This document shows, piece by piece, positions 1 to 63,115 of a DNA stretch of 63,115 bases. Made by a program: the position numbers and the translations under genes. The notes beneath the pieces were generated by a model. That model ran no database searches. It had not been told where the DNA came from and saw only the letters and a program-made list of their open reading frames with translations. How positions within the stretch are numbered: position 1 is the stretch's first letter; every line of letters begins with the position of its first letter. Source of the stretch: an uncultured Desulfobulbaceae bacterium (GTDB lineage Bacteria > Desulfobacterota > Desulfobulbia > Desulfobulbales > CALZHT01); NCBI GenBank assembly GCA_945787445.1, contig CALZHT010000003.1, positions 1-63,115 on the forward strand, in the 5' to 3' direction.

Positions 1-878
1 GAAATATGCCAGATAATGTCCGGCGATCAAGGGGATGTCTTCTTTTCTTTCCCGCAGAGGGGGAGAGCGGATGACGATGACATTGAGCCGGTAAAACAGG
101 TCTGATCTGAATTCCCCATTTTTAACCGCTTCATCGATATTCCTGTTGGTGGCGGAAAGGATCCGTACATTGGTCTGTATTGTATTCTTGCCGCCAAGCC
201 GGTGTATTTCTTTTTCCTGGATAAACCTGAGCAGTTTTTTCTGCAGTGCGAATTCCAGGTCGCCGATTTCATCCAGGAAAACCGTACCGCCCTGTGCCAT
301 TTCAATGATTCCGATCTTGCGGTTGTCAGCCCCGGAAAAAGCGCCTTTTTCATAGCCGAACAGTTCGCTTTCCATGAGTTCAGAGGGGATGGTTGTACAG
401 TCAATGGGAATAAACGGTTTATCAACCCGCAGGGAACCGTAATGAATGGCCCGCGCAATAAGCTCTTTGCCGGTACCGCTCTCTCCTAGAATGAGAATAT
501 TGGCATCAGTCTTACACACCCTTTTTATGAGCGAGAACATTTCCCGCATGGGAGGGGATTTGCCGATAATATTTAGATAGTGCTCTTGTTTTCCTTCATT
601 TTTAGCATTGTCTTTTTGCAGTAGGGCATCACAAACTGTTGCCTCGAGAAGATCGAGCTTTACAGGTTTCGTCAGGTAGGTGTAGGCCCCTTTCCGCATG
701 GCATCAACAGCCAGCTCAATGGTGCCGAAAGCGGTCAAGAGAATGAAGGGCAGGTCCGGGGAAAAGGTCTTTACCTTTTCTAAAAACTTCTCACCGCTCA
801 TGGTTTAAGGGCGGCGGAAAGCACTTTCAATGAGTTGATCTCATCATCAACAATAAGGATATTGTACTGGTTCATCAT
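1..878 (-). pseudogene. Sigma-54-dependent response regulator (NtrC family), receiver broken by deletion/frameshift; 3' end outside window
   Basis: The ATG at 878 overlaps the kinase stop (ATGA) and encodes a normal receiver start, ILIVDDEINSLKVL, but this frame ends at a TGA at 798-800 after 26 codons. An overlapping ATG at 801 opens the frame that runs to the window edge; it begins at MSGEKFLEKV, the segment that normally follows the phospho-acceptor Asp. About 34 receiver residues (beta2 to beta3, including the Asp) are therefore missing. Downstream the AAA+ domain is intact: Walker A GESGTGKE, a GAFSGA version of the sigma-54 contact loop GAFTGA, Walker B GGTVFLDEIGD and LRERKEDIPL. The C-terminal HTH lies beyond the window. 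The protein would be expected to activate sigma-54 promoters such as the one at 2842. Either a real lesion (two coupled ORFs, or phosphorylation-independent activity) or an assembly error. Confidence 0.8.
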
Positions 879-2539
879 GATTTGCTCCTCAACATGAGGG
901 TAAAAATTGTTCCCTGGCCAGGGATACTTTCCACAATAAGGTCGCCGTTGTGTTCCTGGGCAATTCTTTTGGAAATGGCGAGTCCCAGGCCGGTACCACG
1001 CGTCTTGGTGGTAAAAAACGGATTGAATATCTTTTTTATATTTTCAGGAGCAATTCCTTTGCCGAAATCTTGCACGGCAAGATGGATCATTCCTGTAGCC
1101 GGTTTTGTGTGCACCACTATTTTGCCGCCTTCCTCCGTCGCGTCAAAAGCATTGATAAGCAAATTGATCAAAACCTGCTTGAGTTGGTTGTAGTCAAAGC
1201 TCAACAGGGGAAGGTTGGCGGATAAGTCGGCCACAATGGTAATATTCTGTTCCTTTGCTTCCTGTTCAAGGAGACGAACGGTTTCGGCAACCATGATATT
1301 GATATCTTGGGGTTCCGGTTCATGCTGTATGGGCTTGCTGAACGAGAGCAAGGCAGTGGTGAGTTTATTGATTCGTCCTACTTCATCGGAGATAATTTTC
1401 ACGAACTCTGTTATGAGACTCCCTTGAAAGTTCTTGCCTATATATGTGGCGGCGCCGTCAATGGCGTTGAGCGGATTCCGTATTTCATGGGCCAGGGTGG
1501 CGGCAAGCTCTCCTGTAGCAGCCAATCGGCAATACCGTTCCTGCTCTTCTATGGCATTGCCAAGCCTCCAGATCATATCATTGTAGGCGTTTGAAAGTTC
1601 CCCTATCTCATCATGGGTCGTGACCTCTATTTTATGGTCTAGACCCTGGTCACCGAGGTGGGCCACCGATTCCTTGAGCTGAAGAACCGGTCGGATGAGC
1701 CGTATAATCAAGCCGAGGCCGAAAACAAGGGCCGAGGCCAGGGTCGCTAACAGGAGCAGAAAGATCAGTAAGCGTTGTCCCAATATATTGATTGGGGCAA
1801 TATTATCATAAAAGATGACCGTCCCGAAGATAAGCAGCGGAATGGCGGCAAGGAGGCTGAAGGCTGTAAGGGCTCGATAGAGAATGCTTCCCCCCATTCT
1901 TGTCATTTCTTCCTGACTCATGCTGAAAAACAAAATTCCGAACCCGATCGGCCTGAAAATATGGCCATAGAGCCACATGGACGAGCCGATGGGGGCCGGG
2001 AAAAAAAGAAAGATGGCGGATATACATATCAAAATATGGCCGCCGGCTGAATATAAAAATCTTTTTAATTTGGTGTGGTAAAATGTCGCAATATAGAGCA
2101 TGCAGACAACGCCGGAGAGATAGGCAACACTTACCCAGACCAATGGCCTGAATGTATTGAATAGAGGGAATTTTTCATGGATTGTCGGCAGGAATAATAT
2201 CACCAGGGGGAAATAGAGGAGAGGGACCATTTTCTTATTCGAGGTCCGTTCAGCGGAAATGGCAAGGATCAGGATAAGAAGACCCAGGCAGTATCCGACC
2301 AGGGTTTGGTAAAGAAGGTTTATACTCAGGTCTAAAGCATGGATGGATGCATGGATGAGACTGCTGATGCCCAGGATTGCAAAAGCACCACTGACAAGAA
2401 AAAGCCGGCTGCTAATTTCAGGATCAGCAGCCCGGATGGGAGATTGCGAGGTTTTATATGCTCTGGTGGTAATAATGAAGCAGAGGAGGAAAATCAACAG
2501 CTCCTCAATGATATGATAGGTTAACAGGAGGTTTTGCAT
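875..2539 (-). CDS. Membrane-bound sensor histidine kinase (HAMP, HisKA, HATPase)
   Basis: 554 residues. The N-terminal half holds about eight hydrophobic segments and no large extracytoplasmic domain, so the signal is probably sensed in or near the membrane. A HAMP-like linker around residues 265-330 (RLIRPVLQLKESV, DEIGELSNAYNDM) leads to the H-box with HEIRNPLNAI near 355; the N-box (NLLINAFDATEEGG), G1 (DFGKGIAP) and G2 (GTGLGLAISKRI) follow. It forms a translationally coupled pair (ATGA overlap) with the sigma-54 response regulator downstream and is divergent from the rhodanese gene. Both arms of a two-component system are present, though the partner receiver is damaged. The signal cannot be deduced. 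Confidence 0.93.
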   Translation of the reverse strand: MQNLLLTYHIIEELLIFLLCFIITTRAYKTSQSPIRAADPEISSRLFLVSGAFAILGISSLIHASIHALDLSINLLYQTLVGYCLGLLILILAISAERTSNKKMVPLLYFPLVILFLPTIHEKFPLFNTFRPLVWVSVAYLSGVVCMLYIATFYHTKLKRFLYSAGGHILICISAIFLFFPAPIGSSMWLYGHIFRPIGFGILFFSMSQEEMTRMGGSILYRALTAFSLLAAIPLLIFGTVIFYDNIAPINILGQRLLIFLLLLATLASALVFGLGLIIRLIRPVLQLKESVAHLGDQGLDHKIEVTTHDEIGELSNAYNDMIWRLGNAIEEQERYCRLAATGELAATLAHEIRNPLNAIDGAATYIGKNFQGSLITEFVKIISDEVGRINKLTTALLSFSKPIQHEPEPQDINIMVAETVRLLEQEAKEQNITIVADLSANLPLLSFDYNQLKQVLINLLINAFDATEEGGKIVVHTKPATGMIHLAVQDFGKGIAPENIKKIFNPFFTTKTRGTGLGLAISKRIAQEHNGDLIVESIPGQGTIFTLMLRSKS

Positions 2540-2732
2540 GGTTGCATACTACCGGTATTAGATATCCATCCGGAAAAATTTTTTTCCCTTTATGCTTAAT
2601 TACATCATAGAGCAAACAGTATACCAAACAATGAGATAAATCCAGGGAGACGCGGATCCTGAACGATGTCAACGCACATGGCTTTATTTTATCCCCGGAG
2701 GACCTTTAGTCTTTTTTCAAGATAAGCAATTT

Positions 2733-2781
2733 TGTCCCAAACGGCACAATCTCAAAATAATGATTTGTCCCAAACGGGACA
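2733..2781 (+). promoter_or_regulatory. Two palindromic enhancer-like sites (TGTCCC-N4-GGGACA)
   Basis: Site 1 (2733-2748) reads TGTCCCAAACGGCACA and site 2 (2766-2781) reads TGTCCCAAACGGGACA. The second is a perfect 6+6 inverted repeat around AAAC; the first has one mismatch. Their starts are 33 bp apart, about three helical turns, and both lie roughly 90-135 bp upstream of the start site predicted from the sigma-54 promoter. This is the usual arrangement of upstream activating sequences for a sigma-54 activator, so the divergently encoded response regulator is the obvious candidate binder (inference). Confidence 0.7.
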
Positions 2782-2841
2782 GAACAAAGGGGGAAGATTT
2801 TTTTACTTACTGAAATTACGTACCTTTTTTGGATGCCCAAC

Positions 2842-2858
2842 TTGGCATTAACTTTGCT
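2842..2858 (+). promoter_or_regulatory. Sigma-54 (-24/-12) promoter of the rhodanese gene
   Basis: TTGGCATTAACTTTGCT contains GG and GC separated by exactly 10 bases, with TTGGCA at -24 and TTTGCT at -12. Predicted transcription start near 2869, about 78 bases before the rhodanese ATG. Confidence 0.75.
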
Positions 2859-2946
2859 ATATATTAGAAATACAATTTGTTTTGAAAACCGTTTTGGATA
2901 CATAATGTAAATGAGAAATTGGTGATAATTAAAAGGGAGGTGCTCC

Positions 2947-3525
2947 ATGAAGAAAGTATTGGCAGCAATATTAATTCTGATGTTTGCGATTGCTGTTCCG
3001 GCCTTTGCGCAGCAACAGGCAAAGTATCCCATCAAGGGAAAACACAAGGGCGGAGATGTGACCCCGAAACAGGCGTATGAAATGGTCCAGAAAGATCCGG
3101 CCCATACTTTCCTGGTTGATGTGAGAACCCGTTATGAGTACCAGGATATTGGACATCCGGTCGGTGCCTATCATATCCCCTGGAAGTTTTATACGACAAA
3201 TGTTGGCAAGAGAGGGTATGGCAAGGTTCTGAATGAAAACTTTAAAAAGGACCTTCTGGCCCGCTTCAATCCGGAAACAGACACCTTGCTGTTGTTGTGC
3301 CGCAGTGCTGCGAGAACCATTGCCGCCACTACAGCGGCTGTTGATGCCGGCTTCAAGGAAGACAAGGCTTTTAATGTGTTGGCCGGTTTTGAAGGCGACA
3401 AGGTTAAAGATAAAAACAGTCCCTTTTATGGCAAGCGCAGAGTGGCCGGTTGGCGCCTTGAAGGACTGCCGTGGACCTATGGCATGGATCCGAAATTGAT
3501 GTACCAGCCCGACCTGAAAAAATAA
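2947..3525 (+). CDS. Periplasmic rhodanese-domain protein
   Basis: 192 residues. An N-terminal signal peptide (MKKVLAAILILMFAIAVPAFA, cleavage expected after AFA) indicates export. One rhodanese domain follows: LVDVRTRYEYQDIGHPVGA is the CH2-type start and LLCRSAARTIAA holds the active-site loop with the catalytic Cys (CRSAART). A strong AGGGAGG ribosome binding site precedes the ATG. Members carry persulfide on the loop Cys and take part in sulfur transfer or periplasmic sulfur handling. Control by a sigma-54 promoter and two upstream palindromes next to a two-component system suggests induction by a specific, possibly sulfur-related signal (inference). Confidence 0.9.
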   Translation: MKKVLAAILILMFAIAVPAFAQQQAKYPIKGKHKGGDVTPKQAYEMVQKDPAHTFLVDVRTRYEYQDIGHPVGAYHIPWKFYTTNVGKRGYGKVLNENFKKDLLARFNPETDTLLLLCRSAARTIAATTAAVDAGFKEDKAFNVLAGFEGDKVKDKNSPFYGKRRVAGWRLEGLPWTYGMDPKLMYQPDLKK

Positions 3526-3605
3526 AGCGCAATCTCATCCGGCCCTGGGTTGATGCCCCTTGCAGGGATGTATGGTCCCTTAGGTTTACTGGATAAATCA
3601 TAACG

Positions 3606-3636
3606 AAAAAAGGGAACCTGTTCCGGTTCCCTTTTT
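3606..3636. terminator. Bidirectional intrinsic terminator
   Basis: The stem GGGAACC / GGTTCCC with a six-base loop is flanked by an A-run on the left and a T-run on the right. It can therefore stop transcription from the rhodanese gene and from the convergent zinc-ribbon gene. Confidence 0.85.
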
Positions 3637-3676
3637 GGGGTCTGATGGAAAATGCTTGATCCGTCCCAGGGTATAT

Positions 3677-4651
3677 CTATTGTTCCTCTACCCCGTAAAT
3701 GGTGCGGTAGAGGATACCGCCCATGACTATGGCCATGGGCATGGTCCAGATCAGGCCGATGCCGAACGGTATGGAGCTGATCAACATTATCACTGCCATG
3801 GCAATATAGAGCCCGAATATTTTGAACCAGCGGCGGGTGATGGCCTTGCGCGAAAGCTCCATGGCCTGCCAGGCCCCGAGTTCCCGGTCAGCGATAAGCG
3901 GCAGGGTGAGGATATAGGCCAGGCTCAGATAGATGCCGGGAATAACCAGCAGCATGAAACCTATGAAGGTACAGATGGTGATCAGAATGGAGGAGATAAT
4001 GATGGGCACCATATACGTGAAGTAGTTGAAAACTGTGGTGGCGCTAATAGGCAGGTCTGCGGCTCTGCGCACCCCGATCATAATAATGCCGACCAAGAGT
4101 GGGTACAGCGCAATAGACACCGTGATCTGCAGGGCGAAGCCAATGGGAGAACCCTCGCCCCCGCCAAGAAATCCTCCCAGGAAAGTGATAATGGCGCCCA
4201 CTATCATAGACGCAAGGACATAAATTATCATGGCGCCCCATAGGGGTCCTTTGGCGCCGCTGGTTTTCTGCCAGGCCTCTTTAATGACCTCACCGATGGA
4301 AAAGTTATAGGCGGTGTTGTATTCTGCGGGCGGCGTTGAAGGTTCCAGCTCTCGCTGTTCGGTTTGCGGGGTGGGTGGGGTCTCTGCCCGGGATGACGAG
4401 GTAGGAGCTGCGGCCCGCTCTTCCTGGCGTTCCTCCATTTCCGATTGGGGAGGTCCTTCCTTATCACCATTCTCAGCTGTTTCCATCTGCAGTTCCGTTG
4501 GTGGTGGCGGGAGGGGTGTTTCTTCGGTCCGGGACAGAGTTATTTTACTGCCGCACTTGGGACACTTGGTGGAAACACTTTTGTTGAGGGGAATTTTTTC
4601 GTCAGCTACCTGGCCGACTGTTTGCTGGCATTTCTCACAAAAAACTTTCAT
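3677..4651 (-). CDS. Zinc-ribbon protein with a C-terminal multi-pass membrane domain
   Basis: I place the start at the ATG at 4651 (MKVFCEKCQQTV), preceded by GGAGGGCGC, rather than seven codons upstream. The N-terminus is a small zinc ribbon (CEKC near 4-8 and CPKCG about 30 residues on), of the kind annotated as MJ0042/zinc_ribbon. A long Pro/Glu/Thr-rich linker of about 90 residues follows, then about six membrane segments resembling DUF4013/YciC-like membrane domains. Function unknown. It is convergent with the rhodanese gene and separated from glnA by the glnA terminator. Confidence 0.75.
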   Translation of the reverse strand: MKVFCEKCQQTVGQVADEKIPLNKSVSTKCPKCGSKITLSRTEETPLPPPPTELQMETAENGDKEGPPQSEMEERQEERAAAPTSSSRAETPPTPQTEQRELEPSTPPAEYNTAYNFSIGEVIKEAWQKTSGAKGPLWGAMIIYVLASMIVGAIITFLGGFLGGGEGSPIGFALQITVSIALYPLLVGIIMIGVRRAADLPISATTVFNYFTYMVPIIISSILITICTFIGFMLLVIPGIYLSLAYILTLPLIADRELGAWQAMELSRKAITRRWFKIFGLYIAMAVIMLISSIPFGIGLIWTMPMAIVMGGILYRTIYGVEEQ

Positions 4652-4820
4652 GCGCCCTCCTGATTTGTCCATTCCCTGAAGCCCATAATTTCTTAATCAT
4701 ATCATAGGTCGAGTTGATATTACAGAAAAAAACAGGGTATTTCAAGGAGTTGGATGCTTTCAGTCAAAAAAATGGAGATTTTGATAAAGCATGGCAGCCG
4801 ACACCCTGCAGCCGGGGGAA

Positions 4821-4856
4821 TAAAAAAAGCGCCACAGTCCATGTCTGCGGCGCTTT
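4821..4856 (-). terminator. Intrinsic terminator of glnA
   Basis: Stem AAAGCGCC / GGCGCTTT around a 15-base loop; on the minus strand it is followed by a run of seven T. It lies about 30 bases past the glnA stop. Confidence 0.85.
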
Positions 4857-4885
4857 GATTCAGTTACAGATGGGAAGTAATTTGT

Positions 4886-6220
4886 TTAATAAATGGCCAG
4901 ATACTCATCAAGTTCCCAGTCGGTGACCGAGATCCTGAAGCTATCCCATTCCTTTATTTTTCCAGCCAAGTATTTTTCAAAAATATGGGGTCCCAGGGTT
5001 TCCTTGGCAATAGGATTTTTTTTCAACTCGTCCAGCGCTTCTTTGAGCGAGGCCGGCATGTTGGCGATCTTTGCCTTCTTTTTCTGGGCATCGGTCATTT
5101 GATAGATGTTGACGTCGTTTGATGGTGGCGGCGTCAGTTTATTTTTGATGCCGTCGAGCCCGGAGTTCAGCATCATGGCAAAGGCGAGATAGGGATTACA
5201 GGTAGGATCCGGGCAGCGTACCTCAACCCTGGTTCCCAAGCCCCGGGTCGCCGGGATGCGCAGGAGAGCACTGCGGTTGGCGGCCGACCAGGCCACATAT
5301 ACCGGCGCTTCATAGCCGGGAACCAGACGTTTGTAGGAATTCACCAGTGGGTTGGTGACGGCAGCGAAACCACGGGCATTCTTAGTAAGGCCGGCAATGT
5401 ACTGATAGGCCACTTTGCTCAATTGCAGTTTGTCCTTTTTATCAAAAAAGGCATTGCTGCCGTCCAGGTTGAACAGAGACTGGTTGGTGTGCATGCCGGA
5501 GCCGTTGATGCCGAAAACCGGCTTGGGCATGAAAGTGGCATGGAGACCATATTTTTTGGCGATGGTCTTGACCACCCATTTGAAGGTGATGGTGTTGTCA
5601 GCAGCAGTCAGGGCATCAGCATACTTGAAGTTGACCTCATGCTGGCCTTCAGCCACTTCGTGATGGGAGGCTTCAATCTCAAAACCCATCTTTTCGAGGG
5701 TTTCAATGACCTCCCGGCGGCAGTCGATACCGTAGTCTTCAGGATCAACGCTGAAGTAACCGGCGGTGTCATGGGTCTGGGTAGAGGGGCAGCCGCAGTC
5801 ATCCTGATTGAAAAGGAAGAATTCCGCTTCGGTCCCCACGTTCATGGTGTAGCCCATCTTTTTGGCTTCTGCCAGCAACCTTTTCAAGTTCACCCGGGGG
5901 CAGCCTTCAAATGGAGTGCCGTCAGCCTTGTGCACATCGCAGATGATGCGGGCCGCGGCAACACCTTGAATGTTTCTCCAGGGCAGGATGGTAAAGGTAT
6001 CATAATCCGGGACAAGGTACATGTCGGATTCCTGGATACGGGCAAAACCGTCGATGGAAGAGCCATCAAACATCATCTTGCCGTCAAGGGCCTTTTTGAT
6101 CTGGCTTCTGGGAATAGCGACATTCTTCATGAAACCGAAGATGTCGACAAATTGAAGTCGGAAAAAGTGAATGTTTTCCTCTTCAACGATTTTAAGAATT
6201 GCTTTTTTGGTAAGTGCCAT
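4886..6220 (-). CDS. glnA: Glutamine synthetase, type I alpha
   Basis: 444 residues. It condenses ammonium and glutamate using ATP and is the cytosolic entry point of nitrogen. Visible features: the N-terminal beta-grasp (FVDIFGFMKNVAIP), the substrate loop start MMFDGSSIDGF, GTEAEFFLF, the VNFKYADA region, NPLVNSYKRLVPGYEAPVYVAWS, and the C-terminal DPTCNPYLAFAMML. Length and C-terminus (NIYQMTDAQKKK...MPASLKEALDEL) match the short GSI-alpha group (Bacillus, Thermotoga), which lacks the adenylylated Tyr segment of the 470-residue GSI-beta enzymes. Start supported by AAGGAGG. It is the last gene of the amtB-glnB-glnD-glnA block, with a 123-base gap after glnD. Confidence 0.97.
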   Translation of the reverse strand: MALTKKAILKIVEEENIHFFRLQFVDIFGFMKNVAIPRSQIKKALDGKMMFDGSSIDGFARIQESDMYLVPDYDTFTILPWRNIQGVAAARIICDVHKADGTPFEGCPRVNLKRLLAEAKKMGYTMNVGTEAEFFLFNQDDCGCPSTQTHDTAGYFSVDPEDYGIDCRREVIETLEKMGFEIEASHHEVAEGQHEVNFKYADALTAADNTITFKWVVKTIAKKYGLHATFMPKPVFGINGSGMHTNQSLFNLDGSNAFFDKKDKLQLSKVAYQYIAGLTKNARGFAAVTNPLVNSYKRLVPGYEAPVYVAWSAANRSALLRIPATRGLGTRVEVRCPDPTCNPYLAFAMMLNSGLDGIKNKLTPPPSNDVNIYQMTDAQKKKAKIANMPASLKEALDELKKNPIAKETLGPHIFEKYLAGKIKEWDSFRISVTDWELDEYLAIY

Positions 6221-6343
6221 TAGTTTATCCTCCTTGTTTGATTCTTTTGCTATAAAAAAGCGTCTAAAAAATGTGGATTATTGTTATCAGAATGGAATAG
6301 GCAATTGGGAATATCCCATCTTTGCTCTATCCGATTTCCGTTT

Positions 6344-8883
6344 TCAATCATAATTGCATCCTTGTGTATTGCCGGCCGCATAAATGAGAGCCTGGCGGAT
6401 TTCCTCCTGAAATTCCTCATTGCTGATCTTTTGGTCTTTTTTGTCCAGGGTGTAAAACACATCGACAACCTGGTCAGCCTTGGTGCCGATCTTGGCCCTG
6501 AAAATGTTGATGCCGAAATCCGCCAGCGTGCGGGTGACATCGTAAAGCAGCTTGGGATGGTTGCTGGCATACAGTTCTATCACCGTGAAGGAATGCGATA
6601 TCGTATTATCCATAACCACCTGCGGTTTGGGTTGCAGGCCGATGTGCTTGGTGGCCATGCGACGGCTGAACTTTCTGCCCAACCGGTGGGAAAGGCTGAT
6701 CTGGCTGTCAAGGGCATGGTTCAAGTCTTTTTCCAATGATCTCCAGTCCACGGCATCATAGTCGATTTCCACCATGGGCACCACGTCAAATACATCCACT
6801 ACGGTTCCATCCGGCCAGGTGCTGATATGGGCTCCTATCACCTCCAGGTTGTAGAGGGCAAGGATACCGCAGATCTTGGCAAGCAGCCCGGTTCGGTCAC
6901 GAGAAATGATAGTCAGGGACCAGAAATTTTCAGTAGTTCCGGGGTGGACCACGGCGAGTTTTTCGACCAATTCCTTGCGGAGAGAAACATGTTGGCTCAC
7001 GGTCTCCGGTGGGTAGGACAAAAGATAGTCCTCCGGCAAATCATTCACGATGATCTCGGAATTTCCGTGAAGCAGGGCAGCCACTTTGGTGCGCATCCAC
7101 TCCGCACCCTGGGCGGCATCCACCTCTTCCATCTCAGGATTTTCCAGGAGATTGGCGATCCGCAGATACAATTCAAGGACCAAGGCTGCCTTCCATTCGC
7201 TCCATACCGTGGGACCGGTGGCCCGGGCGTCGGCAATGGTCAGCAGATAGAGCATAGCGAGGCGGTCCGCATCTCCAGCCGATTGGGCGCAACTGACAAT
7301 AAGGCTTTCATCTTCTAGATCTCGACGCATGGCCGTGCCCATCAGAAAGAGATGGTGTTGGACAAGAAAGGCAAGAAGTTCCGTTTCTTTTTCATTGAAG
7401 CCGAGACGGTTGGCAAGGGCGCCGGCAAGGTCGGCACCATATTTGCTGTGGTCTGCTTTCTTGCCTTTGCCGATATCGTGCAGCAGGGCGGCAAGGAAAA
7501 GAATATGGGGACTTTTAATTTCCTTGAAAAGCGGTTCGGTGTCCTGCAATCGGCGCAGCTCGGCAACGGTCTGCAGAAGATGGCGATCAACGGTATAAAC
7601 ATGGTAGACATCATGTTGGGCCAGGGAAGCAATATCATTGAATTCCGGGATATAGGCGGCAAGGAAGCCGGTATCGAGCATTTCGCTAAGTACGCTGTGG
7701 GGTTCGACGGCTTCAAGCAAGATTTCCATAAATGCTTTGGCCATAGTGGCAGAGGTGCGGAATGTATCATCAATGCGGTGCAGATGAGAGGTGACCAGCC
7801 TTCTACTCCAGTAATGCAGGGGATTGCCGGTTTTTGCCGAAAGGGAAAAAAGCTTCATGATCATTTTCGGTTGTTGGGCGAGGAGTTCCTTGTTGCTTAA
7901 ATGAATTCGACCGCGTCGCACGGAGATACCCGGCCTTAACTCTCGGTCATCAGATGGAATCGGTGGATGGCCGATTGTTTCATGGGCATGTTCAAAAAAC
8001 ATGTCTGCGGTCAGCGCAATGGCATGCATATTGGAATAGACCTCGCGCATGAAGCGTTCCACTCCGAGAAGGCCGTTGCACTCTTTGTATCCAAAGGCTT
8101 CTGCCATGTCTTCCTGGTTTTCAAAGTAAAGCTGGTCATTTTTTCTAGCACTCACATAGTGAAGCCTGTTGCGGATGCGGATCAGGTTGTCCCAGGCGTT
8201 TTCAAATTTTTCAGCCTCATCTTTGCTTACAAGACCTGCCTGTTCCAGGTCCACAAGTGTGTTCATACCGAAAAGCACCTTGGCCGACCACAACATGGAC
8301 TGGCAGTCCCTCAGGCCGCCACGGCCTTCTTTAATGTTCGGTTCCAGAAGATAGCTGTGCATGCCGAAACGTTCAAGGCGTTCCACCCGCAACCGACCCA
8401 TGTTTGTCAAAAATTGCCGGCGCTGACCATCGATAAACTTCTCGCGAAATTTTTTCTGCAGATTTTCGAAGAGGCCGACCGAGCCGGAAAGGTAACGTGC
8501 ATCGAGCAGGGCGATTTGGAAAAAGGCATCCTCTTTTGCGTCTTGCAGGCATTGCTTTACGGTGCGGACACCGTGACCTACCTCCAGACCGGCATCCCAC
8601 AGGGGATAGAACACAGATTCGGTAACCTGGGTAAGGTTTTTCTCCGCTGCAGGTGCGTAAAGCAACATGAGGTCGATGTCGGAGAACGGAAAAAGCTCTC
8701 CTCTGCCGTATCCACCTAGGGCCAGTAGAGCAATGTCTTTGTGTCCGCCTCGGCCGTTGCTGAACCGGTTTCTGATAAAATCATCGACCAACGCAGTCTG
8801 TTTTTTGAGCAGGGTGCTGCCGCTCAAACCCTGACGCCACAGAGATTCCAGGGCCTCCCGCTTGGCGCGCAGTTCGGTACTCA

Positions 8884-8884
<1 letters not shown>
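6344..8884 (-). CDS. glnD: [Protein-PII] uridylyltransferase / uridylyl-removing enzyme
   Basis: 846 residues; GTG start, sharing one base with the glnB stop (TAGTG). The nucleotidyltransferase domain shows ALGGYGRGELFPFSDIDLML near 50-70. The HD domain has LLHDIGKGKKADHS, and two ACT domains lie at the C-terminus (about 690-770 and 775-846). It uridylylates PII when nitrogen is low and removes UMP when glutamine, sensed by the ACT domains, is high. Length is close to the E. coli enzyme (890). The direct target is the adjacent glnB product. The neighbouring GlnA is of a type not known to be adenylylated, so output probably runs through NtrB/AmtB-type PII partners (inference). Confidence 0.97.
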
Positions 8885-9237
<353 letters not shown>

Positions 9238-9295
9238 TTACTTGTAATAATAATCAGTTTGCCGACTTAAAAAAAAACCAACTGGCATGGCGATC

Positions 9296-10513
9296 TTATA
9301 ATGAATACCCTACTTCACTGTGCATGGTCAGGTCCAGTCCCTGTATTTCCTCTTCAGGTGTTACCCGCAAACCTATGGTACCATCGAGAACTTTGAGAAT
9401 TATAAAGGTAATGAGGACAGAATAGAGGATGGCGGCAATGGCACCTAAAGCCTGGATTCCGACCAGGGAGAAATTGCCTGAAATGAACAATCCATCTGCG
9501 CCGCCTGGATTTACTGCGGTGGAGGCGAAGAGGCCGGTTGCCAGGGCGCCCCAGAAACCGCCGACCCCGTGAATGCCGACAACATCAAGGGCATCGTCGT
9601 AACCGAGTTTGTTTTTGGCAAGAACGGCGAGGTAACAAAGGACACCAGCAAGCAGGCCAATGATAATTGCGGAAATCGGGCTGACGAAGCCTGCTGCAGG
9701 TGTAATGGCGACCAACCCGGCGATGGCGCCGGAGGCGGCACCCAGGGTAGTGGGTTTGCCTTGCATTTTCCATTCAGCTATGAGCCAGGAGAGCGCGGCA
9801 GAGCCGGTTGCAACTTGCGTAGTAAAAAAGGCCAAAGTCGCGGTTTCTCCAGCGGCGAGCGCGCTGCCGGCATTGAAGCCGAACCAGCCGAACCAGAGAA
9901 TGCCGGCACCCAGGACGGTCATCCCCAGGTTATGGGGGTGGAAGGATTCCCTGCCCCAGCCTTTGCGACGGCCAAGCATTAGGGCAGCCACCAGGGCAGC
10001 GGCTCCTGAATTTATATGGATTACCGTGCCGCCGGCAAAGTCAAGCGCTCCCAATTTGCCGAGCCAGCCACCGCCCCAGACCCAGTGACATACAGGCAAA
10101 TAAACGAGCGAACTCCAAAGAACCGTGAACAGGAGGAAGGCAGTAAATTTCATGCGCTCGGCAAAAGCACCTGTGATCAGGGCCGGGGTGATTATGGCAA
10201 ACATGAGCTGAAAAGCACAGAACAAAAGATGGGGAATAGTGTCAGAATACGGTCCGGGTGTGAGGCCGACATTTTTTAGTCCCAGATAGTCGAACCCACC
10301 GATAATACCGCCAATATCGGAGCCGAATGACAGGCTATAGCCATAGAACACCCAGATTATTGAAACAATACCCAGGCAGATAAAGCTTTGCATAATGGTG
10401 GCAAGTACATTTTTGGAACGGACCAGCCCCCCGTAAAATAAAGCAAGGCCAGGGGTCATCAGCATAACCATGGCAGAAGCAATCAACATGAATGCTATAT
10501 CTCCGGTGTTCAT
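9296..10513 (-). CDS. amtB: Ammonium transporter
   Basis: 405 residues with about 11 membrane helices and no cleavable signal peptide. Diagnostic stretches: MTPGLALFYGGLVRSKNVL at the start, CHWVWGGGWLGKLGALDFAGGTVIHINSG in the middle (the pore His follows in this segment), FNAGSAL, and GIHGVGGFWGALATGLFA with the second conserved pore His. It admits ammonium/ammonia and is normally gated by the PII protein encoded next. It heads the block and has its own sigma-54 promoter about 150 bases upstream. Confidence 0.97.
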   Translation of the reverse strand: MNTGDIAFMLIASAMVMLMTPGLALFYGGLVRSKNVLATIMQSFICLGIVSIIWVFYGYSLSFGSDIGGIIGGFDYLGLKNVGLTPGPYSDTIPHLLFCAFQLMFAIITPALITGAFAERMKFTAFLLFTVLWSSLVYLPVCHWVWGGGWLGKLGALDFAGGTVIHINSGAAALVAALMLGRRKGWGRESFHPHNLGMTVLGAGILWFGWFGFNAGSALAAGETATLAFFTTQVATGSAALSWLIAEWKMQGKPTTLGAASGAIAGLVAITPAAGFVSPISAIIIGLLAGVLCYLAVLAKNKLGYDDALDVVGIHGVGGFWGALATGLFASTAVNPGGADGLFISGNFSLVGIQALGAIAAILYSVLITFIILKVLDGTIGLRVTPEEEIQGLDLTMHSEVGYSL

Positions 10514-10659
10514 TTGTATCCTCTCGCGTTGTTTGATTTAGCAGGAGCACAGCTCTATGGAGCAGGCCCTATTGTTTATCAGCTCAGGGGCGTGCAAAAC
10601 AAATACCTTGCAGCACAAAATGCCCGCCTCACCGAAATTCATTGGTTTTGTAGTAGGTT

Positions 10660-10675
10660 AGCAATTGGTATGCCA
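10660..10675 (-). promoter_or_regulatory. Sigma-54 promoter of amtB-glnB-glnD
   Basis: On the minus strand TGGCATACCAATTGCT has GG and GC 10 bases apart and a good -12 TTGC. The predicted start lies about 135 bases before the amtB ATG. Nitrogen-limitation control by an NtrC-type activator is the expected mode; I could not identify a clear NtrC site further upstream. Confidence 0.75.
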
Positions 10676-10844
10676 GAATAGGTGTTTTTGTTTATGTGTT
10701 CGTTAATAGGGGAATTTTTTGTTTTTGGCACTGCAGAGGACAACAGCAATAATATACAATATTGTAATAAAATACGATTTCTTGATACAAAATTGTAACT
10801 ATTTGAATATTCGAGACGGGATTATGACTGGGGTTGAGGATTTC

Positions 10845-11019
10845 GCCCGCATTTCTCACCAGCATCTGCTGCAACGTCGCAATAGCTTATGTCTACTGCG
10901 TTACACTCGATTCCGGTGCTCAACATACTGCAAGTATGCCTGCGCGCCTAAATCTTCGCGTGCCTTGTATCCATATCCCCTTGCATCGTTTCGCAACGAT
11001 CCTTGCGAGAAATGCGGGC
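10845..11019 (-). repeat. TIR-bounded miniature repeat, copy C
   Basis: A 175-base non-coding element bounded by perfect 13-base terminal inverted repeats, GCCCGCATTTCTC (10845-10857) and GAGAAATGCGGGC (11007-11019). The interior has further palindromic pieces (CATACTGCAAGTATG) and an ACTGCGTT...CATA-n-TATG arrangement like that of copies A and B, although the termini differ. It lies 4 bases beyond the stop of the minus-strand gene at 11024. Together with the amtB promoter region it accounts for the 510-base gap 10514-11023; I see no gene or RNA in the rest, which is AT-rich. Confidence 0.75.
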
Positions 11020-11023
11020 TAGA

Positions 11024-11902
11024 TTACGACATGCGGTACGCATTGAATTGGATACTGGCGATGGGGTTGTCCGGCCACTGTTTTTTGAGCCAGGCCAAAA
11101 GCTTTCTGTTCATTTCACCACGGGCAAGGGAATATCTGCGTAATTCATGAAGGGGACGGTTCATATAAAACTGGTAAATGATTTCCCTTACAATCTTGCG
11201 TTTCTCCGATGGTAGTTCATCGTTCTCCTCCACTGCGGCAATCAGAGTAAGATCGATAAAGAAAAAGGAGATTTTTTTATCCCCCTCCTCGGCGGCAACC
11301 GGGATAACAAAGGAGGGCAGATCCCATTTTTTCATGACATTGTGTTTCACGGGTCCAGCCGGTAAGGGCGGTAGTTCTTTGACAGCTTCAGCAGGAGGTG
11401 CTGGAATGGCAGGGATGATATGCGGTAGGGTTATATCTGTTGTTGCAGGCTGAACCTGAGGGTCTGAGGGGGGAGCAGGAATTTTTGTTTCGGTTTTGTC
11501 TCCTGAAAAAATAAAAATTGCCAGAACCGTCAGCAGGACAACAACTGGCAGACCATAAAGGGCAAAATGCTTGGCAGGTGGTTGGGTAAAAAAAGTGAAG
11601 AATACGCTAAAACTGAATTTCTTTTTCTGGATTGTCTCAGGCTGCATATCAGCCTGAACCGTTCCTTGGGTTGCCTGAGTAGCCTCAGAGGATGTTTGCT
11701 TCTGGTCCGATCCGGGGGAGACAGTTTCCCCTTTTGTAAGGGTGTCTTCCAGAAAAAACTCATCCCCATCTGCATCCTGGGCTGAAAAGATATGTTCCTC
11801 AGCCTCAAAAGCGGAAGCCCAATCCGCTCCCCAGTCCGTATCAAGATCTTGGGCAGAATCTTCAGTAGGTTCCTGTTTATCGGGGTCAGGCGTGTCAACC
11901 AT
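11024..11902 (-). CDS. FliL-like membrane protein in the flagellar cluster
   Basis: 292 residues: an acidic, low-complexity N-terminal cytoplasmic region (about 1-95), one membrane helix (LYGLPVVVLLTVLAIFIF, about 112-130), a Pro-rich periplasmic linker and a C-terminal domain of about 100 residues. In that domain FFFIDLTLIAAVEENDELPSEKRKIVREIIYQF and the closing AWLKKQWPDNPIASIQFNAYRM follow the FliL pattern (strand, acidic turn, long helix, short helix, final strand). A true fliL is present at 23137, so this would be a second, longer relative with a possible stator-associated role (inference). It follows cheY by 11 bases and ends at repeat copy C. Confidence 0.6.
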   Translation of the reverse strand: MVDTPDPDKQEPTEDSAQDLDTDWGADWASAFEAEEHIFSAQDADGDEFFLEDTLTKGETVSPGSDQKQTSSEATQATQGTVQADMQPETIQKKKFSFSVFFTFFTQPPAKHFALYGLPVVVLLTVLAIFIFSGDKTETKIPAPPSDPQVQPATTDITLPHIIPAIPAPPAEAVKELPPLPAGPVKHNVMKKWDLPSFVIPVAAEEGDKKISFFFIDLTLIAAVEENDELPSEKRKIVREIIYQFYMNRPLHELRRYSLARGEMNRKLLAWLKKQWPDNPIASIQFNAYRMS

Positions 11903-11913
11903 TGCTGCTTATA

Positions 11914-12294
11914 TCAGCCGAATATTTTTGTGATTTTTTCGCTTAACGTATCTGCGGTAAAGGGCTTCACTATGTACTGGCTTACCTTGGCTTTTACAGC
12001 AAGGATTATGTTATCCTGCTGGGCCTCTGCGGTAACCATGATAAAAGGGGTGGCATTTAGATTTGCATCGGACCGAACCGCTTTCAAGAGATCCAGACCG
12101 GTCATTTTGGGCATGTTCCAGTCAGAAACTATCAGGTCGATTTTCTGTTGTTTCAACACATCCATCGCGGTTGTCCCGTCATCCGCCTCGATCGTGTTTT
12201 TAAAACCCAATTGGGTCAAAATATTTTTGACAATACGGCGCATGGTGGCAAAATCATCGACTATGAGAATTTTCATACTTGGATCAGCAGCCAT
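11914..12294 (-). CDS. cheY: Chemotaxis response regulator CheY
   Basis: 126 residues, a single receiver domain. Key residues are visible: the acidic pair in ILIVDDF, the phospho-acceptor in LIVSDWNMPKMTG, Thr in FIMVTAEA and Lys in YIVKPFTAD. The WNMPKMTGLDLL and MVTAEAQ segments are those of genuine CheY rather than generic receivers. Start supported by TTAGGAGAAGGT. Once phosphorylated it would bind FliM/FliN at the flagellar switch, and both are encoded in this window. It follows fliA by 220 bases. Confidence 0.93.
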   Translation of the reverse strand: MAADPSMKILIVDDFATMRRIVKNILTQLGFKNTIEADDGTTAMDVLKQQKIDLIVSDWNMPKMTGLDLLKAVRSDANLNATPFIMVTAEAQQDNIILAVKAKVSQYIVKPFTADTLSEKITKIFG

Positions 12295-12514
12295 ACCTTC
12301 TCCTAATTTTTTGGGTTTACGGAAACCTGAAGGTCAATGCTTCATAAACATTTGTTGTGGACTATTTATTCAAACCGGGTCGCTTAATGAAATTTCCTTT
12401 TATTAATAGAGTTATATAAAAAATAGAGATCGAAGACAATGAGTTTTTGCGGGAAACAGGCTGGCATGGATAATAGAAAAAAACTTTCTGGATGGTGGAT
12501 AGGTGATGTAACCT

Positions 12515-13300
12515 TTAGGTCGATAAAGCCTTTTTCATTTTTGTGCGCAGGCGAAGTATGGCCTTGCTGTGCATTTGTGAGATTCGTGATTCCGTATAGC
12601 TCAGGACATGACCGATTTCTTTCATGGTCAATTCTTCATAGTAATAAAGGGAAACAACCAGTTTTTCCTTATGTGGCAGTTCATCTATAGCCCTGGCAAC
12701 AAGATCTCTGAGTTGCGAGAGGCTTATAGTTGCATAAGGATCGTTTCCCTCAGCAAGAAAAGCCTCGGTTAGGTCCTCGTCCTGCGCAGTGGGAGCCTTC
12801 TGTCTTAAAAGGTCAATATCCATGAAGGTGACGGATTTGGTTTCGTCAAGGAGTTTATAAAATTCGTCAAGAGAAAGATCCAGTTCTTGAGCCACTTCCT
12901 CGTCTGTAGCAGGTCTGCCCAGTATTTTTTCCAGCTTTTCGTAAGTATTTTCCAGGTCACTCACTTTCCGCCGGACAGAGCGCGGTACCCAGTCAAGGGC
13001 CCGGAGTTCGTCGAGCATGGCCCCCTTAATGCGGAATTCGGCGTAGGTTTTGAATTGCACATTTTTTGAAGGATTGAATTTCGCAATGGCGTCAATTAAG
13101 CCAATGATACCACAGCTGATTAGGTCATCCTGGGATACCTGCTGTGGTAGCCGAGCAGCAAGCTTAAAAGCTATGTATTTGATAAGGGGGGTATAATTGA
13201 CAATGAGTTCGTTACGATCTGCAGGAGAGAGTTTATCATTGCTGTTGAAATAACTCCGACCGTAATCCTTAAATTTTGGGGAGGGATGCCTGTTTGTCAT
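12515..13300 (-). CDS. fliA: RNA polymerase sigma-28 factor FliA
   Basis: About 261 residues from the ATG at 13300; a TTG two codons upstream is also possible, and neither has a strong ribosome binding site. Region 2 (LIKYIAFKLAARLP, DDLISCGIIGLIDAIAKFNPSKNVQFKTYAEFRIKGAMLDELRALDWVPRSVR) is a close FliA match. Region 3 has RPATDEEVAQELDLSLDEFYKL, and region 4 ends with LTMKEIGHVLSYTESRISQMHSKAILRLR. It directs transcription of late flagellar genes. The 183-base gap to flhG holds repeat D1. Confidence 0.96.
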   Translation of the reverse strand: MTNRHPSPKFKDYGRSYFNSNDKLSPADRNELIVNYTPLIKYIAFKLAARLPQQVSQDDLISCGIIGLIDAIAKFNPSKNVQFKTYAEFRIKGAMLDELRALDWVPRSVRRKVSDLENTYEKLEKILGRPATDEEVAQELDLSLDEFYKLLDETKSVTFMDIDLLRQKAPTAQDEDLTEAFLAEGNDPYATISLSQLRDLVARAIDELPHKEKLVVSLYYYEELTMKEIGHVLSYTESRISQMHSKAILRLRTKMKKALST

Positions 13301-13376
13301 TGTCAAATATAGCAGAGCATGGCGCTGTTAGTTGATAGAGACCCTATAATTAATATTATTACACAATTGTGATGAT

Positions 13377-13478
13377 CTTGCAAAAGTCGGGAAAGCAGTT
13401 AACGTGCCATGTGCTTTCAAATAGTTACATCGTAATACATCGATGCAATCGAATTGTTTGCGATTGCATCGATTGTAA
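13377..13478 (+). repeat. Dispersed repeat D, partial copy D1
   Basis: Shares GGGAAAGCAGTTAACGTGCC and the following AATAGTTACATCGTAATACATCGATG pattern with full copies D2 and D3. After that point it diverges and ends in an 11-bp perfect hairpin, CGATGCAATCG / CGATTGCATCG (13441-13472), which also shares the ATCGATG of the other copies. It sits just past the flhG stop. The hairpin may act on the flhG transcript end, although no clear T-run follows on the minus strand. Confidence 0.75.
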
Positions 13479-13482
13479 AAAA

Positions 13483-14379
13483 TTATATAGAAAACAGGCC
13501 CTGCCAGAAAAATTTGATGTTGCCGTCTGAGTTTGAAGCTGATTTCTCCTGAGCGATTTGTTCCGACACCTCCATAAACATCTTACTGGATGTTGCATTA
13601 GGGAACTGTTCTACAACCAGTTTTTGAGTGCGCACGGCTTTTTGCAGATACGGATCACTGGGTAGAAATCCCAGATAGTCGAGGGAAAGCGTATCCAGAA
13701 ACCGGTCGGTTACCACGGTTAATTTTTTGAATACGGAAAGAGCCTCGTGTTCTGTTCTTGCTTGATTGATCAGGATGCGAAATTTTTTAACATCGTGTCT
13801 GCTAGAAAGAACTTTGATCAAGGCATAGGCATCGGTCAGAGATGTAGGTTCCGGGGTAAGAACAACGATCCGTTCCTGGGAAGCCAGGTTGAAATAAATA
13901 ACATTGGTGTTGATACCGGCCGCAGTATCAATAAGAAGGATGTCAATTTCATTTGCCAGGGTTTCCATTTCGGCAAGAAAATACATTTTTTGCTCTTCGC
14001 TTAAGGTAGAAAGCTCAAGGATCCCTGAGCTTGCCGGCAAGATCCGGATACCACCGGGGCCCTTAATCAGAACGTCTCTAAGGGTCTTTTCTCCCAAAAA
14101 AACATGGTGAAGGTTATAGCGGGGTGTCAAACCCAGGAGCACGTCGATATTGGCAAGGTTCAGGTCAGCATCCAGGAGAAGGACCCTTTTTCCTTTTTTG
14201 ACGCAGGAATAGGCAAGGTTTGCCGCTATATTTGTTTTGCCTACCCCGCCTTTACCGCTGGTAATACAGATCACCCTGGGGGATGCTCCCCGAGCTGCAC
14301 CGTGAACGGTTTTGCTTTTGTCGGTAAGGTTTTGTCGCGATCTGTTCATCATCAATTCCAAGGTTTCGGCTTGCGTCAT
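13483..14379 (-). CDS. flhG: MinD-like ATPase FlhG (FleN)
   Basis: 298 residues. The deviant Walker A CITSGKGGVGKTNIAANLAY appears near residue 40, followed by LLLDADLNLANIDVLLG and LLIDTAAGINTNVIYF. The N-terminal MTQAETLELMMNRSR resembles the DQAxxLR-type peptide through which FlhG contacts FlhF. FlhG limits flagellar number and placement together with FlhF, encoded 30 bases upstream; this pair points to polar flagellation. Start supported by GAGGATCAAAC. Confidence 0.94.
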   Translation of the reverse strand: MTQAETLELMMNRSRQNLTDKSKTVHGAARGASPRVICITSGKGGVGKTNIAANLAYSCVKKGKRVLLLDADLNLANIDVLLGLTPRYNLHHVFLGEKTLRDVLIKGPGGIRILPASSGILELSTLSEEQKMYFLAEMETLANEIDILLIDTAAGINTNVIYFNLASQERIVVLTPEPTSLTDAYALIKVLSSRHDVKKFRILINQARTEHEALSVFKKLTVVTDRFLDTLSLDYLGFLPSDPYLQKAVRTQKLVVEQFPNATSSKMFMEVSEQIAQEKSASNSDGNIKFFWQGLFSI

Positions 14380-14409
14380 GTTTGATCCTCTGCATAAAGC
14401 TGCCAGCCA

Positions 14410-15621
14410 TTAACAGTTTAGGGCCATAGCCGAAGAAGGGTTCCTTCCCTCAAAAGCCGGCCATCCGTCTTTGAAAAGTGTACTGAGAAAGTTTTTCGAA
14501 GCAATAAAAAAATCTTCAGGGACCCGCTGTCCAGTGCATAGTGATGTTACGGGCAGGGAGGAGGCAACCACCTGCTGGCACAGATAGGCATAGGCTCTGG
14601 TTTCATCCAATTTCGTAAGGACGAGACCAGCGAGCGGCATACGCCGGTATGCTGTTATGGTGGCGGCCAGGTCTTCTTTTTTGGTGGTGGCACTGAGCAC
14701 TAGTACCGGCCTGATAAAGTCACATGTTCCAAAACAGTTCATAAGATTATCTACATGGGTATCGTCATAGGGACTTTTACCTGCAGTGTCGATAATTATC
14801 ATGTCACGGTTGCTATATCTGGCAATAACCCTGGTCAGGTCATCTTTTCTGAGAACCACATCACAGGGGATCTGCATTATTTTGGCGTAAGTCCGGAGCT
14901 GGTCGGTTGCCCCGATACGGTAGCAATCATTGGTAAGCAGGGAAACCTTTTTGTTTTCGCGCAGGGTGAACCAGGCAGCAATTTTTGCAGCTGTTGTAGT
15001 TTTGCCGACTCCTGTGGCACCGACCAGGGCAAAAACAGCCGGTCCCGTGGTTTGTGAATCAACGGCAAGGGGCTTAACCTTAATCTGCTCAATAAGTTGG
15101 TCCCGCCAACGTGCTATTTCCTGGGGATTGGTTTTCCCTTGGGTCGTATTGTTTTTTTGCGGGGAACCATTGCCTGATAGTTCGGGTGATTTGCTCAGCT
15201 TGTTAGAAAAAAAGCCGGCAAAGCGTTTGCGCAGATTGGTGGCTTCCGCACTCAGATCAGGAAGCGATTGATCTCCGGATGATACGGCATCTGCCCCGGT
15301 GTCTGATAAAAAAGAGGCGGCATCAGCGGGTCTGCCTGAACGAGGTTCAATCCAAAATGTTTTTTCATGGTTGTCCATAGATGGTCCTGCGGTATCGGAG
15401 AAAACTTTCTGGTTGGCATCATTGTGCCGAGGTTTATAGGAAGCAATCTTTTCTGGGTCAAAGTCCATGGCCGCCACCACCTCAAGCCAACCTTTCCTGC
15501 CTGCCAAGGAGCATGAAGAGAGGCGCTTGCTCGAGAGAATAACAGCATCCTCTCCCATTTCCTTTTTTACCATAGCCAGCGCTGTTTTGGTATCCGGTGC
15601 TTCAAATCGTTTAATTCTCAT
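14410..15621 (-). CDS. flhF: Flagellar SRP-family GTPase FlhF
   Basis: About 403 residues from the ATG at 15621 (MRIKRFEAPDTKTALAMVKKEMGEDAVILSSKR), the usual FlhF N-terminus. A variable, low-complexity B domain follows (about 75-190). The NG domain has the P-loop LVGATGVGKTTTAAKIAA, LLTNDCYRIGATDQLRTYAKIM, IIIDTAGKSPYDD and LTKLDETRAYAY. It recruits early flagellar components to the cell pole. It follows flhA by 117 bases and precedes flhG. Confidence 0.95.
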   Translation of the reverse strand: MRIKRFEAPDTKTALAMVKKEMGEDAVILSSKRLSSCSLAGRKGWLEVVAAMDFDPEKIASYKPRHNDANQKVFSDTAGPSMDNHEKTFWIEPRSGRPADAASFLSDTGADAVSSGDQSLPDLSAEATNLRKRFAGFFSNKLSKSPELSGNGSPQKNNTTQGKTNPQEIARWRDQLIEQIKVKPLAVDSQTTGPAVFALVGATGVGKTTTAAKIAAWFTLRENKKVSLLTNDCYRIGATDQLRTYAKIMQIPCDVVLRKDDLTRVIARYSNRDMIIIDTAGKSPYDDTHVDNLMNCFGTCDFIRPVLVLSATTKKEDLAATITAYRRMPLAGLVLTKLDETRAYAYLCQQVVASSLPVTSLCTGQRVPEDFFIASKNFLSTLFKDGWPAFEGRNPSSAMALNC

Positions 15622-15737
15622 AGCCAACCTGTTGATGATTGTATTTGTTGAATTCGTTGTTGTAACGTATTCACCGATGTGCCTGGTTGTAATTCTTTGT
15701 AATTACATGTCAAAAAATCAGCTTTTAGCAATGTTCC

Positions 15738-17852
15738 TCATTTTGGAGGATTAATATCAATGGTGCCCTTTGATTGGATTTTTGTTTGGGATGTCAGTTC
15801 ATTATGTGAAAGAATTATAATATACGGCATGAACCGTTCCACCACGTATCGCACATGTCGCCGTATTATGGGGGAACATAAAATTACTGGCTGATATCCT
15901 TCGGCTGCTAATTTCTCAGCAGCTTCCTGAATGGACTCGATAAGACGCTGGGTAAGGTTGGGCTCCAGGGCCAGATATGTTCCATGTTCGTTTTTCTGGA
16001 TGGATTCCCGGATGAAATCCTCCACCTTGGTGGCAAGGGTCAACACGGCAAGGTTGCCTTCCTTGTCGGTGAGATCCCGCAGGATGGAGCGCGCCAGTTT
16101 CTGGCGGACATATTCGGTGAGAATGGCAGGATCCTTACTTGCTTGAGCGTAATCCGCCAAGGTCTCACAGATGGTGAGAAAATCCCTGATTGATACCCTT
16201 TCGCGCAAAAGGTTTTGTAGCACCTTCTGGATGGCTCCCAGAGTCAACTGGTTGGGTACAAGCTCCTCCACCACTTTGGGATGGGTCTTTTCCAGGTTGT
16301 CGAGAAGTTTTTGGGCATCCTGGCGGCCAAGAAGTTCATCGGCTTGCCTTTGCAATTCTTCAGTAAGATGGGTTGCCACTACTGTGGAAGTATCCACCAC
16401 GGTGTAGCCGGTAACCTGGGCCTCTTCTCTTTTATCTTCAGTTATCCATTTGGCCGGCAGCTTGAATGCAGGCTCAATTGTCGGAATGCCTTCAATTTCC
16501 CTTTTTACGGTGCCGGAATCCATGGCGAGAAAGTGCCCCATCATTACTTCTCCTCGGGTGATTTCAACACCTTTCATGATGAGAACATATTCGTCGGGTT
16601 TGAGCTGCAGATTGTCCCTGACATGCATGGGTGGAATAATAACACCCAAGTCCATTGCAAACTGTCTGCGGATGGCGCGGATGCGTTCCAGCAGATCCCC
16701 TTCCTGGCTTTCATCTACCAGGGGAATAAGACCATATCCCACTTCAAGTTGGAGGATTTCAAGGGGGAGGAGGGATTCCATGCTTTCCGGCGATCCTGGC
16801 AGGGGAGCTTCTGCAGTGGCTTGGTCCTTTTCCTGTTCAGCAGCGCTTTCTTTTTCAGCAGCTTGTTTCTGGAAAGCCAGGTAGGCCAGGCTGCCTATAG
16901 CTATCCCCAAAACCATGAACGGGATATGCGGCAATCCTGGGATCAATCCAAAAAGGAAGATGATTCCTGAAGACACCGCCAGCGCCTGCGGTTGTAAGCC
17001 GAATTGATTTAAAAATTCTTTGCCCATGCTGGCGTCGGATGCGGCCCTGCTTACAATGATGCCTGCAGAGGTGGAGATGATGAGAGCCGGGATCTGGGAA
17101 ACCAGACCATCGCCGATGGTCAGCAGAGTATATGTTTCTGCGGCCTGCCCCAAGTCCATGCCCTGGATAAAAACACCGACACCCCAACCCCCGAGGATAT
17201 TGATAAGCATTATGACAATGGAGGCGATGGCTTCACCGCGCACGAACTTACTGGCACCATCCATGGCGCCGTAAAATTCTGATTGCCGGGCGATATTAGC
17301 CCTTCTTGATTTTGCCTCTTCTTCATTTATCAGCCCGGCGTTCAAATCGGCATCGATGGCCATCTGCTTCCCGGGCATGGCATCAAGGGTAAAACGGGCC
17401 GCAACTTCGGCGATACGCCCCGAACCCTTGGTGATGACAATAAAGTTGATAAGCACCATGATGAGGAAGATGATTATGCCGACCGCGAAACTGCCGCCGA
17501 CAACAAAACTTCCAAAAGACTTGATTACCTGGCCCACAGCACCGATGCCCTCATGACCGTTAAGCAGGATGAGACGGGTTGAGGCAATGTTGAGAGAAAG
17601 GCGGAAAAGGGTGGTAATCAGTAATAGCGCCGGAAAAGATGAGAAATTAAGGGGATCGGTATTGTACATGGCCATGAGCAGGATGACCAGTCCGATGGTG
17701 ATGTTGAACGAAAGGAGAAGGTCCAGCATCACGGTGTGCAAGGGGATGATCATGACCATGAGAATGGCAACCACACCCACCGCAACTAACAAGCTGGAGA
17801 TTTCCAGGTTTATTGCCTTTATTCCGGTTATGATCTCTGCTTTTTCAGCCAT
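15738..17852 (-). CDS. flhA: Flagellar type III export gate protein FlhA
   Basis: 704 residues, normal length. Seven to eight N-terminal membrane segments with LLDLLLSFNITIGLVILL, LLLITTLFRLSLNIASTRLIL and the conserved cytoplasmic FHIPEP-type loop RFTLDAMPGKQMAIDADLNAGLINEEEAKSRR. The large C-terminal cytoplasmic domain starts around 350 and ends with the typical ILSHNELTSQTKIQSKGTI tail. It forms the nonameric ring that receives export substrates. It lies 35 bases after flhB. Confidence 0.97.
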   Translation of the reverse strand: MAEKAEIITGIKAINLEISSLLVAVGVVAILMVMIIPLHTVMLDLLLSFNITIGLVILLMAMYNTDPLNFSSFPALLLITTLFRLSLNIASTRLILLNGHEGIGAVGQVIKSFGSFVVGGSFAVGIIIFLIMVLINFIVITKGSGRIAEVAARFTLDAMPGKQMAIDADLNAGLINEEEAKSRRANIARQSEFYGAMDGASKFVRGEAIASIVIMLINILGGWGVGVFIQGMDLGQAAETYTLLTIGDGLVSQIPALIISTSAGIIVSRAASDASMGKEFLNQFGLQPQALAVSSGIIFLFGLIPGLPHIPFMVLGIAIGSLAYLAFQKQAAEKESAAEQEKDQATAEAPLPGSPESMESLLPLEILQLEVGYGLIPLVDESQEGDLLERIRAIRRQFAMDLGVIIPPMHVRDNLQLKPDEYVLIMKGVEITRGEVMMGHFLAMDSGTVKREIEGIPTIEPAFKLPAKWITEDKREEAQVTGYTVVDTSTVVATHLTEELQRQADELLGRQDAQKLLDNLEKTHPKVVEELVPNQLTLGAIQKVLQNLLRERVSIRDFLTICETLADYAQASKDPAILTEYVRQKLARSILRDLTDKEGNLAVLTLATKVEDFIRESIQKNEHGTYLALEPNLTQRLIESIQEAAEKLAAEGYQPVILCSPIIRRHVRYVVERFMPYIIILSHNELTSQTKIQSKGTIDINPPK

Positions 17853-17887
17853 TATGTAGTCCTGCTCTCATACTCATCAAACACAAT

Positions 17888-18958
17888 TCAGGCAGATTTC
17901 CGCTTGAGGTTGTATACGTAAGCCAATACTTCGGCAACAGCCTGGAAGAGGTTTTCCGGTATAATTTCACCAAGTTTTGTGGACTTGAAAAGGGCCCAGG
18001 CCAATGGTTTATCTTCAACAATGGGGATATTATGTTCCTCGGCAAGTTCTCTGATGCGGTGGGCAATAACCCCGGCACCTTTGGCAATTAATTTAGGAGC
18101 GCTCATGGAAAGGGTGTCATATTTCAAGGCGATGGCAAGGCGGGTGGGATTGGTGATAACCACATCCGCAGTCGGCACATCCGCCATCATTCTTTGTCGT
18201 GCCATTTCCATTTGAATGGAACGAATCCGACCTCTGACCAGTGGATCACCCTCAGTTTGTTTTGCCTCTTCTTTAACTTCTTGTTTGGTCATTTTCATCT
18301 TTTCCAAAAATTGCCAGCGTTGAAACACAAAGTCTGCTGCCGCAAGAAGTGCAATGACTATGGCCGATTTCAGAAAAATCCAGAAGGCGGTTTTTCCCAT
18401 GAAAGCCAGGATAGGATAGGGTTCTTGATCCATGAGCGGAATGATGCTAGGCAGCGCTTTTTTTACTTCATTGTAAGCGACAAAGCCAATCAGAAGAATT
18501 TTGGCAATGGATTTGACGGTCTGTGCCAGCATCTGCTTGGAAAAGAGGTTGGCAAAGCCCTTAATTGGATCGATTTTGGAAAGCTTGGGGGTGATTTTTT
18601 CCGTGGTGAAGATAAATCCGAATTGAGAAACATTGGCAAAAATGGCAACAATGACAATAACGATCATCAACGGCCCTGTTAACAGGGCCATAAATTGTAT
18701 GCTTTCCATGGTGACGCTGTTCATGGTGTCAACGGTGATTTCGGTAGTATGGAGCCCGCCAAGATAATGGTATAATAGCCGGTAACATTGATTAAGCATA
18801 TAGGGTCCGGTGAGAAAGAGGGTCAAAAGGCTTGCCAGAAGCACTGCTGCAGAAGGGATCTCCTGGCTCTTGGCCACATCTCCTTTCTTCTTTGCCTCAG
18901 AAAGCCTTCTGGTAGTAGGCTTTTCAGTTTTCTCCTGGCCGGAAGTTTCTTCAGCCAT
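17888..18958 (-). CDS. flhB: Flagellar type III export switch protein FlhB
   Basis: 356 residues. The N-terminus, MAEETSGQEKTEKPTTRRLSEAKKKGDVAKSQEI, is standard for FlhB. Four membrane helices follow, then the connecting linker (MTKQEVKEEAKQTEGDPLVRGRIRSIQMEMARQRMM) and the cytoplasmic domain. The autocleavage motif, normally NPTH, reads NPTR (VVITNPTRLAIALKYD). Downstream AKGAGVIAHRIRELAEEHNIPIVEDKPLAWALFK is intact. It switches export from rod/hook to filament substrates. Four-base spacing from fliR; the start follows directly. Confidence 0.95.
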   Translation of the reverse strand: MAEETSGQEKTEKPTTRRLSEAKKKGDVAKSQEIPSAAVLLASLLTLFLTGPYMLNQCYRLLYHYLGGLHTTEITVDTMNSVTMESIQFMALLTGPLMIVIVIVAIFANVSQFGFIFTTEKITPKLSKIDPIKGFANLFSKQMLAQTVKSIAKILLIGFVAYNEVKKALPSIIPLMDQEPYPILAFMGKTAFWIFLKSAIVIALLAAADFVFQRWQFLEKMKMTKQEVKEEAKQTEGDPLVRGRIRSIQMEMARQRMMADVPTADVVITNPTRLAIALKYDTLSMSAPKLIAKGAGVIAHRIRELAEEHNIPIVEDKPLAWALFKSTKLGEIIPENLFQAVAEVLAYVYNLKRKSA

Positions 18959-18961
18959 ATT

Positions 18962-19753
18962 TTACACTCCCATTCCCATACTAAGCTTGGGCAGGATGCG
19001 GCCGAGCATGTCAAAGTTTTTCAACAATATCGGGATAAAATACCCAAGGGACAGAAATACGAATATGAGACCCACGGCAATGTTCAGGGGTAGAGCAACT
19101 ATCAGTATCGGGATCTGCGGCACGGTCTTGGCAATTATTCCCATGGCTACATGGGAGAAAAAAAGGGCTGCCCCGGCAGGGGCCATAATTTTAATCGCCA
19201 GAATGAACATGTGTCCACTACCCTGGATCATGCCTTGGAATGTTGCCTCGGTAAGATGCAATTTTCCGGGCGATACCCAGTGAAAGCTTTCCACCATGGT
19301 TTTCATGAAAATATGGTGACCATTAACGGAGAGAAAGAGGAGAGTGGCCAGGAGGCTCCAGAAATGACTCAGCAGAGGCATCTGGGTGCCGAACTCCGGA
19401 TCCATGGTGGCTGCCACCCCGATACCCATCTGGATCCCGACCATTTGGCCGGCGGTTTCAACAGCGCCGAAAATAAAACGCGCGAATATCGCCAAGATTC
19501 CGCCAAAAGCAACTTCCGATGCAACAAAAAGGACATAGCCGAGAACAGTGCCGGGAAGATCAGAGGTTGAAACCGGAACAACCGGAGCAAGGATGAGCGC
19601 GGTCATCAGGGTAAAGAGAATTTTGACCTGTGGAGGTATCCGTCTTGAGCCCAGGACAGGCATCAAGAACATCAGAGGGCCGACTCTGGTCATGATGACA
19701 ATCACCGAAAGGGCTTGTTGCAATGTCCAATTGAGCAGTGAAGATTCTATCAT
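18962..19753 (-). CDS. fliR: Flagellar export gate protein FliR
   Basis: 263 residues with about six membrane helices. The family pattern is visible: an N-terminal RVGPLMFLMPVLGSRRIPPQVKILF, a central VGIQMGIGVAATMDPEFGTQMPLL, and the C-terminal PQIPILIVALPLNIAVGLIFVFLSLGYFIPIL. FliP, FliQ and FliR build the core export channel. GAGGCC precedes the ATG. It lies between fliQ (6 bases) and flhB (3 bases). Confidence 0.95.
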   Translation of the reverse strand: MIESSLLNWTLQQALSVIVIMTRVGPLMFLMPVLGSRRIPPQVKILFTLMTALILAPVVPVSTSDLPGTVLGYVLFVASEVAFGGILAIFARFIFGAVETAGQMVGIQMGIGVAATMDPEFGTQMPLLSHFWSLLATLLFLSVNGHHIFMKTMVESFHWVSPGKLHLTEATFQGMIQGSGHMFILAIKIMAPAGAALFFSHVAMGIIAKTVPQIPILIVALPLNIAVGLIFVFLSLGYFIPILLKNFDMLGRILPKLSMGMGV

Positions 19754-19759
19754 GGCCTC

Positions 19760-20029
19760 TTATCTGATAAGCATTGGCAGGTTAATGATGAGGTCTTTTG
19801 TGTAGGCAATCATCTTGGCCATCATCCATGACGAAAAAAAGAGCATGGTCAGCATGACCGCAAAAATCTTCGGGACAAAGGTCAAGGTCATTTCCTGAAT
19901 TTGGGTGGTGGCCTGGAAAAGTGCGATGAGGATACCGACCACCATTCCAACTATCAATAGTGGAGCAGCGAGGAGAATGGCCATCCAGATGGCATTTTGG
20001 CCAAGGGTAACAACTTCTGCAGGTGTCAT
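19760..20029 (-). CDS. fliQ: Flagellar export gate protein FliQ
   Basis: 89 residues with two membrane helices and the conserved segments PLLIVGMVVGILIALFQATTQIQEMTLTFVPKIFAVML. It is part of the FliPQR export channel in the inner membrane. GGAGCG lies upstream of the ATG, and the gene is 3 bases from the fliP stop. Confidence 0.95.
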   Translation of the reverse strand: MTPAEVVTLGQNAIWMAILLAAPLLIVGMVVGILIALFQATTQIQEMTLTFVPKIFAVMLTMLFFSSWMMAKMIAYTKDLIINLPMLIR

Positions 20030-20032
20030 GAT

Positions 20033-20848
20033 TTACGCTCCAAAACTTTTTACCATGGAGCCGACAATGAGATACCAGCCATCAACAAGTACGAAAAGCA
20101 GAAGCTTGAAAGGCAGGGAAACCATTACCGGCGGCAGCATCATCATCCCCATGGACAGGAGAACACTGGCCACAACCATATCTATGATGAGGAACGGAAG
20201 AAAAAGCACAAAACCGATTTGAAAGGCAGTTTTCAACTCACTGATCATGAAGGCAGGGATCAGCGCAACAGTAGATACTTCCTCTTTATTCTGGGGCTTG
20301 GATTGCTTGGTCAGAGAAAGAAAAAGGGCGAGATCCTTTTCCCTGGTCTGAGCGAACATGAAATTGCGGAGAGGCTCGATACTAGCAGAAAGGGCTTCTT
20401 CTGCAGAAATTTGTTCAGCCATGTATGGCTTGATTGCAGCATCATTCATTTGCTTGAACACAGGCATCATGATGAAAAAAGTCAAAAACAGGGCCAGGCC
20501 GATCAAAACCTGGTTGGGAGGCATCTGCTGGGTACCAAGCGCTTGCTTCAAAAAAGCAAAGGCGACGATCAAGCGGGTGAAGCAGGTCATCATCAACAGG
20601 ATGGCAGGTGCCATTGACAACACTGTGAAGAGAAGCAGAATCTGGATGAGCACGGAAACCTGCTCAGGAGATTGTGCCTCATCAATACCCACCTGCAGGG
20701 TTGGTAAGGGCACAGCGCCGCATGTTTTTGGGGCGAAAGTGCATGCGAATACAATCAACAACGCCGCTGTAATGATGAGGCAGGCACCTTTTCTTATAAT
20801 GAAAAAAAATGAGCTGAATTTTATATGTAATTGATGAACGGCCTTCAT
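20033..20848 (-). CDS. fliP: Flagellar export gate protein FliP
   Basis: 271 residues. A hydrophobic, signal-like N-terminus (about 18-45) precedes the core VSVLIQILLLFTVLSMAPAILLMMTCFTRLIVAFAFLKQALGTQQMPPNQVLIGLALFLTFFIM. The C-terminal part has VALIPAFMISELKTAFQIGFVLFLPFLIIDMVVASVLLSMGMMMLPPVMVSLPFKLLLFVLVDGW. It assembles as the pentameric ring of the export channel. The start codon overlaps the fliO stop (ATGA). Confidence 0.96.
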   Translation of the reverse strand: MKAVHQLHIKFSSFFFIIRKGACLIITAALLIVFACTFAPKTCGAVPLPTLQVGIDEAQSPEQVSVLIQILLLFTVLSMAPAILLMMTCFTRLIVAFAFLKQALGTQQMPPNQVLIGLALFLTFFIMMPVFKQMNDAAIKPYMAEQISAEEALSASIEPLRNFMFAQTREKDLALFLSLTKQSKPQNKEEVSTVALIPAFMISELKTAFQIGFVLFLPFLIIDMVVASVLLSMGMMMLPPVMVSLPFKLLLFVLVDGWYLIVGSMVKSFGA

Positions 20849-21453
20849 TTCCCATTGTCCATAATTTTTTTCCGTTTCGAGCTTCGGGCCGCCTTGGTAA
20901 GCATGGTTGAAAAGGAAGAAGACACAGGGGATTGGTTGTTTCGCAAGCTTTCCGAGGCCTCAATAAGTTTGCTGCTGCCATTGTCAAGCCGTGAAAGCAT
21001 GTTAATGTGCTGGTCACTGATGCCAACGGCAAAAAAATCATCGGCTATTTTCATTACCGCGACATATTTTTTGGGGGCGACCATGCGTGTCTCCAAGATA
21101 TTGATAAGGACGCCGGATGATAATCCGCCCCGGGCAAGGCCCGTTTTTTTGATAAGAATGGTAACAAGAAGCATCACCCCGATCACAACCCCGAGAGCCC
21201 CGACTACTTTAAGAATGGCCAGGAAGAGTGAAGCGTTTTCAGTTTCGTCCGGCAGCTGATTCGGTGCCGGGACAGACAATGAATAGGGCGTAGCAGCCTC
21301 AGGGATCTCCTCTGTCCAGCCCTTACCCGGTTGGACGACAGCAAGGCAAAAGAGGAAGAGGCACAGGGGTGCAATAAGCAGCACACCTTTTAATCCGCCC
21401 TTTTTCAAAGCAGAGGGGGGCATCATATATGAAAGGGCGCCTTTTCTTTTCAT
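20845..21453 (-). CDS. fliO: Flagellar biosynthesis protein FliO
   Basis: 202 residues: a basic N-terminus and a first hydrophobic segment (GVLLIAPLCLFLFCLAVV), then the main FliO membrane helix (LFLAILKVVGALGVVIGVMLLVTILIKKT, about 75-105) and the cytoplasmic domain with VLINILETRMVAPKKYVAVMKIADDFFAVGISDQHINML. It assists FliP complex assembly. Its ATG overlaps the fliN stop and its stop overlaps the fliP start, so translation of the three is coupled. Confidence 0.9.
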   Translation of the reverse strand: MKRKGALSYMMPPSALKKGGLKGVLLIAPLCLFLFCLAVVQPGKGWTEEIPEAATPYSLSVPAPNQLPDETENASLFLAILKVVGALGVVIGVMLLVTILIKKTGLARGGLSSGVLINILETRMVAPKKYVAVMKIADDFFAVGISDQHINMLSRLDNGSSKLIEASESLRNNQSPVSSSFSTMLTKAARSSKRKKIMDNGK

Positions 21454-21887
21454 CCTATGTTCTTAATGCGGTCGACCCGGCTGATAATTTCGGTGATTCG
21501 GACGCCGAAACGATCATTGACCACGACCACTTCTCCCTTGCCAAGCAGTTTTTTGTTCACATAAATATCCACCGGCTCACCCGCCGCCTTTTCCAGTTCT
21601 ACAACCGATCCTTGGGTAAGTTGGAGCATCTTGTTGATGATCAAGTCGGTGCGGCCAAGTTCCACCGTGATTTCCAGAGGAATGTCCAGCAGGAAATCAA
21701 GATTGCGGGTAGCCTCCTTGTCCGTTGTCCCATCACCCAGCTCTTTAAAATCCGCCGGTTGCGATGATGGTCCATCTTCGCTGGATTCTTGTTCCGGCAA
21801 AGTCGCAGCCCAGTCGTCATCCGAGTTTTCGGCTCCGGAGTCCTCTGAGGCTTCTTTCCAAGCATCTTCCTTGGGCTCATCCGCCAT
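21450..21887 (-). CDS. fliN: Flagellar motor switch protein FliN
   Basis: 145 residues: an acidic, Ser-rich N-terminus of about 60 residues and a C-terminal SpoA domain (LDIPLEITVELGRTDLIINKMLQLTQGSVVELEKAAGEPVDIYVNKKLLGKGEVVVVNDRFGVRITEI). It forms the lower C-ring with FliM and is a CheY contact. AAAGGAGACGGAACT precedes the ATG. The gap from fliM is occupied by repeat copy A, which breaks an otherwise tight operon. Confidence 0.94.
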   Translation of the reverse strand: MADEPKEDAWKEASEDSGAENSDDDWAATLPEQESSEDGPSSQPADFKELGDGTTDKEATRNLDFLLDIPLEITVELGRTDLIINKMLQLTQGSVVELEKAAGEPVDIYVNKKLLGKGEVVVVNDRFGVRITEIISRVDRIKNIG

Positions 21888-21931
21888 AGTTCCGTCTCCT
21901 TTTTTGGTTGTTCTTCGGCGTTCCTTTGGCT

Positions 21932-22116
21932 AGTGTCGTGTCAAGAGCCAACTGACGCATCTTGCTCGTCCTTTGGCGCGCCGACTGCGTTGCGACTTCA
22001 GTCACATAGCGCTGCTATGCTCCTTCAGTCGCGTCTTGTTGGCACGTCAAATTACTTCGTGACCGAAGGAAATCCTTTAGGGCAATCTTTCGCCATTTCA
22101 CTCTTGATACGACACT
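21932..22116 (+). repeat. TIR-bounded miniature repeat, copy A, inserted between fliM and fliN
   Basis: 185 bases bounded by AGTGTCGTGTCAAGAG (21932-21947) and CTCTTGATACGACACT (22101-22116), 15 of 16 bases inverted. The interior is closely similar to the reverse complement of copy B at 43571-43732 (shared blocks such as CGACTTCAGTCACATAGCGC). The right end abuts the fliM TAA. The short open frames through it and through copy B look alike because the DNA is repeated, not because they are genes. Confidence 0.85.
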
Positions 22117-23106
22117 TTAGTCTCTTTCAGGATCGAGCACTTTTCTTTTTATGAGGAACGCCTTGTTCCCTCTGTGTATTCCAGGAACACCCATATATTT
22201 ACGTCTATCTGAGATAAAAGCCGGGATAAGGTCTTCTTTTCTTTGATCAAGCTGGATAATATCTCCAACCTCAAGTCCCATAATATCGCTTGCCGGAATT
22301 GATGTTTTCCCGAGTTCAACTTTGATTTCCGTCTCAAAAGAGCGGATATTCTCTTCTAAAACCTGCTTAATTCTAATATCTTCTTCACTCTGTTCCCGTT
22401 GAAAGGTGGACAGGAGCTTATGTTTGATTGATTCGAGGTTGGCAAGAGGGATGCATGTGGTGATGCTGCCGATTGACCTTCCCATATCCAATTCATAGCG
22501 GTTGATTAATACCACGTTTTCAGGTTCGCATATTTTGGCGAATTGGGGGTTGATCTCACTGCGGATATAATGCACTTTTATGGGCTGCAGCGAATTCCAG
22601 GCTCTTTCCAGATCATGCAGGAGGGTGTTAACCACACGCAGGATAAGCCGCTGTTCAATGGGAGTAAAATCCCTTCCCTCGATGCGTACACTTCTGGCAC
22701 CGGTTCCGCCGAGGAAGTTTTCAACCAGGGCGAATACCAGCTTGGGCTCCATAACCAGCAGGGCATGGCCTCTGAAAGGGTCCATCTTAAAGATCTGCAG
22801 GCTGCTCGGAACAGGGAGTGTTCTGACAAAAGCGCCAAAGCGTTCTAACTCCATGGGAACGGAAGTGATGTCAATGATCTTTCTGAGAGCGTTGGAAAGG
22901 GATGTTCTGATCGAGCGCAAAAAGGCATCGTTGATGACTTCCATGGCAGGCATCTTGACCTGAACGATGCGTTCCTGCCGGGTAAAGTCATAGGGGGTAT
23001 AATCGAGGGGCGAGGTCTCAACCGCTTCCTCCGGTTCCTCTATGTCTCCCCCTGAAATTCCCTTTAATAGGGCATCGACTTCGTCTTGGCTGAGAATCTG
23101 TTCCAT
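22117..23106 (-). CDS. fliM: Flagellar motor switch protein FliM
   Basis: 329 residues. The N-terminal CheY-binding peptide EQILSQDEVDALLKGI is followed by the middle domain (YDFTRQERIVQVKMPAMEVINDAFLRSIRTSLSNALRK, GHALLVMEPKLVFALVENFLGGTG). The C-terminal SpoA-like domain follows (VELGKTSIPASDIMGLEVGDIIQLDQRK). It binds phosphorylated CheY and forms the C-ring with FliN and FliG. The stop codon touches repeat copy A, so the repeat may have inserted at or just after the native end. Confidence 0.96.
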   Translation of the reverse strand: MEQILSQDEVDALLKGISGGDIEEPEEAVETSPLDYTPYDFTRQERIVQVKMPAMEVINDAFLRSIRTSLSNALRKIIDITSVPMELERFGAFVRTLPVPSSLQIFKMDPFRGHALLVMEPKLVFALVENFLGGTGARSVRIEGRDFTPIEQRLILRVVNTLLHDLERAWNSLQPIKVHYIRSEINPQFAKICEPENVVLINRYELDMGRSIGSITTCIPLANLESIKHKLLSTFQREQSEEDIRIKQVLEENIRSFETEIKVELGKTSIPASDIMGLEVGDIIQLDQRKEDLIPAFISDRRKYMGVPGIHRGNKAFLIKRKVLDPERD

Positions 23107-23136
23107 TATTTCCTGCGATCTGGGTTGAAGTTTTTT

Positions 23137-23646
23137 TTACTGCACGACAAATTCAGTAAAATAAATATTCCTGATGCGGTCCGGTTTTAGAGTATGGTTG
23201 AAACGTTCAAGGAGTTCATCACGTATTCGGACCTTTCCCTCCGGGGTCATAACATCTTCGAATGAGAGGCTGGTTAACATCATGATGACCATGTCTCGTA
23301 ATTTTGGTTTGGCTTTTTGCGCTCTTTCAATGGCATCCAATTCTTCAAATTCGACTTCAATGGTCACCTTGAGATATCGTTTTCCTTTCGGATCAGCCAG
23401 GTTGACAACAAATGGGGACATGGCGAGCATTTCCCCGATAACCGCTTTGTTTTTTGGAGCGGTTTTTTCTAGGCCCATGTCATCATTCTCAATAGCGGGC
23501 TGGGAAGCAAAGAACGTGGTAAATGCAAAAAAACCTCCTCCAGCCAGCAAAGCAACAGCAACGCCAATGATGATAAACAAAAGCAATTTGGATTTTTTAG
23601 GTTTGCCTTCGCTTACCTCTTGCGGTCCATCGGATTCTTCAGCCAT
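23137..23646 (-). CDS. fliL: Flagellar basal body-associated protein FliL
   Basis: 169 residues: a short acidic cytoplasmic N-terminus, one membrane helix (LLLFIIIGVAVALLAGGGFFAF, about 22-43) and the FliL periplasmic domain (MSPFVVNLADPKGKRYLKVTIEVEFEELDAIERAQKAKPKLRDMVIMMLTSLSFEDVMTPEGKVRIRDELLERFN). It stabilises stators around the motor. It is the first gene of the run and sits about 85 bases downstream of a sigma-54 promoter. Confidence 0.95.
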   Translation of the reverse strand: MAEESDGPQEVSEGKPKKSKLLLFIIIGVAVALLAGGGFFAFTTFFASQPAIENDDMGLEKTAPKNKAVIGEMLAMSPFVVNLADPKGKRYLKVTIEVEFEELDAIERAQKAKPKLRDMVIMMLTSLSFEDVMTPEGKVRIRDELLERFNHTLKPDRIRNIYFTEFVVQ

Positions 23647-23740
23647 GGCTCATTTCCTTTGCTTTGATTAACGATTTTCTCTCTAATGAGGCTCTAGTAA
23701 TAATTTTTTTACACTCGGCCAGTATTTCAAGCAAGGTATT

Positions 23741-23757
23741 TGCAATTATTGTTCCAG
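23741..23757 (-). promoter_or_regulatory. Sigma-54 promoter of the fliL-fliM-fliN... flagellar run
   Basis: On the minus strand TGGAACAATAATTGCAA has GG and GC separated by 10 bases and differs from the TGGCAC-N5-TTGC consensus at one conserved position. The predicted start is near 23730, upstream of fliL. Sigma-54 control of middle flagellar genes fits the FlhF/FlhG polar type. Confidence 0.7.
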
Positions 23758-24038
23758 GCACGAAGCTCATGGGATTTTTGGCTTTATTTGTCTGATTTTA
23801 TGTCGCTTTGAATAGAGATTGCATGTTGATTGGCTAGGTAAATTCATCATGACATAATTAAAAAGTCACTTTTTTGACCTTGCGAAAAGAGTAAGCGTCA
23901 AAATACTAGGCAGGTTTACCTGTTGGGGATATGTACAAGTGCAGCAGTTTATGGTAAAAACACCAGAATTTAACAGAAAGTCTGCTAATAATATTTGAAC
24001 ATAGTATCAATGATATAGTTTTTAGAGGAGTTCATGTA
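23758..24038. other. Divergent spacer between fliL promoter and aconitase gene
   Basis: About 280 AT-rich bases without a gene. It must carry the aconitase promoter, but I could not pick -35/-10 elements with confidence. AGAGGAG lies just before the aconitase ATG. Confidence 0.5.
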
Positions 24039-25958
24039 ATGGCAAAAACGGTTACGGAAAAAATATTGGCGGCCCATCTGGTTGAGGGTCAAATGATAAA
24101 AGGCCGGGAAATAGGCATACGAATTGACCAGACATTGACGCAGGATGCAACGGGCACCATGGCCTATCTTGAATTCGAGGCGATTGGGATTCCCCGCGTG
24201 CAGACGGAGCTATCTGTAAGCTATGTGGACCACAATCTGGTGCAATCCGACTTTAAAAACGCTGACGATCACCGATTTTTGCAGTCCATTGCCAGGAAAT
24301 ACGGCCTCTATTTTTCGCCGCCCGGAAACGGCATTTCCCATCAGATCCATTTGGAACGGTTTGGTCTTTCCGGCAAGACCTTGCTGGGATCGGACAGTCA
24401 TACTCCCACAGGCGGTGGTCTGGGAATGCTTGCCATTGGTGCCGGCGGCCTGGATGTAGCCATGGCAATGGCCGGAAAACCATTTTATCTGATAATGCCG
24501 AAAATATTCGGGGTAAAGTTGACCGGCGAACTGTCGCCCTGGGTCTCTGCTCGTGACGTCATCCTTGAACTGCTGCGCCGTTTAAGTGTCAAAGGCGGGG
24601 TCGGATATATCATGGAATATTTCGGCCCCGGCATAAAAGAGCTCTCGGTAACCGACCGGGCGACAATTACCAACTTCGGCGCTGAACTGGGTGCCACCAC
24701 TTCGGTTTTCCCCTCGGATGAGAACACCCAACAATTCCTTGTAAGTCAGGGCCGGGAAAACGGCTGGCTGGAACTGCAGGCGGATGCGGGTGCGGAGTAC
24801 GATGAGGTAATTGAGATAGATATGTCCACCTTGGAGCCGCTTATCGCCTGCCCCTCATCACCCGACAATGTGGTGACGGTGCAGGAGGTTGCCGGCAGGC
24901 CCGTGGCCCAGGTACTGGTTGGTTCATGCGCAAACTCGTCGTTGCGCGATCTTATGGTAGTGGCTAAAGTTCTTGTCGGTAAAGAAGTTGACCCAAACGT
25001 CAGTTTTGAGGTCAATCCGGGCAGCCGCCAGGTCCTTGAAAATTTGACGGCCCAGGGCGATATGCTCAGCCTGATTAGAGCTGGTGCCAGAGTGCATCAA
25101 GCCGGGTGTCTTGGTTGTATCGGCATGGGACAGGCGCCTGCCACCGATACCATTTCATTGCGGACTTTTCCAAGGAATTTCCCTGGCCGTAGCGGCACGC
25201 AAAACGATCAGGTCTATCTGTGCAGTCCGGAAGTGGCCGTTGCTTCGGCAATCACCGGAAGAATCACGGATCCCCGTAATTTGGGCGAGTTCCCTTCCTA
25301 CAGCCTGCCGGAAAAATATATGACGGGCGATCAACGCATTGAAGCGCCACGACCTGCCGGTGAGGAGATTGAGATCAGCAGGGGTCCAAACATTGCGCCG
25401 TTTCCCGATTTCGAACCGTTGCCTGAAACATGGCAAGGCAGGGTGCTGCTGAAAGTTGAAGATAATATAACCACCGACCATATCATGCCTGCTGGTGCAA
25501 AGATTTTGCCGCTCAGGAGTAATATCCCCGCCATCAGTGAATATGTCTTTGCTTCAATTGATGGAGACTTTGTCAAGCGTGCCCACTCGGAAGCAAATGG
25601 TATGATAGTTGGCGGTGACAATTATGGGCAAGGGTCTTCCAGGGAACATGCCGCCTTGGCGCCCCGCTATCTTGGGGTGCGCATAAAACTTGTTAAGAGT
25701 TTTGCCCGCATCCATAAAGCCAATCTGATAAATTTCGGTATCGTACCGTTGGCCTTTGCTGATCCTGCAGATTACGATAAAATCCAGCAGGACGAAGAGG
25801 TGGAAATTCCAGGGATCCGAAAGGCCCTTGAACAAGGAGCGGAAACGCTGGCAATCAGAGTGGGCCCTAGAGAGATTCAGGCAAGGATAGATATTTCAGC
25901 ACGCCACCGAGAGATTCTCCTGGCGGGAAGCCTTCTGAACTGGGCAAAAGGGGCGTAA
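24039..25958 (+). CDS. Aconitate hydratase
   Basis: 639 residues, the length of the compact anaerobe/deltaproteobacterial aconitases, not the 750-900 of AcnA/AcnB. N-terminal signatures: YVDHNL, LLGSDSHTPTGGGLGMLAIGAGGLDVAMAM. The [4Fe-4S] ligands lie in VGSCANSSLRD and in HQAGCLGCIGMGQAP. The swivelling domain starts with DNITTDHIMPAG and contains VGGDNYGQGSSREHAALAPRYLGV with the catalytic Ser. It isomerises citrate and isocitrate; homoaconitase or isopropylmalate isomerase activity is less likely for a single-chain protein of this form. Probably the first gene of a plus-strand run with the DUF362 gene. Confidence 0.93.
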   Translation: MAKTVTEKILAAHLVEGQMIKGREIGIRIDQTLTQDATGTMAYLEFEAIGIPRVQTELSVSYVDHNLVQSDFKNADDHRFLQSIARKYGLYFSPPGNGISHQIHLERFGLSGKTLLGSDSHTPTGGGLGMLAIGAGGLDVAMAMAGKPFYLIMPKIFGVKLTGELSPWVSARDVILELLRRLSVKGGVGYIMEYFGPGIKELSVTDRATITNFGAELGATTSVFPSDENTQQFLVSQGRENGWLELQADAGAEYDEVIEIDMSTLEPLIACPSSPDNVVTVQEVAGRPVAQVLVGSCANSSLRDLMVVAKVLVGKEVDPNVSFEVNPGSRQVLENLTAQGDMLSLIRAGARVHQAGCLGCIGMGQAPATDTISLRTFPRNFPGRSGTQNDQVYLCSPEVAVASAITGRITDPRNLGEFPSYSLPEKYMTGDQRIEAPRPAGEEIEISRGPNIAPFPDFEPLPETWQGRVLLKVEDNITTDHIMPAGAKILPLRSNIPAISEYVFASIDGDFVKRAHSEANGMIVGGDNYGQGSSREHAALAPRYLGVRIKLVKSFARIHKANLINFGIVPLAFADPADYDKIQQDEEVEIPGIRKALEQGAETLAIRVGPREIQARIDISARHREILLAGSLLNWAKGA

Positions 25959-26046
25959 TGCTCGTTATTTTGCTGCAGTAGGGCTTTCTGCAGAATTTGC
26001 ATCGACGAATATATATCCAGCTCAAGTTCGGGATAAAACAACGGCA

Positions 26047-26979
26047 ATGAAAATTGAATCCCTGAGCGTAGCGTTGCTGTCCTGTAAGCGCTACGATCGT
26101 TCTGTAATCAAAGCACATATCAATAGAATCTGCCAGGCATCCTCCTTTACAGTCGCCAGGTCCAGTCAGGTTCTGTTGAAGCCGAACCTGATTAGCGGCA
26201 AGGGGCACGATGGGCTTGCCTGCACCCATCCGGAATTTGTTGCAGCTGCAGCCGAATGGTTTGTTGATCAGGGCGCCAAGGTAATGGTAGGTGATTCACC
26301 AGCCTTTGGTTCGGCCCGCAAGGTCATGGTTGCCATAGGACTAACCGAGGCCCTTGCAGGATTACCGGTACAGATTGTTGATTTTTCTGAGCCAAGAAGG
26401 GTAAGGCTGGCAAGCTCCATACAGGTCGGCATAGCAACGGCTGCTTTAGACTGCGATGTGCTGGTCAGCCTGCCAAAAATTAAAACGCATGTCCAGTTGG
26501 GGATGACCATGGCAATAAAAAATTATTTCGGCACCGTGGTAGGTATGCGTAAGCCTTTGATACACAGCCGTTTCGGTGATGTGGGCAACGCATTTGAAGC
26601 GTTGCTCATCGATCTTTTGGAGGTATTGCCTGACGGTTTTTCCTTGGTCGATGGTGTGGTTGCCATGCAGTCCACTGGACCGATCCATGGAATACCCCAT
26701 GCTCTGGGAGTAATAGCCGGTTCTACCAATCCGGTTGCGGTGGATACGGCCATTATGGCAATAACCGGGATTGAGCCTGAAATGCTTCCCCTCTGGCGTG
26801 AAAGCCGCCGCCGCAATCTGCCGGGGGTTTTGGCCAAAAACATCTCATATCCTTTAGGTAGAATCGAAGATGTACAAGCCGACGGTTTCAGACTTCCGGG
26901 ACAACTGAAACCCATAAGTTTCCACCCATGGCGCTTGTTGACCGGCGGTGTTAAGAGAATAGTGTCATCCATATCATAA
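26047..26979 (+). CDS. DUF362 family protein
   Basis: 310 residues. Typical DUF362 segments are visible: VLLKPNLISGKGHDGLACTHPEFV, KVMVGDSPAFGSA, CDVLVSLPKIKTHVQLGMTMAIKNYFGTVVGMRKPLIH and LVDGVVAMQSTGPIHGIPHALGVIAGSTNPVAVDTAIMAI. No ferredoxin-type Cys cluster is present, unlike some longer family members. Function is not established for this group; the family is common in anaerobes. It lies 88 bases after the aconitase gene and 17 bases before fabL. Confidence 0.85.
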   Translation: MKIESLSVALLSCKRYDRSVIKAHINRICQASSFTVARSSQVLLKPNLISGKGHDGLACTHPEFVAAAAEWFVDQGAKVMVGDSPAFGSARKVMVAIGLTEALAGLPVQIVDFSEPRRVRLASSIQVGIATAALDCDVLVSLPKIKTHVQLGMTMAIKNYFGTVVGMRKPLIHSRFGDVGNAFEALLIDLLEVLPDGFSLVDGVVAMQSTGPIHGIPHALGVIAGSTNPVAVDTAIMAITGIEPEMLPLWRESRRRNLPGVLAKNISYPLGRIEDVQADGFRLPGQLKPISFHPWRLLTGGVKRIVSSIS

Positions 26980-26996
26980 CAATAAGGAGAATACAC

Positions 26997-27749
26997 ATGT
27001 TTCACCTGCATGGAAAAGTGGCGTTGGTGACAGGAAGTTCACGGGGAATCGGCAGAGCCATTGCCGTAAAACTGGCGGAAAACGGTGTTGACCTGGTGGT
27101 CAATTATATCCGACACCGGCGGGATGCTGCAGAGACGGCAGAACTCATTGAGGAGAAAGGTGTTAAATGCCTTGTGGTCAAAGCCAACGTGGCCAATGAT
27201 GAAGACGTCCAAGGGATGGTATCAAAAATTAAAGAGGAGTTCGGCCGCCTTGACATACTCATCAGCAATGCCGCCTCCGGTGTTCTCAAACCGGTTCTCG
27301 AATTAAGCGGCAGACATTGGAACTGGGCCATGGATATTAATGCCCGCGCTCTTTTGACCTTGTCACAACAAGCCGTTCCGCTCATGGCGAAGGGAGGGCG
27401 GATAATGGCGGTATCGAGCCTTGGGGCAGTGAGGGCCATTGAGAATTATACGGCAGTGGGCGCATCAAAGGCAGCCCTGGAATCCTTGGTACGGCATCTG
27501 GCCGTTGAACTCGGGCCCTTAGGGGTTAACATCAACACCATCAGCGCCGGCGCTGTTGATACGGAAGCACTGAAGAAGTTTCCGAATCGTCAACAGATAC
27601 TAGATGCCGCCCTGGCAAGGACGCCGCTCGGCAGGTTGACCACCCCGGAAGATGTCGCGGATGTGGCCCTTTTTCTCTGCAGCGAACTTTCCAACATGAT
27701 CACCGGTCAGACCATAGTTGTGGACGGCGGCTATGCCGTGCGGGCCTAA
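26997..27749 (+). CDS. fabL: Enoyl-[acyl-carrier-protein] reductase FabL-like (SDR)
   Basis: 250 residues, Rossmann SDR fold. The N-terminus has VTGSSRGIGRAIAVKL for NADP(H). The middle and end closely follow Bacillus FabL: SNAASGVLKPVLEL, HWNWAMDINARALL, ENYTAVGASKAALESLVRHLAVELGPLGVNINTISAGAVDTEALKKFPNR, ITGQTIVVDGG. The catalytic Tyr and Lys are spaced Y-x6-K (YTAVGASK), as in enoyl reductases, not the Y-x3-K of FabG ketoreductases. It would carry out the last step of the fatty-acid elongation cycle. An AAGGAG site precedes the ATG. Confidence 0.82.
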   Translation: MFHLHGKVALVTGSSRGIGRAIAVKLAENGVDLVVNYIRHRRDAAETAELIEEKGVKCLVVKANVANDEDVQGMVSKIKEEFGRLDILISNAASGVLKPVLELSGRHWNWAMDINARALLTLSQQAVPLMAKGGRIMAVSSLGAVRAIENYTAVGASKAALESLVRHLAVELGPLGVNINTISAGAVDTEALKKFPNRQQILDAALARTPLGRLTTPEDVADVALFLCSELSNMITGQTIVVDGGYAVRA

Positions 27750-27772
27750 TCTTTTTCCTGTAAGGAAAAAAA

Positions 27773-28375
27773 ATGCTTTTTAAAACTGTCGGAAATCTGG
27801 TGCTCGCTTCTGCCTCTCCGAGGCGTCAGGAAATGCTGAAAAACATCGGGATCAATTTTGACATAATCCATGCAGAAGTCGATGAACAAATACAATCAGG
27901 TGATAGTCCCGCTGAATATGTCCGGCGGATAGCTGCAGCAAAGAGTCTGGCAGTATCATCACAATATCCTGGCGCCTGGGTTCTCGGCGCTGATACCGCT
28001 GTCGTTGTGGAAGATGAAATTCTGGGGAAACCCGCAGATATCGATCATGCCAGAAGAATGCTTATGGACCTGTCTGGAAGATACCATGAAGTATGGACAG
28101 GATTTTGTATGAGCCGTCATGGAGAATCTGTGTTGAGCCGAACGGTGAAAACAGAAGTTACATTTATTGAATTATCTGAGAAGATCTGTGATGCCTATCT
28201 GGCAACAGGAGAATTTCATGACAAGGCAGGCAGCTACGGCATCCAGGGGCAGGGTGGATTTCTGGTGGAAAAAATAAGTGGTTCGTATACAAATGTGGTC
28301 GGATTGCCCCTTGCCGAAGTTGTCCAGGAAATGCTGCGGTTGGGGATCGTTCATCCCTGTTCTGATACTGCCTGA
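27773..28375 (+). CDS. maf: Maf family nucleoside-triphosphate pyrophosphatase
   Basis: 200 residues. Diagnostic segments: LVLASASPRRQEMLKNIGINFDI, EQIQSGDSPAEYVRRIAAAKS, VLGADTAVVVEDEILGKPADIDHARRML, and GEFHDKAGSYGIQGQGGFLVEKISGSYTNVVGLPL. Members hydrolyse non-canonical or excess nucleotides (dTTP, UTP or modified pyrimidines depending on subgroup) and were first linked to septum inhibition. It follows fabL by 23 bases. Confidence 0.94.
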   Translation: MLFKTVGNLVLASASPRRQEMLKNIGINFDIIHAEVDEQIQSGDSPAEYVRRIAAAKSLAVSSQYPGAWVLGADTAVVVEDEILGKPADIDHARRMLMDLSGRYHEVWTGFCMSRHGESVLSRTVKTEVTFIELSEKICDAYLATGEFHDKAGSYGIQGQGGFLVEKISGSYTNVVGLPLAEVVQEMLRLGIVHPCSDTA

Positions 28376-28600
28376 AGAAGCGACCGCACCTCTCCTGAAA
28401 AAAACTGGGATCCATCTGTTCTGCGTGGTATTTGTCTTTTTTATACACCTGTGTGTTGCCATCCATGGCCGATCAGCTTCTGAAATTGTAAAAACGATTT
28501 CACTTAACAGTATTTATTTGCTATAATTTTTAAGAATTATTCTTATACGTTATGGCTAAATCACAAGCCGCATTGGGTGTGATCGGAAAATGGCAAGCGC

Positions 28601-29878
28601 ATGGTAGAAATACGAGAAGCTGAGCAGCAGGGAAGCGAAGAAGAAATCCCGCATAACAATATTTTCATTGCCCGGCAGCCCATTTTTCGTAGAAACCAGA
28701 AGGTATATGGATATGAGCTCCTCTTCCGGTCCAGCCTGGCCAATTTCTTTGATCCTACTATTGAAGGCACCGTTGCAAGTTCCAAGGTCATTACCAATAG
28801 TTTTTTGCTCATCGGCATTAGGGAAATAACCGAGGGTAAGAAGGCGTTTATCAACTTTACCGGTGATATGCTGTGCAGGGAATATCCAGCCCTTTTTCCA
28901 AAGGAAATCACCGTTGTTGAAGTGCTGGAAGATGTGATTGTGACCAGAGAGGTGGTGGAGGCCTGTAAGTTTTTACAAAGTCAGGGCTATGTCCTAGCCT
29001 TGGACGATTTTGTGTACAAACTTGAAGTTGAACCGCTCCTTTCCCTGGTGGACATCATAAAGATTGATGTCCGGGCCATTGGGCTGGAGGAGACGGAGAG
29101 GCAGGTGAAAATCCTTTCAACATATAATGTTAAGCTTCTGGCAGAGAAGATCGAGACCATTGACGAGTTTGAAGCCACCAGGGAAATGGGCTTTCACTAC
29201 TTCCAGGGATATTTTTTCAAAAAGCCAAAAATTGTTGCGGGTAAGGATATCCCTGGATCAAAGCTCCAGTATCTCCAGATATTGCGGCTTCTCCAGGACG
29301 AGAATTACGATTTCCACAAGCTTGCCAAGCTCGTTTCCCAGGATGTCTCCATATCGTATAAACTGTTGAAATACGTGAACTCAGCCTATTTTGGCCGGCG
29401 CCAGGAGATTCAGTCGCTGCAGAGCGCCGTGGCAATGATCGGCGAAGTGGATCTCAGGAAGTGGCTGGCCCTGGTCATGGTTGCCTACCTGGCGGAAGAT
29501 AAACCGGTGGAACTCATCAGGACCTCCATGCTACGGGCGGAATTCTGCAGCCTGATTGCCAAACATTTAACCGGCACAACAAAAGACATACAGAGATACT
29601 ATACTGCCGGGATGTTTTCTCTATTGGATGCCATACTGGACAAATCCATGGCGGAAATTCTCCCTGACTTAAACCTTGCCCAGGAAATATCCGACGCTTT
29701 GCTTGGCAACAATCCGGGGCAGCTCATGGGCGCTCTCTATCTTATCCGCGCTTATGAAAGCGGCTCCTGGAAAACAGCATTCCAGTTGGCACAAAAGCTA
29801 GGTCTTGATATAGACAACCTGCCGCCCATGTACAGTGAGGCCTTGGCCGCGATCAAGAGCCTTGATTACTTGGAGTAA
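28601..29878 (+). CDS. EAL-HDOD signalling protein (YuxH type)
   Basis: 425 residues: an N-terminal EAL-like domain (about 20-215) and a C-terminal HDOD domain (about 220-405). The EAL signature is degenerate: the motif position reads ELLFR (YGYELLFRSS), so c-di-GMP hydrolysis is unlikely, although DDF (LALDDF) and the LAEKIET segment persist. The HDOD part shows LQILRLLQDENYDFHKLAKLVSQDVSISYKLLKYVNSAYFG. Such proteins usually work as protein-interaction hubs in two-component or motility regulation. The 3' end overlaps the convergent glyS by 26 bases. Confidence 0.88.
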   Translation: MVEIREAEQQGSEEEIPHNNIFIARQPIFRRNQKVYGYELLFRSSLANFFDPTIEGTVASSKVITNSFLLIGIREITEGKKAFINFTGDMLCREYPALFPKEITVVEVLEDVIVTREVVEACKFLQSQGYVLALDDFVYKLEVEPLLSLVDIIKIDVRAIGLEETERQVKILSTYNVKLLAEKIETIDEFEATREMGFHYFQGYFFKKPKIVAGKDIPGSKLQYLQILRLLQDENYDFHKLAKLVSQDVSISYKLLKYVNSAYFGRRQEIQSLQSAVAMIGEVDLRKWLALVMVAYLAEDKPVELIRTSMLRAEFCSLIAKHLTGTTKDIQRYYTAGMFSLLDAILDKSMAEILPDLNLAQEISDALLGNNPGQLMGALYLIRAYESGSWKTAFQLAQKLGLDIDNLPPMYSEALAAIKSLDYLE

Positions 29879-31943
29879 GGGTATACATTTTTGAAAAGTC
29901 CCCCACTTTCAAAAACAACCGGGCAATGGATCTTAATAGGGACAGCCGGTTTTCCCGGATCTTAGGGTCATCTTCCATGACAAGAACCTCATCAAAGAAT
30001 GTATCCACCGGTTCTTTCATCTTCAGTATCTCCCCCATTGCTTCTAGGTAATTTTGATCAGTAAGAAACGGCGCAGAGGATTCTTGCACTGCTTGCAGGG
30101 TTTGGTACAGAACTTTTTCAGCGGGTTCTGCAAGCAGAGTTTCATTGATGCTGCTCTCCTGATGATCTTTAATTATGTTCATCACCCTTTTGAAGGCGCC
30201 GGCGAGTTTGCTAAATTCTTTCTGTCCGCTAATTGCCACCAGGGCGCTAACCCTTAAGCTGCAGTCTTGTATATCATCAAAAGAGACCGAGGTCACCGCT
30301 TCTAAGGCTTCAAGAGGAATACCCCGGGCAATCTGGTCATTAACATAGCGGCCTTTGAAGAATTCCATGATGTTCTGGGCGGCAACATCATGATCCTCTG
30401 TAAGTTTATCATCATAAAGGACAAGGGCTTCTCTGAGCCATTGGCTGAGGGAGAGCGAAAAGCCTTTGTCCGAGATAATATGAAGCAGCCCCAAGGCAAG
30501 CCTTCTTAAGCCATAAGGGTCGGTGGTTCCGGTCGGTAGTTGTCCGATGCCGAAACAGCCGGCAATGGTATCCAGACGGTCTGCCAAACTTACAAGTGCT
30601 CCGGGAATCGTCACCGGCAGATCGCCTCCTGCCCTAACCGGCATATAGTGTTCTGTGATTGCGGTGGCGACATTCTGGTCTTCACCGTCCAAGAGAGCGT
30701 AATCATGCCCCATGGTCCCCTGCAGGGAAGGAAACTCATTTACCATGGCGGTGAGCAGATCAGTTTTTGCTAAAAAGGCTGCCCGCTTCGTTATGTCGGC
30801 CAGTTCAGGAGAAACCGTTCCTGCCAGCTTGCCGGCCAGCGTTGCGATACGATCCGATTTTTCGGCAAGGGTGCCAAGCTTTGCTTGGAAAATGATGCCT
30901 GAAAGGTCCTTGTGTCGATCTGCAAGGGTGCGGCTTTGGTCTTCTTTAAAAAAGAACAAAGCGTCTTCAAGTCTTGCCCGTAAAACACGCTGGTGGCCCG
31001 CTGCAGCCATTTCGGCATCTTCTACCCTGGTATTGTTTACTGCAATAAAATAAGGCAGTAGGTTATTGCTTTCATCCACAACAACAAAGTATTTCTGATG
31101 TTCACGCATTGCAGTAATAAGTACGTCTTTGGGGAGCTTCAGGAATCGCTCCTCAAATGAGCCACAGACAGCATGAGGCTCTTCCACCAGATTGGCAACG
31201 GTATCCACCAGCTCTTCATCTTGGAGGATGTTTCCTCCTGCCTGGCGGGCCGCCCGGTTGATTTCTTCGATCACCTTTTGCTTTCGTTCTTCCGGTTCGA
31301 CAAGTACATGGGCTTTTCTGAGGGCTTTGACATAATCCTCTGCATTCTTGACGGCAATGGTCTGATCAGCCATGAACCTATGTCCTTTTGAGGTGTCAGC
31401 ACTTGTCAGATTAGCGAATTGGAAGGGGATAACTTTTCCATTGTAAAGGGCGAGCAGCCATTGAATAGGACGGGCAAAGGATATTTTTCCCGATCCCCAG
31501 CGCATGGATTTTGGAAAGGAAAGTTCCTGGATAATTTGGGGTAATACGGTCTGGAGTAGTATTTCCGTTTTCTTTCCTGCCAGTTTTTTTGTGATCCCCA
31601 GATAGTCACCTTTAGGGGTGGAAACTATGGTGAGGTCTTCAATAGGAACATTCTGGGATCTGGCAAATCCTGCCGCTGCTTTGGTGGGCTGGTTATCCTG
31701 GTCATAGGCAAATTTTTTGGGCGGACCGAGAATTTCCTCCTCCCTGTCCTGCTGGCGGTCAATCAATCCGTTGACCCAGATGGCCAGCCGCCTTGGGGTC
31801 GCGGCCACGCGGATTTGCTCATAAGCCAAGTTGAGGTTGCGTAACTTACCAGCCAGTGCCTGTTCCATGCTGTGCATGGCCGGCACGAGAAATCCGGCAG
31901 GGATTTCTTCGGTGCCGATTTCTAGTAAAAGTTCGTTCTGCAT
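29853..31943 (-). CDS. glyS: Glycine--tRNA ligase, beta subunit
   Basis: 696 residues, standard for the beta chain of the bacterial alpha2beta2 enzyme. Signatures: LLLEIGTEEIPAGFLVPAM, LTIVSTPKGDYLGI, FPKSMRWGSGKISFARPIQWL, LPKDVLITAMREHQKYFVV, TMGHDYALLDGE, and the C-terminal anticodon-binding domain ending in FDEVLVMEDDPKIRENRLSLLRSIARLF. The usual partner glyQ is not immediately upstream; the upstream gene is a FolE2 relative, so the alpha subunit must be encoded elsewhere. Convergent overlap with the EAL-HDOD gene. Confidence 0.96.
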   Translation of the reverse strand: MQNELLLEIGTEEIPAGFLVPAMHSMEQALAGKLRNLNLAYEQIRVAATPRRLAIWVNGLIDRQQDREEEILGPPKKFAYDQDNQPTKAAAGFARSQNVPIEDLTIVSTPKGDYLGITKKLAGKKTEILLQTVLPQIIQELSFPKSMRWGSGKISFARPIQWLLALYNGKVIPFQFANLTSADTSKGHRFMADQTIAVKNAEDYVKALRKAHVLVEPEERKQKVIEEINRAARQAGGNILQDEELVDTVANLVEEPHAVCGSFEERFLKLPKDVLITAMREHQKYFVVVDESNNLLPYFIAVNNTRVEDAEMAAAGHQRVLRARLEDALFFFKEDQSRTLADRHKDLSGIIFQAKLGTLAEKSDRIATLAGKLAGTVSPELADITKRAAFLAKTDLLTAMVNEFPSLQGTMGHDYALLDGEDQNVATAITEHYMPVRAGGDLPVTIPGALVSLADRLDTIAGCFGIGQLPTGTTDPYGLRRLALGLLHIISDKGFSLSLSQWLREALVLYDDKLTEDHDVAAQNIMEFFKGRYVNDQIARGIPLEALEAVTSVSFDDIQDCSLRVSALVAISGQKEFSKLAGAFKRVMNIIKDHQESSINETLLAEPAEKVLYQTLQAVQESSAPFLTDQNYLEAMGEILKMKEPVDTFFDEVLVMEDDPKIRENRLSLLRSIARLFLKVGDFSKMYTLTPSNQGS

Positions 31944-32041
31944 AGCCGCTTATTTTCTTTGTTAAGGGTTATACCTTTCCTTTCTGTAACAAGGGGCATC
32001 TGTTCAGGAAGCCTTGCTGGCGCTTTGTATTACTGCAGCAA

Positions 32042-32806
32042 CTAGTGGGTCATGGCTCCGTTATTACCATATTCCGGCCATTCAAGAGAGGCAAATGTAT
32101 TAAACCCTTCTGAAAGGTTCTCCACAGTCAGCGAAAACCACCTGATATCTAAATGAGTCGACAGCTTCCGGCCCAGGGCCTTGGCAAGTGCCTCCACCGT
32201 GAGGCGGTTGTCCTCATGATTGTCCTGTTTCGTCCAGGGCAATTGATGGGAGGTCACATCCTCAACCATTTGAATTATGTCTTCCATCCAGAAAAACTGT
32301 TTAAAACGCAAGCTGATAGTGGCAACTCCCCAGTGCCCTAAAGATCGAGGCATGCCGTTGACGATCTGGGAAGGTGTAGGCGAGGAGATGGGCACTTGGA
32401 CGGTAAGAATCAGGTCATCTTTTTTCGTCAGGGAACCATGCATTTTGCAGAGATATTCACCAACACCTATGGAGCTTCCCTCTTTCGTATGTTTTTTTAG
32501 AAAATAGGGAAATTCTATTTCCATGTGTGCTTCTTGAGCTTGAAGTTTCCGTTTCATCTCTTCCAGGATACGGTGAAAGCTCTTCATATTAATGTCGCCG
32601 TGAAACTGGTTCAGTATTTCAATGAAGCGGCTCATATGTGTACCCTTGAATTGGTGAGGCAGATTAACATACATATTGACGGTCGCAATGGTCTTTTGTA
32701 ATTTTTTTGATTTGTCGCGGACCGTAACAGGGTAGGAGATATTTTTCACTCCAACCTTTTTGATGTTAATCCTGCGATGATCTCGCTCGCTTTGAATATC
32801 TTTCAT
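32042..32806 (-). CDS. FolE2-like GTP cyclohydrolase family protein with altered active site
   Basis: About 254 residues from the ATG at 32806 (MKDIQSERDHRRINIKKVGVKNISYPV); an ATG at 32893 would add 29 residues that do not look like the family. The fold-defining parts match FolE2: TVNMYVNLPHQFKGTHMSRFIEILNQ, AHMEIEFPYFLKK and the C-terminal DIRWFSLTVENL. The family CPCSK...GAHNQR segment, which supplies the metal/catalytic Cys and a His, reads VPISSPTPSQ...LGHWGV here, and the terminal HxHNAFA pattern reads EGFNTFA. It is thus probably inactive as a classical zinc GTP cyclohydrolase or has another substrate. It precedes glyS. Confidence 0.75.
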   Translation of the reverse strand: MKDIQSERDHRRINIKKVGVKNISYPVTVRDKSKKLQKTIATVNMYVNLPHQFKGTHMSRFIEILNQFHGDINMKSFHRILEEMKRKLQAQEAHMEIEFPYFLKKHTKEGSSIGVGEYLCKMHGSLTKKDDLILTVQVPISSPTPSQIVNGMPRSLGHWGVATISLRFKQFFWMEDIIQMVEDVTSHQLPWTKQDNHEDNRLTVEALAKALGRKLSTHLDIRWFSLTVENLSEGFNTFASLEWPEYGNNGAMTH

Positions 32807-32958
32807 GATCCTGGCGCTAAGGGGTATGGTAGTTGGGGTGAAAGGGGCAAAGGAGAAACATAGTTGCTTGTTGAAATCGTGCGGTTTCCACAAAGAAGCT
32901 CTTGGTACAACAAGGTGTCGTATTTGCGCTCATCCTATAATACGTAATAGGCAATCTT

Positions 32959-33312
32959 CTAAGGCATGAGGCGCTTGACTGCTTCCTTGAGTTCGTCCAG
33001 GTTGGAAGATTTGACGATGTAATCGTCAGATGCCCATGATGCTAAATCCTGTTTGAATTCCTGATAGGCTGAACTGAGAATGACCGGCAGGTTGGGATTT
33101 ATTTCCTTCATCTTGCGCAATGCTTCAATGCCGTTCATGTTTGGCATGTTGATATCAAGAATCACCAGGTCCGGTGCAATTATTTTAAGCTTGTCAAGAG
33201 CTTCTTCACCTGACAAGGCGGAATGGACTTCGTAGCCTTCCTCTTCAAATTCTTCACGATAGAGCAAATGGATGGAGTCTTCATCATCAACTAGTAAGAT
33301 TTTTTTCTTCAT
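32959..33312 (-). CDS. Single-domain response regulator
   Basis: 117 residues, receiver domain only. Acidic pocket DDED (ILLVDDEDS), phospho-acceptor in LVILDINMPNMNGIEAL, Ser in VILSSAYQEF at the Thr/Ser position and Lys in YIVKSSNLDEL, where the usual Pro after Lys is Ser. It has no output domain, so it probably acts by protein contact with an unlinked kinase. Neighbours (galT, folE2-like) give no clue to the pathway. Confidence 0.88.
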   Translation of the reverse strand: MKKKILLVDDEDSIHLLYREEFEEEGYEVHSALSGEEALDKLKIIAPDLVILDINMPNMNGIEALRKMKEINPNLPVILSSAYQEFKQDLASWASDDYIVKSSNLDELKEAVKRLMP

Positions 33313-33384
33313 GGCTGCAACCTCTTTATATGCGGCAGGTCAGGAAGTCCGGTAACTCGCTGACCAAAAATATTTCACCGATAA

Positions 33385-34383
33385 CTATAATTTAACCTCT
33401 CTCAGGTATTTTGCGGAATCTTCAGGAGGGACGGGATTGATATAAAATCCTGATCCCCATTCAAACCCGGCCACCATGGTTAGCTTGGGCATAATTTCAA
33501 AATGCCAGTGAAAATGTTCTAGAGGCTGGGACCGCAAAGGAGAAGTATGCAAGACAAAATTATACGGCACATTGGGAATACATTTATCCAATCGCTGCAA
33601 ACATTCGGAAAAGATATCGGTCAGTCGTGGGAAAGATTTTTCACCAAGGGAAGTATACGATGAAGAATGGGTTTTAGGAAGTACCCACATTTCAAAAGGA
33701 GATCTTGGGGCCCAAGGTGATATGGCAATGAATTCATCGTTTTCGCAGACCACCCGAACGGATTGTGAGATTTCCTGCCGGATGATATCACAGAATATAC
33801 AACGTTCCTTATATTTGTAATACGAGAGGCTGCCGTCGAGTTCAGACACTATCATACGCGGCAGGATCGGCAGAGCAACGAGCTGGGAGTGCGAGTGTTC
33901 AAGGGATGCACCGGCAGCGGCGCCGTAGTTTTTAAAAACCATGACGTAGCGGAACCTGGGATCGTGACTGAGATCAGTTATCCTGTCCCTAAAAGCCCAG
34001 AACACCTGAATCATTCTGTCGGGAGGCAGGTGGGTAAACGATTCATTATGGTCGGGAGTCTCGATAATGACTTCGTGAGCTCCTATGCCGTTCATTTTGT
34101 CATAGAGGCCTTCACCCACTTTACCAAGGTCTCCCTCAATAACAAGGGCAGGGTATTTGTTGGGGACGGCCCTCAGCGACCAGCCGGGAGTATTGGGGGC
34201 AGGAACCTTTTGGCCATAACTTAAGACCTCCGGCGGTGTGGTGTTCTCATTTCCCGGGCACAATGGGCAAAATCCACCTTTAATGCGGTTTTTTTCAACA
34301 ATGAAATCTGTCGGTCTTTTACCACGCTCAGTTGAAATGATTATCCATCGCCCAAGAATCGGATCTTTTCGGAGTTCCGGCAT
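33385..34383 (-). CDS. galT: Galactose-1-phosphate uridylyltransferase family protein
   Basis: 332 residues. Zinc-binding CPLCPG at about residue 38, RAVPNKYPAL, and the HIT-superfamily active site EHSHSQ (about 160) with the nucleophilic His in the HxH context, then a second CIFCDI pair and HFHWHFEIMPKL. The protein resembles the compact bacterial/archaeal GalT group that also includes ADP-glucose/hexose-1-phosphate transferases. Adjacent galactose genes are absent, so a role in nucleotide-sugar or glycogen metabolism is equally possible; two glgC genes lie about 19 kb away. It precedes the DksA-type gene in the map, 11 bases apart. Confidence 0.88.
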   Translation of the reverse strand: MPELRKDPILGRWIIISTERGKRPTDFIVEKNRIKGGFCPLCPGNENTTPPEVLSYGQKVPAPNTPGWSLRAVPNKYPALVIEGDLGKVGEGLYDKMNGIGAHEVIIETPDHNESFTHLPPDRMIQVFWAFRDRITDLSHDPRFRYVMVFKNYGAAAGASLEHSHSQLVALPILPRMIVSELDGSLSYYKYKERCIFCDIIRQEISQSVRVVCENDEFIAISPWAPRSPFEMWVLPKTHSSSYTSLGEKSFPRLTDIFSECLQRLDKCIPNVPYNFVLHTSPLRSQPLEHFHWHFEIMPKLTMVAGFEWGSGFYINPVPPEDSAKYLREVKL

Positions 34384-34394
34384 AATGATCCCGC

Positions 34395-34760
34395 TTACAT
34401 ATTGCCCTGAGCTTTTTCGTAATCTTCCTGTTTGGTCTTACACTCAATACAAAGTGTGGTTACAGGTCTTGCTTCCAGGCGTTTAACAGAGATGTCTTCA
34501 CCGCATTCATCGCAAATGCCATAGGAACCTTCTTCCACGCGTTCAAGGGCAGCTTTGACTTTTGCTAGAAGCTTTCTTTCTCTGTCTCTGATTCGGAGTT
34601 CGAAATTTCTGTCTGATTCCGCAGCAGCACGGTCTGTTGGGTCGGGATAGTTGTCATTTGAATCAGTCATTTCAGAGATAGTTTTTTCAGCTTCACTCAG
34701 GAGTTCTTTGCCCATTTCATCAAGTTTTTTCTTGAAATATGCAAGTTGTTCGCTATCCAT
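34395..34760 (-). CDS. DksA/TraR family zinc-finger transcription factor
   Basis: About 121 residues from the ATG at 34760 (MDSEQLAYFKKKLDEM), preceded by TTGGAGAAC. A coiled-coil N-terminal region carries the DPTDRAAAESDRNFELRIRDRERKL pattern, with acidic residues at the coiled-coil tip (DPxD) that in DksA reach into the polymerase secondary channel. The zinc finger is CDECGEDISVKRLEARPVTTLCIECK (C-x2-C-x17-C-x2-C). It probably modulates rRNA or stress promoters with ppGpp. It lies directly upstream of galT, 11 bases away, so the two may be cotranscribed. Confidence 0.92.
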   Translation of the reverse strand: MDSEQLAYFKKKLDEMGKELLSEAEKTISEMTDSNDNYPDPTDRAAAESDRNFELRIRDRERKLLAKVKAALERVEEGSYGICDECGEDISVKRLEARPVTTLCIECKTKQEDYEKAQGNM

Positions 34761-34940
34761 TGTATCGTTCTCCAAACTTACGGTTTTGTCTATTATGCAA
34801 CACAAGGCAAAATAGGTATAGTCAATTAGTATCAGTCTGTAAAAAAGTCGTTTTCGATCCAGGTCCTGCACACAAAATCAAATTTTTTATGGCCACTACG
34901 CCATGCGTTATCGGTTTACCAAGTAACCGATGACCTGCGG

Positions 34941-35441
34941 TCATTCCTGTCTTTGATAGTCGCCACTTTTTCCACCGGATTTTGAAAGAAGACGAATATT
35001 GTTTATCATCATACTTTTGTCAAGAGATTTACACATATCATATATGGTAAGTGCAGCGATGGAGACGGCGGTGAGTGCCTCCATTTCCACACCCGTTTTG
35101 CCGGTCACACTTGCTTTTGCTACTATTTCAACGGAGTTTCCCGGATCGTCAAAAGTAAAAGCGAGTTCCACTTTATTCAGGTTGAGTTGGTGGGTCAAGG
35201 GAATTAGTTCATCAACCCGTTTTGCTGCCATTATCCCGGCAATCCTGGCAACACCAAGCACGTCTCCTTTGCTGCAGGTGCCGGTGCGGACCATTTCATA
35301 GCACTTGGGAGACATGGAAATTGAGCCGGCAGCCATCGCTTCTCTTGCAGTTTCCCGTTTGTCTCCGATATCAACCATGCATGCATTGCCGGCTTTGTCA
35401 AAGTGCGTAAATTTACTTGTAGGGGAAGCAGTTTTGCCCAC
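34941..35441 (-). CDS. moaC: Cyclic pyranopterin monophosphate synthase accessory protein MoaC
   Basis: 166 residues with a GTG start supported by TAGGAGTGGATAC. Family segments are clear: MVDIGDKRETAREAMAAGSI, KGDVLGVARIAGIMAAKRVDELIPLTHQL, GKTGVEMEALTAVSIAALTIYDMCKSLDKSMMI and LLSKSGGKSGDY. The catalytic Lys and Asp (MCKSLDKSM) and the His of PLTH are present; the usual PLCHPL reads PLTHQL. It converts the MoaA product to cPMP in molybdenum or tungsten cofactor synthesis. No other moa gene is adjacent. Confidence 0.94.
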   Translation of the reverse strand: MGKTASPTSKFTHFDKAGNACMVDIGDKRETAREAMAAGSISMSPKCYEMVRTGTCSKGDVLGVARIAGIMAAKRVDELIPLTHQLNLNKVELAFTFDDPGNSVEIVAKASVTGKTGVEMEALTAVSIAALTIYDMCKSLDKSMMINNIRLLSKSGGKSGDYQRQE

Positions 35442-35511
35442 GTATCCACTCCTAAATAAAGGGGCAGGCCTTTATGGCCATATTGATATGACGGCCAAGT
35501 GTCAGGCTAAC

Positions 35512-36925
<1,414 letters not shown>

Positions 36926-37297
36926 GTTTTATTGTAATCCTCCTAGCAATTGTAAAATAATGCGCGGCTATCTATTTGTTAAGGTTAAACTATACAAGTA
37001 TAATTCTTTTTTACAGTTTGGCAATTCTTTTTTCCGGAAGCAGGTTTTGGAAAGACCCACGCATATTTATAGGCTTTATATATTGGATGGCACGGAAAAT
37101 GCATTTTTCTAAGCCACAATGGGTAAATAACTCTCGACCAGTTGCCTTTTTTTGAGAAGATCCACTGGCAAAGGAAGGCATAAGAGTTTTCCCGTGTTTG
37201 TTATGTATTGGGAAAAAAAGTCTTTTAAGGAAAATTATTCCCTCTGTAAACAAAAGTTCAAAAAGATACCTCAATAAAAACAACCGGTGTTGGAAAG
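36926..37297. other. Divergent region between rpoZ and the lipoprotein operon
   Basis: About 370 bases without a gene. The sigma-54 promoter at 37088-37103 points toward the lipoprotein genes. I could not assign the rpoZ promoter on the other strand. Confidence 0.6.
37088..37103 (+). promoter_or_regulatory. Sigma-54 promoter of the FlgO-like lipoprotein operon
   Basis: TGGCACGGAAAATGCA has the full TGGCACG -24 element and GC exactly 10 bases after GG; only one -12 base differs from TTGC. The predicted start near 37114 gives a leader of about 190 bases. This matches the sigma-54 control seen at fliL in the same window. Confidence 0.75.
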
Positions 37298-37303
37298 TTG
37301 ACG

Positions 37304-37564
37304 ATGCAGCATAGTAACTTTGACGGAAGAGAATCTATTATTCCCTTGAGATGCTTGACAATTGCTTTGGTGTTATTTTTTTTATTGTCTGGCTGCTCAG
37401 GGTCAATCAGTTCTTTGGCTTCTCCGAAATTAGGGCACAAATCTACTGTGGAGGTGGTCTACCCTGCAGCGAAGAAGGAAAGGCACCACCAGCTCGAAAA
37501 GATCTATGGGCCCTCCTGGAAGAATCTGCAGGCTCGCTATTCCGAATACAATTTTAATCCATAA
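37304..37564 (+). CDS. Small outer-membrane-type lipoprotein
   Basis: 86 residues from the ATG at 37304, which has GGAAAG six bases upstream; a TTG two codons earlier is the alternative. The hydrophobic stretch CLTIALVLFFLLSGCSGS ends in a lipobox (LSGC), leaving a mature polar peptide of about 55 residues ending KNLQARYSEYNFNP. Not recognised otherwise. It leads an operon with two FlgO-like genes and may be an assembly partner. Confidence 0.75.
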   Translation: MQHSNFDGRESIIPLRCLTIALVLFFLLSGCSGSISSLASPKLGHKSTVEVVYPAAKKERHHQLEKIYGPSWKNLQARYSEYNFNP

Positions 37565-37588
37565 CTCATGATTAGGGAGAAAGATGCC

Positions 37589-38362
37589 ATGCTGCGTTAT
37601 TTACCTTTTATTGCGATGACGATTTTCATCATGTGCTCTGATGCCGCAGGAATGGAAGCGCCCAAAGGCAAGGACTTTCCAGTATGTCGAAAGTATTTTT
37701 TTAATTATCCCCATAGCATGCCCCCTGACTATGTTTTTCGAACCAGCAGAGTTTTCCCTCCGGCCTCCGGCAGCGGCGTAGTCTTTAACCCGGTATCCGA
37801 AGCGATTAAACAGCGAAGCCTATCCAAAGAAGCCGAAGCCGGCATCCCTCAAGATCGAGGAGAAATGTTACGGGAGAAAGTCCAGGACCTCGTACGGCAA
37901 CTCCTGGAAAACGCCAAAGAGGAAATTAACGACGAGTATGTGGTCACGGTTAACACCTTTGTCAATCTGAATAATTTGTATAGGACATCTTCTCTTGGCC
38001 GTTATATGAGTGAACAGTTAGTCACCGAACTCCAGCGGGTCGGCGTTGACGTCCTTGAAATCAGGAAAACACCAAGCATCATGATGAGTAAGGGATTTGG
38101 TGAGTATGGACTCTCCCGGGACATGGATGAGCTTGATTTCGTCCATGCTTCCCATGCCATGATCGTTGGCACGTATTCCTCGGCAGATGGCAGGATATTC
38201 ATTAATGCCAGGGTTCTGCGGAATAGGGACGGAATGGTTCTGTCTACGGCAAGTCTGGTTTTTGAGCTTGATTCGGTCACCTGGGCAATGCTTGCTGATG
38301 AAAGTATGCCTGCTCCGGTCGGACCGGGCAGCACGGTAAATGTCAGAGTGGTACAGGATTAG
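37589..38362 (+). CDS. FlgO-domain exported protein
   Basis: 257 residues from the ATG at 37589, preceded by AGGGAG nine bases away; an ATG at 37568 lacks such a site. A short signal peptide (LPFIAMTIFIMCSDAAG) precedes a mature part whose second half has the FlgO pattern: VTVNTFVNLNNLYRTSSLGRYMSEQLVTELQRVGVDVLEIRKTPSIMM, DFVHASHAMIVGTYSSADGRIFINARVLRNRDGMVLSTASL. In Vibrio, FlgO is an outer-membrane protein needed for stable flagella. The sigma-54 promoter upstream fits a flagellar role here, although the cluster is 13 kb from the main flagellar run. Confidence 0.82.
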   Translation: MLRYLPFIAMTIFIMCSDAAGMEAPKGKDFPVCRKYFFNYPHSMPPDYVFRTSRVFPPASGSGVVFNPVSEAIKQRSLSKEAEAGIPQDRGEMLREKVQDLVRQLLENAKEEINDEYVVTVNTFVNLNNLYRTSSLGRYMSEQLVTELQRVGVDVLEIRKTPSIMMSKGFGEYGLSRDMDELDFVHASHAMIVGTYSSADGRIFINARVLRNRDGMVLSTASLVFELDSVTWAMLADESMPAPVGPGSTVNVRVVQD

Positions 38363-38396
38363 GGTTGTAATAAATTTGAAATGGGGCGTGGACCAG

Positions 38397-39008
38397 ATGT
38401 TTAGAATTGACCGGTTTTGTAAACACCATATTTTGGGGGCTCTTTTAGTCATCTCAATCATTTTTTTGTCTTCTTGTTCCATTCTGGGACCAAGACCAGG
38501 GGGCACAATTTCAGTTATTACGCCTGATTTTTTTGGCATAGGCGAGGAGCTTGCCTTGCAGCTGGCAACAAATATGAGCAGGCCGCTAAATAAGCACAAG
38601 CGGTTGATTATGACCACTGTTGTTACTATCGATGATCTTTATAAGACTTCACGTTTTGGCCGCACCTTGACGGAATCCCTGTCTACCAGGCTTTTCAGTA
38701 ATGGTTTTAGCGTAATAGATGTCAGAAAGTCATCTGATTTGCTCATTAAAAACAATACCGGAGAGCTCATGCTCACTAGAGATGCCGGTCTTATTGCAAA
38801 ACAGCATGAAGCGGAGGCGGTGATCGCCGGCACCTATTCCCTGACCACCCAGACGGTAATAATTAATCTGAAGATGATTGATGCCGGAAGCCAGGAAGTA
38901 ATTTCTGTCGCCGGGCTTGAAATTCAAAGGAGCAACAATATAGACGACCTCCTCGCCGGCTCCTTTGATTTTAAAGAGGATGTGCGTCTTTCCGCATATG
39001 AAAGATGA
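38397..39008 (+). CDS. FlgO-domain lipoprotein
   Basis: About 203 residues from the ATG at 38397 (MFRIDRFCKHHILGALL); an upstream start at 38340 would overlap the preceding gene. A lipobox occurs in ISIIFLSSCSIL. The mature protein repeats the FlgO plan of its neighbour: MTTVVTIDDLYKTSRFGRTLTESLSTRLFSNGFSVIDVRKSSDLL, AEAVIAGTYSLTTQTVIINLKMIDAGSQEVISVAGL. The pair are probably paralogues acting together at the outer membrane around the flagellum (inference). Repeat D2 follows directly. Confidence 0.82.
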   Translation: MFRIDRFCKHHILGALLVISIIFLSSCSILGPRPGGTISVITPDFFGIGEELALQLATNMSRPLNKHKRLIMTTVVTIDDLYKTSRFGRTLTESLSTRLFSNGFSVIDVRKSSDLLIKNNTGELMLTRDAGLIAKQHEAEAVIAGTYSLTTQTVIINLKMIDAGSQEVISVAGLEIQRSNNIDDLLAGSFDFKEDVRLSAYER

Positions 39009-39010
39009 CA

Positions 39011-39202
39011 CACTCGCAAAAAGCCGGGAAAGCAGTTAACGTGCCATGTAGTTTGAACTAGTTACAACGTAATACATCGATGAACTGGCAATTACCTTGT
39101 AAGAAATCCCGGCTGTAGTTATCGCCCGTTTCATCGCAAGAAATAAAGGCGGTCAACGCGTCCGCGTAACAGACAAATCGTATTATTTACGATTTCATCA
39201 AA
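39011..39202 (+). repeat. Dispersed repeat D, full copy D2
   Basis: About 192 non-coding bases, near-identical in long blocks to the reverse complement of copy D3 (41682-41871). Shared pieces include CGGGAAAGCAGTTAACGTGC, AGTTACAACGTAATACATCG, GGTCAACGCGTCCGCGTA and the terminal TTTACGATTTCATCAA. The right end is a stem-loop, AAATCGTA / TACGATTT. It ends 13 bases before the start codon of the lipoprotein gene at 39216, so it forms that gene's leader. Confidence 0.88.
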
Positions 39203-39215
39203 GATAGGTAAAAAG

Positions 39216-39845
39216 ATGCGTTATTTTTATTTGGTACTCCTAGGTTTGTTATTTACCAGCTGTTCAGCGGTGACTTCCCAAACAAGGTATGCCGGGCCTG
39301 CAGCCTTGAAAGGGGCGCCAGTCGTATATATTCATCCTGGCAGGAATCTCTATCATGAGGCTGTTGTCGGGATTCTGCCTTTCCATATGCCTTTGAATAC
39401 AGTTCAAGGTGAAGACTTGCGCGTTGCCGCCCTGTTTAAGGATGTTCTTCTCGGCAAACAGGCGTTTAAGGTTGTGCGGCTTTTAGACAATCCCTATGCC
39501 GATCTGGAATCTGCTTTGGCCGACGGGAAAATGGCAGGAGTGGATCTTGTCTTGGCAGGTTCGGTAAATTATGCCATTGCCGGCACAGAGATGGGGGGCG
39601 CCAAGGTGGATGTGTCCGTGCGGATGCTCAATACCCATACAGGGAATACTGTCTGGTATATGGATCAGACCATGGATCAGCCCATGGATTATCCTGATGT
39701 CAGTGTAGTGGGGCGGTTGCGTGAATCATTTTCTCCTCCACCGATCAGGAGGAATCCAGGCGGCCCGGCAGTATTGAACATGATGGTACAAATAGCAGCT
39801 GATATGGCCGATGTTTTTGACGGTGCCACTGTAGTGAGCCGATAA
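39216..39845 (+). CDS. Lipoprotein of CsgG/FlgT-like type
   Basis: 209 residues. Signal peptide and lipobox MRYFYLVLLGLLFTSCSAV. The mature part has a pattern of CsgG-related outer-membrane lipoproteins: VGILPFHMP, LFKDVLLGKQAFKVVRLLDNPYADLESALADGKMAGVDLVLAGSVNYAIAG, VDVSVRMLNTHTGNTVWYMDQTMDQPMD. Its specific role is unknown; position after two FlgO-like genes suggests an outer-membrane or flagellar-linked assembly. Repeat D2 separates it from them and supplies most of its 5' region. Confidence 0.72.
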   Translation: MRYFYLVLLGLLFTSCSAVTSQTRYAGPAALKGAPVVYIHPGRNLYHEAVVGILPFHMPLNTVQGEDLRVAALFKDVLLGKQAFKVVRLLDNPYADLESALADGKMAGVDLVLAGSVNYAIAGTEMGGAKVDVSVRMLNTHTGNTVWYMDQTMDQPMDYPDVSVVGRLRESFSPPPIRRNPGGPAVLNMMVQIAADMADVFDGATVVSR

Positions 39846-39918
39846 ACTGATCACCCTGTGATCGCTTACGTGTTGGGAGGAAGTTCTAGTATTTTGGTGT
39901 AGTAGCTTTTACTGCAGG

Positions 39919-40239
39919 CTATTCAGGTGTTTGATCGCAACCGAAAATGGAGCGGAGGGCCTGAAGGATCTCAAGGGTTTTACGGTTTTTTATGTTATAG
40001 AAAATCTGGTTGGCTGCTCGTCTTGAATCGAGCAGCCCCATGCTCCGCATCTTGGCAAGATGTTGAGAAAGATTGGACTGGCTGGAACCGGTGATGGCCA
40101 TGAGCTGCTGCACATTTTTTTCACTATCGACCAGGGCGCACATCACCTTAAGACGTGATTCGTGAGCCAGGGTCTTAAGGCAATTGGCAGCCTCTTTGAT
40201 TTTCAGTTCATTGAGCAGGTCATCCGATGTGGACATCAT
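39919..40239 (-). CDS. ArsR-family winged-helix repressor
   Basis: 106 residues. The ArsR-type HTH is clear: AANCLKTLAHESRLKVMCALVDSEKNVQQLMAITGSSQSNLSQHLAKMRSMGLLDSRRAANQIFYNIKN. The only Cys residues (AANCLKT, VMCALV, FGCDQ) do not form the ELCVCDL metal site, so it is not a classical arsenic or cadmium sensor; a redox or sulfide-responsive type such as SqrR/BigR is possible, two of whose Cys lie in comparable places (weak inference). A second in-frame ATG follows the first. Convergent with the lipoprotein gene. Confidence 0.88.
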   Translation of the reverse strand: MMSTSDDLLNELKIKEAANCLKTLAHESRLKVMCALVDSEKNVQQLMAITGSSQSNLSQHLAKMRSMGLLDSRRAANQIFYNIKNRKTLEILQALRSIFGCDQTPE

Positions 40240-40351
40240 AAAAATTTCGAAAAGTTAAAAGTTTATCCTTCATGCATGAAAAAATATTTTGGATAGTAAA
40301 CCATTTTTTCAGAGTTATCAGCATTTTTTTGCCTAAACATCTTGTTATTCT

Positions 40352-41665
<1,314 letters not shown>

Positions 41666-41681
41666 CTAATATCTCAAAAAA

Positions 41682-41871
41682 TTGATGAAATCGTAAAAAA
41701 TACGAATTGTCTGCTACGCGGACGCGTTGACCACCTTAATTCCTTGCGATGACACAGGCGATAAGACCAGCCGGAATTTTTTAAGGAGTTGTTGCCAGTT
41801 CATCGATGTATTACGTTGTAACTAGTTGAAATTACATGGCACGTTAACTGCTTTCCCCATTTTTTGTGAGT
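41682..41871 (-). repeat. Dispersed repeat D, full copy D3 (inverted relative to D2)
   Basis: About 190 bases matching D2 on the opposite strand, including ACGTTAACTGC, CGATGTATTACGTTGTAACT and the hairpin end TTGATGAAATCGTAAAAAA. The hairpin end faces the purA start, just as the same end of D2 faces its lipoprotein gene. With the sequence up to the tatB promoter, it explains the 414-base gap 41654-42067. Confidence 0.88.
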
Positions 41872-41978
41872 TAATCAAAATTGTGCTTGTAATAACGGAA
41901 GGAATATTCAGTGCCCCTGTCATGTATATCTTTGCAACCATAGTCAAAGCATCATGAAAAGTCAATCAGCCATCCTGC

Positions 41979-42007
41979 TTGACACCATATTTTAAATAAC
42001 GTAGATT
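41979..42007 (+). promoter_or_regulatory. Predicted housekeeping promoter of tatBC
   Basis: TTGACA (41979-41984), a 17-base spacer and TAGATT (42002-42007). The start would fall near 42014, about 54 bases before the tatB ATG. Confidence 0.55.
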
Positions 42008-42067
42008 GCCCCCAAGACAGACTTGCGGAAAGGAAATACCTCCCAACCAGTTTCCAAAGAATCCCTT

Positions 42068-42409
42068 ATGTTCGGAATAGGATTACCAGAATTAATTTTG
42101 ATAATGGCGGTCGCCCTTATTGTCGTCGGACCGGAAAAGCTGCCGGAGCTGGCAAAGACTGTGGCAAAACAACTCATTGAGCTGAAAAAGGCCGCCTCCA
42201 CCCTTAAGGAAAGCTTTCAGGAAGAGCTGAAGGATAAGGACGCACCATACCAGGAGATACACCCTGCCGGTGCCCTGCCGCACGAAATATTGACCCCTGA
42301 ACAATCCGTGGAAGATTCTGATGAACAGGCTGAACCGGACGCGGGGGAAAAGGGCGGGGCAGACCCCTACGAAAACGCTGACAGTTCTGAAAAAAGCGAC
42401 ACCCCATGA
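42068..42409 (+). CDS. tatB: Twin-arginine translocase subunit TatB
   Basis: 113 residues from the ATG at 42068 (MFGIGLPELILIMAVALIVVGPEKLPELAKTV); the frame remains open 15 codons upstream but those residues are not family-like. One membrane helix, the hinge GPEKLPEL, an amphipathic helix and a long acidic tail. The FGIGLPEL start and long tail favour TatB over TatA. With TatC it binds twin-arginine signal peptides of folded exported proteins. Stop overlaps the tatC start by four bases. Confidence 0.9.
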   Translation: MFGIGLPELILIMAVALIVVGPEKLPELAKTVAKQLIELKKAASTLKESFQEELKDKDAPYQEIHPAGALPHEILTPEQSVEDSDEQAEPDAGEKGGADPYENADSSEKSDTP

Positions 42410-43143
42410 CCGTCCTTTCCGACTATTTTTCTAATCACCTCAAGGAACTCAGGCAGCGGCTCATTATATCTTTCTGTGCGATTGTCCTCTTATCCCTCAT
42501 TGCCTATGCATTTTCCGAGCACATTGTCCGCATTTTGACGGTGCCGCTCTTCCAAGCCCATCAGGATCTGGACGGTCTTGTCTATACCAACCTTACCGAG
42601 GCTTTTATCAGTTATTTGAAGGTATCCCTGCTGGCCGGCATCATTTTCAGTTTTCCAGTGCTGTGCTATGAGGTATGGATGTTTGTTGCGCCCGGGCTGC
42701 ACAGCAATGAAAAGAAAGTTGCACGTAACGTGGTTTTTTGGGCTTCCTTGCTCTTTGCAATTGGCGCCTGTTTCGCCTATTTCATCGTGATCCCGAAAGC
42801 GCTTTCCTTTTTCATGGGTGTGGGACAGGGGCAACTTGAACCTCTGCCCAAAATCGAGTCGTATCTCACTTTTATCGCCCGGGCGTGCCTTACTTTTGGC
42901 TTGGCTTTTGAGATCCCGTTCTTAATGGTGGCGGCTGCAAAGGTCGGTTTGGTAAAAAAGGACAATTTTACAGCAAAACGCAAATACTATTATCTTGCCA
43001 TCCTGGTGCTTTCTTTCCTGCTCACTGTGGGGGATGTATTTGCCGCGGTGCTGCTTGCATTCCCCCTTTTCGGACTTTATGAGATGGGCATTTTTGTTAT
43101 GCGTTTGTTTCTTAGGGCGCCGGCGAAAGAACCAGCCGACTGA
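42406..43143 (+). CDS. tatC: Twin-arginine translocase subunit TatC
   Basis: 245 residues with six membrane helices. Signatures: HLKELRQRLIIS near the N-terminus, LTEAFISYLKVSLLAGIIFSFPVLCYEVWMFVAPGLHSNEKK, and the C-terminal FGLAFEIPFLMVAAAKVGLV. It is the core receptor of the Tat translocon. No tatA is adjacent; it may be elsewhere. Confidence 0.96.
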   Translation: MTVLSDYFSNHLKELRQRLIISFCAIVLLSLIAYAFSEHIVRILTVPLFQAHQDLDGLVYTNLTEAFISYLKVSLLAGIIFSFPVLCYEVWMFVAPGLHSNEKKVARNVVFWASLLFAIGACFAYFIVIPKALSFFMGVGQGQLEPLPKIESYLTFIARACLTFGLAFEIPFLMVAAAKVGLVKKDNFTAKRKYYYLAILVLSFLLTVGDVFAAVLLAFPLFGLYEMGIFVMRLFLRAPAKEPAD

Positions 43144-43151
43144 CAGGATTA

Positions 43152-43184
43152 CAAAAAGGAAAGGCTGTTTTACCAAACAGCCTT
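43152..43184 (-). terminator. Intrinsic terminator between tatC and the small membrane-protein gene
   Basis: Stem AAGGCTGTTT / AAACAGCCTT (43161-43170 and 43175-43184). On the minus strand it is followed by CCTTTTTGT, a T-run, so it best terminates the small gene at 43213; it can also pair in the tatC transcript. Confidence 0.75.
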
Positions 43185-43212
43185 AAGGGGGTAGTTGTTG
43201 TTTTAAAAAGCG

Positions 43213-43320
43213 TTACAGGGCGATGAAGTACAAGGCGATAATCGTAATGATAAAGAATATTCCTGCCTTTATACAGACCATCGGATCTTCAGGTTCGTGC
43301 TCGTGTTCATGTCCTCCCAT
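43213..43320 (-). CDS. Very small single-helix membrane protein with a His/Glu-rich head
   Basis: 35 residues from the ATG at 43320: MGGHEHEHEPEDPMVCIKAG followed by a helix of about 15 hydrophobic residues (IFFIITIIALYFIAL). AAAGGAGGC lies seven bases before this ATG; a second in-frame ATG two codons earlier sits too close to that site. A terminator follows the stop. The head (HEHEHEPED) looks able to bind metal, and one Cys precedes the helix. I do not recognise a named family; the strong ribosome binding site, terminator and amphipathic design make it a credible gene. Confidence 0.65.
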   Translation of the reverse strand: MGGHEHEHEPEDPMVCIKAGIFFIITIIALYFIAL

Positions 43321-43326
43321 TTTCAT

Positions 43327-43570
43327 GCCTCCTTTCCCATCTTTTTAAAAAAGAACGTCGAAGCCTCGGTGTCAAGCCATTGCTTTGTTTTTATACTCTG
43401 CTGCAATACTTTGCGCAATGCAATTATACCCTCTCAAAACCAATCCGCAAGGATTAAGGCCTTTGTAGCTTAAACTAAAAAATTGCAGCGGATTTTTGTA
43501 AAAACCATGGCCAGGGTGCCAGCCAGGGTGAAATTTCATTTTGTTTTATAATCCTTGCTGTAGTTTGTCA
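43327..43570. other. Spacer between small membrane protein gene and repeat B
   Basis: About 240 bases with no gene visible. It should hold the promoter of the 43213 gene, which I could not pin down. Confidence 0.4.
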
Positions 43571-43732
43571 AGTGTCGTGTCAAGCGAGAAATGTCGCAAG
43601 ATTACGAAGTAATTTGGCGAGCCAATAAGGCGCGGTTGAAGGAGCATAACAGCGCTATGTGACTGAAGTCGCAACGCAGTTGGCATGCCAAAGGACGAGT
43701 AAGATGCGTCAGTTGGCGCTTGAAACGACACT
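43571..43732 (-). repeat. TIR-bounded miniature repeat, copy B
   Basis: 162 bases bounded by AGTGTCGTGTCAAGCG (43571-43586) and CGCTTGAAACGACACT (43717-43732), 15 of 16 bases inverted. The interior is the reverse complement of copy A with scattered substitutions. Its right end overlaps the TAG stop of the minus-strand PAS gene: the AG of the stop is the first two bases of the repeat end. Confidence 0.86.
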
Positions 43733-44543
43733 AGCTTCTTTTTTTAAAAAAATCAGGATACAGTTCTTTGGCACATTCAGGGCAGAGACTGTGACTGAAA
43801 TCAGCGTTGGAATGATCGCGAATATATGTTTCAATTTGATTCCAATATCCCTTGTCATCTCTGATTTTCTTGCATGAAGAACAAATCGGCAGAAGTCCGC
43901 TTAAGAGCTTCACTCTGTTGAGTGACTCTCGCAGCTTGCCAATTAAATCTTCTTTTTCCTCTTCCAACTTTTTTCGGTCGGTTATATCTTGAAAGCTTTC
44001 TATAATTCCAATCATTTTCCCATCACGATCCAGGAAGGGCCTGGCGGTAACAATGAAATATCTGGTCTCGTTGTTGGATTCTTTTATGGATTCACAAACG
44101 AACTCCTGGGCGCCATTGATAACCTGAGCAAGTGCACAGTGTTCCGTGTGGCAGCTTTTTCCCGGTCGGTGATCATAACATTTTACTGCTTTATCCGTAC
44201 TTGTTGATATCCCGAAAATTTCCCAATAGGAGTCATTCGCCCTAACAATTTCATATTCTTCATTCGTAATGCATACAGGAATTACATTGTTCAGAATGGT
44301 CTTATGGATGAAATTATTTTCTCGAATAATTTTATTTTTGATGAACAGCAGAAGGAGCAAGTTACATGTAATTATAACTACAAGGCGTACATACAATTCA
44401 TAGAGGGATATGTCAAAAATCAGGGCCTGCGGAAGCGATTCCTTGGAAAAGACAATGACTTCAATACTTGCCTGAGTAATCCAGGCAATCACGCTTGCTG
44501 TAACTATATAAAAAATGATTGTGCTTTTCGTATAATTTTCCAT
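43731..44543 (-). CDS. Membrane-anchored PAS-domain protein with a C-terminal Cys motif
   Basis: 270 residues: two membrane helices (about 8-27 and 50-70), a PAS domain (about 80-195: ILNNVIPVCITNEEYEIVRANDSYWEIFG, FIVTARPFLDRDGKMIGIIESFQDITDRK), a coiled coil (LEEEKEDLIGKLRESLNRVKLL) and a conserved tail ICSSCKKIRDDKGYWNQIETYI...FSHSLCPECAKELYP. The tail has two CxxC pairs and could bind zinc; it recurs in many PAS and receiver proteins of this group. Inside the PAS domain, CYDHRPGKSCHTEHC is Cys/His-rich and could bind metal or heme (speculative). No kinase or GGDEF output is present. The stop lies in repeat B. Confidence 0.8.
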   Translation of the reverse strand: MENYTKSTIIFYIVTASVIAWITQASIEVIVFSKESLPQALIFDISLYELYVRLVVIITCNLLLLLFIKNKIIRENNFIHKTILNNVIPVCITNEEYEIVRANDSYWEIFGISTSTDKAVKCYDHRPGKSCHTEHCALAQVINGAQEFVCESIKESNNETRYFIVTARPFLDRDGKMIGIIESFQDITDRKKLEEEKEDLIGKLRESLNRVKLLSGLLPICSSCKKIRDDKGYWNQIETYIRDHSNADFSHSLCPECAKELYPDFFKKRS

Positions 44544-44763
44544 CGATTATCTGTCTTGATAAGAGCAATATCTATTATGCAGTGCTGACACTGCAAAGGA
44601 GCCGAAGATTTCCAGCTGGAATTGATAATTATTCTATTTCGGTCTGAATGTCAAAAAGAAATGTTAGGCTAATTCTGGTTGCTAGTATTAGGGTAAATTT
44701 GGATTGTTAAGAGTTTGGAGGATATAAACCTTGAAGATTGCCTCCCAAATATCCTTAACAATA
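44544..44763. other. Spacer between the PAS gene and the Cys-rich gene
   Basis: About 220 AT-rich bases. It contains an imperfect inverted repeat around AAATATCCTTAACAATATC and no gene that I can support. Confidence 0.4.
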
Positions 44764-44967
44764 TCAGTCATTGTCTGGTTGCGCTTTGGGAGAAAACAAT
44801 TGGCAGTTCATACCTGAACTGGCAAAGACCACTTCGCTGGGAAGCTTGAAGGACTTGAAGTTCATGGATTTGCAGCCATACGGGTGCTTGGATTCATAGG
44901 TGATGTAAAAATGAATGCATTTATTGCAGTTAGGTTTTGTCTGCCTGGGCTGTCTGCCGTTCATCAA
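44764..44967 (-). CDS. Small cysteine-rich protein
   Basis: 67 residues with five Cys: CNKCIHFYITYESKHPYGC, then NC near residue 54. The CxxC...YGC...C spacing suggests a zinc or Fe-S site. The centre, GCKSMNFKSFKLPSEVVFASSG, resembles a small conserved family of anaerobes whose members are often annotated only as hypothetical. It starts 15 bases after the HgdC-like activator and is probably cotranscribed with it. Confidence 0.7.
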   Translation of the reverse strand: MMNGRQPRQTKPNCNKCIHFYITYESKHPYGCKSMNFKSFKLPSEVVFASSGMNCQLFSPKAQPDND

Positions 44968-44982
44968 AGGTCTGCCTGCTGC

Positions 44983-45654
44983 CTAAGAATTATTAGTTCC
45001 TTTATTGAGTGTTCCGGCTTCCATTTCCAGGCCCTTAAGCAGAACGAATCTGCCAAGCGGCACCACCTTGCAGGGGAAACTATTGACAAATAGAGGATTG
45101 TCACAAAGCCCGCCTGAAAGATAAAGCTTGGCAGGCGTACCGGCAAAGCGGTAGGCATTGAGCGCAATACCTTTAACAAATTTGGCCACCGCCTCCTCAA
45201 CGCTGATGCCGTTTATCACCGCATCAAAAATATGACTCATGCCGAGAACTCCGCATGTCACTGAAAATGGTTTTTCCGGGACTGGAAGTTTTTGGTAATC
45301 GAGATCATAATAGCGTTTAAGAAGTTCAATGGTGAAACCCATGGAAGCGCCGCACTCAGCATTCCAGCCCATGTCTTTAAGCTGGCCATTTTGGTACTGG
45401 ATGAATTTGATGTCCCTGCTGCCGCAGTCGAGGAGCAGAAAATCCTTCTCCGGAATGAGAGACTCCCCGCCCCGGGCCAGGGCGATCAACTCATTGACAT
45501 AATTGTCTGAGAAACGTTTGCCGTTATGGCCTGTAGCCAAAGATACCCTGGTGTCCCGGGGAAGCTTGTTGGCAGGAATGATCACCGGGCTGGTGTTGTC
45601 TTCGCCCAGGCCCAGAAATTTTATATAGGAGGTGCCGAAGTCCCCAAGGATCAT
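44983..45654 (-). CDS. Short BadF/HgdC-type ASKHA activator ATPase
   Basis: 223 residues; HgdC-type activators are about 260. Phosphate-1 motif GDFGTSYIKFLG; phosphate-2 region LLLDCGSRDIKFIQ, where relatives have DIGGQDTK; adenosine motif YLSGGLCDNPLF. Both segments that carry the dimer-bridging [4Fe-4S] Cys are kept: ECGASMGFTIELL (relatives CAAGTGRF) and SVTCGVLGMSHIF (relatives CAVFAESE). Such ATPases inject low-potential electrons into dehydratases or reductases. GAGGAAAACCAAC precedes the ATG, which overlaps the upstream gene by four bases. Its partner is presumably the product of that gene (inference). Confidence 0.82.
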   Translation of the reverse strand: MILGDFGTSYIKFLGLGEDNTSPVIIPANKLPRDTRVSLATGHNGKRFSDNYVNELIALARGGESLIPEKDFLLLDCGSRDIKFIQYQNGQLKDMGWNAECGASMGFTIELLKRYYDLDYQKLPVPEKPFSVTCGVLGMSHIFDAVINGISVEEAVAKFVKGIALNAYRFAGTPAKLYLSGGLCDNPLFVNSFPCKVVPLGRFVLLKGLEMEAGTLNKGTNNS

Positions 45655-46454
45655 GTTGGTTTTCCTCTGAGTTCCAGAAATGCCTGGATCTTTGCCTTGG
45701 CGCTGCTGCCGGCGGTGACATCAGCGTCAAGGTAGAGGCCGCAGGGGTGTTTTCTGGCCAGCAGCTTGGCCAGGGCGGTTTTGGCGCAGAAGGTCTGGGC
45801 GAAAAACACGGTGGGTACATCCGGGTTGCAATATGCTTCCAGCGCATGGTTTGCAGGAGTTTTGTTTTCCATGCACCGCGTCCAGCCGTAAACATGGGTA
45901 GTATCAGGAAACAATTGCAATATTGAGAAATCCCGCGGCGGCACTCCCCAGAAGCCGAAAGAAGGTGGGCATGATGGGGGCAGGGTGTCGAGAGGATCTG
46001 CTGATTTCACACCCTCGGTAATGGCAAGCATTTTGTCAAACAGCGGCATCTTTGCTTGGCACAGTGGCGTACCGAACTTTTCCATATCCGTATTTTCCGT
46101 GCGGATAACCGGTATTGAAAGGGCATCTTCCAATACGGCAGCGACATGGAAGGCGCTGTCGCACTTGCCTGGTCCCACATCTATGAAAATGGCATCCAAG
46201 TCCAGATGTAATGAATTGACCATGACCGTCCTGAGTATAGCGCAATAGACCCTTGGTAGATAGGGCGCTGAAGTTTCCAGGTCCGCTCTGGTAAGCAATG
46301 CATCAAGATCGTGAATCCTCACTCCGTGCTCGTTGAGGAACCTGATGATTTCAAGGGGAGGCAAACCTACAATGCCAACCTCTTTCAAGCCGGCAGCAGG
46401 AAGTATCCAGTCAGCAGTAGCCCGGGATATTCTTGTTATTGTTGATGCAGCCAT
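45651..46454 (-). CDS. Unrecognised 267-residue Cys-containing partner of the HgdC-like activator
   Basis: No signal peptide or membrane helix. Seven Cys are spread along the chain (near YCAIL, GKCDSAF, PLCQAK, PSCPPS, TRCMEN, AYCNPD, TFCAK, HPCG). Recognisable strand-turn pieces include VGIVGLPPLEIIRFLNEHG, LDAIFIDVGPGKCDSAFHVAAVLEDALSIPVI and TVFFAQTFCAKTALAKLL, which suggest alternating alpha/beta folds. The HgdB/HgdA signatures of 2-hydroxyacyl-CoA dehydratases are not obvious. It sits 6 bases after lptG and is translationally coupled to the activator, so the two very likely form a complex. Function unknown. Confidence 0.7.
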   Translation of the reverse strand: MAASTITRISRATADWILPAAGLKEVGIVGLPPLEIIRFLNEHGVRIHDLDALLTRADLETSAPYLPRVYCAILRTVMVNSLHLDLDAIFIDVGPGKCDSAFHVAAVLEDALSIPVIRTENTDMEKFGTPLCQAKMPLFDKMLAITEGVKSADPLDTLPPSCPPSFGFWGVPPRDFSILQLFPDTTHVYGWTRCMENKTPANHALEAYCNPDVPTVFFAQTFCAKTALAKLLARKHPCGLYLDADVTAGSSAKAKIQAFLELRGKPT

Positions 46455-46460
46455 TTTTTG

Positions 46461-47537
46461 TTAACGGTCCATGCGTTTGATCATGATAAGGCCGAAAATA
46501 CCAATAATGACATGGAGGTTCCAGGAAGCCAGGAGGGGATGCAGATAGGCCGCCTTGGCAAGTGATTCGGCAACGGTCCACCAGCCCCATGCAGCAAAGG
46601 CAAGTCCGCAGCTGATTGGAATGATCAGAGACAGGTCCCGGCCTGATTTTCTATGGAGGATAAGGAGTACCGGTATACCCAGAAGGAGCAGCGGTACGCC
46701 AAGCAGAATATAGGAGAGCCTCCGATTGAAGTCTAGCCAGGCCAGACTGTCATCCGAATCTTCGAGCTGAGCTTTTTCGTAAAGGTGGGACAATGACATC
46801 TCATCCACTTTGTATTCCAGCAGGAAGAAATCCCCAGGACTTTCAGGCATGATAATAGTTTTCTGATCAAAGCTTGAGATATTGTACGTCCCGTCATGGC
46901 GCCTTGTCTTGATCTGGCCATTGGCAAAGGTCCAGGTGTTTCCTTCAGAAGTGACAGACTTTGCAGTAATTATCTGGTTGAGCTGGTGTTGGGTGTCCCA
47001 CTTGATATAGGACAAGTCCACAAAACGGTTTTCTCTCTGATTTGGTCGCAAGAATGTGTAAATCCCCTCAGCGCCACGGTGGTAGATTCGCCCTTTCCGG
47101 TAGATGCCTTTAGGGACGATTTTCTTCACTTGCTCAAACCAGATTTTATTGGAAGCATTCATGGTGACTGGCAGCACCCATTGGGCCAAAGCCAGGGTTA
47201 ACAAGGTAAAAAAAAGAGTTCCTGCCAAAAGCGGTGAAACAATCCGGAAAACAGAAATCCCCCCTGCTTTCATAGCCTGGAATTCGTGGTTACGATGCAG
47301 AATGCCAAGGGTGATGATCCCGGCCAATAGGAGGCATACCGGGAGTATCTGTTCATACATGAGCGGGATCTTGAGCAGAAGATATTGTGCCGCCAGACCA
47401 ACGGACTTCTTGGCCTCAATGAAGTTATCCAGACGTTCAAAGAGATCCACTAAAATGTAAATGATGATCAATGAACTCATGACCAGAATAAGATTTCTGG
47501 TAAATTGGCCAAAAAGATAGCGGTCAAGAACCATCAT
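46461..47537 (-). CDS. lptG: LPS export permease LptG
   Basis: 358 residues, YjgP/YjgQ family: membrane helices at both ends (three plus three) with a periplasmic beta-jellyroll between (about 125-255). Segments: MMVLDRYLFGQFTRNLILVMSSLIIIYILVDLFERLDNF, LLAGIITLGILHRNHEFQAMKAGGISVFRI, and the C-terminal LSLIIPISCGLAFAAWGWWTVAESLAKAAYL. The DLFERLDNF start suits LptG. With LptF and LptB2 it extracts lipopolysaccharide from the inner membrane. Four-base overlap with lptF. Confidence 0.92.
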   Translation of the reverse strand: MMVLDRYLFGQFTRNLILVMSSLIIIYILVDLFERLDNFIEAKKSVGLAAQYLLLKIPLMYEQILPVCLLLAGIITLGILHRNHEFQAMKAGGISVFRIVSPLLAGTLFFTLLTLALAQWVLPVTMNASNKIWFEQVKKIVPKGIYRKGRIYHRGAEGIYTFLRPNQRENRFVDLSYIKWDTQHQLNQIITAKSVTSEGNTWTFANGQIKTRRHDGTYNISSFDQKTIIMPESPGDFFLLEYKVDEMSLSHLYEKAQLEDSDDSLAWLDFNRRLSYILLGVPLLLLGIPVLLILHRKSGRDLSLIIPISCGLAFAAWGWWTVAESLAKAAYLHPLLASWNLHVIIGIFGLIMIKRMDR

Positions 47538-48736
47538 TTTTTCATCTCACTCTTCCAAAAGGGGAACAGTCTGGTACAGGCATTAAAGAAAAGGATAAGA
47601 AATCCCGCTACTCTTCCCTGAAATTCTCTAGCAACAGCATAGACCAGATAGCTTGCTAAAACGGCGCATATAATATTGGGGGTCCACATGGCAATTGTCA
47701 CCGGCATCGTGCCATTTTCGGCAAACGTTTTTCCCGCCGTTGTAAGGATGTAGTAAAAAAGAAAGGTCCCAATCCCGAGGGGAAGACCAAGAGGTTTGCT
47801 GCGCGGTGTTGTTCTGAGGAGAGCCAGAGGCAGGCCAATCACCGAGAGGATAAAACAGCCGACAGGCAGAACAAGGCGTTTATGAAATTCGATAGCATAT
47901 TGAGACCAGCCAAGAGGTCTTTCACCATTTTTTTGCCCTATGTTCATTTTATCCATGAGCTGATTTAACGTCATGCCTCGTTTGCCAATATCCGTTGCAG
48001 CTTGTCCTGCCACGTTTGTGGGCTGCTCAATGGGAAGGTTGAGGGTGTAACGTTCAAACTGGATAGTCTGGGAAGTGTCATCAAAGGAGCGATGGAGACT
48101 GCCATCCACCAGGTTGAGGATGAGATTCATCTCTTCCACTTGGGAGGAAAGATTGCCTGACTTTGCAAGGATGGTAAGAGGCGTTTTTTTGTCCCGCAGG
48201 TCAGATAAATAGACCCCTTTCCATTCCTTGGTTTCAGGGGAAATAGTGTCAACATAAAGCACGACGTCTCCGATCCCTTCGCTGAACTTCTTTTCCTGTA
48301 ATCCTTTTTCAACTTTTTCTTTGGCAAGCTGGAATAACATTTTTTTCATGGCTACGGTGCCGGACGGAATCAAGTAGGTTGATGCAAGTCCAGTAAGCCC
48401 TGCGGCTATCAGGGCAAAGAGCAGCACCGGTGGCAGCATCCGGTATATGCCGACCCCTGCGGCTTTCAGAGACATGATTTCGTTGTCATTGGTCATTTTG
48501 GTGAAGGCCAGGATAATGCCGATCATGCCGGCCATGGGCAGGGAAAAGAGGAGAAGTCCGGGCATAATATAAATGCAGATCCTGATAAAGTCGGCAACTC
48601 CAATACCAAAACCGAAGATGGTATCGAGAACCTGCATCAACCTTCCCAGGATAAGGACTAAGTTGATGATAAGGAGGCTGGCGAAAAACGGTGCCAGCAT
48701 TTCGGTCATCAGATATGTGTAGAGCAGGATCGGCAT
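47534..48736 (-). CDS. lptF: LPS export permease LptF
   Basis: 400 residues with the same topology as LptG: ILLYTYLMTEMLAPFFASLLIINLVLILGRLMQVLDTIFGFG, AMIGIILAFTKMTNDNEIMSLKAAGVGIYRMLPPVLLF and a C-terminal helix set (KRLVLPVGCFILSVIGLPLALLRTTPRSKPLGLPLGIGTFLFYYILTTAGKTFAENG). It heads the operon lptF-lptG-unknown-activator-Cys-rich protein. Presence of both permeases shows a diderm envelope with LPS. Confidence 0.92.
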   Translation of the reverse strand: MPILLYTYLMTEMLAPFFASLLIINLVLILGRLMQVLDTIFGFGIGVADFIRICIYIMPGLLLFSLPMAGMIGIILAFTKMTNDNEIMSLKAAGVGIYRMLPPVLLFALIAAGLTGLASTYLIPSGTVAMKKMLFQLAKEKVEKGLQEKKFSEGIGDVVLYVDTISPETKEWKGVYLSDLRDKKTPLTILAKSGNLSSQVEEMNLILNLVDGSLHRSFDDTSQTIQFERYTLNLPIEQPTNVAGQAATDIGKRGMTLNQLMDKMNIGQKNGERPLGWSQYAIEFHKRLVLPVGCFILSVIGLPLALLRTTPRSKPLGLPLGIGTFLFYYILTTAGKTFAENGTMPVTIAMWTPNIICAVLASYLVYAVAREFQGRVAGFLILFFNACTRLFPFWKSEMKK

Positions 48737-49092
48737 TTTTGTTTTTGTGTTGCCTGTAACAGTATGAGCCTGTCAAGAGTACATCAACTTAACACGCTGA
48801 AATTTAAATAATTACCATAAATGTTTTTTTGATGAAATCGTAAAAATTTTATTCCAGGAAAAGGATGTGCAAGATCCCTGCATAATGGGAGGGCGGAGCC
48901 GTCTTATCTAATGGCAGAACATAAAAAGGGAGCATGCCATGTGGTCGCTCCTGAAGGTTTTTCCTGTTGAAAATGCAATGCCATGATTTAAAATAATGTA
49001 CATATCTCTACCATTCATGGCAGCACAGGTGATATCCCGTATCAGCGGGGGCACCTGGAACTTCGACTCAGGAGGCATGTCTTTAATCGATA
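48737..49092. other. Spacer between lptF and crcB with a solo end of repeat D
   Basis: About 350 bases. TTGATGAAATCGTAAAAA at 48829-48846 matches the hairpin-side end of repeat D; on the minus strand it points toward lptF, about 95 bases away. A 56-codon minus-strand frame (48908-49077, starting MPPESKFQVPPLIRDITC) is open but has no good ribosome binding site and no family I recognise; I leave it uncalled. Confidence 0.5.
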
Positions 49093-49482
49093 TTATATCT
49101 TCGGAAACGGCATGATGCGGCGTGCAAAGATGTATCCCGCAAATACGAGGGCAATGCCAAGCACATTGCTGCAGGTTGCATAGATGATCGCTGTTTTCCA
49201 TTCTCCGACTTTTATGAGCTGGGTGGTTTCCCTGGTATAGGTTGAAAAGGTTGTGAATCCTCCGAGAACACCGGTGAAGAGGAAAAGACGCCATTCGTTA
49301 GTCAGCCGCGTCCCTTCAAAAAAACACCAGAGGAATCCGATGAGAAGCGAGCCAATAAGATTTGCAGCCAGGGTGCCGGCTGGGAATGATTGACCTGCAA
49401 ATCTCTGTATGGCAAGGAACAGAAAATGTCTGAAGATAGCTCCTAGTCCCCCTCCTGTTAAAATTGCAATTATTTTAAGCAT
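49093..49482 (-). CDS. crcB: Fluoride channel CrcB/Fluc
   Basis: 129 residues from the ATG at 49482 (MLKIIAILTGGGLGAIFRHFLFLAI); the frame extends 24 codons upstream without family similarity. Four membrane helices and the family motifs GGGLGAIFRH, GTLAANLIGSLLIGFLW, and GVLGGFTTFSTYTRETTQLI, which lines the fluoride pore and the central sodium site. It exports fluoride as an antiparallel dimer. I see no fluoride (crcB-motif) riboswitch in the leader. Confidence 0.92.
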   Translation of the reverse strand: MLKIIAILTGGGLGAIFRHFLFLAIQRFAGQSFPAGTLAANLIGSLLIGFLWCFFEGTRLTNEWRLFLFTGVLGGFTTFSTYTRETTQLIKVGEWKTAIIYATCSNVLGIALVFAGYIFARRIMPFPKI

Positions 49483-49747
49483 GTAAAAGTATAAGGTGTG
49501 GTTGCAGTTGGAAGATTGCCCGGAAAGTGGCGGTACTATTGATCTGAGCCGCAAACAGACCGGTTTTTCTTGACTTTCTGGCCGTTACCATTATTTTTTG
49601 GTTACAATTAATTTACCTATTTGGGTGGTGTTGATTTATCCGCTGGCTGTATGAGCTGGCTTTTTTTTTGTACAATGCAGCTAAAGACCGGGTTGCCAAT
49701 GTACATGATTGAACAAAAACTTACAATGTTTTACTTAGTTATGAACC

Positions 49748-51292
49748 ATGCTGCCTCTCGCTCAGTGCATATCGGTTAAGGCCCAACCGCCAAGCCTGCG
49801 GGACAATACCGCAGACCTCGACCGCCTGAAGAAAGCTTTGCTTGACAAGCTTGCGGGACGCATGCCTGTCGTGCCCCTTAGCAGGCTATCGATTATTGCC
49901 GGGGAATTCCGCCGGGCAAAGTTCAACGGGACAGCGGTGGTCAACAATCTCCCCACAGGTCCTGAAATAGTTGATTTTCTAACGGAGGCCCCGGTTTATC
50001 TTCCGGGAATGGCCCTTGATCTCGGCACAACTCATCTGGAAGCCAACCTTGTTGATCTGATATCCGGCAGGCTGCTTGCCAGTGCCGACAGAGAAAACTC
50101 CCAGATTAAATATGGTGCGGATATCCTCTCCCGCATCCATTTTGCTGCCAAGAGTGACGGCCTGGAGAAGATGCACCGTGAAATTGTCCACTGTATCAAT
50201 CTGCTGGGCCGGGACCTGGCTGAGCAGATCCACGTTCAGACTTCTGATATACGAGCGCTCAGTGTATCGGGCAACACTACCATGGCCCATTTTTTTCTCA
50301 AACTTGATCCCTATTGGCTGTGCCGGGAACCCTACATACCATTAGCCAATGCCCCCGATCCCTGCAAGGCCTCTGACCTGGGTCTTGAATTTCATCCCGG
50401 CGCACCCGTCTGGGTGCTGCCGAGCGTTGGTAGTTATTTCGGCGGGGATCTGATTTCAGGCATCCTGGCCAGCGGCATGGATGAACAGGAAAAAACCTGT
50501 ATGCTTATTGATGTGGGGACCAACGCCGAAGTGATACTTGGCAACAGAGATTGGCTCATTGCCTGTGCCGGTGCGGCCGGGCCTGCCCTTGAAGGCGGCG
50601 TGGCCCGGATGGGAATGCGGGCCGGACCTGGCGCCATAGAACATGTGGAGATTGATCCCCAAACCCGGAAAGTTCACTACCAGACCATAGGAAACCAACC
50701 TCCGGAGGGTATATGTGGTTCAGGGATTATTGACCTGGTTGCCGGGCTCTATCTTGCGCAGGTCATTGATATGCGGGGGAAGTTTCGGCATGGTTCTGCT
50801 CCGGAGCAATTGGTTCGAGAGGGAGATGAGTACGCATTCGTGGTGGCGCCTTCTGAAGAATCCGCCAAAGGCAAACCTGTAGTCCTTTCCCAAGTAGATC
50901 TCGATGCCTTGATGCGTTCCAAGGCAGCCATGTACGCCATCCTTACCACCCTGACAAACCAGGTGGGAGTGGGATTTGACCAGCTCCAGCGGATTTATGT
51001 GGCTGGCGCATTCGGTCAGCATATCAATCCCAGGCAGGCGGTCATCCTGGGTATGCTCCCTGATCTTTCCCCAGATATTTATGAACCGGTGGGCAATAGT
51101 TCATTGGCAGGGGCGAAGCAGATTCTTCTTGACCAGAATGCCCGCAGCAGGTGCCTGAGACTTGTTAAAAAGATCACCTATATGGAATTAAACGTAAATC
51201 AAGAATTCATGATCCGTTTTTCCGGTTCTCGGTTCATTCCCCATACCGATCATTCACTTTTCCCTTCAGTTCCTTTCTTTGGTGAAACATGA
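49748..51292 (+). CDS. RACo-like ASKHA reductive activator lacking the N-terminal ferredoxin domain
   Basis: 514 residues. Full RACo proteins start with a [2Fe-2S] domain; here the chain begins directly with the linker-type segment (LSRLSIIAGEFRRAKFNGTAVVNNLPTG). The ASKHA domains follow: MALDLGTTHLEANLVDL (phosphate 1), LSVSGNTTMAHFFLKLDPYWLCREPYIPL, SYFGGDLISGILASG, MLIDVGTNAEVILGN (phosphate 2), GPALEGGVARMGMRAGPGAIE, GICGSGIIDLVAGLY and IYVAGAFGQHINPRQAVILGMLPDL. RACo uses ATP to reduce corrinoid proteins to the active Co(I) state. Without its own Fe-S domain this protein would need a separate electron donor (inference). The next gene begins about 110 bases later. Confidence 0.87.
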   Translation: MLPLAQCISVKAQPPSLRDNTADLDRLKKALLDKLAGRMPVVPLSRLSIIAGEFRRAKFNGTAVVNNLPTGPEIVDFLTEAPVYLPGMALDLGTTHLEANLVDLISGRLLASADRENSQIKYGADILSRIHFAAKSDGLEKMHREIVHCINLLGRDLAEQIHVQTSDIRALSVSGNTTMAHFFLKLDPYWLCREPYIPLANAPDPCKASDLGLEFHPGAPVWVLPSVGSYFGGDLISGILASGMDEQEKTCMLIDVGTNAEVILGNRDWLIACAGAAGPALEGGVARMGMRAGPGAIEHVEIDPQTRKVHYQTIGNQPPEGICGSGIIDLVAGLYLAQVIDMRGKFRHGSAPEQLVREGDEYAFVVAPSEESAKGKPVVLSQVDLDALMRSKAAMYAILTTLTNQVGVGFDQLQRIYVAGAFGQHINPRQAVILGMLPDLSPDIYEPVGNSSLAGAKQILLDQNARSRCLRLVKKITYMELNVNQEFMIRFSGSRFIPHTDHSLFPSVPFFGET

Positions 51293-51400
51293 TTGTCACT
51301 TGGTGGCTTGCAACTTGGAATTTATATATGGTACAAATGGATTTATTTTAAAAAAAAACCGAAAAAGAGGGTAACAGGTTGTCCTGTTGCAATAGGATAT

Positions 51401-52420
51401 ATGGCGCATAATAATTCAAGTTCCAAAAAGGAAAAGACCAAGCGGAACTCGAAGAAAACAGCAAAAGAAAGGCTCCGGGAATTCTGGGACCGGTTTGAAA
51501 AAGATGATAATGTCCTGGTGGTTATCAATGCAGACCCCGATGCCCTTGCCTGTGCTATGGCAGTAAAGCGCCTCCTACGCTATCGGGTTAAAAATGTTAC
51601 CATAGGCTATCCCAACGAAATACGTAGATTGAGCAACATTGCCATGGTGGATCTTCTGAAGATTAGGGCCGAGCGCTTTCAGAACCTGAAGATTAAGGAT
51701 TACAGCAAATATGTAATCATTGATTCGCAGCCCACCCATCTGCCTTCCTTTGAAAATATCCAGTTTGATGCGGTCATTGATCATCATCCAGCTACCAAAG
51801 GCTGGAGGGCTCCTTTTGTTGACATCAGAAAAGATCATGGCGCTGCCGCCTCCATGTTGGTGGAATATCTCCGGGCCGCGGAAATAAAACCTTCGGTCGC
51901 CCTGGCCACTGCCCTGTTTTATGCAATTAAAGTGGATACCCAAAACTTCGAGAAAAAGGCAACCCTGGCAGATGCCATCTCATTTCGTTACTTATTCAAT
52001 ATTGCCAACCAGAACCTGGTGCGCAAAATTGAGCTTTCTGAGTTGCGCATTTCCGAACTGAACTACTTCAAAACGGCCCTTGCCGAGATGAAGGTCAGCA
52101 AGAAGAGGCTCTATGCCCATGTCGGCAGGGTCAGAAATCCTGATATCCTGGTGATCATTGCCGATTTTTTCAACCACGTCAATCGGGTATCCTGGGCCTT
52201 TGTTTCCGGAATCCATGGCGAGCGATTGGTAGTGATCTTCCGTTGCGATGGCTATAAGAAGAATGCCGGAAAATTGGCAGAGAAAATTTTTGGCGATAGG
52301 GGGTCGGCTGGAGGGCACCGTGAAGCTGCCCGTGCTGAAGTGCCATTAAAAAATCTGCTCACAGAAGATGAAGAATTCACCACTGAGATGCTTAAAAAGC
52401 TGACCACAAAACATTTATAA
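51401..52420 (+). CDS. DHH-family phosphoesterase
   Basis: 339 residues from the ATG at 51401 (MAHNNSSSKKEKTKRN), preceded by AGGATAT; a TTG at 51293 would add 36 residues. Motif I reads VVINADPDALACAMAVKRLL, the DHH motif is AVIDHHP, and DHGAAASMLVEYL and YAIKVDTQNF complete the metal site. A DHHA1-like C-terminal domain holds GGHREAARAEVPL. The N-terminal basic, Ser/Lys-rich tail is unusual. Likely a nanoRNase/pAp or cyclic-dinucleotide-type phosphodiesterase; substrate not determined. Confidence 0.85.
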   Translation: MAHNNSSSKKEKTKRNSKKTAKERLREFWDRFEKDDNVLVVINADPDALACAMAVKRLLRYRVKNVTIGYPNEIRRLSNIAMVDLLKIRAERFQNLKIKDYSKYVIIDSQPTHLPSFENIQFDAVIDHHPATKGWRAPFVDIRKDHGAAASMLVEYLRAAEIKPSVALATALFYAIKVDTQNFEKKATLADAISFRYLFNIANQNLVRKIELSELRISELNYFKTALAEMKVSKKRLYAHVGRVRNPDILVIIADFFNHVNRVSWAFVSGIHGERLVVIFRCDGYKKNAGKLAEKIFGDRGSAGGHREAARAEVPLKNLLTEDEEFTTEMLKKLTTKHL

Positions 52421-52525
52421 TATTTGAGGATTGGCTTTTTGCAAAGGGGTATGTATACACTTTTTTTAAAGGAATTGTTGAAAAGACTCTATTGATTTTA
52501 TTTTCTTCCCAAATCTAGGGAGGGC

Positions 52526-53791
52526 ATGAAACTGAAACAAAAAGTCTTAGCCATGATACTGGCCGGCGGCCGGGTGGATGAATTAAACGTTCTCACGGCC
52601 TATCGCCCCAAGTCAGCGGTCCCGTTCGGCGGATTCGCTCGGGTCATCGATTTTCCATTAAGCAATCTGATGAATTCCGGCTTGGAACGGGTGGCAATTT
52701 TGAGCCAGTACCGGAGTTATTCCCTGATCAACCATATCGGTATTGGTGCGGCCTGGGACATGATCGGCCGCTACCGTGGTGTTTCAATATTACCCCCCTT
52801 TCAAGGTGCCGGTCATTCCACCTGGTATCGCGGTTCTGCCGACGCGATTTATCAGAATCTTGATTTTGTTCAGTATCTTAACCCGGAGGTTGTTCTGATT
52901 CTTTCCGGCGATCACGTCTATAATATGGATTACCGGGAAATTATTGCATACCATCGCGAAAAGGATGCGGACATGACCATGGCCTGCCTTGAGGTGGACA
53001 TGAATAAAGCGCACCGGTTTGGAGTTGCAAAGATTGACAATGAGGACGATGAGCGCGGCGGTCGCATTATCCAGTACCGTGAAAAACCTTCCAGGCCAAA
53101 GTATAACTGGGCATCGCTCACCGTTTATTGTTTTAAGCCCCAGGCCCTGTACAAGGTTCTGGATGCCAATATCCGGGAGGATGATTCCTATGAGTTCGGC
53201 CGAGATATCATACCCAGGATGTTGTCTGAAAACTGCAAACTATTCGGCTATAAATTCCGGGGCTACTGGGGATATACTCGCACAATAGAGGAATACTGGC
53301 AGACCAATATGGATCTTCTGGGTGCGGACCCGAAAATTAAGCTCGAAGAATGGGGAGTGCGGACAAACATGGAACACCGTGCCATCCGGGACTGCCAGCC
53401 TCTAAAAATAGGAGCAAACGCGACAATCCAAGACAGTCTGGTTTATAACGGCTGCATAGTGGAAGGGCAGGTGGAGCATTCCATTATATTCCCGGGTGTG
53501 CATGTGAAAGAAGGGGCGGTTGTGAAAGATTCCGTCCTGTTCTTCAATAATATTGTCGGTCATGATTGTCGTCTTCAGAAAGTGGTGAGCGATGTGAACG
53601 TCACCTTTGGCAATGATGTGATTGTAGGTGACAGTGTTCAGGAGGGATTTCCGGATCATGAAGCCACCGTGGTCGGCTGGAACAATTTGGTTCCGGATGG
53701 TACGATCATTGGATCCGAATGTACCATATATCCGAATCTCAAGGCCGGCAAACTGTCCCAAAAAATAGGCAGCGGGGAGATTGTCCGATGA
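52526..53791 (+). CDS. GlgC-like nucleotidyltransferase with altered N-terminal loop
   Basis: 421 residues: nucleotidyltransferase domain and a C-terminal left-handed beta-helix. Retained features: YRPKSAVPFGGFARVIDFPLSNLMNSGL, YRGSADAIYQN, LSGDHVYNMDY with the catalytic Asp, and IIQYREKPSRP with the substrate Lys. The loop that reads GG-x-G-x-RL in typical GlgC is GGRVDELNVLT, so the second Gly and the Arg are replaced. It overlaps a second glgC by four bases. The pair may form a GlgC/GlgD-like heteromer or the first may use a different nucleotide or sugar-1-phosphate. Confidence 0.85.
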   Translation: MKLKQKVLAMILAGGRVDELNVLTAYRPKSAVPFGGFARVIDFPLSNLMNSGLERVAILSQYRSYSLINHIGIGAAWDMIGRYRGVSILPPFQGAGHSTWYRGSADAIYQNLDFVQYLNPEVVLILSGDHVYNMDYREIIAYHREKDADMTMACLEVDMNKAHRFGVAKIDNEDDERGGRIIQYREKPSRPKYNWASLTVYCFKPQALYKVLDANIREDDSYEFGRDIIPRMLSENCKLFGYKFRGYWGYTRTIEEYWQTNMDLLGADPKIKLEEWGVRTNMEHRAIRDCQPLKIGANATIQDSLVYNGCIVEGQVEHSIIFPGVHVKEGAVVKDSVLFFNNIVGHDCRLQKVVSDVNVTFGNDVIVGDSVQEGFPDHEATVVGWNNLVPDGTIIGSECTIYPNLKAGKLSQKIGSGEIVR

Positions 53792-55053
53792 CAAATTATG
53801 AAACACCCCTTGTCCTTCTTTTGGCAGGCGGAGTCGGAAGCCGATTGAATATTCTGGTGCAGACCAGGGCCAAACCGGCGGTGCCTTTTGCCGGCCTATA
53901 CCGCATCATCGACTTCAGCCTGAGCAATGTAATGAATTCAGGATTCACCCATGTGGGCGTGCTTACGCAGTACAAACCGCTTTCTCTCATGCGCCACATA
54001 GGCACAGGAGAGGCGTGGGATTTCACCGGGCGCAGTAGAGGAGTGAAAATCCTGCCGCCCAGGACCGGGGCCAAGGATTCGGACTGGTATAAAGGCACAG
54101 CCGATGCAATCCGCCAGAATATCGATTTTATTAAGGCCCATCCTTCCAAGGAGATACTTGTTCTTTCCGGTGACCACATTTACCGGATGGATTTTGAACA
54201 CATGGTCCAGTTTCACCGCAGTAAAAAGGCTGATATCACCATCGGCATGATGGTGGTGGATGAAAGCGAGATCCATCAGTTCGGGGCAGGTATAACTGAT
54301 GACGACGGGCGGATCATCGAATGGGAGGAAAAGCCCGCCGTGCCGAGAACCAACCTTGCTTCAATGGGCATCTACGTTTTCGATACCGAGTACCTCCTGC
54401 GCGTTTTGTTAGAAAATCGGGAAGAGACCGATTTCGGCATGCATATTATCCCCAAGGCTATCAAGCATGATAACGTTTTTGCCTATCCATTTTATAGCTA
54501 CTGGCGGGATGTGGGCACCATTCAGGCTTACTGGGAAGCCAATATGGAAGTTATAAGGAATGATGCGGAGATTTCACCGGAAGCGTGGAATATCCGTCCT
54601 AATCTTGAGGAAAATGACATGCTGGCCGACCGGTCGCCGGCGCGGTTCTGCCGGAACTGTGAAGTGAAAAGTTCCATGATCTCAGCCGGTTGCAGGATTG
54701 AAGGCGAGGTGATAAATTCCGTGCTTTCCCCCGGAGTCCGGGTGGGTAGAGGGGCCGTAATTAAGGATTCCATAATTTTTAATGACTGTGTGATTGAAAG
54801 GGATGCGGTGGTTGATCTGGCTATTCTCGATAAACGGGTGCAGGTTGGCGCTTCGGCAATAATAGGATATGGCGAATCAAAGGATGTTCCCAATAAGTTG
54901 TACCCAAAGCACCTTTATACAGGCATTACCCTGTTAGGCAAGGAGTGTATTATCCCCCAGTCCGCTAAAATCGGCAGAAACTGTATTATTCATCCCTGGC
55001 GTACCCCTGAAGATTTTTCTTCTTTGGTAATTGAAAACGGTGAATTCGTGTGA
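53788..55053 (+). CDS. glgC: Glucose-1-phosphate adenylyltransferase
   Basis: 421 residues from the ATG at 53788, which overlaps the previous TGA. The loop LLLAGGVGSRLNILVQTRAKPAVPFAG is standard; YRIIDFSLSNVMNSG, WYKGTADAIRQNIDFI, LSGDHIYRMDFEHM and IIEWEEKPAVPRTNLASMGIYVF carry the catalytic Asp, Lys and sugar-binding residues. The beta-helix domain ends with IGRNCIIHPWRTPEDF. It makes ADP-glucose for glycogen. The tandem arrangement suggests joint function with the preceding paralogue. Confidence 0.92.
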   Translation: MTNYETPLVLLLAGGVGSRLNILVQTRAKPAVPFAGLYRIIDFSLSNVMNSGFTHVGVLTQYKPLSLMRHIGTGEAWDFTGRSRGVKILPPRTGAKDSDWYKGTADAIRQNIDFIKAHPSKEILVLSGDHIYRMDFEHMVQFHRSKKADITIGMMVVDESEIHQFGAGITDDDGRIIEWEEKPAVPRTNLASMGIYVFDTEYLLRVLLENREETDFGMHIIPKAIKHDNVFAYPFYSYWRDVGTIQAYWEANMEVIRNDAEISPEAWNIRPNLEENDMLADRSPARFCRNCEVKSSMISAGCRIEGEVINSVLSPGVRVGRGAVIKDSIIFNDCVIERDAVVDLAILDKRVQVGASAIIGYGESKDVPNKLYPKHLYTGITLLGKECIIPQSAKIGRNCIIHPWRTPEDFSSLVIENGEFV

Positions 55054-55123
55054 AATTATAAATTATTGTATTAACTCCTGACGTGGCGGCCTTGGGGAGG
55101 TCGGTTCACACAAAGGTGGCATT

Positions 55124-55915
55124 ATGGGGGGAGGAGACTTTGCATTTGTAGCTTTGGGAAGCAGGTTGCGGGATGTGCCAGAAGTGCTGACCTTGGGTGT
55201 TAAGCCCAACTATCATGATTACAGCATGCAGGAGAGACGATTGATTTCCGAGGCCAGTCTGCTGCTCTATCCGTCCCTAAACTATGCCCAGCTTTTTACC
55301 ACTACCGGCAAGAACATTTTTCCCAGCGTGGAAACCTATCTTTATGCGGATGAAAAGATTAAACAGACAACTCTGTTCAACCTCTTGCAAATACCGCATC
55401 CAAGAACCAGATTCTATTTTCCCCGGAAACACGCAGAAATTCTTGATGACTTTACTTTTCCATTCATAGCCAAAATTCCGCGTGCTTCTGCTCGTGGCAA
55501 GGGCGTTTATAAAATTCAAAATACCGATGCGCTGCAGAGGTATTTACAGCGTAACAGGATTGCGTATATTCAGGAATATTTGCCCCACAGCTGCGATCTT
55601 CGGGTGGTTCTCATTAATTATCGGTGCGTCCTAGCCTACTGGCGCCATTGTGCGCCGGATGATTTTAGGGCCAATGTTCACCAGGGAGGAACCATTGATT
55701 TCGGCTGCGTGCCGGATGAAGCGATACTGCTTGCTGAAAAATATGCACGGGTCTGCAAATTTAATGATGTTGGGCTTGATTTTATTTGCCATGACAACAC
55801 CTGGTACCTGATCGAAGCCAATATGCAATACGGCCGGGAAGGATTCCGGCAGAAAAACATGATCCTCAAAGAGGTCATCCGCGAAAAGCTCCTGTCCGGC
55901 GAGTTGACATCATGA
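55124..55915 (+). CDS. RimK-type ATP-grasp ligase
   Basis: 263 residues. The ATP-grasp elements are visible: SLLLYPSLNYAQLFTTTGKNIFPSVETYLYADEKIKQTTLFNLLQIPHPRTRFYF (pre-ATP-grasp), FPFIAKIPRASARGKGVYKI, YIQEYLPHSCDLRVVLINYRCVLAYWR, FNDVGLDFICHDNTWYLIEANMQYG, with DLR, D and EAN forming the metal site. Relatives ligate amino acids to a peptide or small-molecule carboxylate. The substrate is unknown; the two small genes that follow, one exported and Cys-rich, are the nearest candidates for a pathway link. It starts 70 bases after glgC. Confidence 0.8.
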   Translation: MGGGDFAFVALGSRLRDVPEVLTLGVKPNYHDYSMQERRLISEASLLLYPSLNYAQLFTTTGKNIFPSVETYLYADEKIKQTTLFNLLQIPHPRTRFYFPRKHAEILDDFTFPFIAKIPRASARGKGVYKIQNTDALQRYLQRNRIAYIQEYLPHSCDLRVVLINYRCVLAYWRHCAPDDFRANVHQGGTIDFGCVPDEAILLAEKYARVCKFNDVGLDFICHDNTWYLIEANMQYGREGFRQKNMILKEVIREKLLSGELTS

Positions 55916-55941
55916 CAAACGTAAAAAGTATTTAAGAAATA

Positions 55942-56166
55942 ATGGATAAAGAGGAAGTGTTGCGGGTTTTTAAGGGATTGATCAAAAAGCATGGTACCGA
56001 CTTTTCCGTGCGCTTGAAATATATCACCTCGAGCAACAAAACAAGAAAACGGCATGGCAAGTTCCTGGCCATGGAAGATGAAGAAAAGGTTTTACTTCAT
56101 AATCCTGACAAAGGGACCGACAGCTGGTATCAACTGGACCGGATCATTGATATAAAAAAAATGTAA
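55942..56166 (+). CDS. Small basic protein of unknown function
   Basis: 74 residues, charged, without signal peptide or membrane helix: LRVFKGLIKKHGTDFSVRLKYITSSNKTRKRHGKFLAMEDEEKVLLHNPDKGTDSWYQLDRIIDI. The pattern of short strands and a central basic loop could be an Sm-like or SH3-like barrel, but I cannot name a family. It lies 26 bases after the ATP-grasp gene on the same strand. Confidence 0.6.
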   Translation: MDKEEVLRVFKGLIKKHGTDFSVRLKYITSSNKTRKRHGKFLAMEDEEKVLLHNPDKGTDSWYQLDRIIDIKKM

Positions 56167-56222
56167 AATCCTCGAGTTCATGAGATCTGAATTTAGTGTT
56201 TTCAATGCGAAAAAGGTGATCT

Positions 56223-56657
56223 ATGAAAAAGACCGCGTTGATAGTTTTTGTTTTATTTCTTCATTCCTTTTTACCCTTCAATGTTGTTACTGCCGAAAAC
56301 ATTGTCCTGGAACCGGGAGAATCATACAATACACCTGACCTTGAAATCATGTGTGTAGAAAAAAGGCGTGCACGAGAACCGGTGGTTATCAAGGACTGCC
56401 AGTTTTGGGATGATTACAACGAGAAATGTCTCTTTGAAAGAAAGACCTATGTTTTTAACGGACTGGAATGCATAGAAGAGTGCCAGTACTGGGACCGGTA
56501 CAAAAAATCATGCGAATTTGCCACAAGCTGCGACTTCCATTCTTCGCAAAAGATTTTTATGTTAAAGAAATGCGCCTTGTTTGATAGTTATGATCACAAA
56601 TGCAAAAGGGTTGAAGAAATTCTAGTTAAGCGGAAGAAAAATCATCGGGGCAGATAA
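56223..56657 (+). CDS. Secreted protein with a repeated C-x9-C motif
   Basis: 144 residues. A signal peptide (LIVFVLFLHSFLPFNVVTA) precedes a mature part with three copies of a short motif: CQFWDDYNEKC, CQYWDRYKKSC and CALFDSYDHKC, i.e. C-x-[FYL]-[WF]-D-x-Y-x3-C, plus further Cys at regular distances and a basic tail (KRKKNHRGR). Every repeat Cys could pair to form disulfide-stapled hairpins in the periplasm. Family not recognised. AAAGGTGATCT precedes the ATG; a terminator follows about 130 bases downstream. Confidence 0.7.
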   Translation: MKKTALIVFVLFLHSFLPFNVVTAENIVLEPGESYNTPDLEIMCVEKRRAREPVVIKDCQFWDDYNEKCLFERKTYVFNGLECIEECQYWDRYKKSCEFATSCDFHSSQKIFMLKKCALFDSYDHKCKRVEEILVKRKKNHRGR

Positions 56658-56787
56658 TATAGATGGCGACCCTGGGACGGTTATGATTTCCGGAATTGAA
56701 GGGCAAGAGACTTCCAGAACTTTTTGACCGATTTTAAGAACAGGAAGGCTGATAAAAATACCGTAGTAGACGATTAATAAAGGAGTA

Positions 56788-56823
56788 AAAAGGGATTAGC
56801 CAATATTGGTTAATCCCTTTTTT
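56788..56823 (+). terminator. Intrinsic terminator after the glgC/ATP-grasp block
   Basis: Stem AAAGGGATTAGCC / GGTTAATCCCTTT around AATATT followed by T-run. The surrounding 345-base gap (56658-57002) holds no other feature that I can support; the AGGAGG site at its end belongs to the OmpA-like gene. Confidence 0.88.
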
Positions 56824-57002
56824 AATGAACAATTCATTGCTTAGACTCTTCTCTTTTTGTGGCAGAAAGTATTTTTTATGTTGCACTCCCTTTAATCCAA
56901 CCTATATTGCTGATACATATTCCATAAAAATTCACCCTTGCCACTTGATGTATTGAAAATTGTTTGAAGACTTGTTTTTCTAATTTGTAGGAGGAATTTT
57001 AG

Positions 57003-57929
57003 ATGAAAAACGAAAATTTAAAAAAACTAATATTATTTTCTACTCTTGCTGCACTAATTTTCTCCCTGGGTGGATGCGTAACCAAGGGCACATATTTAGC
57101 AATGGAAGAGGAGGCCACTAGTCTTGAGCAAAACCTGATGGACCTCCAGAGGCAATATGACGATCTTTCTCAAGAGAACGCAGCTCTAAAGGAGCAAGTG
57201 GACCAATTGAATCAGTCGTTGGCAGCCCAGAAAGAAGAGAATGAAAATGTGCTTGCTGAAAAGCAGAACCTGGAAAATCTAATGCGGGAACGGACGGATA
57301 ATTTTTCCAAAACCATTGCTGCACTCCGCACGAACATGGAAGAGTTGAAAACCGATAATGCCTCACTGGTAAATGATCTACAGAATAATATTGCAAACCT
57401 GGAAACCGAAAACCTGGGGCTGGGTGAGAAGATCATAGCCCTGGAACTTGAAAAGGAAGAAAAAGTTCAGCAGTTAAGTTCAACATACGAGCATTTGCTT
57501 TCAGAAATGAAAAACGAGATTTCCAGAGGTGAGATCACCATCTCCGAACTCAAAGGCAAGCTTACCGTCAATATGGTTGATTCCATATTGTTTGATTCCG
57601 GCAAGGCCGAGGTTAAGCAGGAAGGTCTGGCTGTGCTGCAGCGGGTCGTAGATATTCTGAAAAACATTACCGACAAGGCAATTCGTGTTGAAGGCCATAC
57701 CGATAATGTGCCTATTAGTGGCGGTCTTGCCCAAAAATATCCGACAAATTGGGAACTCTCCGCAGCCAGGGCCATAAATGTTACGCGATTTCTGCAGCTG
57801 CAGGGCATTGATCCTGCCAATCTTGCCTCCATTGCCTATGGCGAATTCAAACCGGTGGCTGACAACAATTCAGAAGAAGGCAAGGCGAAGAACCGGCGCA
57901 TAGAAATAGTCCTTGTGGCTAAAGAATAA
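57003..57929 (+). CDS. OmpA-family lipoprotein with a long coiled coil
   Basis: 308 residues. Signal peptide and lipobox LIFSLGGCVTKG; residues about 30-185 form a continuous heptad-rich coiled coil (EEEATSLEQNLMDLQRQYDDLSQENAALKEQV...); the C-terminal OmpA/MotB peptidoglycan-binding domain has DSILFDSGKAEVKQEGLAVLQRVVDIL, IRVEGHTDNVPISGG, NWELSAARAINVTRFLQLQGIDPANLASIAYGEFKPVADN and KNRRIEIVL. It would span from the outer membrane to peptidoglycan. TAGGAGGAA precedes the ATG. Confidence 0.9.
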   Translation: MKNENLKKLILFSTLAALIFSLGGCVTKGTYLAMEEEATSLEQNLMDLQRQYDDLSQENAALKEQVDQLNQSLAAQKEENENVLAEKQNLENLMRERTDNFSKTIAALRTNMEELKTDNASLVNDLQNNIANLETENLGLGEKIIALELEKEEKVQQLSSTYEHLLSEMKNEISRGEITISELKGKLTVNMVDSILFDSGKAEVKQEGLAVLQRVVDILKNITDKAIRVEGHTDNVPISGGLAQKYPTNWELSAARAINVTRFLQLQGIDPANLASIAYGEFKPVADNNSEEGKAKNRRIEIVLVAKE

Positions 57930-57932
57930 TCC

Positions 57933-58280
57933 ATGCAGAAGCATATCAAAGCAGCACTTCTTTCAGGTCTGGTTCTGCCGGGGCTGGGTCAGGTTGTTTT
58001 GGGAAAACGCTGGATCGGATCTATAATAATAATCCTTACCGGCCTGGGTGTCGCCTGCCTGGTATACAGTATCGTTCTCAGATTCCCTTTTATTATCGAC
58101 CAGCTGATCCTGGAACTGGAGCATGGCATGGTGGAAATGCCCAGGATCGTGGAAATCACTATCCAGTCGAGCAAGATGGGTAACAGTCTTTTAGAAATAT
58201 CAAGCACTTGGCTTGTAGTATTATGCTGGGCCGGGTCAATCATCCATGCACTGCTTGCAGGCAGAAAGCATAAGGCCTGA
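57933..58280 (+). CDS. Small integral membrane protein
   Basis: 115 residues with two or three membrane helices: LLSGLVLPGLGQVVLGKRWIGSIIIILTGLGVACLVYSIV and STWLVVLCWAGSIIHALLAG. The N-terminal PGLGQVVLGKRWIG resembles the entry of small TM2/DUF5683-type domains. It follows the OmpA-like gene by three bases and is probably cotranscribed. Function unknown. Confidence 0.72.
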   Translation: MQKHIKAALLSGLVLPGLGQVVLGKRWIGSIIIILTGLGVACLVYSIVLRFPFIIDQLILELEHGMVEMPRIVEITIQSSKMGNSLLEISSTWLVVLCWAGSIIHALLAGRKHKA

Positions 58281-58627
58281 TAGGCTACGGTTCAGCCTGA
58301 ATATGATTTGTAGGTTTTTAAATACGTTCCGTGAGCATGTATACCCCGCATAGCGGCTACAAGTGCCTTTGTGCTCCCCTTGAGGGATGTTTCAGGGGTG
58401 CATTTCCTGTTGCTTGTCGGGGCAGCGCTTGTTTATCCTTCCTGTTTCCCCTTGCTAAACCAGGCCAAGAGAAGTATTTTCGAAAAGAATATTATTCTAC
58501 AATTACTATGGAGTAGTAACGTAAACCTGAATTGAGCATTTCAAATTTAAAAAGCTCAATGTAGGAAAAAAAATGACGCAAACGGTAAAGTTTGCAATTG
58601 AATGCGTATTGTTACCCAAGGAAAAAT
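58281..58627. other. Spacer before the thioredoxin-like lipoprotein gene
   Basis: About 350 bases. Two hairpins are visible, ATTGAGC / GCTCAAT (58532-58561) and GCAAAC / GTTTGC (58574-58595), the second just before the next gene. A 61-codon frame at 58331-58516 has no ribosome binding site and composition unlike a gene, so I do not call it. Confidence 0.45.
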
Positions 58628-59158
58628 ATGCCGAAACGTTATAATATATTGATATTATTATTTATTGTTCTGATTTCTTCATGCTTGTTAACCTCGTGCG
58701 AACAAAGAAAGGATACAAAAGGAGAGACCAAGGGTACTTTGCTAGCACCTGATTTTGCTCTGCAGGATCTCAAGGGAAAAACATGGAAGCTCTCAGACCT
58801 TAAGGGCAAGGTTGTCTTTATTAATTTTTGGGCAACCTGGTGCCCGCCATGCAGGGAAGAGATGCCTTCCATGGAAGCCCTGCATCGTGATATGGCTGAC
58901 AAGCCATTCCAGATCCTGACAATTTTAAGTAATGACGAACCGAAAATGGCTGATACCTTTGCAAGAAAAAACGGCTATACTTTTCCAATTTTAGTGGACC
59001 GTGATGGTGCGGTCAGCGCGACCTACGGTATTACAGGTGTTCCTGAAACCTTTATTGTAAATGCTGATGGCTTACTACTCCGCAAGTTTATTGGTCCTTA
59101 TGACTGGAATTCAAAATATGCAAAAGATATGATCAGGGGCTATCTGCCTGTATCCTGA
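58628..59158 (+). CDS. TlpA/ResA-type thioredoxin-like lipoprotein
   Basis: 176 residues from the ATG at 58628, preceded by CAAGGAAAAAT; an earlier in-frame start at 58592 would place a charged segment before the signal sequence. Lipobox LTSC (or SSC three residues earlier). The redoxin domain has APDFALQDLKGKTWKLSDLKGKVVFINFWATWCPPCREEMPSM with the CPPC active site, and the cis-Pro region YGITGVPETFIVNADG. It probably reduces disulfides of periplasmic proteins such as apo-cytochromes c. Confidence 0.9.
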   Translation: MPKRYNILILLFIVLISSCLLTSCEQRKDTKGETKGTLLAPDFALQDLKGKTWKLSDLKGKVVFINFWATWCPPCREEMPSMEALHRDMADKPFQILTILSNDEPKMADTFARKNGYTFPILVDRDGAVSATYGITGVPETFIVNADGLLLRKFIGPYDWNSKYAKDMIRGYLPVS

Positions 59159-59289
59159 TTACAAATTTGCTAGGGTTCTGATTTCTTATTCGACTTTCCA
59201 GTTTTGTAGTTTCCTGCCATATTGTATTAATAACAGGTACTTGCCGGGGAATGCATTTCTCTTGAGTCATTTGGAGAAAAGTTTATGGG

Positions 59290-60429
59290 ATGAGCCGCAG
59301 GATTAGAATAAAAAGCCTCTTTGTTACAATTCTCTTGCTGCCGTTATTTTTGGTCGGATTACCGTTAGCCGGAGTTTGGTGGTCCGGCATGGATGTTTCG
59401 ACCTATCTGCAATTTCCACCAACCACCACATTTGTTCAGCATGCCGGATTTTCTTGGCCCGTTTTTGTTCTTGTGGCAATCTTCGTTGTCACGGTCTGTG
59501 GTCCATTTGCCGTGAAAATTATCAGGGGCCCTTCACCTCCCCAGGGCCGCCATTCACCCAAGCCTTTCCCTGGATGGGGATTATTTGGCGTTTTTTTACT
59601 TATTTCCACTTGGCTGCTGGCCTGGAGCCGTTTTTCGTGGTTTTCCCCCCTGCAGCACTATACCTTTTTTCCTCTCTGGCTTGGCTATATAATTACGGTA
59701 AACGGTTTGACCTACAGCCGAATCGGACGATGCCTTATGGTCTCGGAACCGGTTTTTTTGCTTTTTTTATTTCCGGTAAGCGCAGTATTCTGGTGGTTTT
59801 TTGAATACCTGAATCGTTTTGCCCAGAACTGGCACTATCTGGGCATTGAATCCTTTTCAGCGTTGGAATATGTATGTCATGCAACATTGTGCTTTTCAAC
59901 GGTGTTGCCTGCGGTAATGAGCACCGAAGAATTTCTTCGGACCTTGACAAGGTTTTCACGAACTCTGACCCATCTCTGGCCGCTTCAGGTAAAATCTATT
60001 CGTCCGGCTGGTTTTTTAGTTCTCCTTTTATTTTCTGCCGGGCTTGCCTGTATAAGTATTTATCCTGACTATCTCTTTCCTCTTTTGTGGGTGTCTCCTT
60101 TTTTGATTATTATTTCGGTGCAGATAATGATGGGGGAACAAACGATCTTGGCATCAATCCGGTGCGGCGATTGGTTGCCGGTGTTGCTACCTGCCATGGC
60201 CGCACTGGTCTGTGGTTTTTTTTGGGAAATGTGGAACTATAAAAGCCTTGCGCATTGGGAGTATTCTGTACCTTTTGTGCAGCGTTTTCATGTTTTTGAA
60301 ATGCCTCTCTTGGGATATGCCGGCTATCTACCGTTCGGCCTTGAATGTGCGGTGGTTGCAAGTTTATCCCGTAAATTGTTAATGAGTATAACTAGAAAGG
60401 GCACTTGCAGTGAAGAAAGCGTTGCTTGA
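59290..60429 (+). CDS. Polytopic membrane protein of unknown function
   Basis: 379 residues with about ten hydrophobic helices, rich in Trp and Phe. Distinctive segments: SPLQHYTFFPLWLGYIITVNGLTYSRIGRCLM, SAVFWWFFEYLNRFAQNWHYLGI, GFFWEMWNYKSLAHWEYSVPFVQRFHVFEMPLLGYAGYLPFGLECAVV. The repeated FWE-x-[LW]N pattern and PLLGYAGYLPFGLE are conserved-looking, and the overall plan recalls small uncharacterised membrane families. The 3' end overlaps the PIN gene by 20 bases in another frame. Confidence 0.72.
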   Translation: MSRRIRIKSLFVTILLLPLFLVGLPLAGVWWSGMDVSTYLQFPPTTTFVQHAGFSWPVFVLVAIFVVTVCGPFAVKIIRGPSPPQGRHSPKPFPGWGLFGVFLLISTWLLAWSRFSWFSPLQHYTFFPLWLGYIITVNGLTYSRIGRCLMVSEPVFLLFLFPVSAVFWWFFEYLNRFAQNWHYLGIESFSALEYVCHATLCFSTVLPAVMSTEEFLRTLTRFSRTLTHLWPLQVKSIRPAGFLVLLLFSAGLACISIYPDYLFPLLWVSPFLIIISVQIMMGEQTILASIRCGDWLPVLLPAMAALVCGFFWEMWNYKSLAHWEYSVPFVQRFHVFEMPLLGYAGYLPFGLECAVVASLSRKLLMSITRKGTCSEESVA

Positions 60430-60922
60430 CACATCATCCGCCATTCTTCTTTATAAAACGGGTATGTTGGAGCATTTATTGAGCACATATACAATTTTTA
60501 TTACCGAATCCGTGTTTGATGAATTTGCCAGGAAAGGGTATCCCGGATATGAGTTTATCACCCGGGTCAGAGAGCAAAATGATATTCGGGTTTTGGATAT
60601 TTTGCCTAACATAAAATTAGGTGAAAAAAGAATAAAAAGCCTAGGCCAGGGCGAGCATGACACGGTGCAACATTATCAAGCAGGGATTGGTGACTTCATC
60701 ATTACGGATGATAGAAAGGCGGCACTCTTTTGTCGACAGCAAAATATTCCTTTTATAAATGCGCTGTTATTTCCGCGTATCCTGTATTTTACTGGAATTA
60801 TTGTGGAAAGCGACTGCCAAAAAAATTTTTCTCGCCTTTTGCAATGCGGTCGCTACTCTGCAGACATCATCGATTTTGCCCAAAAATCATCTGCAGCAGA
60901 CCTGCAGTTTTTCCTTCCTTGA
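60410..60922 (+). CDS. PIN-domain protein
   Basis: 170 residues, GTG start inside the end of the preceding gene. The PIN acidic residues are visible: LLDTSSAILLYK (first Asp), ITESVFDEFARKG (Glu), LGQGEHDTVQHY (Glu/Asp) and DFIITDDRKAALFC (Asp). The fold suits a metal-dependent ribonuclease. No antitoxin-like gene precedes it, so a toxin-antitoxin role is unproven. The overlap indicates cotranslation with the membrane protein. Confidence 0.78.
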   Translation: MKKALLDTSSAILLYKTGMLEHLLSTYTIFITESVFDEFARKGYPGYEFITRVREQNDIRVLDILPNIKLGEKRIKSLGQGEHDTVQHYQAGIGDFIITDDRKAALFCRQQNIPFINALLFPRILYFTGIIVESDCQKNFSRLLQCGRYSADIIDFAQKSSAADLQFFLP

Positions 60923-60949
60923 TCGGTACACTTTTCGGAGCACAAAAAA

Positions 60950-60993
60950 AGCACACTATAACAAGGTATTGTGGTGTGTATTTTTTTTTACAC
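60950..60993 (+). terminator. Possible terminator after the PIN gene
   Basis: CACACTATAA pairs imperfectly with TTGTGGTGTG (8 of 10) and is followed by a run of nine T. Confidence 0.5.
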
Positions 60994-61077
60994 AATATCT
61001 TGTGTGTTTGATTTTTTTGTGATATGGTGATTCGACTTCTCAACCAGGGCTAATATTTCAAGAGTAAAAGCGCTTCT

Positions 61078-62295
61078 ATGTACTCAGCACCGAAATTTTT
61101 TTGGGACCTAGACTGCGATTATTATTGTGGCCGTATCCTTTGCGGTACATACAGTGATGAACTCAAGAACAGGGTGCGAGAATACATCACCTATTTTGAG
61201 GCCCTTGATAAGATCGGCAATCCCGCTATTCCTTATATCTCAGCATGGCGCCAGGAAGAACAACAGATCTGGTACGAATTCTCCGGACAAAAACTTAAAG
61301 AGCTGGTGGGGTGTACAACTCCGGAAGTAGCCGATGTCTTTAAAAAAAGCATCATTGGTCACACCATTTATAAATACCCCGGTATTCAGCGAGGCATTAC
61401 CAAGGAGACCTTAAACTGCAACGAATTGAAAAATTGTCGTGGGAAGTTACGGACCGATGGGATAAACCGAGGTGCTGTTGAGGCTGTATATAAAGTTGCC
61501 TCGGTTGAAGGCTGCACTGTATGGCTCAAGGATCTAGCGAGTGTTGAAATATTTAAGCAGGACAACATTTGTCTTTCAATCGGTATGCTCACGGATGTCA
61601 CCAAAGAAATGAAGGTTGAAGAAAACCTGAAATTGGTGGAGCAAGAACTCAAACGCCATCGTGATCATCTTGAGGATATTGTGCGGGAAAGGACCAAAAA
61701 GCTGTGGAAAGCCCAACTCGAAGTTGTGTCACGCCTTGCCCGGGCTGCTGAGTTCCGTGATAGAAAAACCGGTTCCCATATTACTAATATGAGCCGTTAC
61801 TGTGCAGTCCTTAGTCGTGCTGCCGGCATGGGCCAGGCTGCCACTGCCATTTTATATCATGCCGCGCCCATGCATGATGTTGGCAAGATCGGTATAACCG
61901 ATAATATCCTTCTTAAACCCGGTCGGCTTGATCAGGGCGAGTACGAAAATATGAAAAAGCATTGCGTGATCGGCGCGAAGTTGCTGTCTGGTTACGACTC
62001 CAACCTCTTGCGGGTAGCAAAGAGTATAGCGCTTACCCATCATGAAAAGTGGGACGGTAGTGGGTATCCTAATGGTCTTGCCAATAGTGGGATTCCCTTT
62101 GCTGGTCGAATTGTTGCTATTTGTGACGTTTTTGATGCCCTGACCTCCGACCGGCCATACAAGACCGCGTGGCCGATTGATAAGGCGTTAATGGAGCTGA
62201 GACAGCAAAAAGGCGCCCATTTTGATCCAAAGCTTATTGACCTGTTTTTTGACAACCTACCGCTTGTCAGGAAAATCCACGCGACCATGAATTAG
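61078..62295 (+). CDS. HD-GYP signalling protein with a Cys-containing N-terminal domain
   Basis: 405 residues. The N-terminal half (about 1-180) is not a recognised sensor; it holds several Cys near the start (WDLDCDYYCGRILCGTY) and in LNCNELKNCRGKLR. A coiled coil (about 180-215) leads to the HD-GYP domain: RDRKTGSHITNMSRYCAVLSRAAG, HDVGKIGITDNILLKPGRL, HHEKWDGSGYPNGL and AICDVFDALTSDRPYKTAW. The catalytic HD and the GYP sequence are present, so hydrolysis of c-di-GMP is plausible. It would control motility or attachment along with other c-di-GMP proteins of the cell. Confidence 0.88.
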   Translation: MYSAPKFFWDLDCDYYCGRILCGTYSDELKNRVREYITYFEALDKIGNPAIPYISAWRQEEQQIWYEFSGQKLKELVGCTTPEVADVFKKSIIGHTIYKYPGIQRGITKETLNCNELKNCRGKLRTDGINRGAVEAVYKVASVEGCTVWLKDLASVEIFKQDNICLSIGMLTDVTKEMKVEENLKLVEQELKRHRDHLEDIVRERTKKLWKAQLEVVSRLARAAEFRDRKTGSHITNMSRYCAVLSRAAGMGQAATAILYHAAPMHDVGKIGITDNILLKPGRLDQGEYENMKKHCVIGAKLLSGYDSNLLRVAKSIALTHHEKWDGSGYPNGLANSGIPFAGRIVAICDVFDALTSDRPYKTAWPIDKALMELRQQKGAHFDPKLIDLFFDNLPLVRKIHATMN

Positions 62296-62380
62296 TTTCC
62301 GAATTGGAAAAAACTTGGTCGGGAATCCTCCAAGTCTGCGACTTTCCGGATGGGAACGAATTAGCATTCCATCACTATCT

Positions 62381-63115
62381 TTACCGTAAAAGGCCGATCA
62401 GCCGGTCGGCAAGCCTTTCACTTGAAAAGACAAGCGATTCAAGATCAAGGAAATCAAGGATGTTATGGTCAAAAAGGATTTTGACCCTTGGTTCGAATCC
62501 TTCTGCCGGTTCACTTTCCCAGAAAAGAATCTGCTGAGGAACCATGGGAAGGACCGGAATCTGAAAGGCCAGAGACGCCGTTTCATTGGGTACAAGTTCA
62601 CCGCCCATTTCCGCGCAGGTATTGAGGATTTTCTGTTGTTCACAACGGTCAAAGAGTTCTGCCAGTCGGTTTTCACAATACACGGCCAGTGTCTTTATCT
62701 TGGAGATGGAGTTAGGCAGGCTTTCCATGCCGATCCAATTGTGGTCAGGTGATTTTCCCCCTTGGGAATGAATATAATTATATAGCAGAATTTGATCCCG
62801 AGGGTCTTCCGGGTCCCGGCCATTAATGGTAATGAGGTTTTTTGTCAGAAGGATTTCTTGGCCGAGATAAATAAACCGTAAGGTGTCCGGCAATGAGATG
62901 TCGACCTCCAAGCCGAGGGGTTCGGCGATTTCAGCAAAAACCAGCGGGGCTATCTTTTGATTGAGGTGTTCTACAAGGGCGAGATCTCTATCCTTTGTAA
63001 GATCTTCAGCATGACCAACGGTCTGTTGGGAAAGAGGCAGACCTTCCAGGTCGATATATGGACAGCTGCTTGGATCCGCGCCGGTTTTGGCAACTGCCGC
63101 AGCATAGGCCAAACA
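62381..63115 (-). CDS. DUF3786 protein with remnant of an N-terminal Fe-S domain, 5' end outside window
   Basis: At least 244 codons are in the window and the frame stays open to its edge. The first residues, LAYAAAVAKTGADPSSCPYI, are the end of the four-Cys [4Fe-4S] domain found in corrinoid/CODH-linked proteins (C-x2-C...C-LAFA-x-V-x-G), followed by DUF3786 (about 60-243: LPDTLRFIYLGQEILLTKNLITINGRDPEDPRDQILLYNYIHSQGG, PVLPMVPQQILFWESEPAEGFEPRVKILFDHNILDFLDLESLVF). The family occurs in anaerobes with C1 or corrinoid chemistry and has no assigned reaction. Convergent with the HD-GYP gene. Confidence 0.82.
   Translation of the reverse strand, partial: CLAYAAAVAKTGADPSSCPYIDLEGLPLSQQTVGHAEDLTKDRDLALVEHLNQKIAPLVFAEIAEPLGLEVDISLPDTLRFIYLGQEILLTKNLITINGRDPEDPRDQILLYNYIHSQGGKSPDHNWIGMESLPNSISKIKTLAVYCENRLAELFDRCEQQKILNTCAEMGGELVPNETASLAFQIPVLPMVPQQILFWESEPAEGFEPRVKILFDHNILDFLDLESLVFSSERLADRLIGLLR

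Follow-up and report, generated by a model that had tools for sequence, protein, structure and literature searches.

The DNA analysed here (the window, 63,115 nucleotides in full) belongs to a 4.46-Mb genome in 227 contigs (G000), the close relatives of which are Desulfobulbales. Its minus strand carries, in the order of transcription, lptF (47534-48736), lptG (46461-47537), a gene for a protein of 267 residues (45651-46454), a gene for an activator of 223 residues (44983-45654) and an open reading frame for a mini-protein of 67 residues (44764-44967). Both lptG and lptF were recognised by PF03739, at E-values of 2e-67 and 4e-76, respectively. The activator is assigned to the HgdC/DCCP-R-type ASKHA ATPases on the basis of sequence and fold matches, and the 267-residue protein, referred to below as the partner, is delimited by its open reading frame, its homologues and a model with the HGD-D fold. 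The end of the partner gene and the start of the activator gene overlap by 4 bases (45651-45654); an overlap of the same length joins lptF to lptG, and lptG is separated from the partner gene by six bases. The initial annotation of this DNA had placed three minus-strand reading frames behind lptFG, which agrees with these coordinates. It had also proposed translational coupling of the activator and the 267-residue protein, and the 4-base overlap is indeed seen both here and in homologous pairs.

Distribution of the gene pair

Orthologues of the partner are present in 54 of 58 relatives and in 153 of the 193 genomes of the class, and the partner and activator are thus genes rather than chance reading frames. 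Losses of the partner cluster in a small number of genera, g275 (family f12) and g24 (family f11) in particular. Outside the class, 395 genomes of the phylum were sampled, and the partner was found in two lineages only, f31 and f53, at about 59% and 42% identity, respectively; a profile search of the same 395 genomes yielded, beyond these two lineages, a single match to a fragment (E 0.006). No relative of the partner was found in a scan of viral contigs; a contig scan with exact peptide patterns taken from the partner is of a kind that finds close relatives only. The f31 and f53 sequences each form one group in the tree, with a long branch for f53.

Wherever the contig extends far enough beyond the partner gene, the activator gene lies just downstream of it, on the same strand. 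The spacing was measured for 121 same-strand pairs, most of which overlap or touch, typically by 4 bases, with a few lying up to 300 bases apart. The pairwise distances of partner and activator are correlated (0.88, 118 loci). Constant linkage of the two genes in other genomes, one of the two points on which the proposal of a module had been staked beforehand, was therefore found. No paper naming the partner/activator pair was found in the literature. One genome (G009) has two different copies of the pair (G009:C33, locus L054, and G009:C27, locus L067), with partners 71% and 66% identical to that of the window, although contamination (4%) is possible in this case.

The mini-protein does not share this distribution. 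It had been described as having five cysteines, but four were counted, C14, C17, C32 and C55, all of which are conserved. It was considered as a third component of the module and rejected, because it was found in 15 of 20 relatives lacking the pair and was missing from 5 of 20 genomes containing it. The initial inclusion of a Cys-rich protein in the module is thus abandoned. The mini-protein is co-operonic with the pair in the window, but it is not an obligate component and only travels with the operon in some families. In a Desulfobulbus-type lineage, it is replaced by a DUF362 (PF04015) gene overlapping the end of the activator gene by 4 bases (L075:9474-10295, for example, and also L076, L093, L107 and L109).

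Predicted folds and conserved cysteines

The activator matches TIGR00241 at 1.2e-10 (41.4 of 125.4 bits) and PF01869 at an E-value of 0.01 (15.8 of 31.5 bits), in both cases under the curated cut-off. Its best sequence match in the PDB is DCCP-R (7yyl, 4.6e-9), the reductase of the double-cubane cluster protein (DCCP) of Carboxydothermus (6eno, 7yyl, 7yzm). The structure model of the activator (pLDDT 91.7) aligns with DCCP-R (7yyl_E) over 215 of its 223 residues, with a Z score of 21.7 and an rmsd of 2.6; the Z scores are 19.6–21.6 for the activators of benzoyl-CoA reductase and of dehydratases, and at most 16.5 for pantothenate kinases. C101 and C134 occupy the positions of the cluster cysteine pair in known activases, and both are invariant in 130 homologues; D5-G7-K12 (DFG..K) and the GSRDxK, ECGAS and LSGG/SGG motifs are also invariant. 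Details of the nucleotide motifs, such as DCGSRD where known activases have DIGGQD, mark the activator as a separate subfamily. For comparison, DCCP-R has 243 residues and HgdC about 260-270. The fold alignment begins at residue 1 of the activator, which is therefore a complete protein, short through trimmed loops. The predicted protein is, thus, a complete but trimmed HgdC-type ATPase, and its first description, as a short HgdC-like activator keeping both cluster cysteines and the nucleotide motifs, fits the invariance of C101, C134 and the ASKHA residues.

The partner of 267 residues gave no above-threshold match to Pfam or NCBIfam and no sequence match in the PDB. The HGD-D model (PF06050, curated cut-off 28.4 bits) was touched weakly by 19 of 64 partner homologues, with a best E-value of 9e-5, and gave no match at all to the partner of the window. 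The sole PDB profile match was HadC (E 0.8 and 0.044), and whole-length alignment with DCCP-like proteins by hhalign was weak (Prob 0.5), C71 and C98 being aligned nonetheless. Structure prediction, which had been suggested as a check, gave a confident AlphaFold2 model (pLDDT 86, pTM 0.84) with the fold of Fe-S-binding HGD-D proteins. Foldseek returned five significant matches for this model, two chains of 3-methylbenzoyl-CoA reductase, BzdN and two chains of DCCP. In fold comparisons with VIA-align, the Z scores were 14.7 for DCCP (7yzm_A, 229 residues), 14.6 for HadC, 14.4 for MbdN and 13.9 for BzdN, with alignments spanning 229-235 residues. The ten best matches were all HGD-D proteins (Z 10.8-14.7, 226-240 residues) and the first unrelated fold had a Z score of 6.9; within the limits of a prediction, this settles the fold of the partner. 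The model has the two-lobed alpha/beta HGD-D fold found in DCCP, 2-hydroxyacyl-CoA dehydratases and class I benzoyl-CoA reductases, with a conserved core of about 245 residues, as against 374-422 in the DCCP, HadC, MbdN and BzdN chains and 374-429 in all the solved members compared. The partner had been held not to be a known dehydratase subunit, and this stands for the sequence, for which no family model exceeds its threshold, but not for the predicted fold and the cluster cysteines, which are those of the HGD-D/DCCP proteins. The suggestion of a new enzyme type is reduced accordingly: the partner is a divergent miniature branch of the HGD-D superfamily rather than a wholly new type of enzyme.

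Four cysteines of the partner, C71, C98, C194 and C223, are invariant in 122 homologues, including those of f31 and f53; C132 is nearly invariant and C162 is absent from f53. These positions were compared with those of A3, a reference set of DCCP-like proteins found in relatives; the A3 proteins match DCCP itself at 3e-160. In three of four MAFFT runs, C71, C98, C194 and C223 fell on C146, C176, C341 and C407 of the DCCP-like proteins, leaving C108 and C374/C376 of the latter with no counterpart in the partner; the fourth mode (BLOSUM30) put C223 on the fourth DCCP cysteine. The assignment of C71, C98 and C223 was obtained independently with hhalign, which, in an alignment of the C-terminal half, matched the region around C194 to the fifth ligand motif, not the fourth; C194 could therefore match either ligand. 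In BzdN, a double cubane is held by six cysteines (Cys36/73/100/263/293/327), whereas BzdO binds its catalytic [4Fe-4S] cluster through Cys95/128/380, with a free site, and the position of this cluster is that of the proximal half of the double cubane (PMC11971306). The three-cysteine [4Fe-4S] ligand set of HGD-D proteins is present in the partner as the aligned and invariant C71, C98 and C223, and only four positions of the six-cysteine [8Fe-9S] set of DCCP are kept. By analogy, the partner would retain three [4Fe-4S] ligands and one cysteine of the distal, double-cubane site, a four-cysteine set that would match neither the BzdN nor the BzdO arrangement. A canonical double cubane with six protein thiolates could presumably not form, and, with two of the six ligands gone, the type of cluster in the partner is uncertain.

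Comparison with known systems and a proposed mechanism

The pair is interpreted here as a minimal ATP-driven reductase of the HgdC/HgdB superfamily, with a design closest to that of DCCP-R:DCCP, an interpretation to which we would assign a probability of about 0.6. The motifs of the activator and the structure models give good support to its predicted role as an electron injector serving a dedicated partner. In this superfamily, the activator is a dimer with one bridging [4Fe-4S] cluster; ATP binding and hydrolysis cause a conformational change, and a very-low-potential electron passes to the cluster of the acceptor. For the pair, the analysis establishes the gene pairing, the predicted folds, the invariant cysteines and the distribution; the cluster, the use of ATP and the direction of electron flow are inferred by analogy. 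One [4Fe-4S] cluster would lie between the subunits of the activator dimer, on C101 and C134 of each, and ATP would be bound in the ASKHA clefts of the activator, which would dock on the partner. On ATP hydrolysis, the activator would push one very-low-potential electron into the partner, the Fe-S cluster of which would be held between two small alpha/beta lobes by C71, C98 and C223; C194 would serve as a fourth ligand or as an active-site thiol. The partner would spend this electron on the reduction of a small substrate that is unlikely to be a CoA thioester; that the partner is itself the catalyst is a guess, as is the kind of substrate.

Since there is a single acceptor gene and the activator most resembles DCCP-R, DCCP:DCCP-R is a nearer working model than a heterodimeric dehydratase. 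Known substrates of DCCP are acetylene, hydrazine and azide. Both systems combine one acceptor gene with one activator, DCCP and DCCP-R give the best fold match for the respective proteins, and four of the six cluster cysteines of DCCP have an aligned counterpart in the partner. Unlike DCCP, the partner is about 40% smaller, lacks ligands 1 and 5, and hence a canonical [8Fe-9S] set, and has a sequence similarity below family thresholds. The (R)-2-hydroxyisocaproyl-CoA dehydratase HadBC, with HadI as its activator (3o3m/n/o, 4eht/4ehu), resembles the pair in the fold of the partner, in the three-cysteine [4Fe-4S] positions (C71, C98 and C223) and in the fold of the activator, but its larger subunits form a heterodimer that acts on CoA esters, whereas a single small partner is encoded here. 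The folds of partner and activator are also shared with the class I benzoyl-CoA reductases BzdNOPQ and MbdONPQ (8s02, 9gai), as is, putatively, a low-potential Fe-S chemistry; these enzymes have four different subunits, a double cubane in addition to a [4Fe-4S] cluster and a CoA pocket, none of which is seen in the pair. The corrinoid reductive activases RACo and AcsV (PF14574) would have in common with it the ATP-driven delivery of electrons by an ASKHA protein, but they differ from the activator in family and architecture, and occur as a genomic neighbour the linkage of which is not constant.

No protein was recognised in the window genome in a search with PF06050, so the partner is the only evident client of the activator, a protein of 1451 residues apart. 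The latter (G000:C14:32763-34142) is an open frame with two BcrAD_BadFG domains and is possibly a PlsA-like plasmalogen synthase.

The superfamily itself is already known, and what is new here is most likely a divergent miniature HGD-D branch with its own activator. To our knowledge, ATP-driven electron injectors serve solely for reductions that ordinary reductants cannot achieve, and the number of characterised acceptor types is small. The pair is kept by about four fifths of the class, to which cable bacteria belong, and curated models recognise neither protein; its retention points to a basic anaerobic reaction so far unnamed. The partner, being far smaller than the solved HGD-D members, may also provide a tractable model for the way in which these proteins hold and drive low-potential clusters. 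A more far-reaching proposal would make the pair the first known member of a distinct class of minimal ATP-driven reductases, with a new four-cysteine cluster site and a reduction common to most Desulfobulbales; it is put forward tentatively, the odds being somewhat against it.

Neighbouring genes and alternative explanations

A RACo-like ATPase is encoded on the plus strand of the window (49748-51292; PF14574, PF17651), and no N-terminal ferredoxin (Fer2) domain was recognised in it. Short RACo-like genes were sorted by hand (open frames of 515-600 residues with at least 280 bits, or split), and upstream neighbours were counted at the 57 loci for which 5 kb or more of upstream sequence was available. 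A short RACo-like gene lies near the pair at 43 of these loci; among genomes with the pair, 12 of 20 have such a gene, versus 1 of 29 among those without it. The pair might be an ATP-driven relay that works with the neighbouring short RACo-like ATPase in the reductive activation of another metalloenzyme, such as a corrinoid protein. A small acceptor could also pass electrons to another protein instead of being a catalyst. Two f31 genomes are consistent with this explanation, in that they contain both the pair and the RACo-like gene, at separate places. Five Desulfobulbus-type and two f53 genomes pull the other way, having the pair but no short RACo-like gene, and no corrinoid protein was recognised by eye near the RACo-like gene in f31. 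The two genes are usually neighbours, so that shared gene order partly explains the correlation and their co-occurrence is weak evidence of a functional link; we consider a relay unlikely in comparison with a minimal reductase. A gene for a DHH-type phosphoesterase (51293-52420, plus strand) follows directly behind the RACo-like gene, and such a gene is found near the pair at 40 of the 57 loci.

The gene lptG lies upstream of the pair at 48 of the 57 loci, and lptF at 21. Neither is present at several Desulfobulbales loci (those of the cable-bacterium type among them) or at the f31 and f53 loci. lptFG was tried as a functional partner and rejected, as its linkage to the pair is not constant; the coupling to LPS export permeases remarked on in the initial annotation amounts to local gene order. 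In f31 (L134, L135 and L136), the pair is directly upstream of lysS, followed by lolC-lolD-bamA-lpxD-fabZ; the junction with lysS is also found at locus L120, and the f53 loci have mixed neighbours. The position behind lptFG could be accounted for if the pair acted on lipid A or another membrane lipid, like the anaerobic plasmalogen synthase PlsA. The frequency of lptG and the envelope genes downstream of the f31 pair would fit such a role, and anaerobes are known to have reductases that make alkenyl-ether lipids from diacyl lipids (PMC9702350). This explanation is nevertheless distinctly improbable, though less so than the two that follow, given that there is no adjacent envelope gene in f53 or at several Desulfobulbales loci, that the partner is a soluble-looking protein with about 245 conserved residues and that the possibly PlsA-like protein of 1451 residues is encoded elsewhere in the genome.

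The failure of both proteins to reach curated cut-offs might be taken to mean that the activator is no more than an ordinary kinase-like ASKHA protein and that the fold of the partner is a relic with no Fe-S function. In both proteins, however, the cluster cysteines remain invariant when the two outside lineages are included, and kinases score 5 Z units below DCCP-R as matches to the activator, which leaves this idea very little room. The similar fold and type of activator might suggest a canonical 2-hydroxyacyl-CoA dehydratase or class I benzoyl-CoA reductase, the second subunit of which has been overlooked. This is hardly credible, because no second HGD-D subunit is encoded nearby (the loci read have one partner gene only), PF06050 matches are absent from the genome, and the partner differs from every chain compared in length, ligand set and sequence. 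The local cluster of the window contains no acyl-CoA gene. At the end of the window, on the minus strand (62381-63112), lies a gene for a DUF3786 protein (PF12654, 3e-36).
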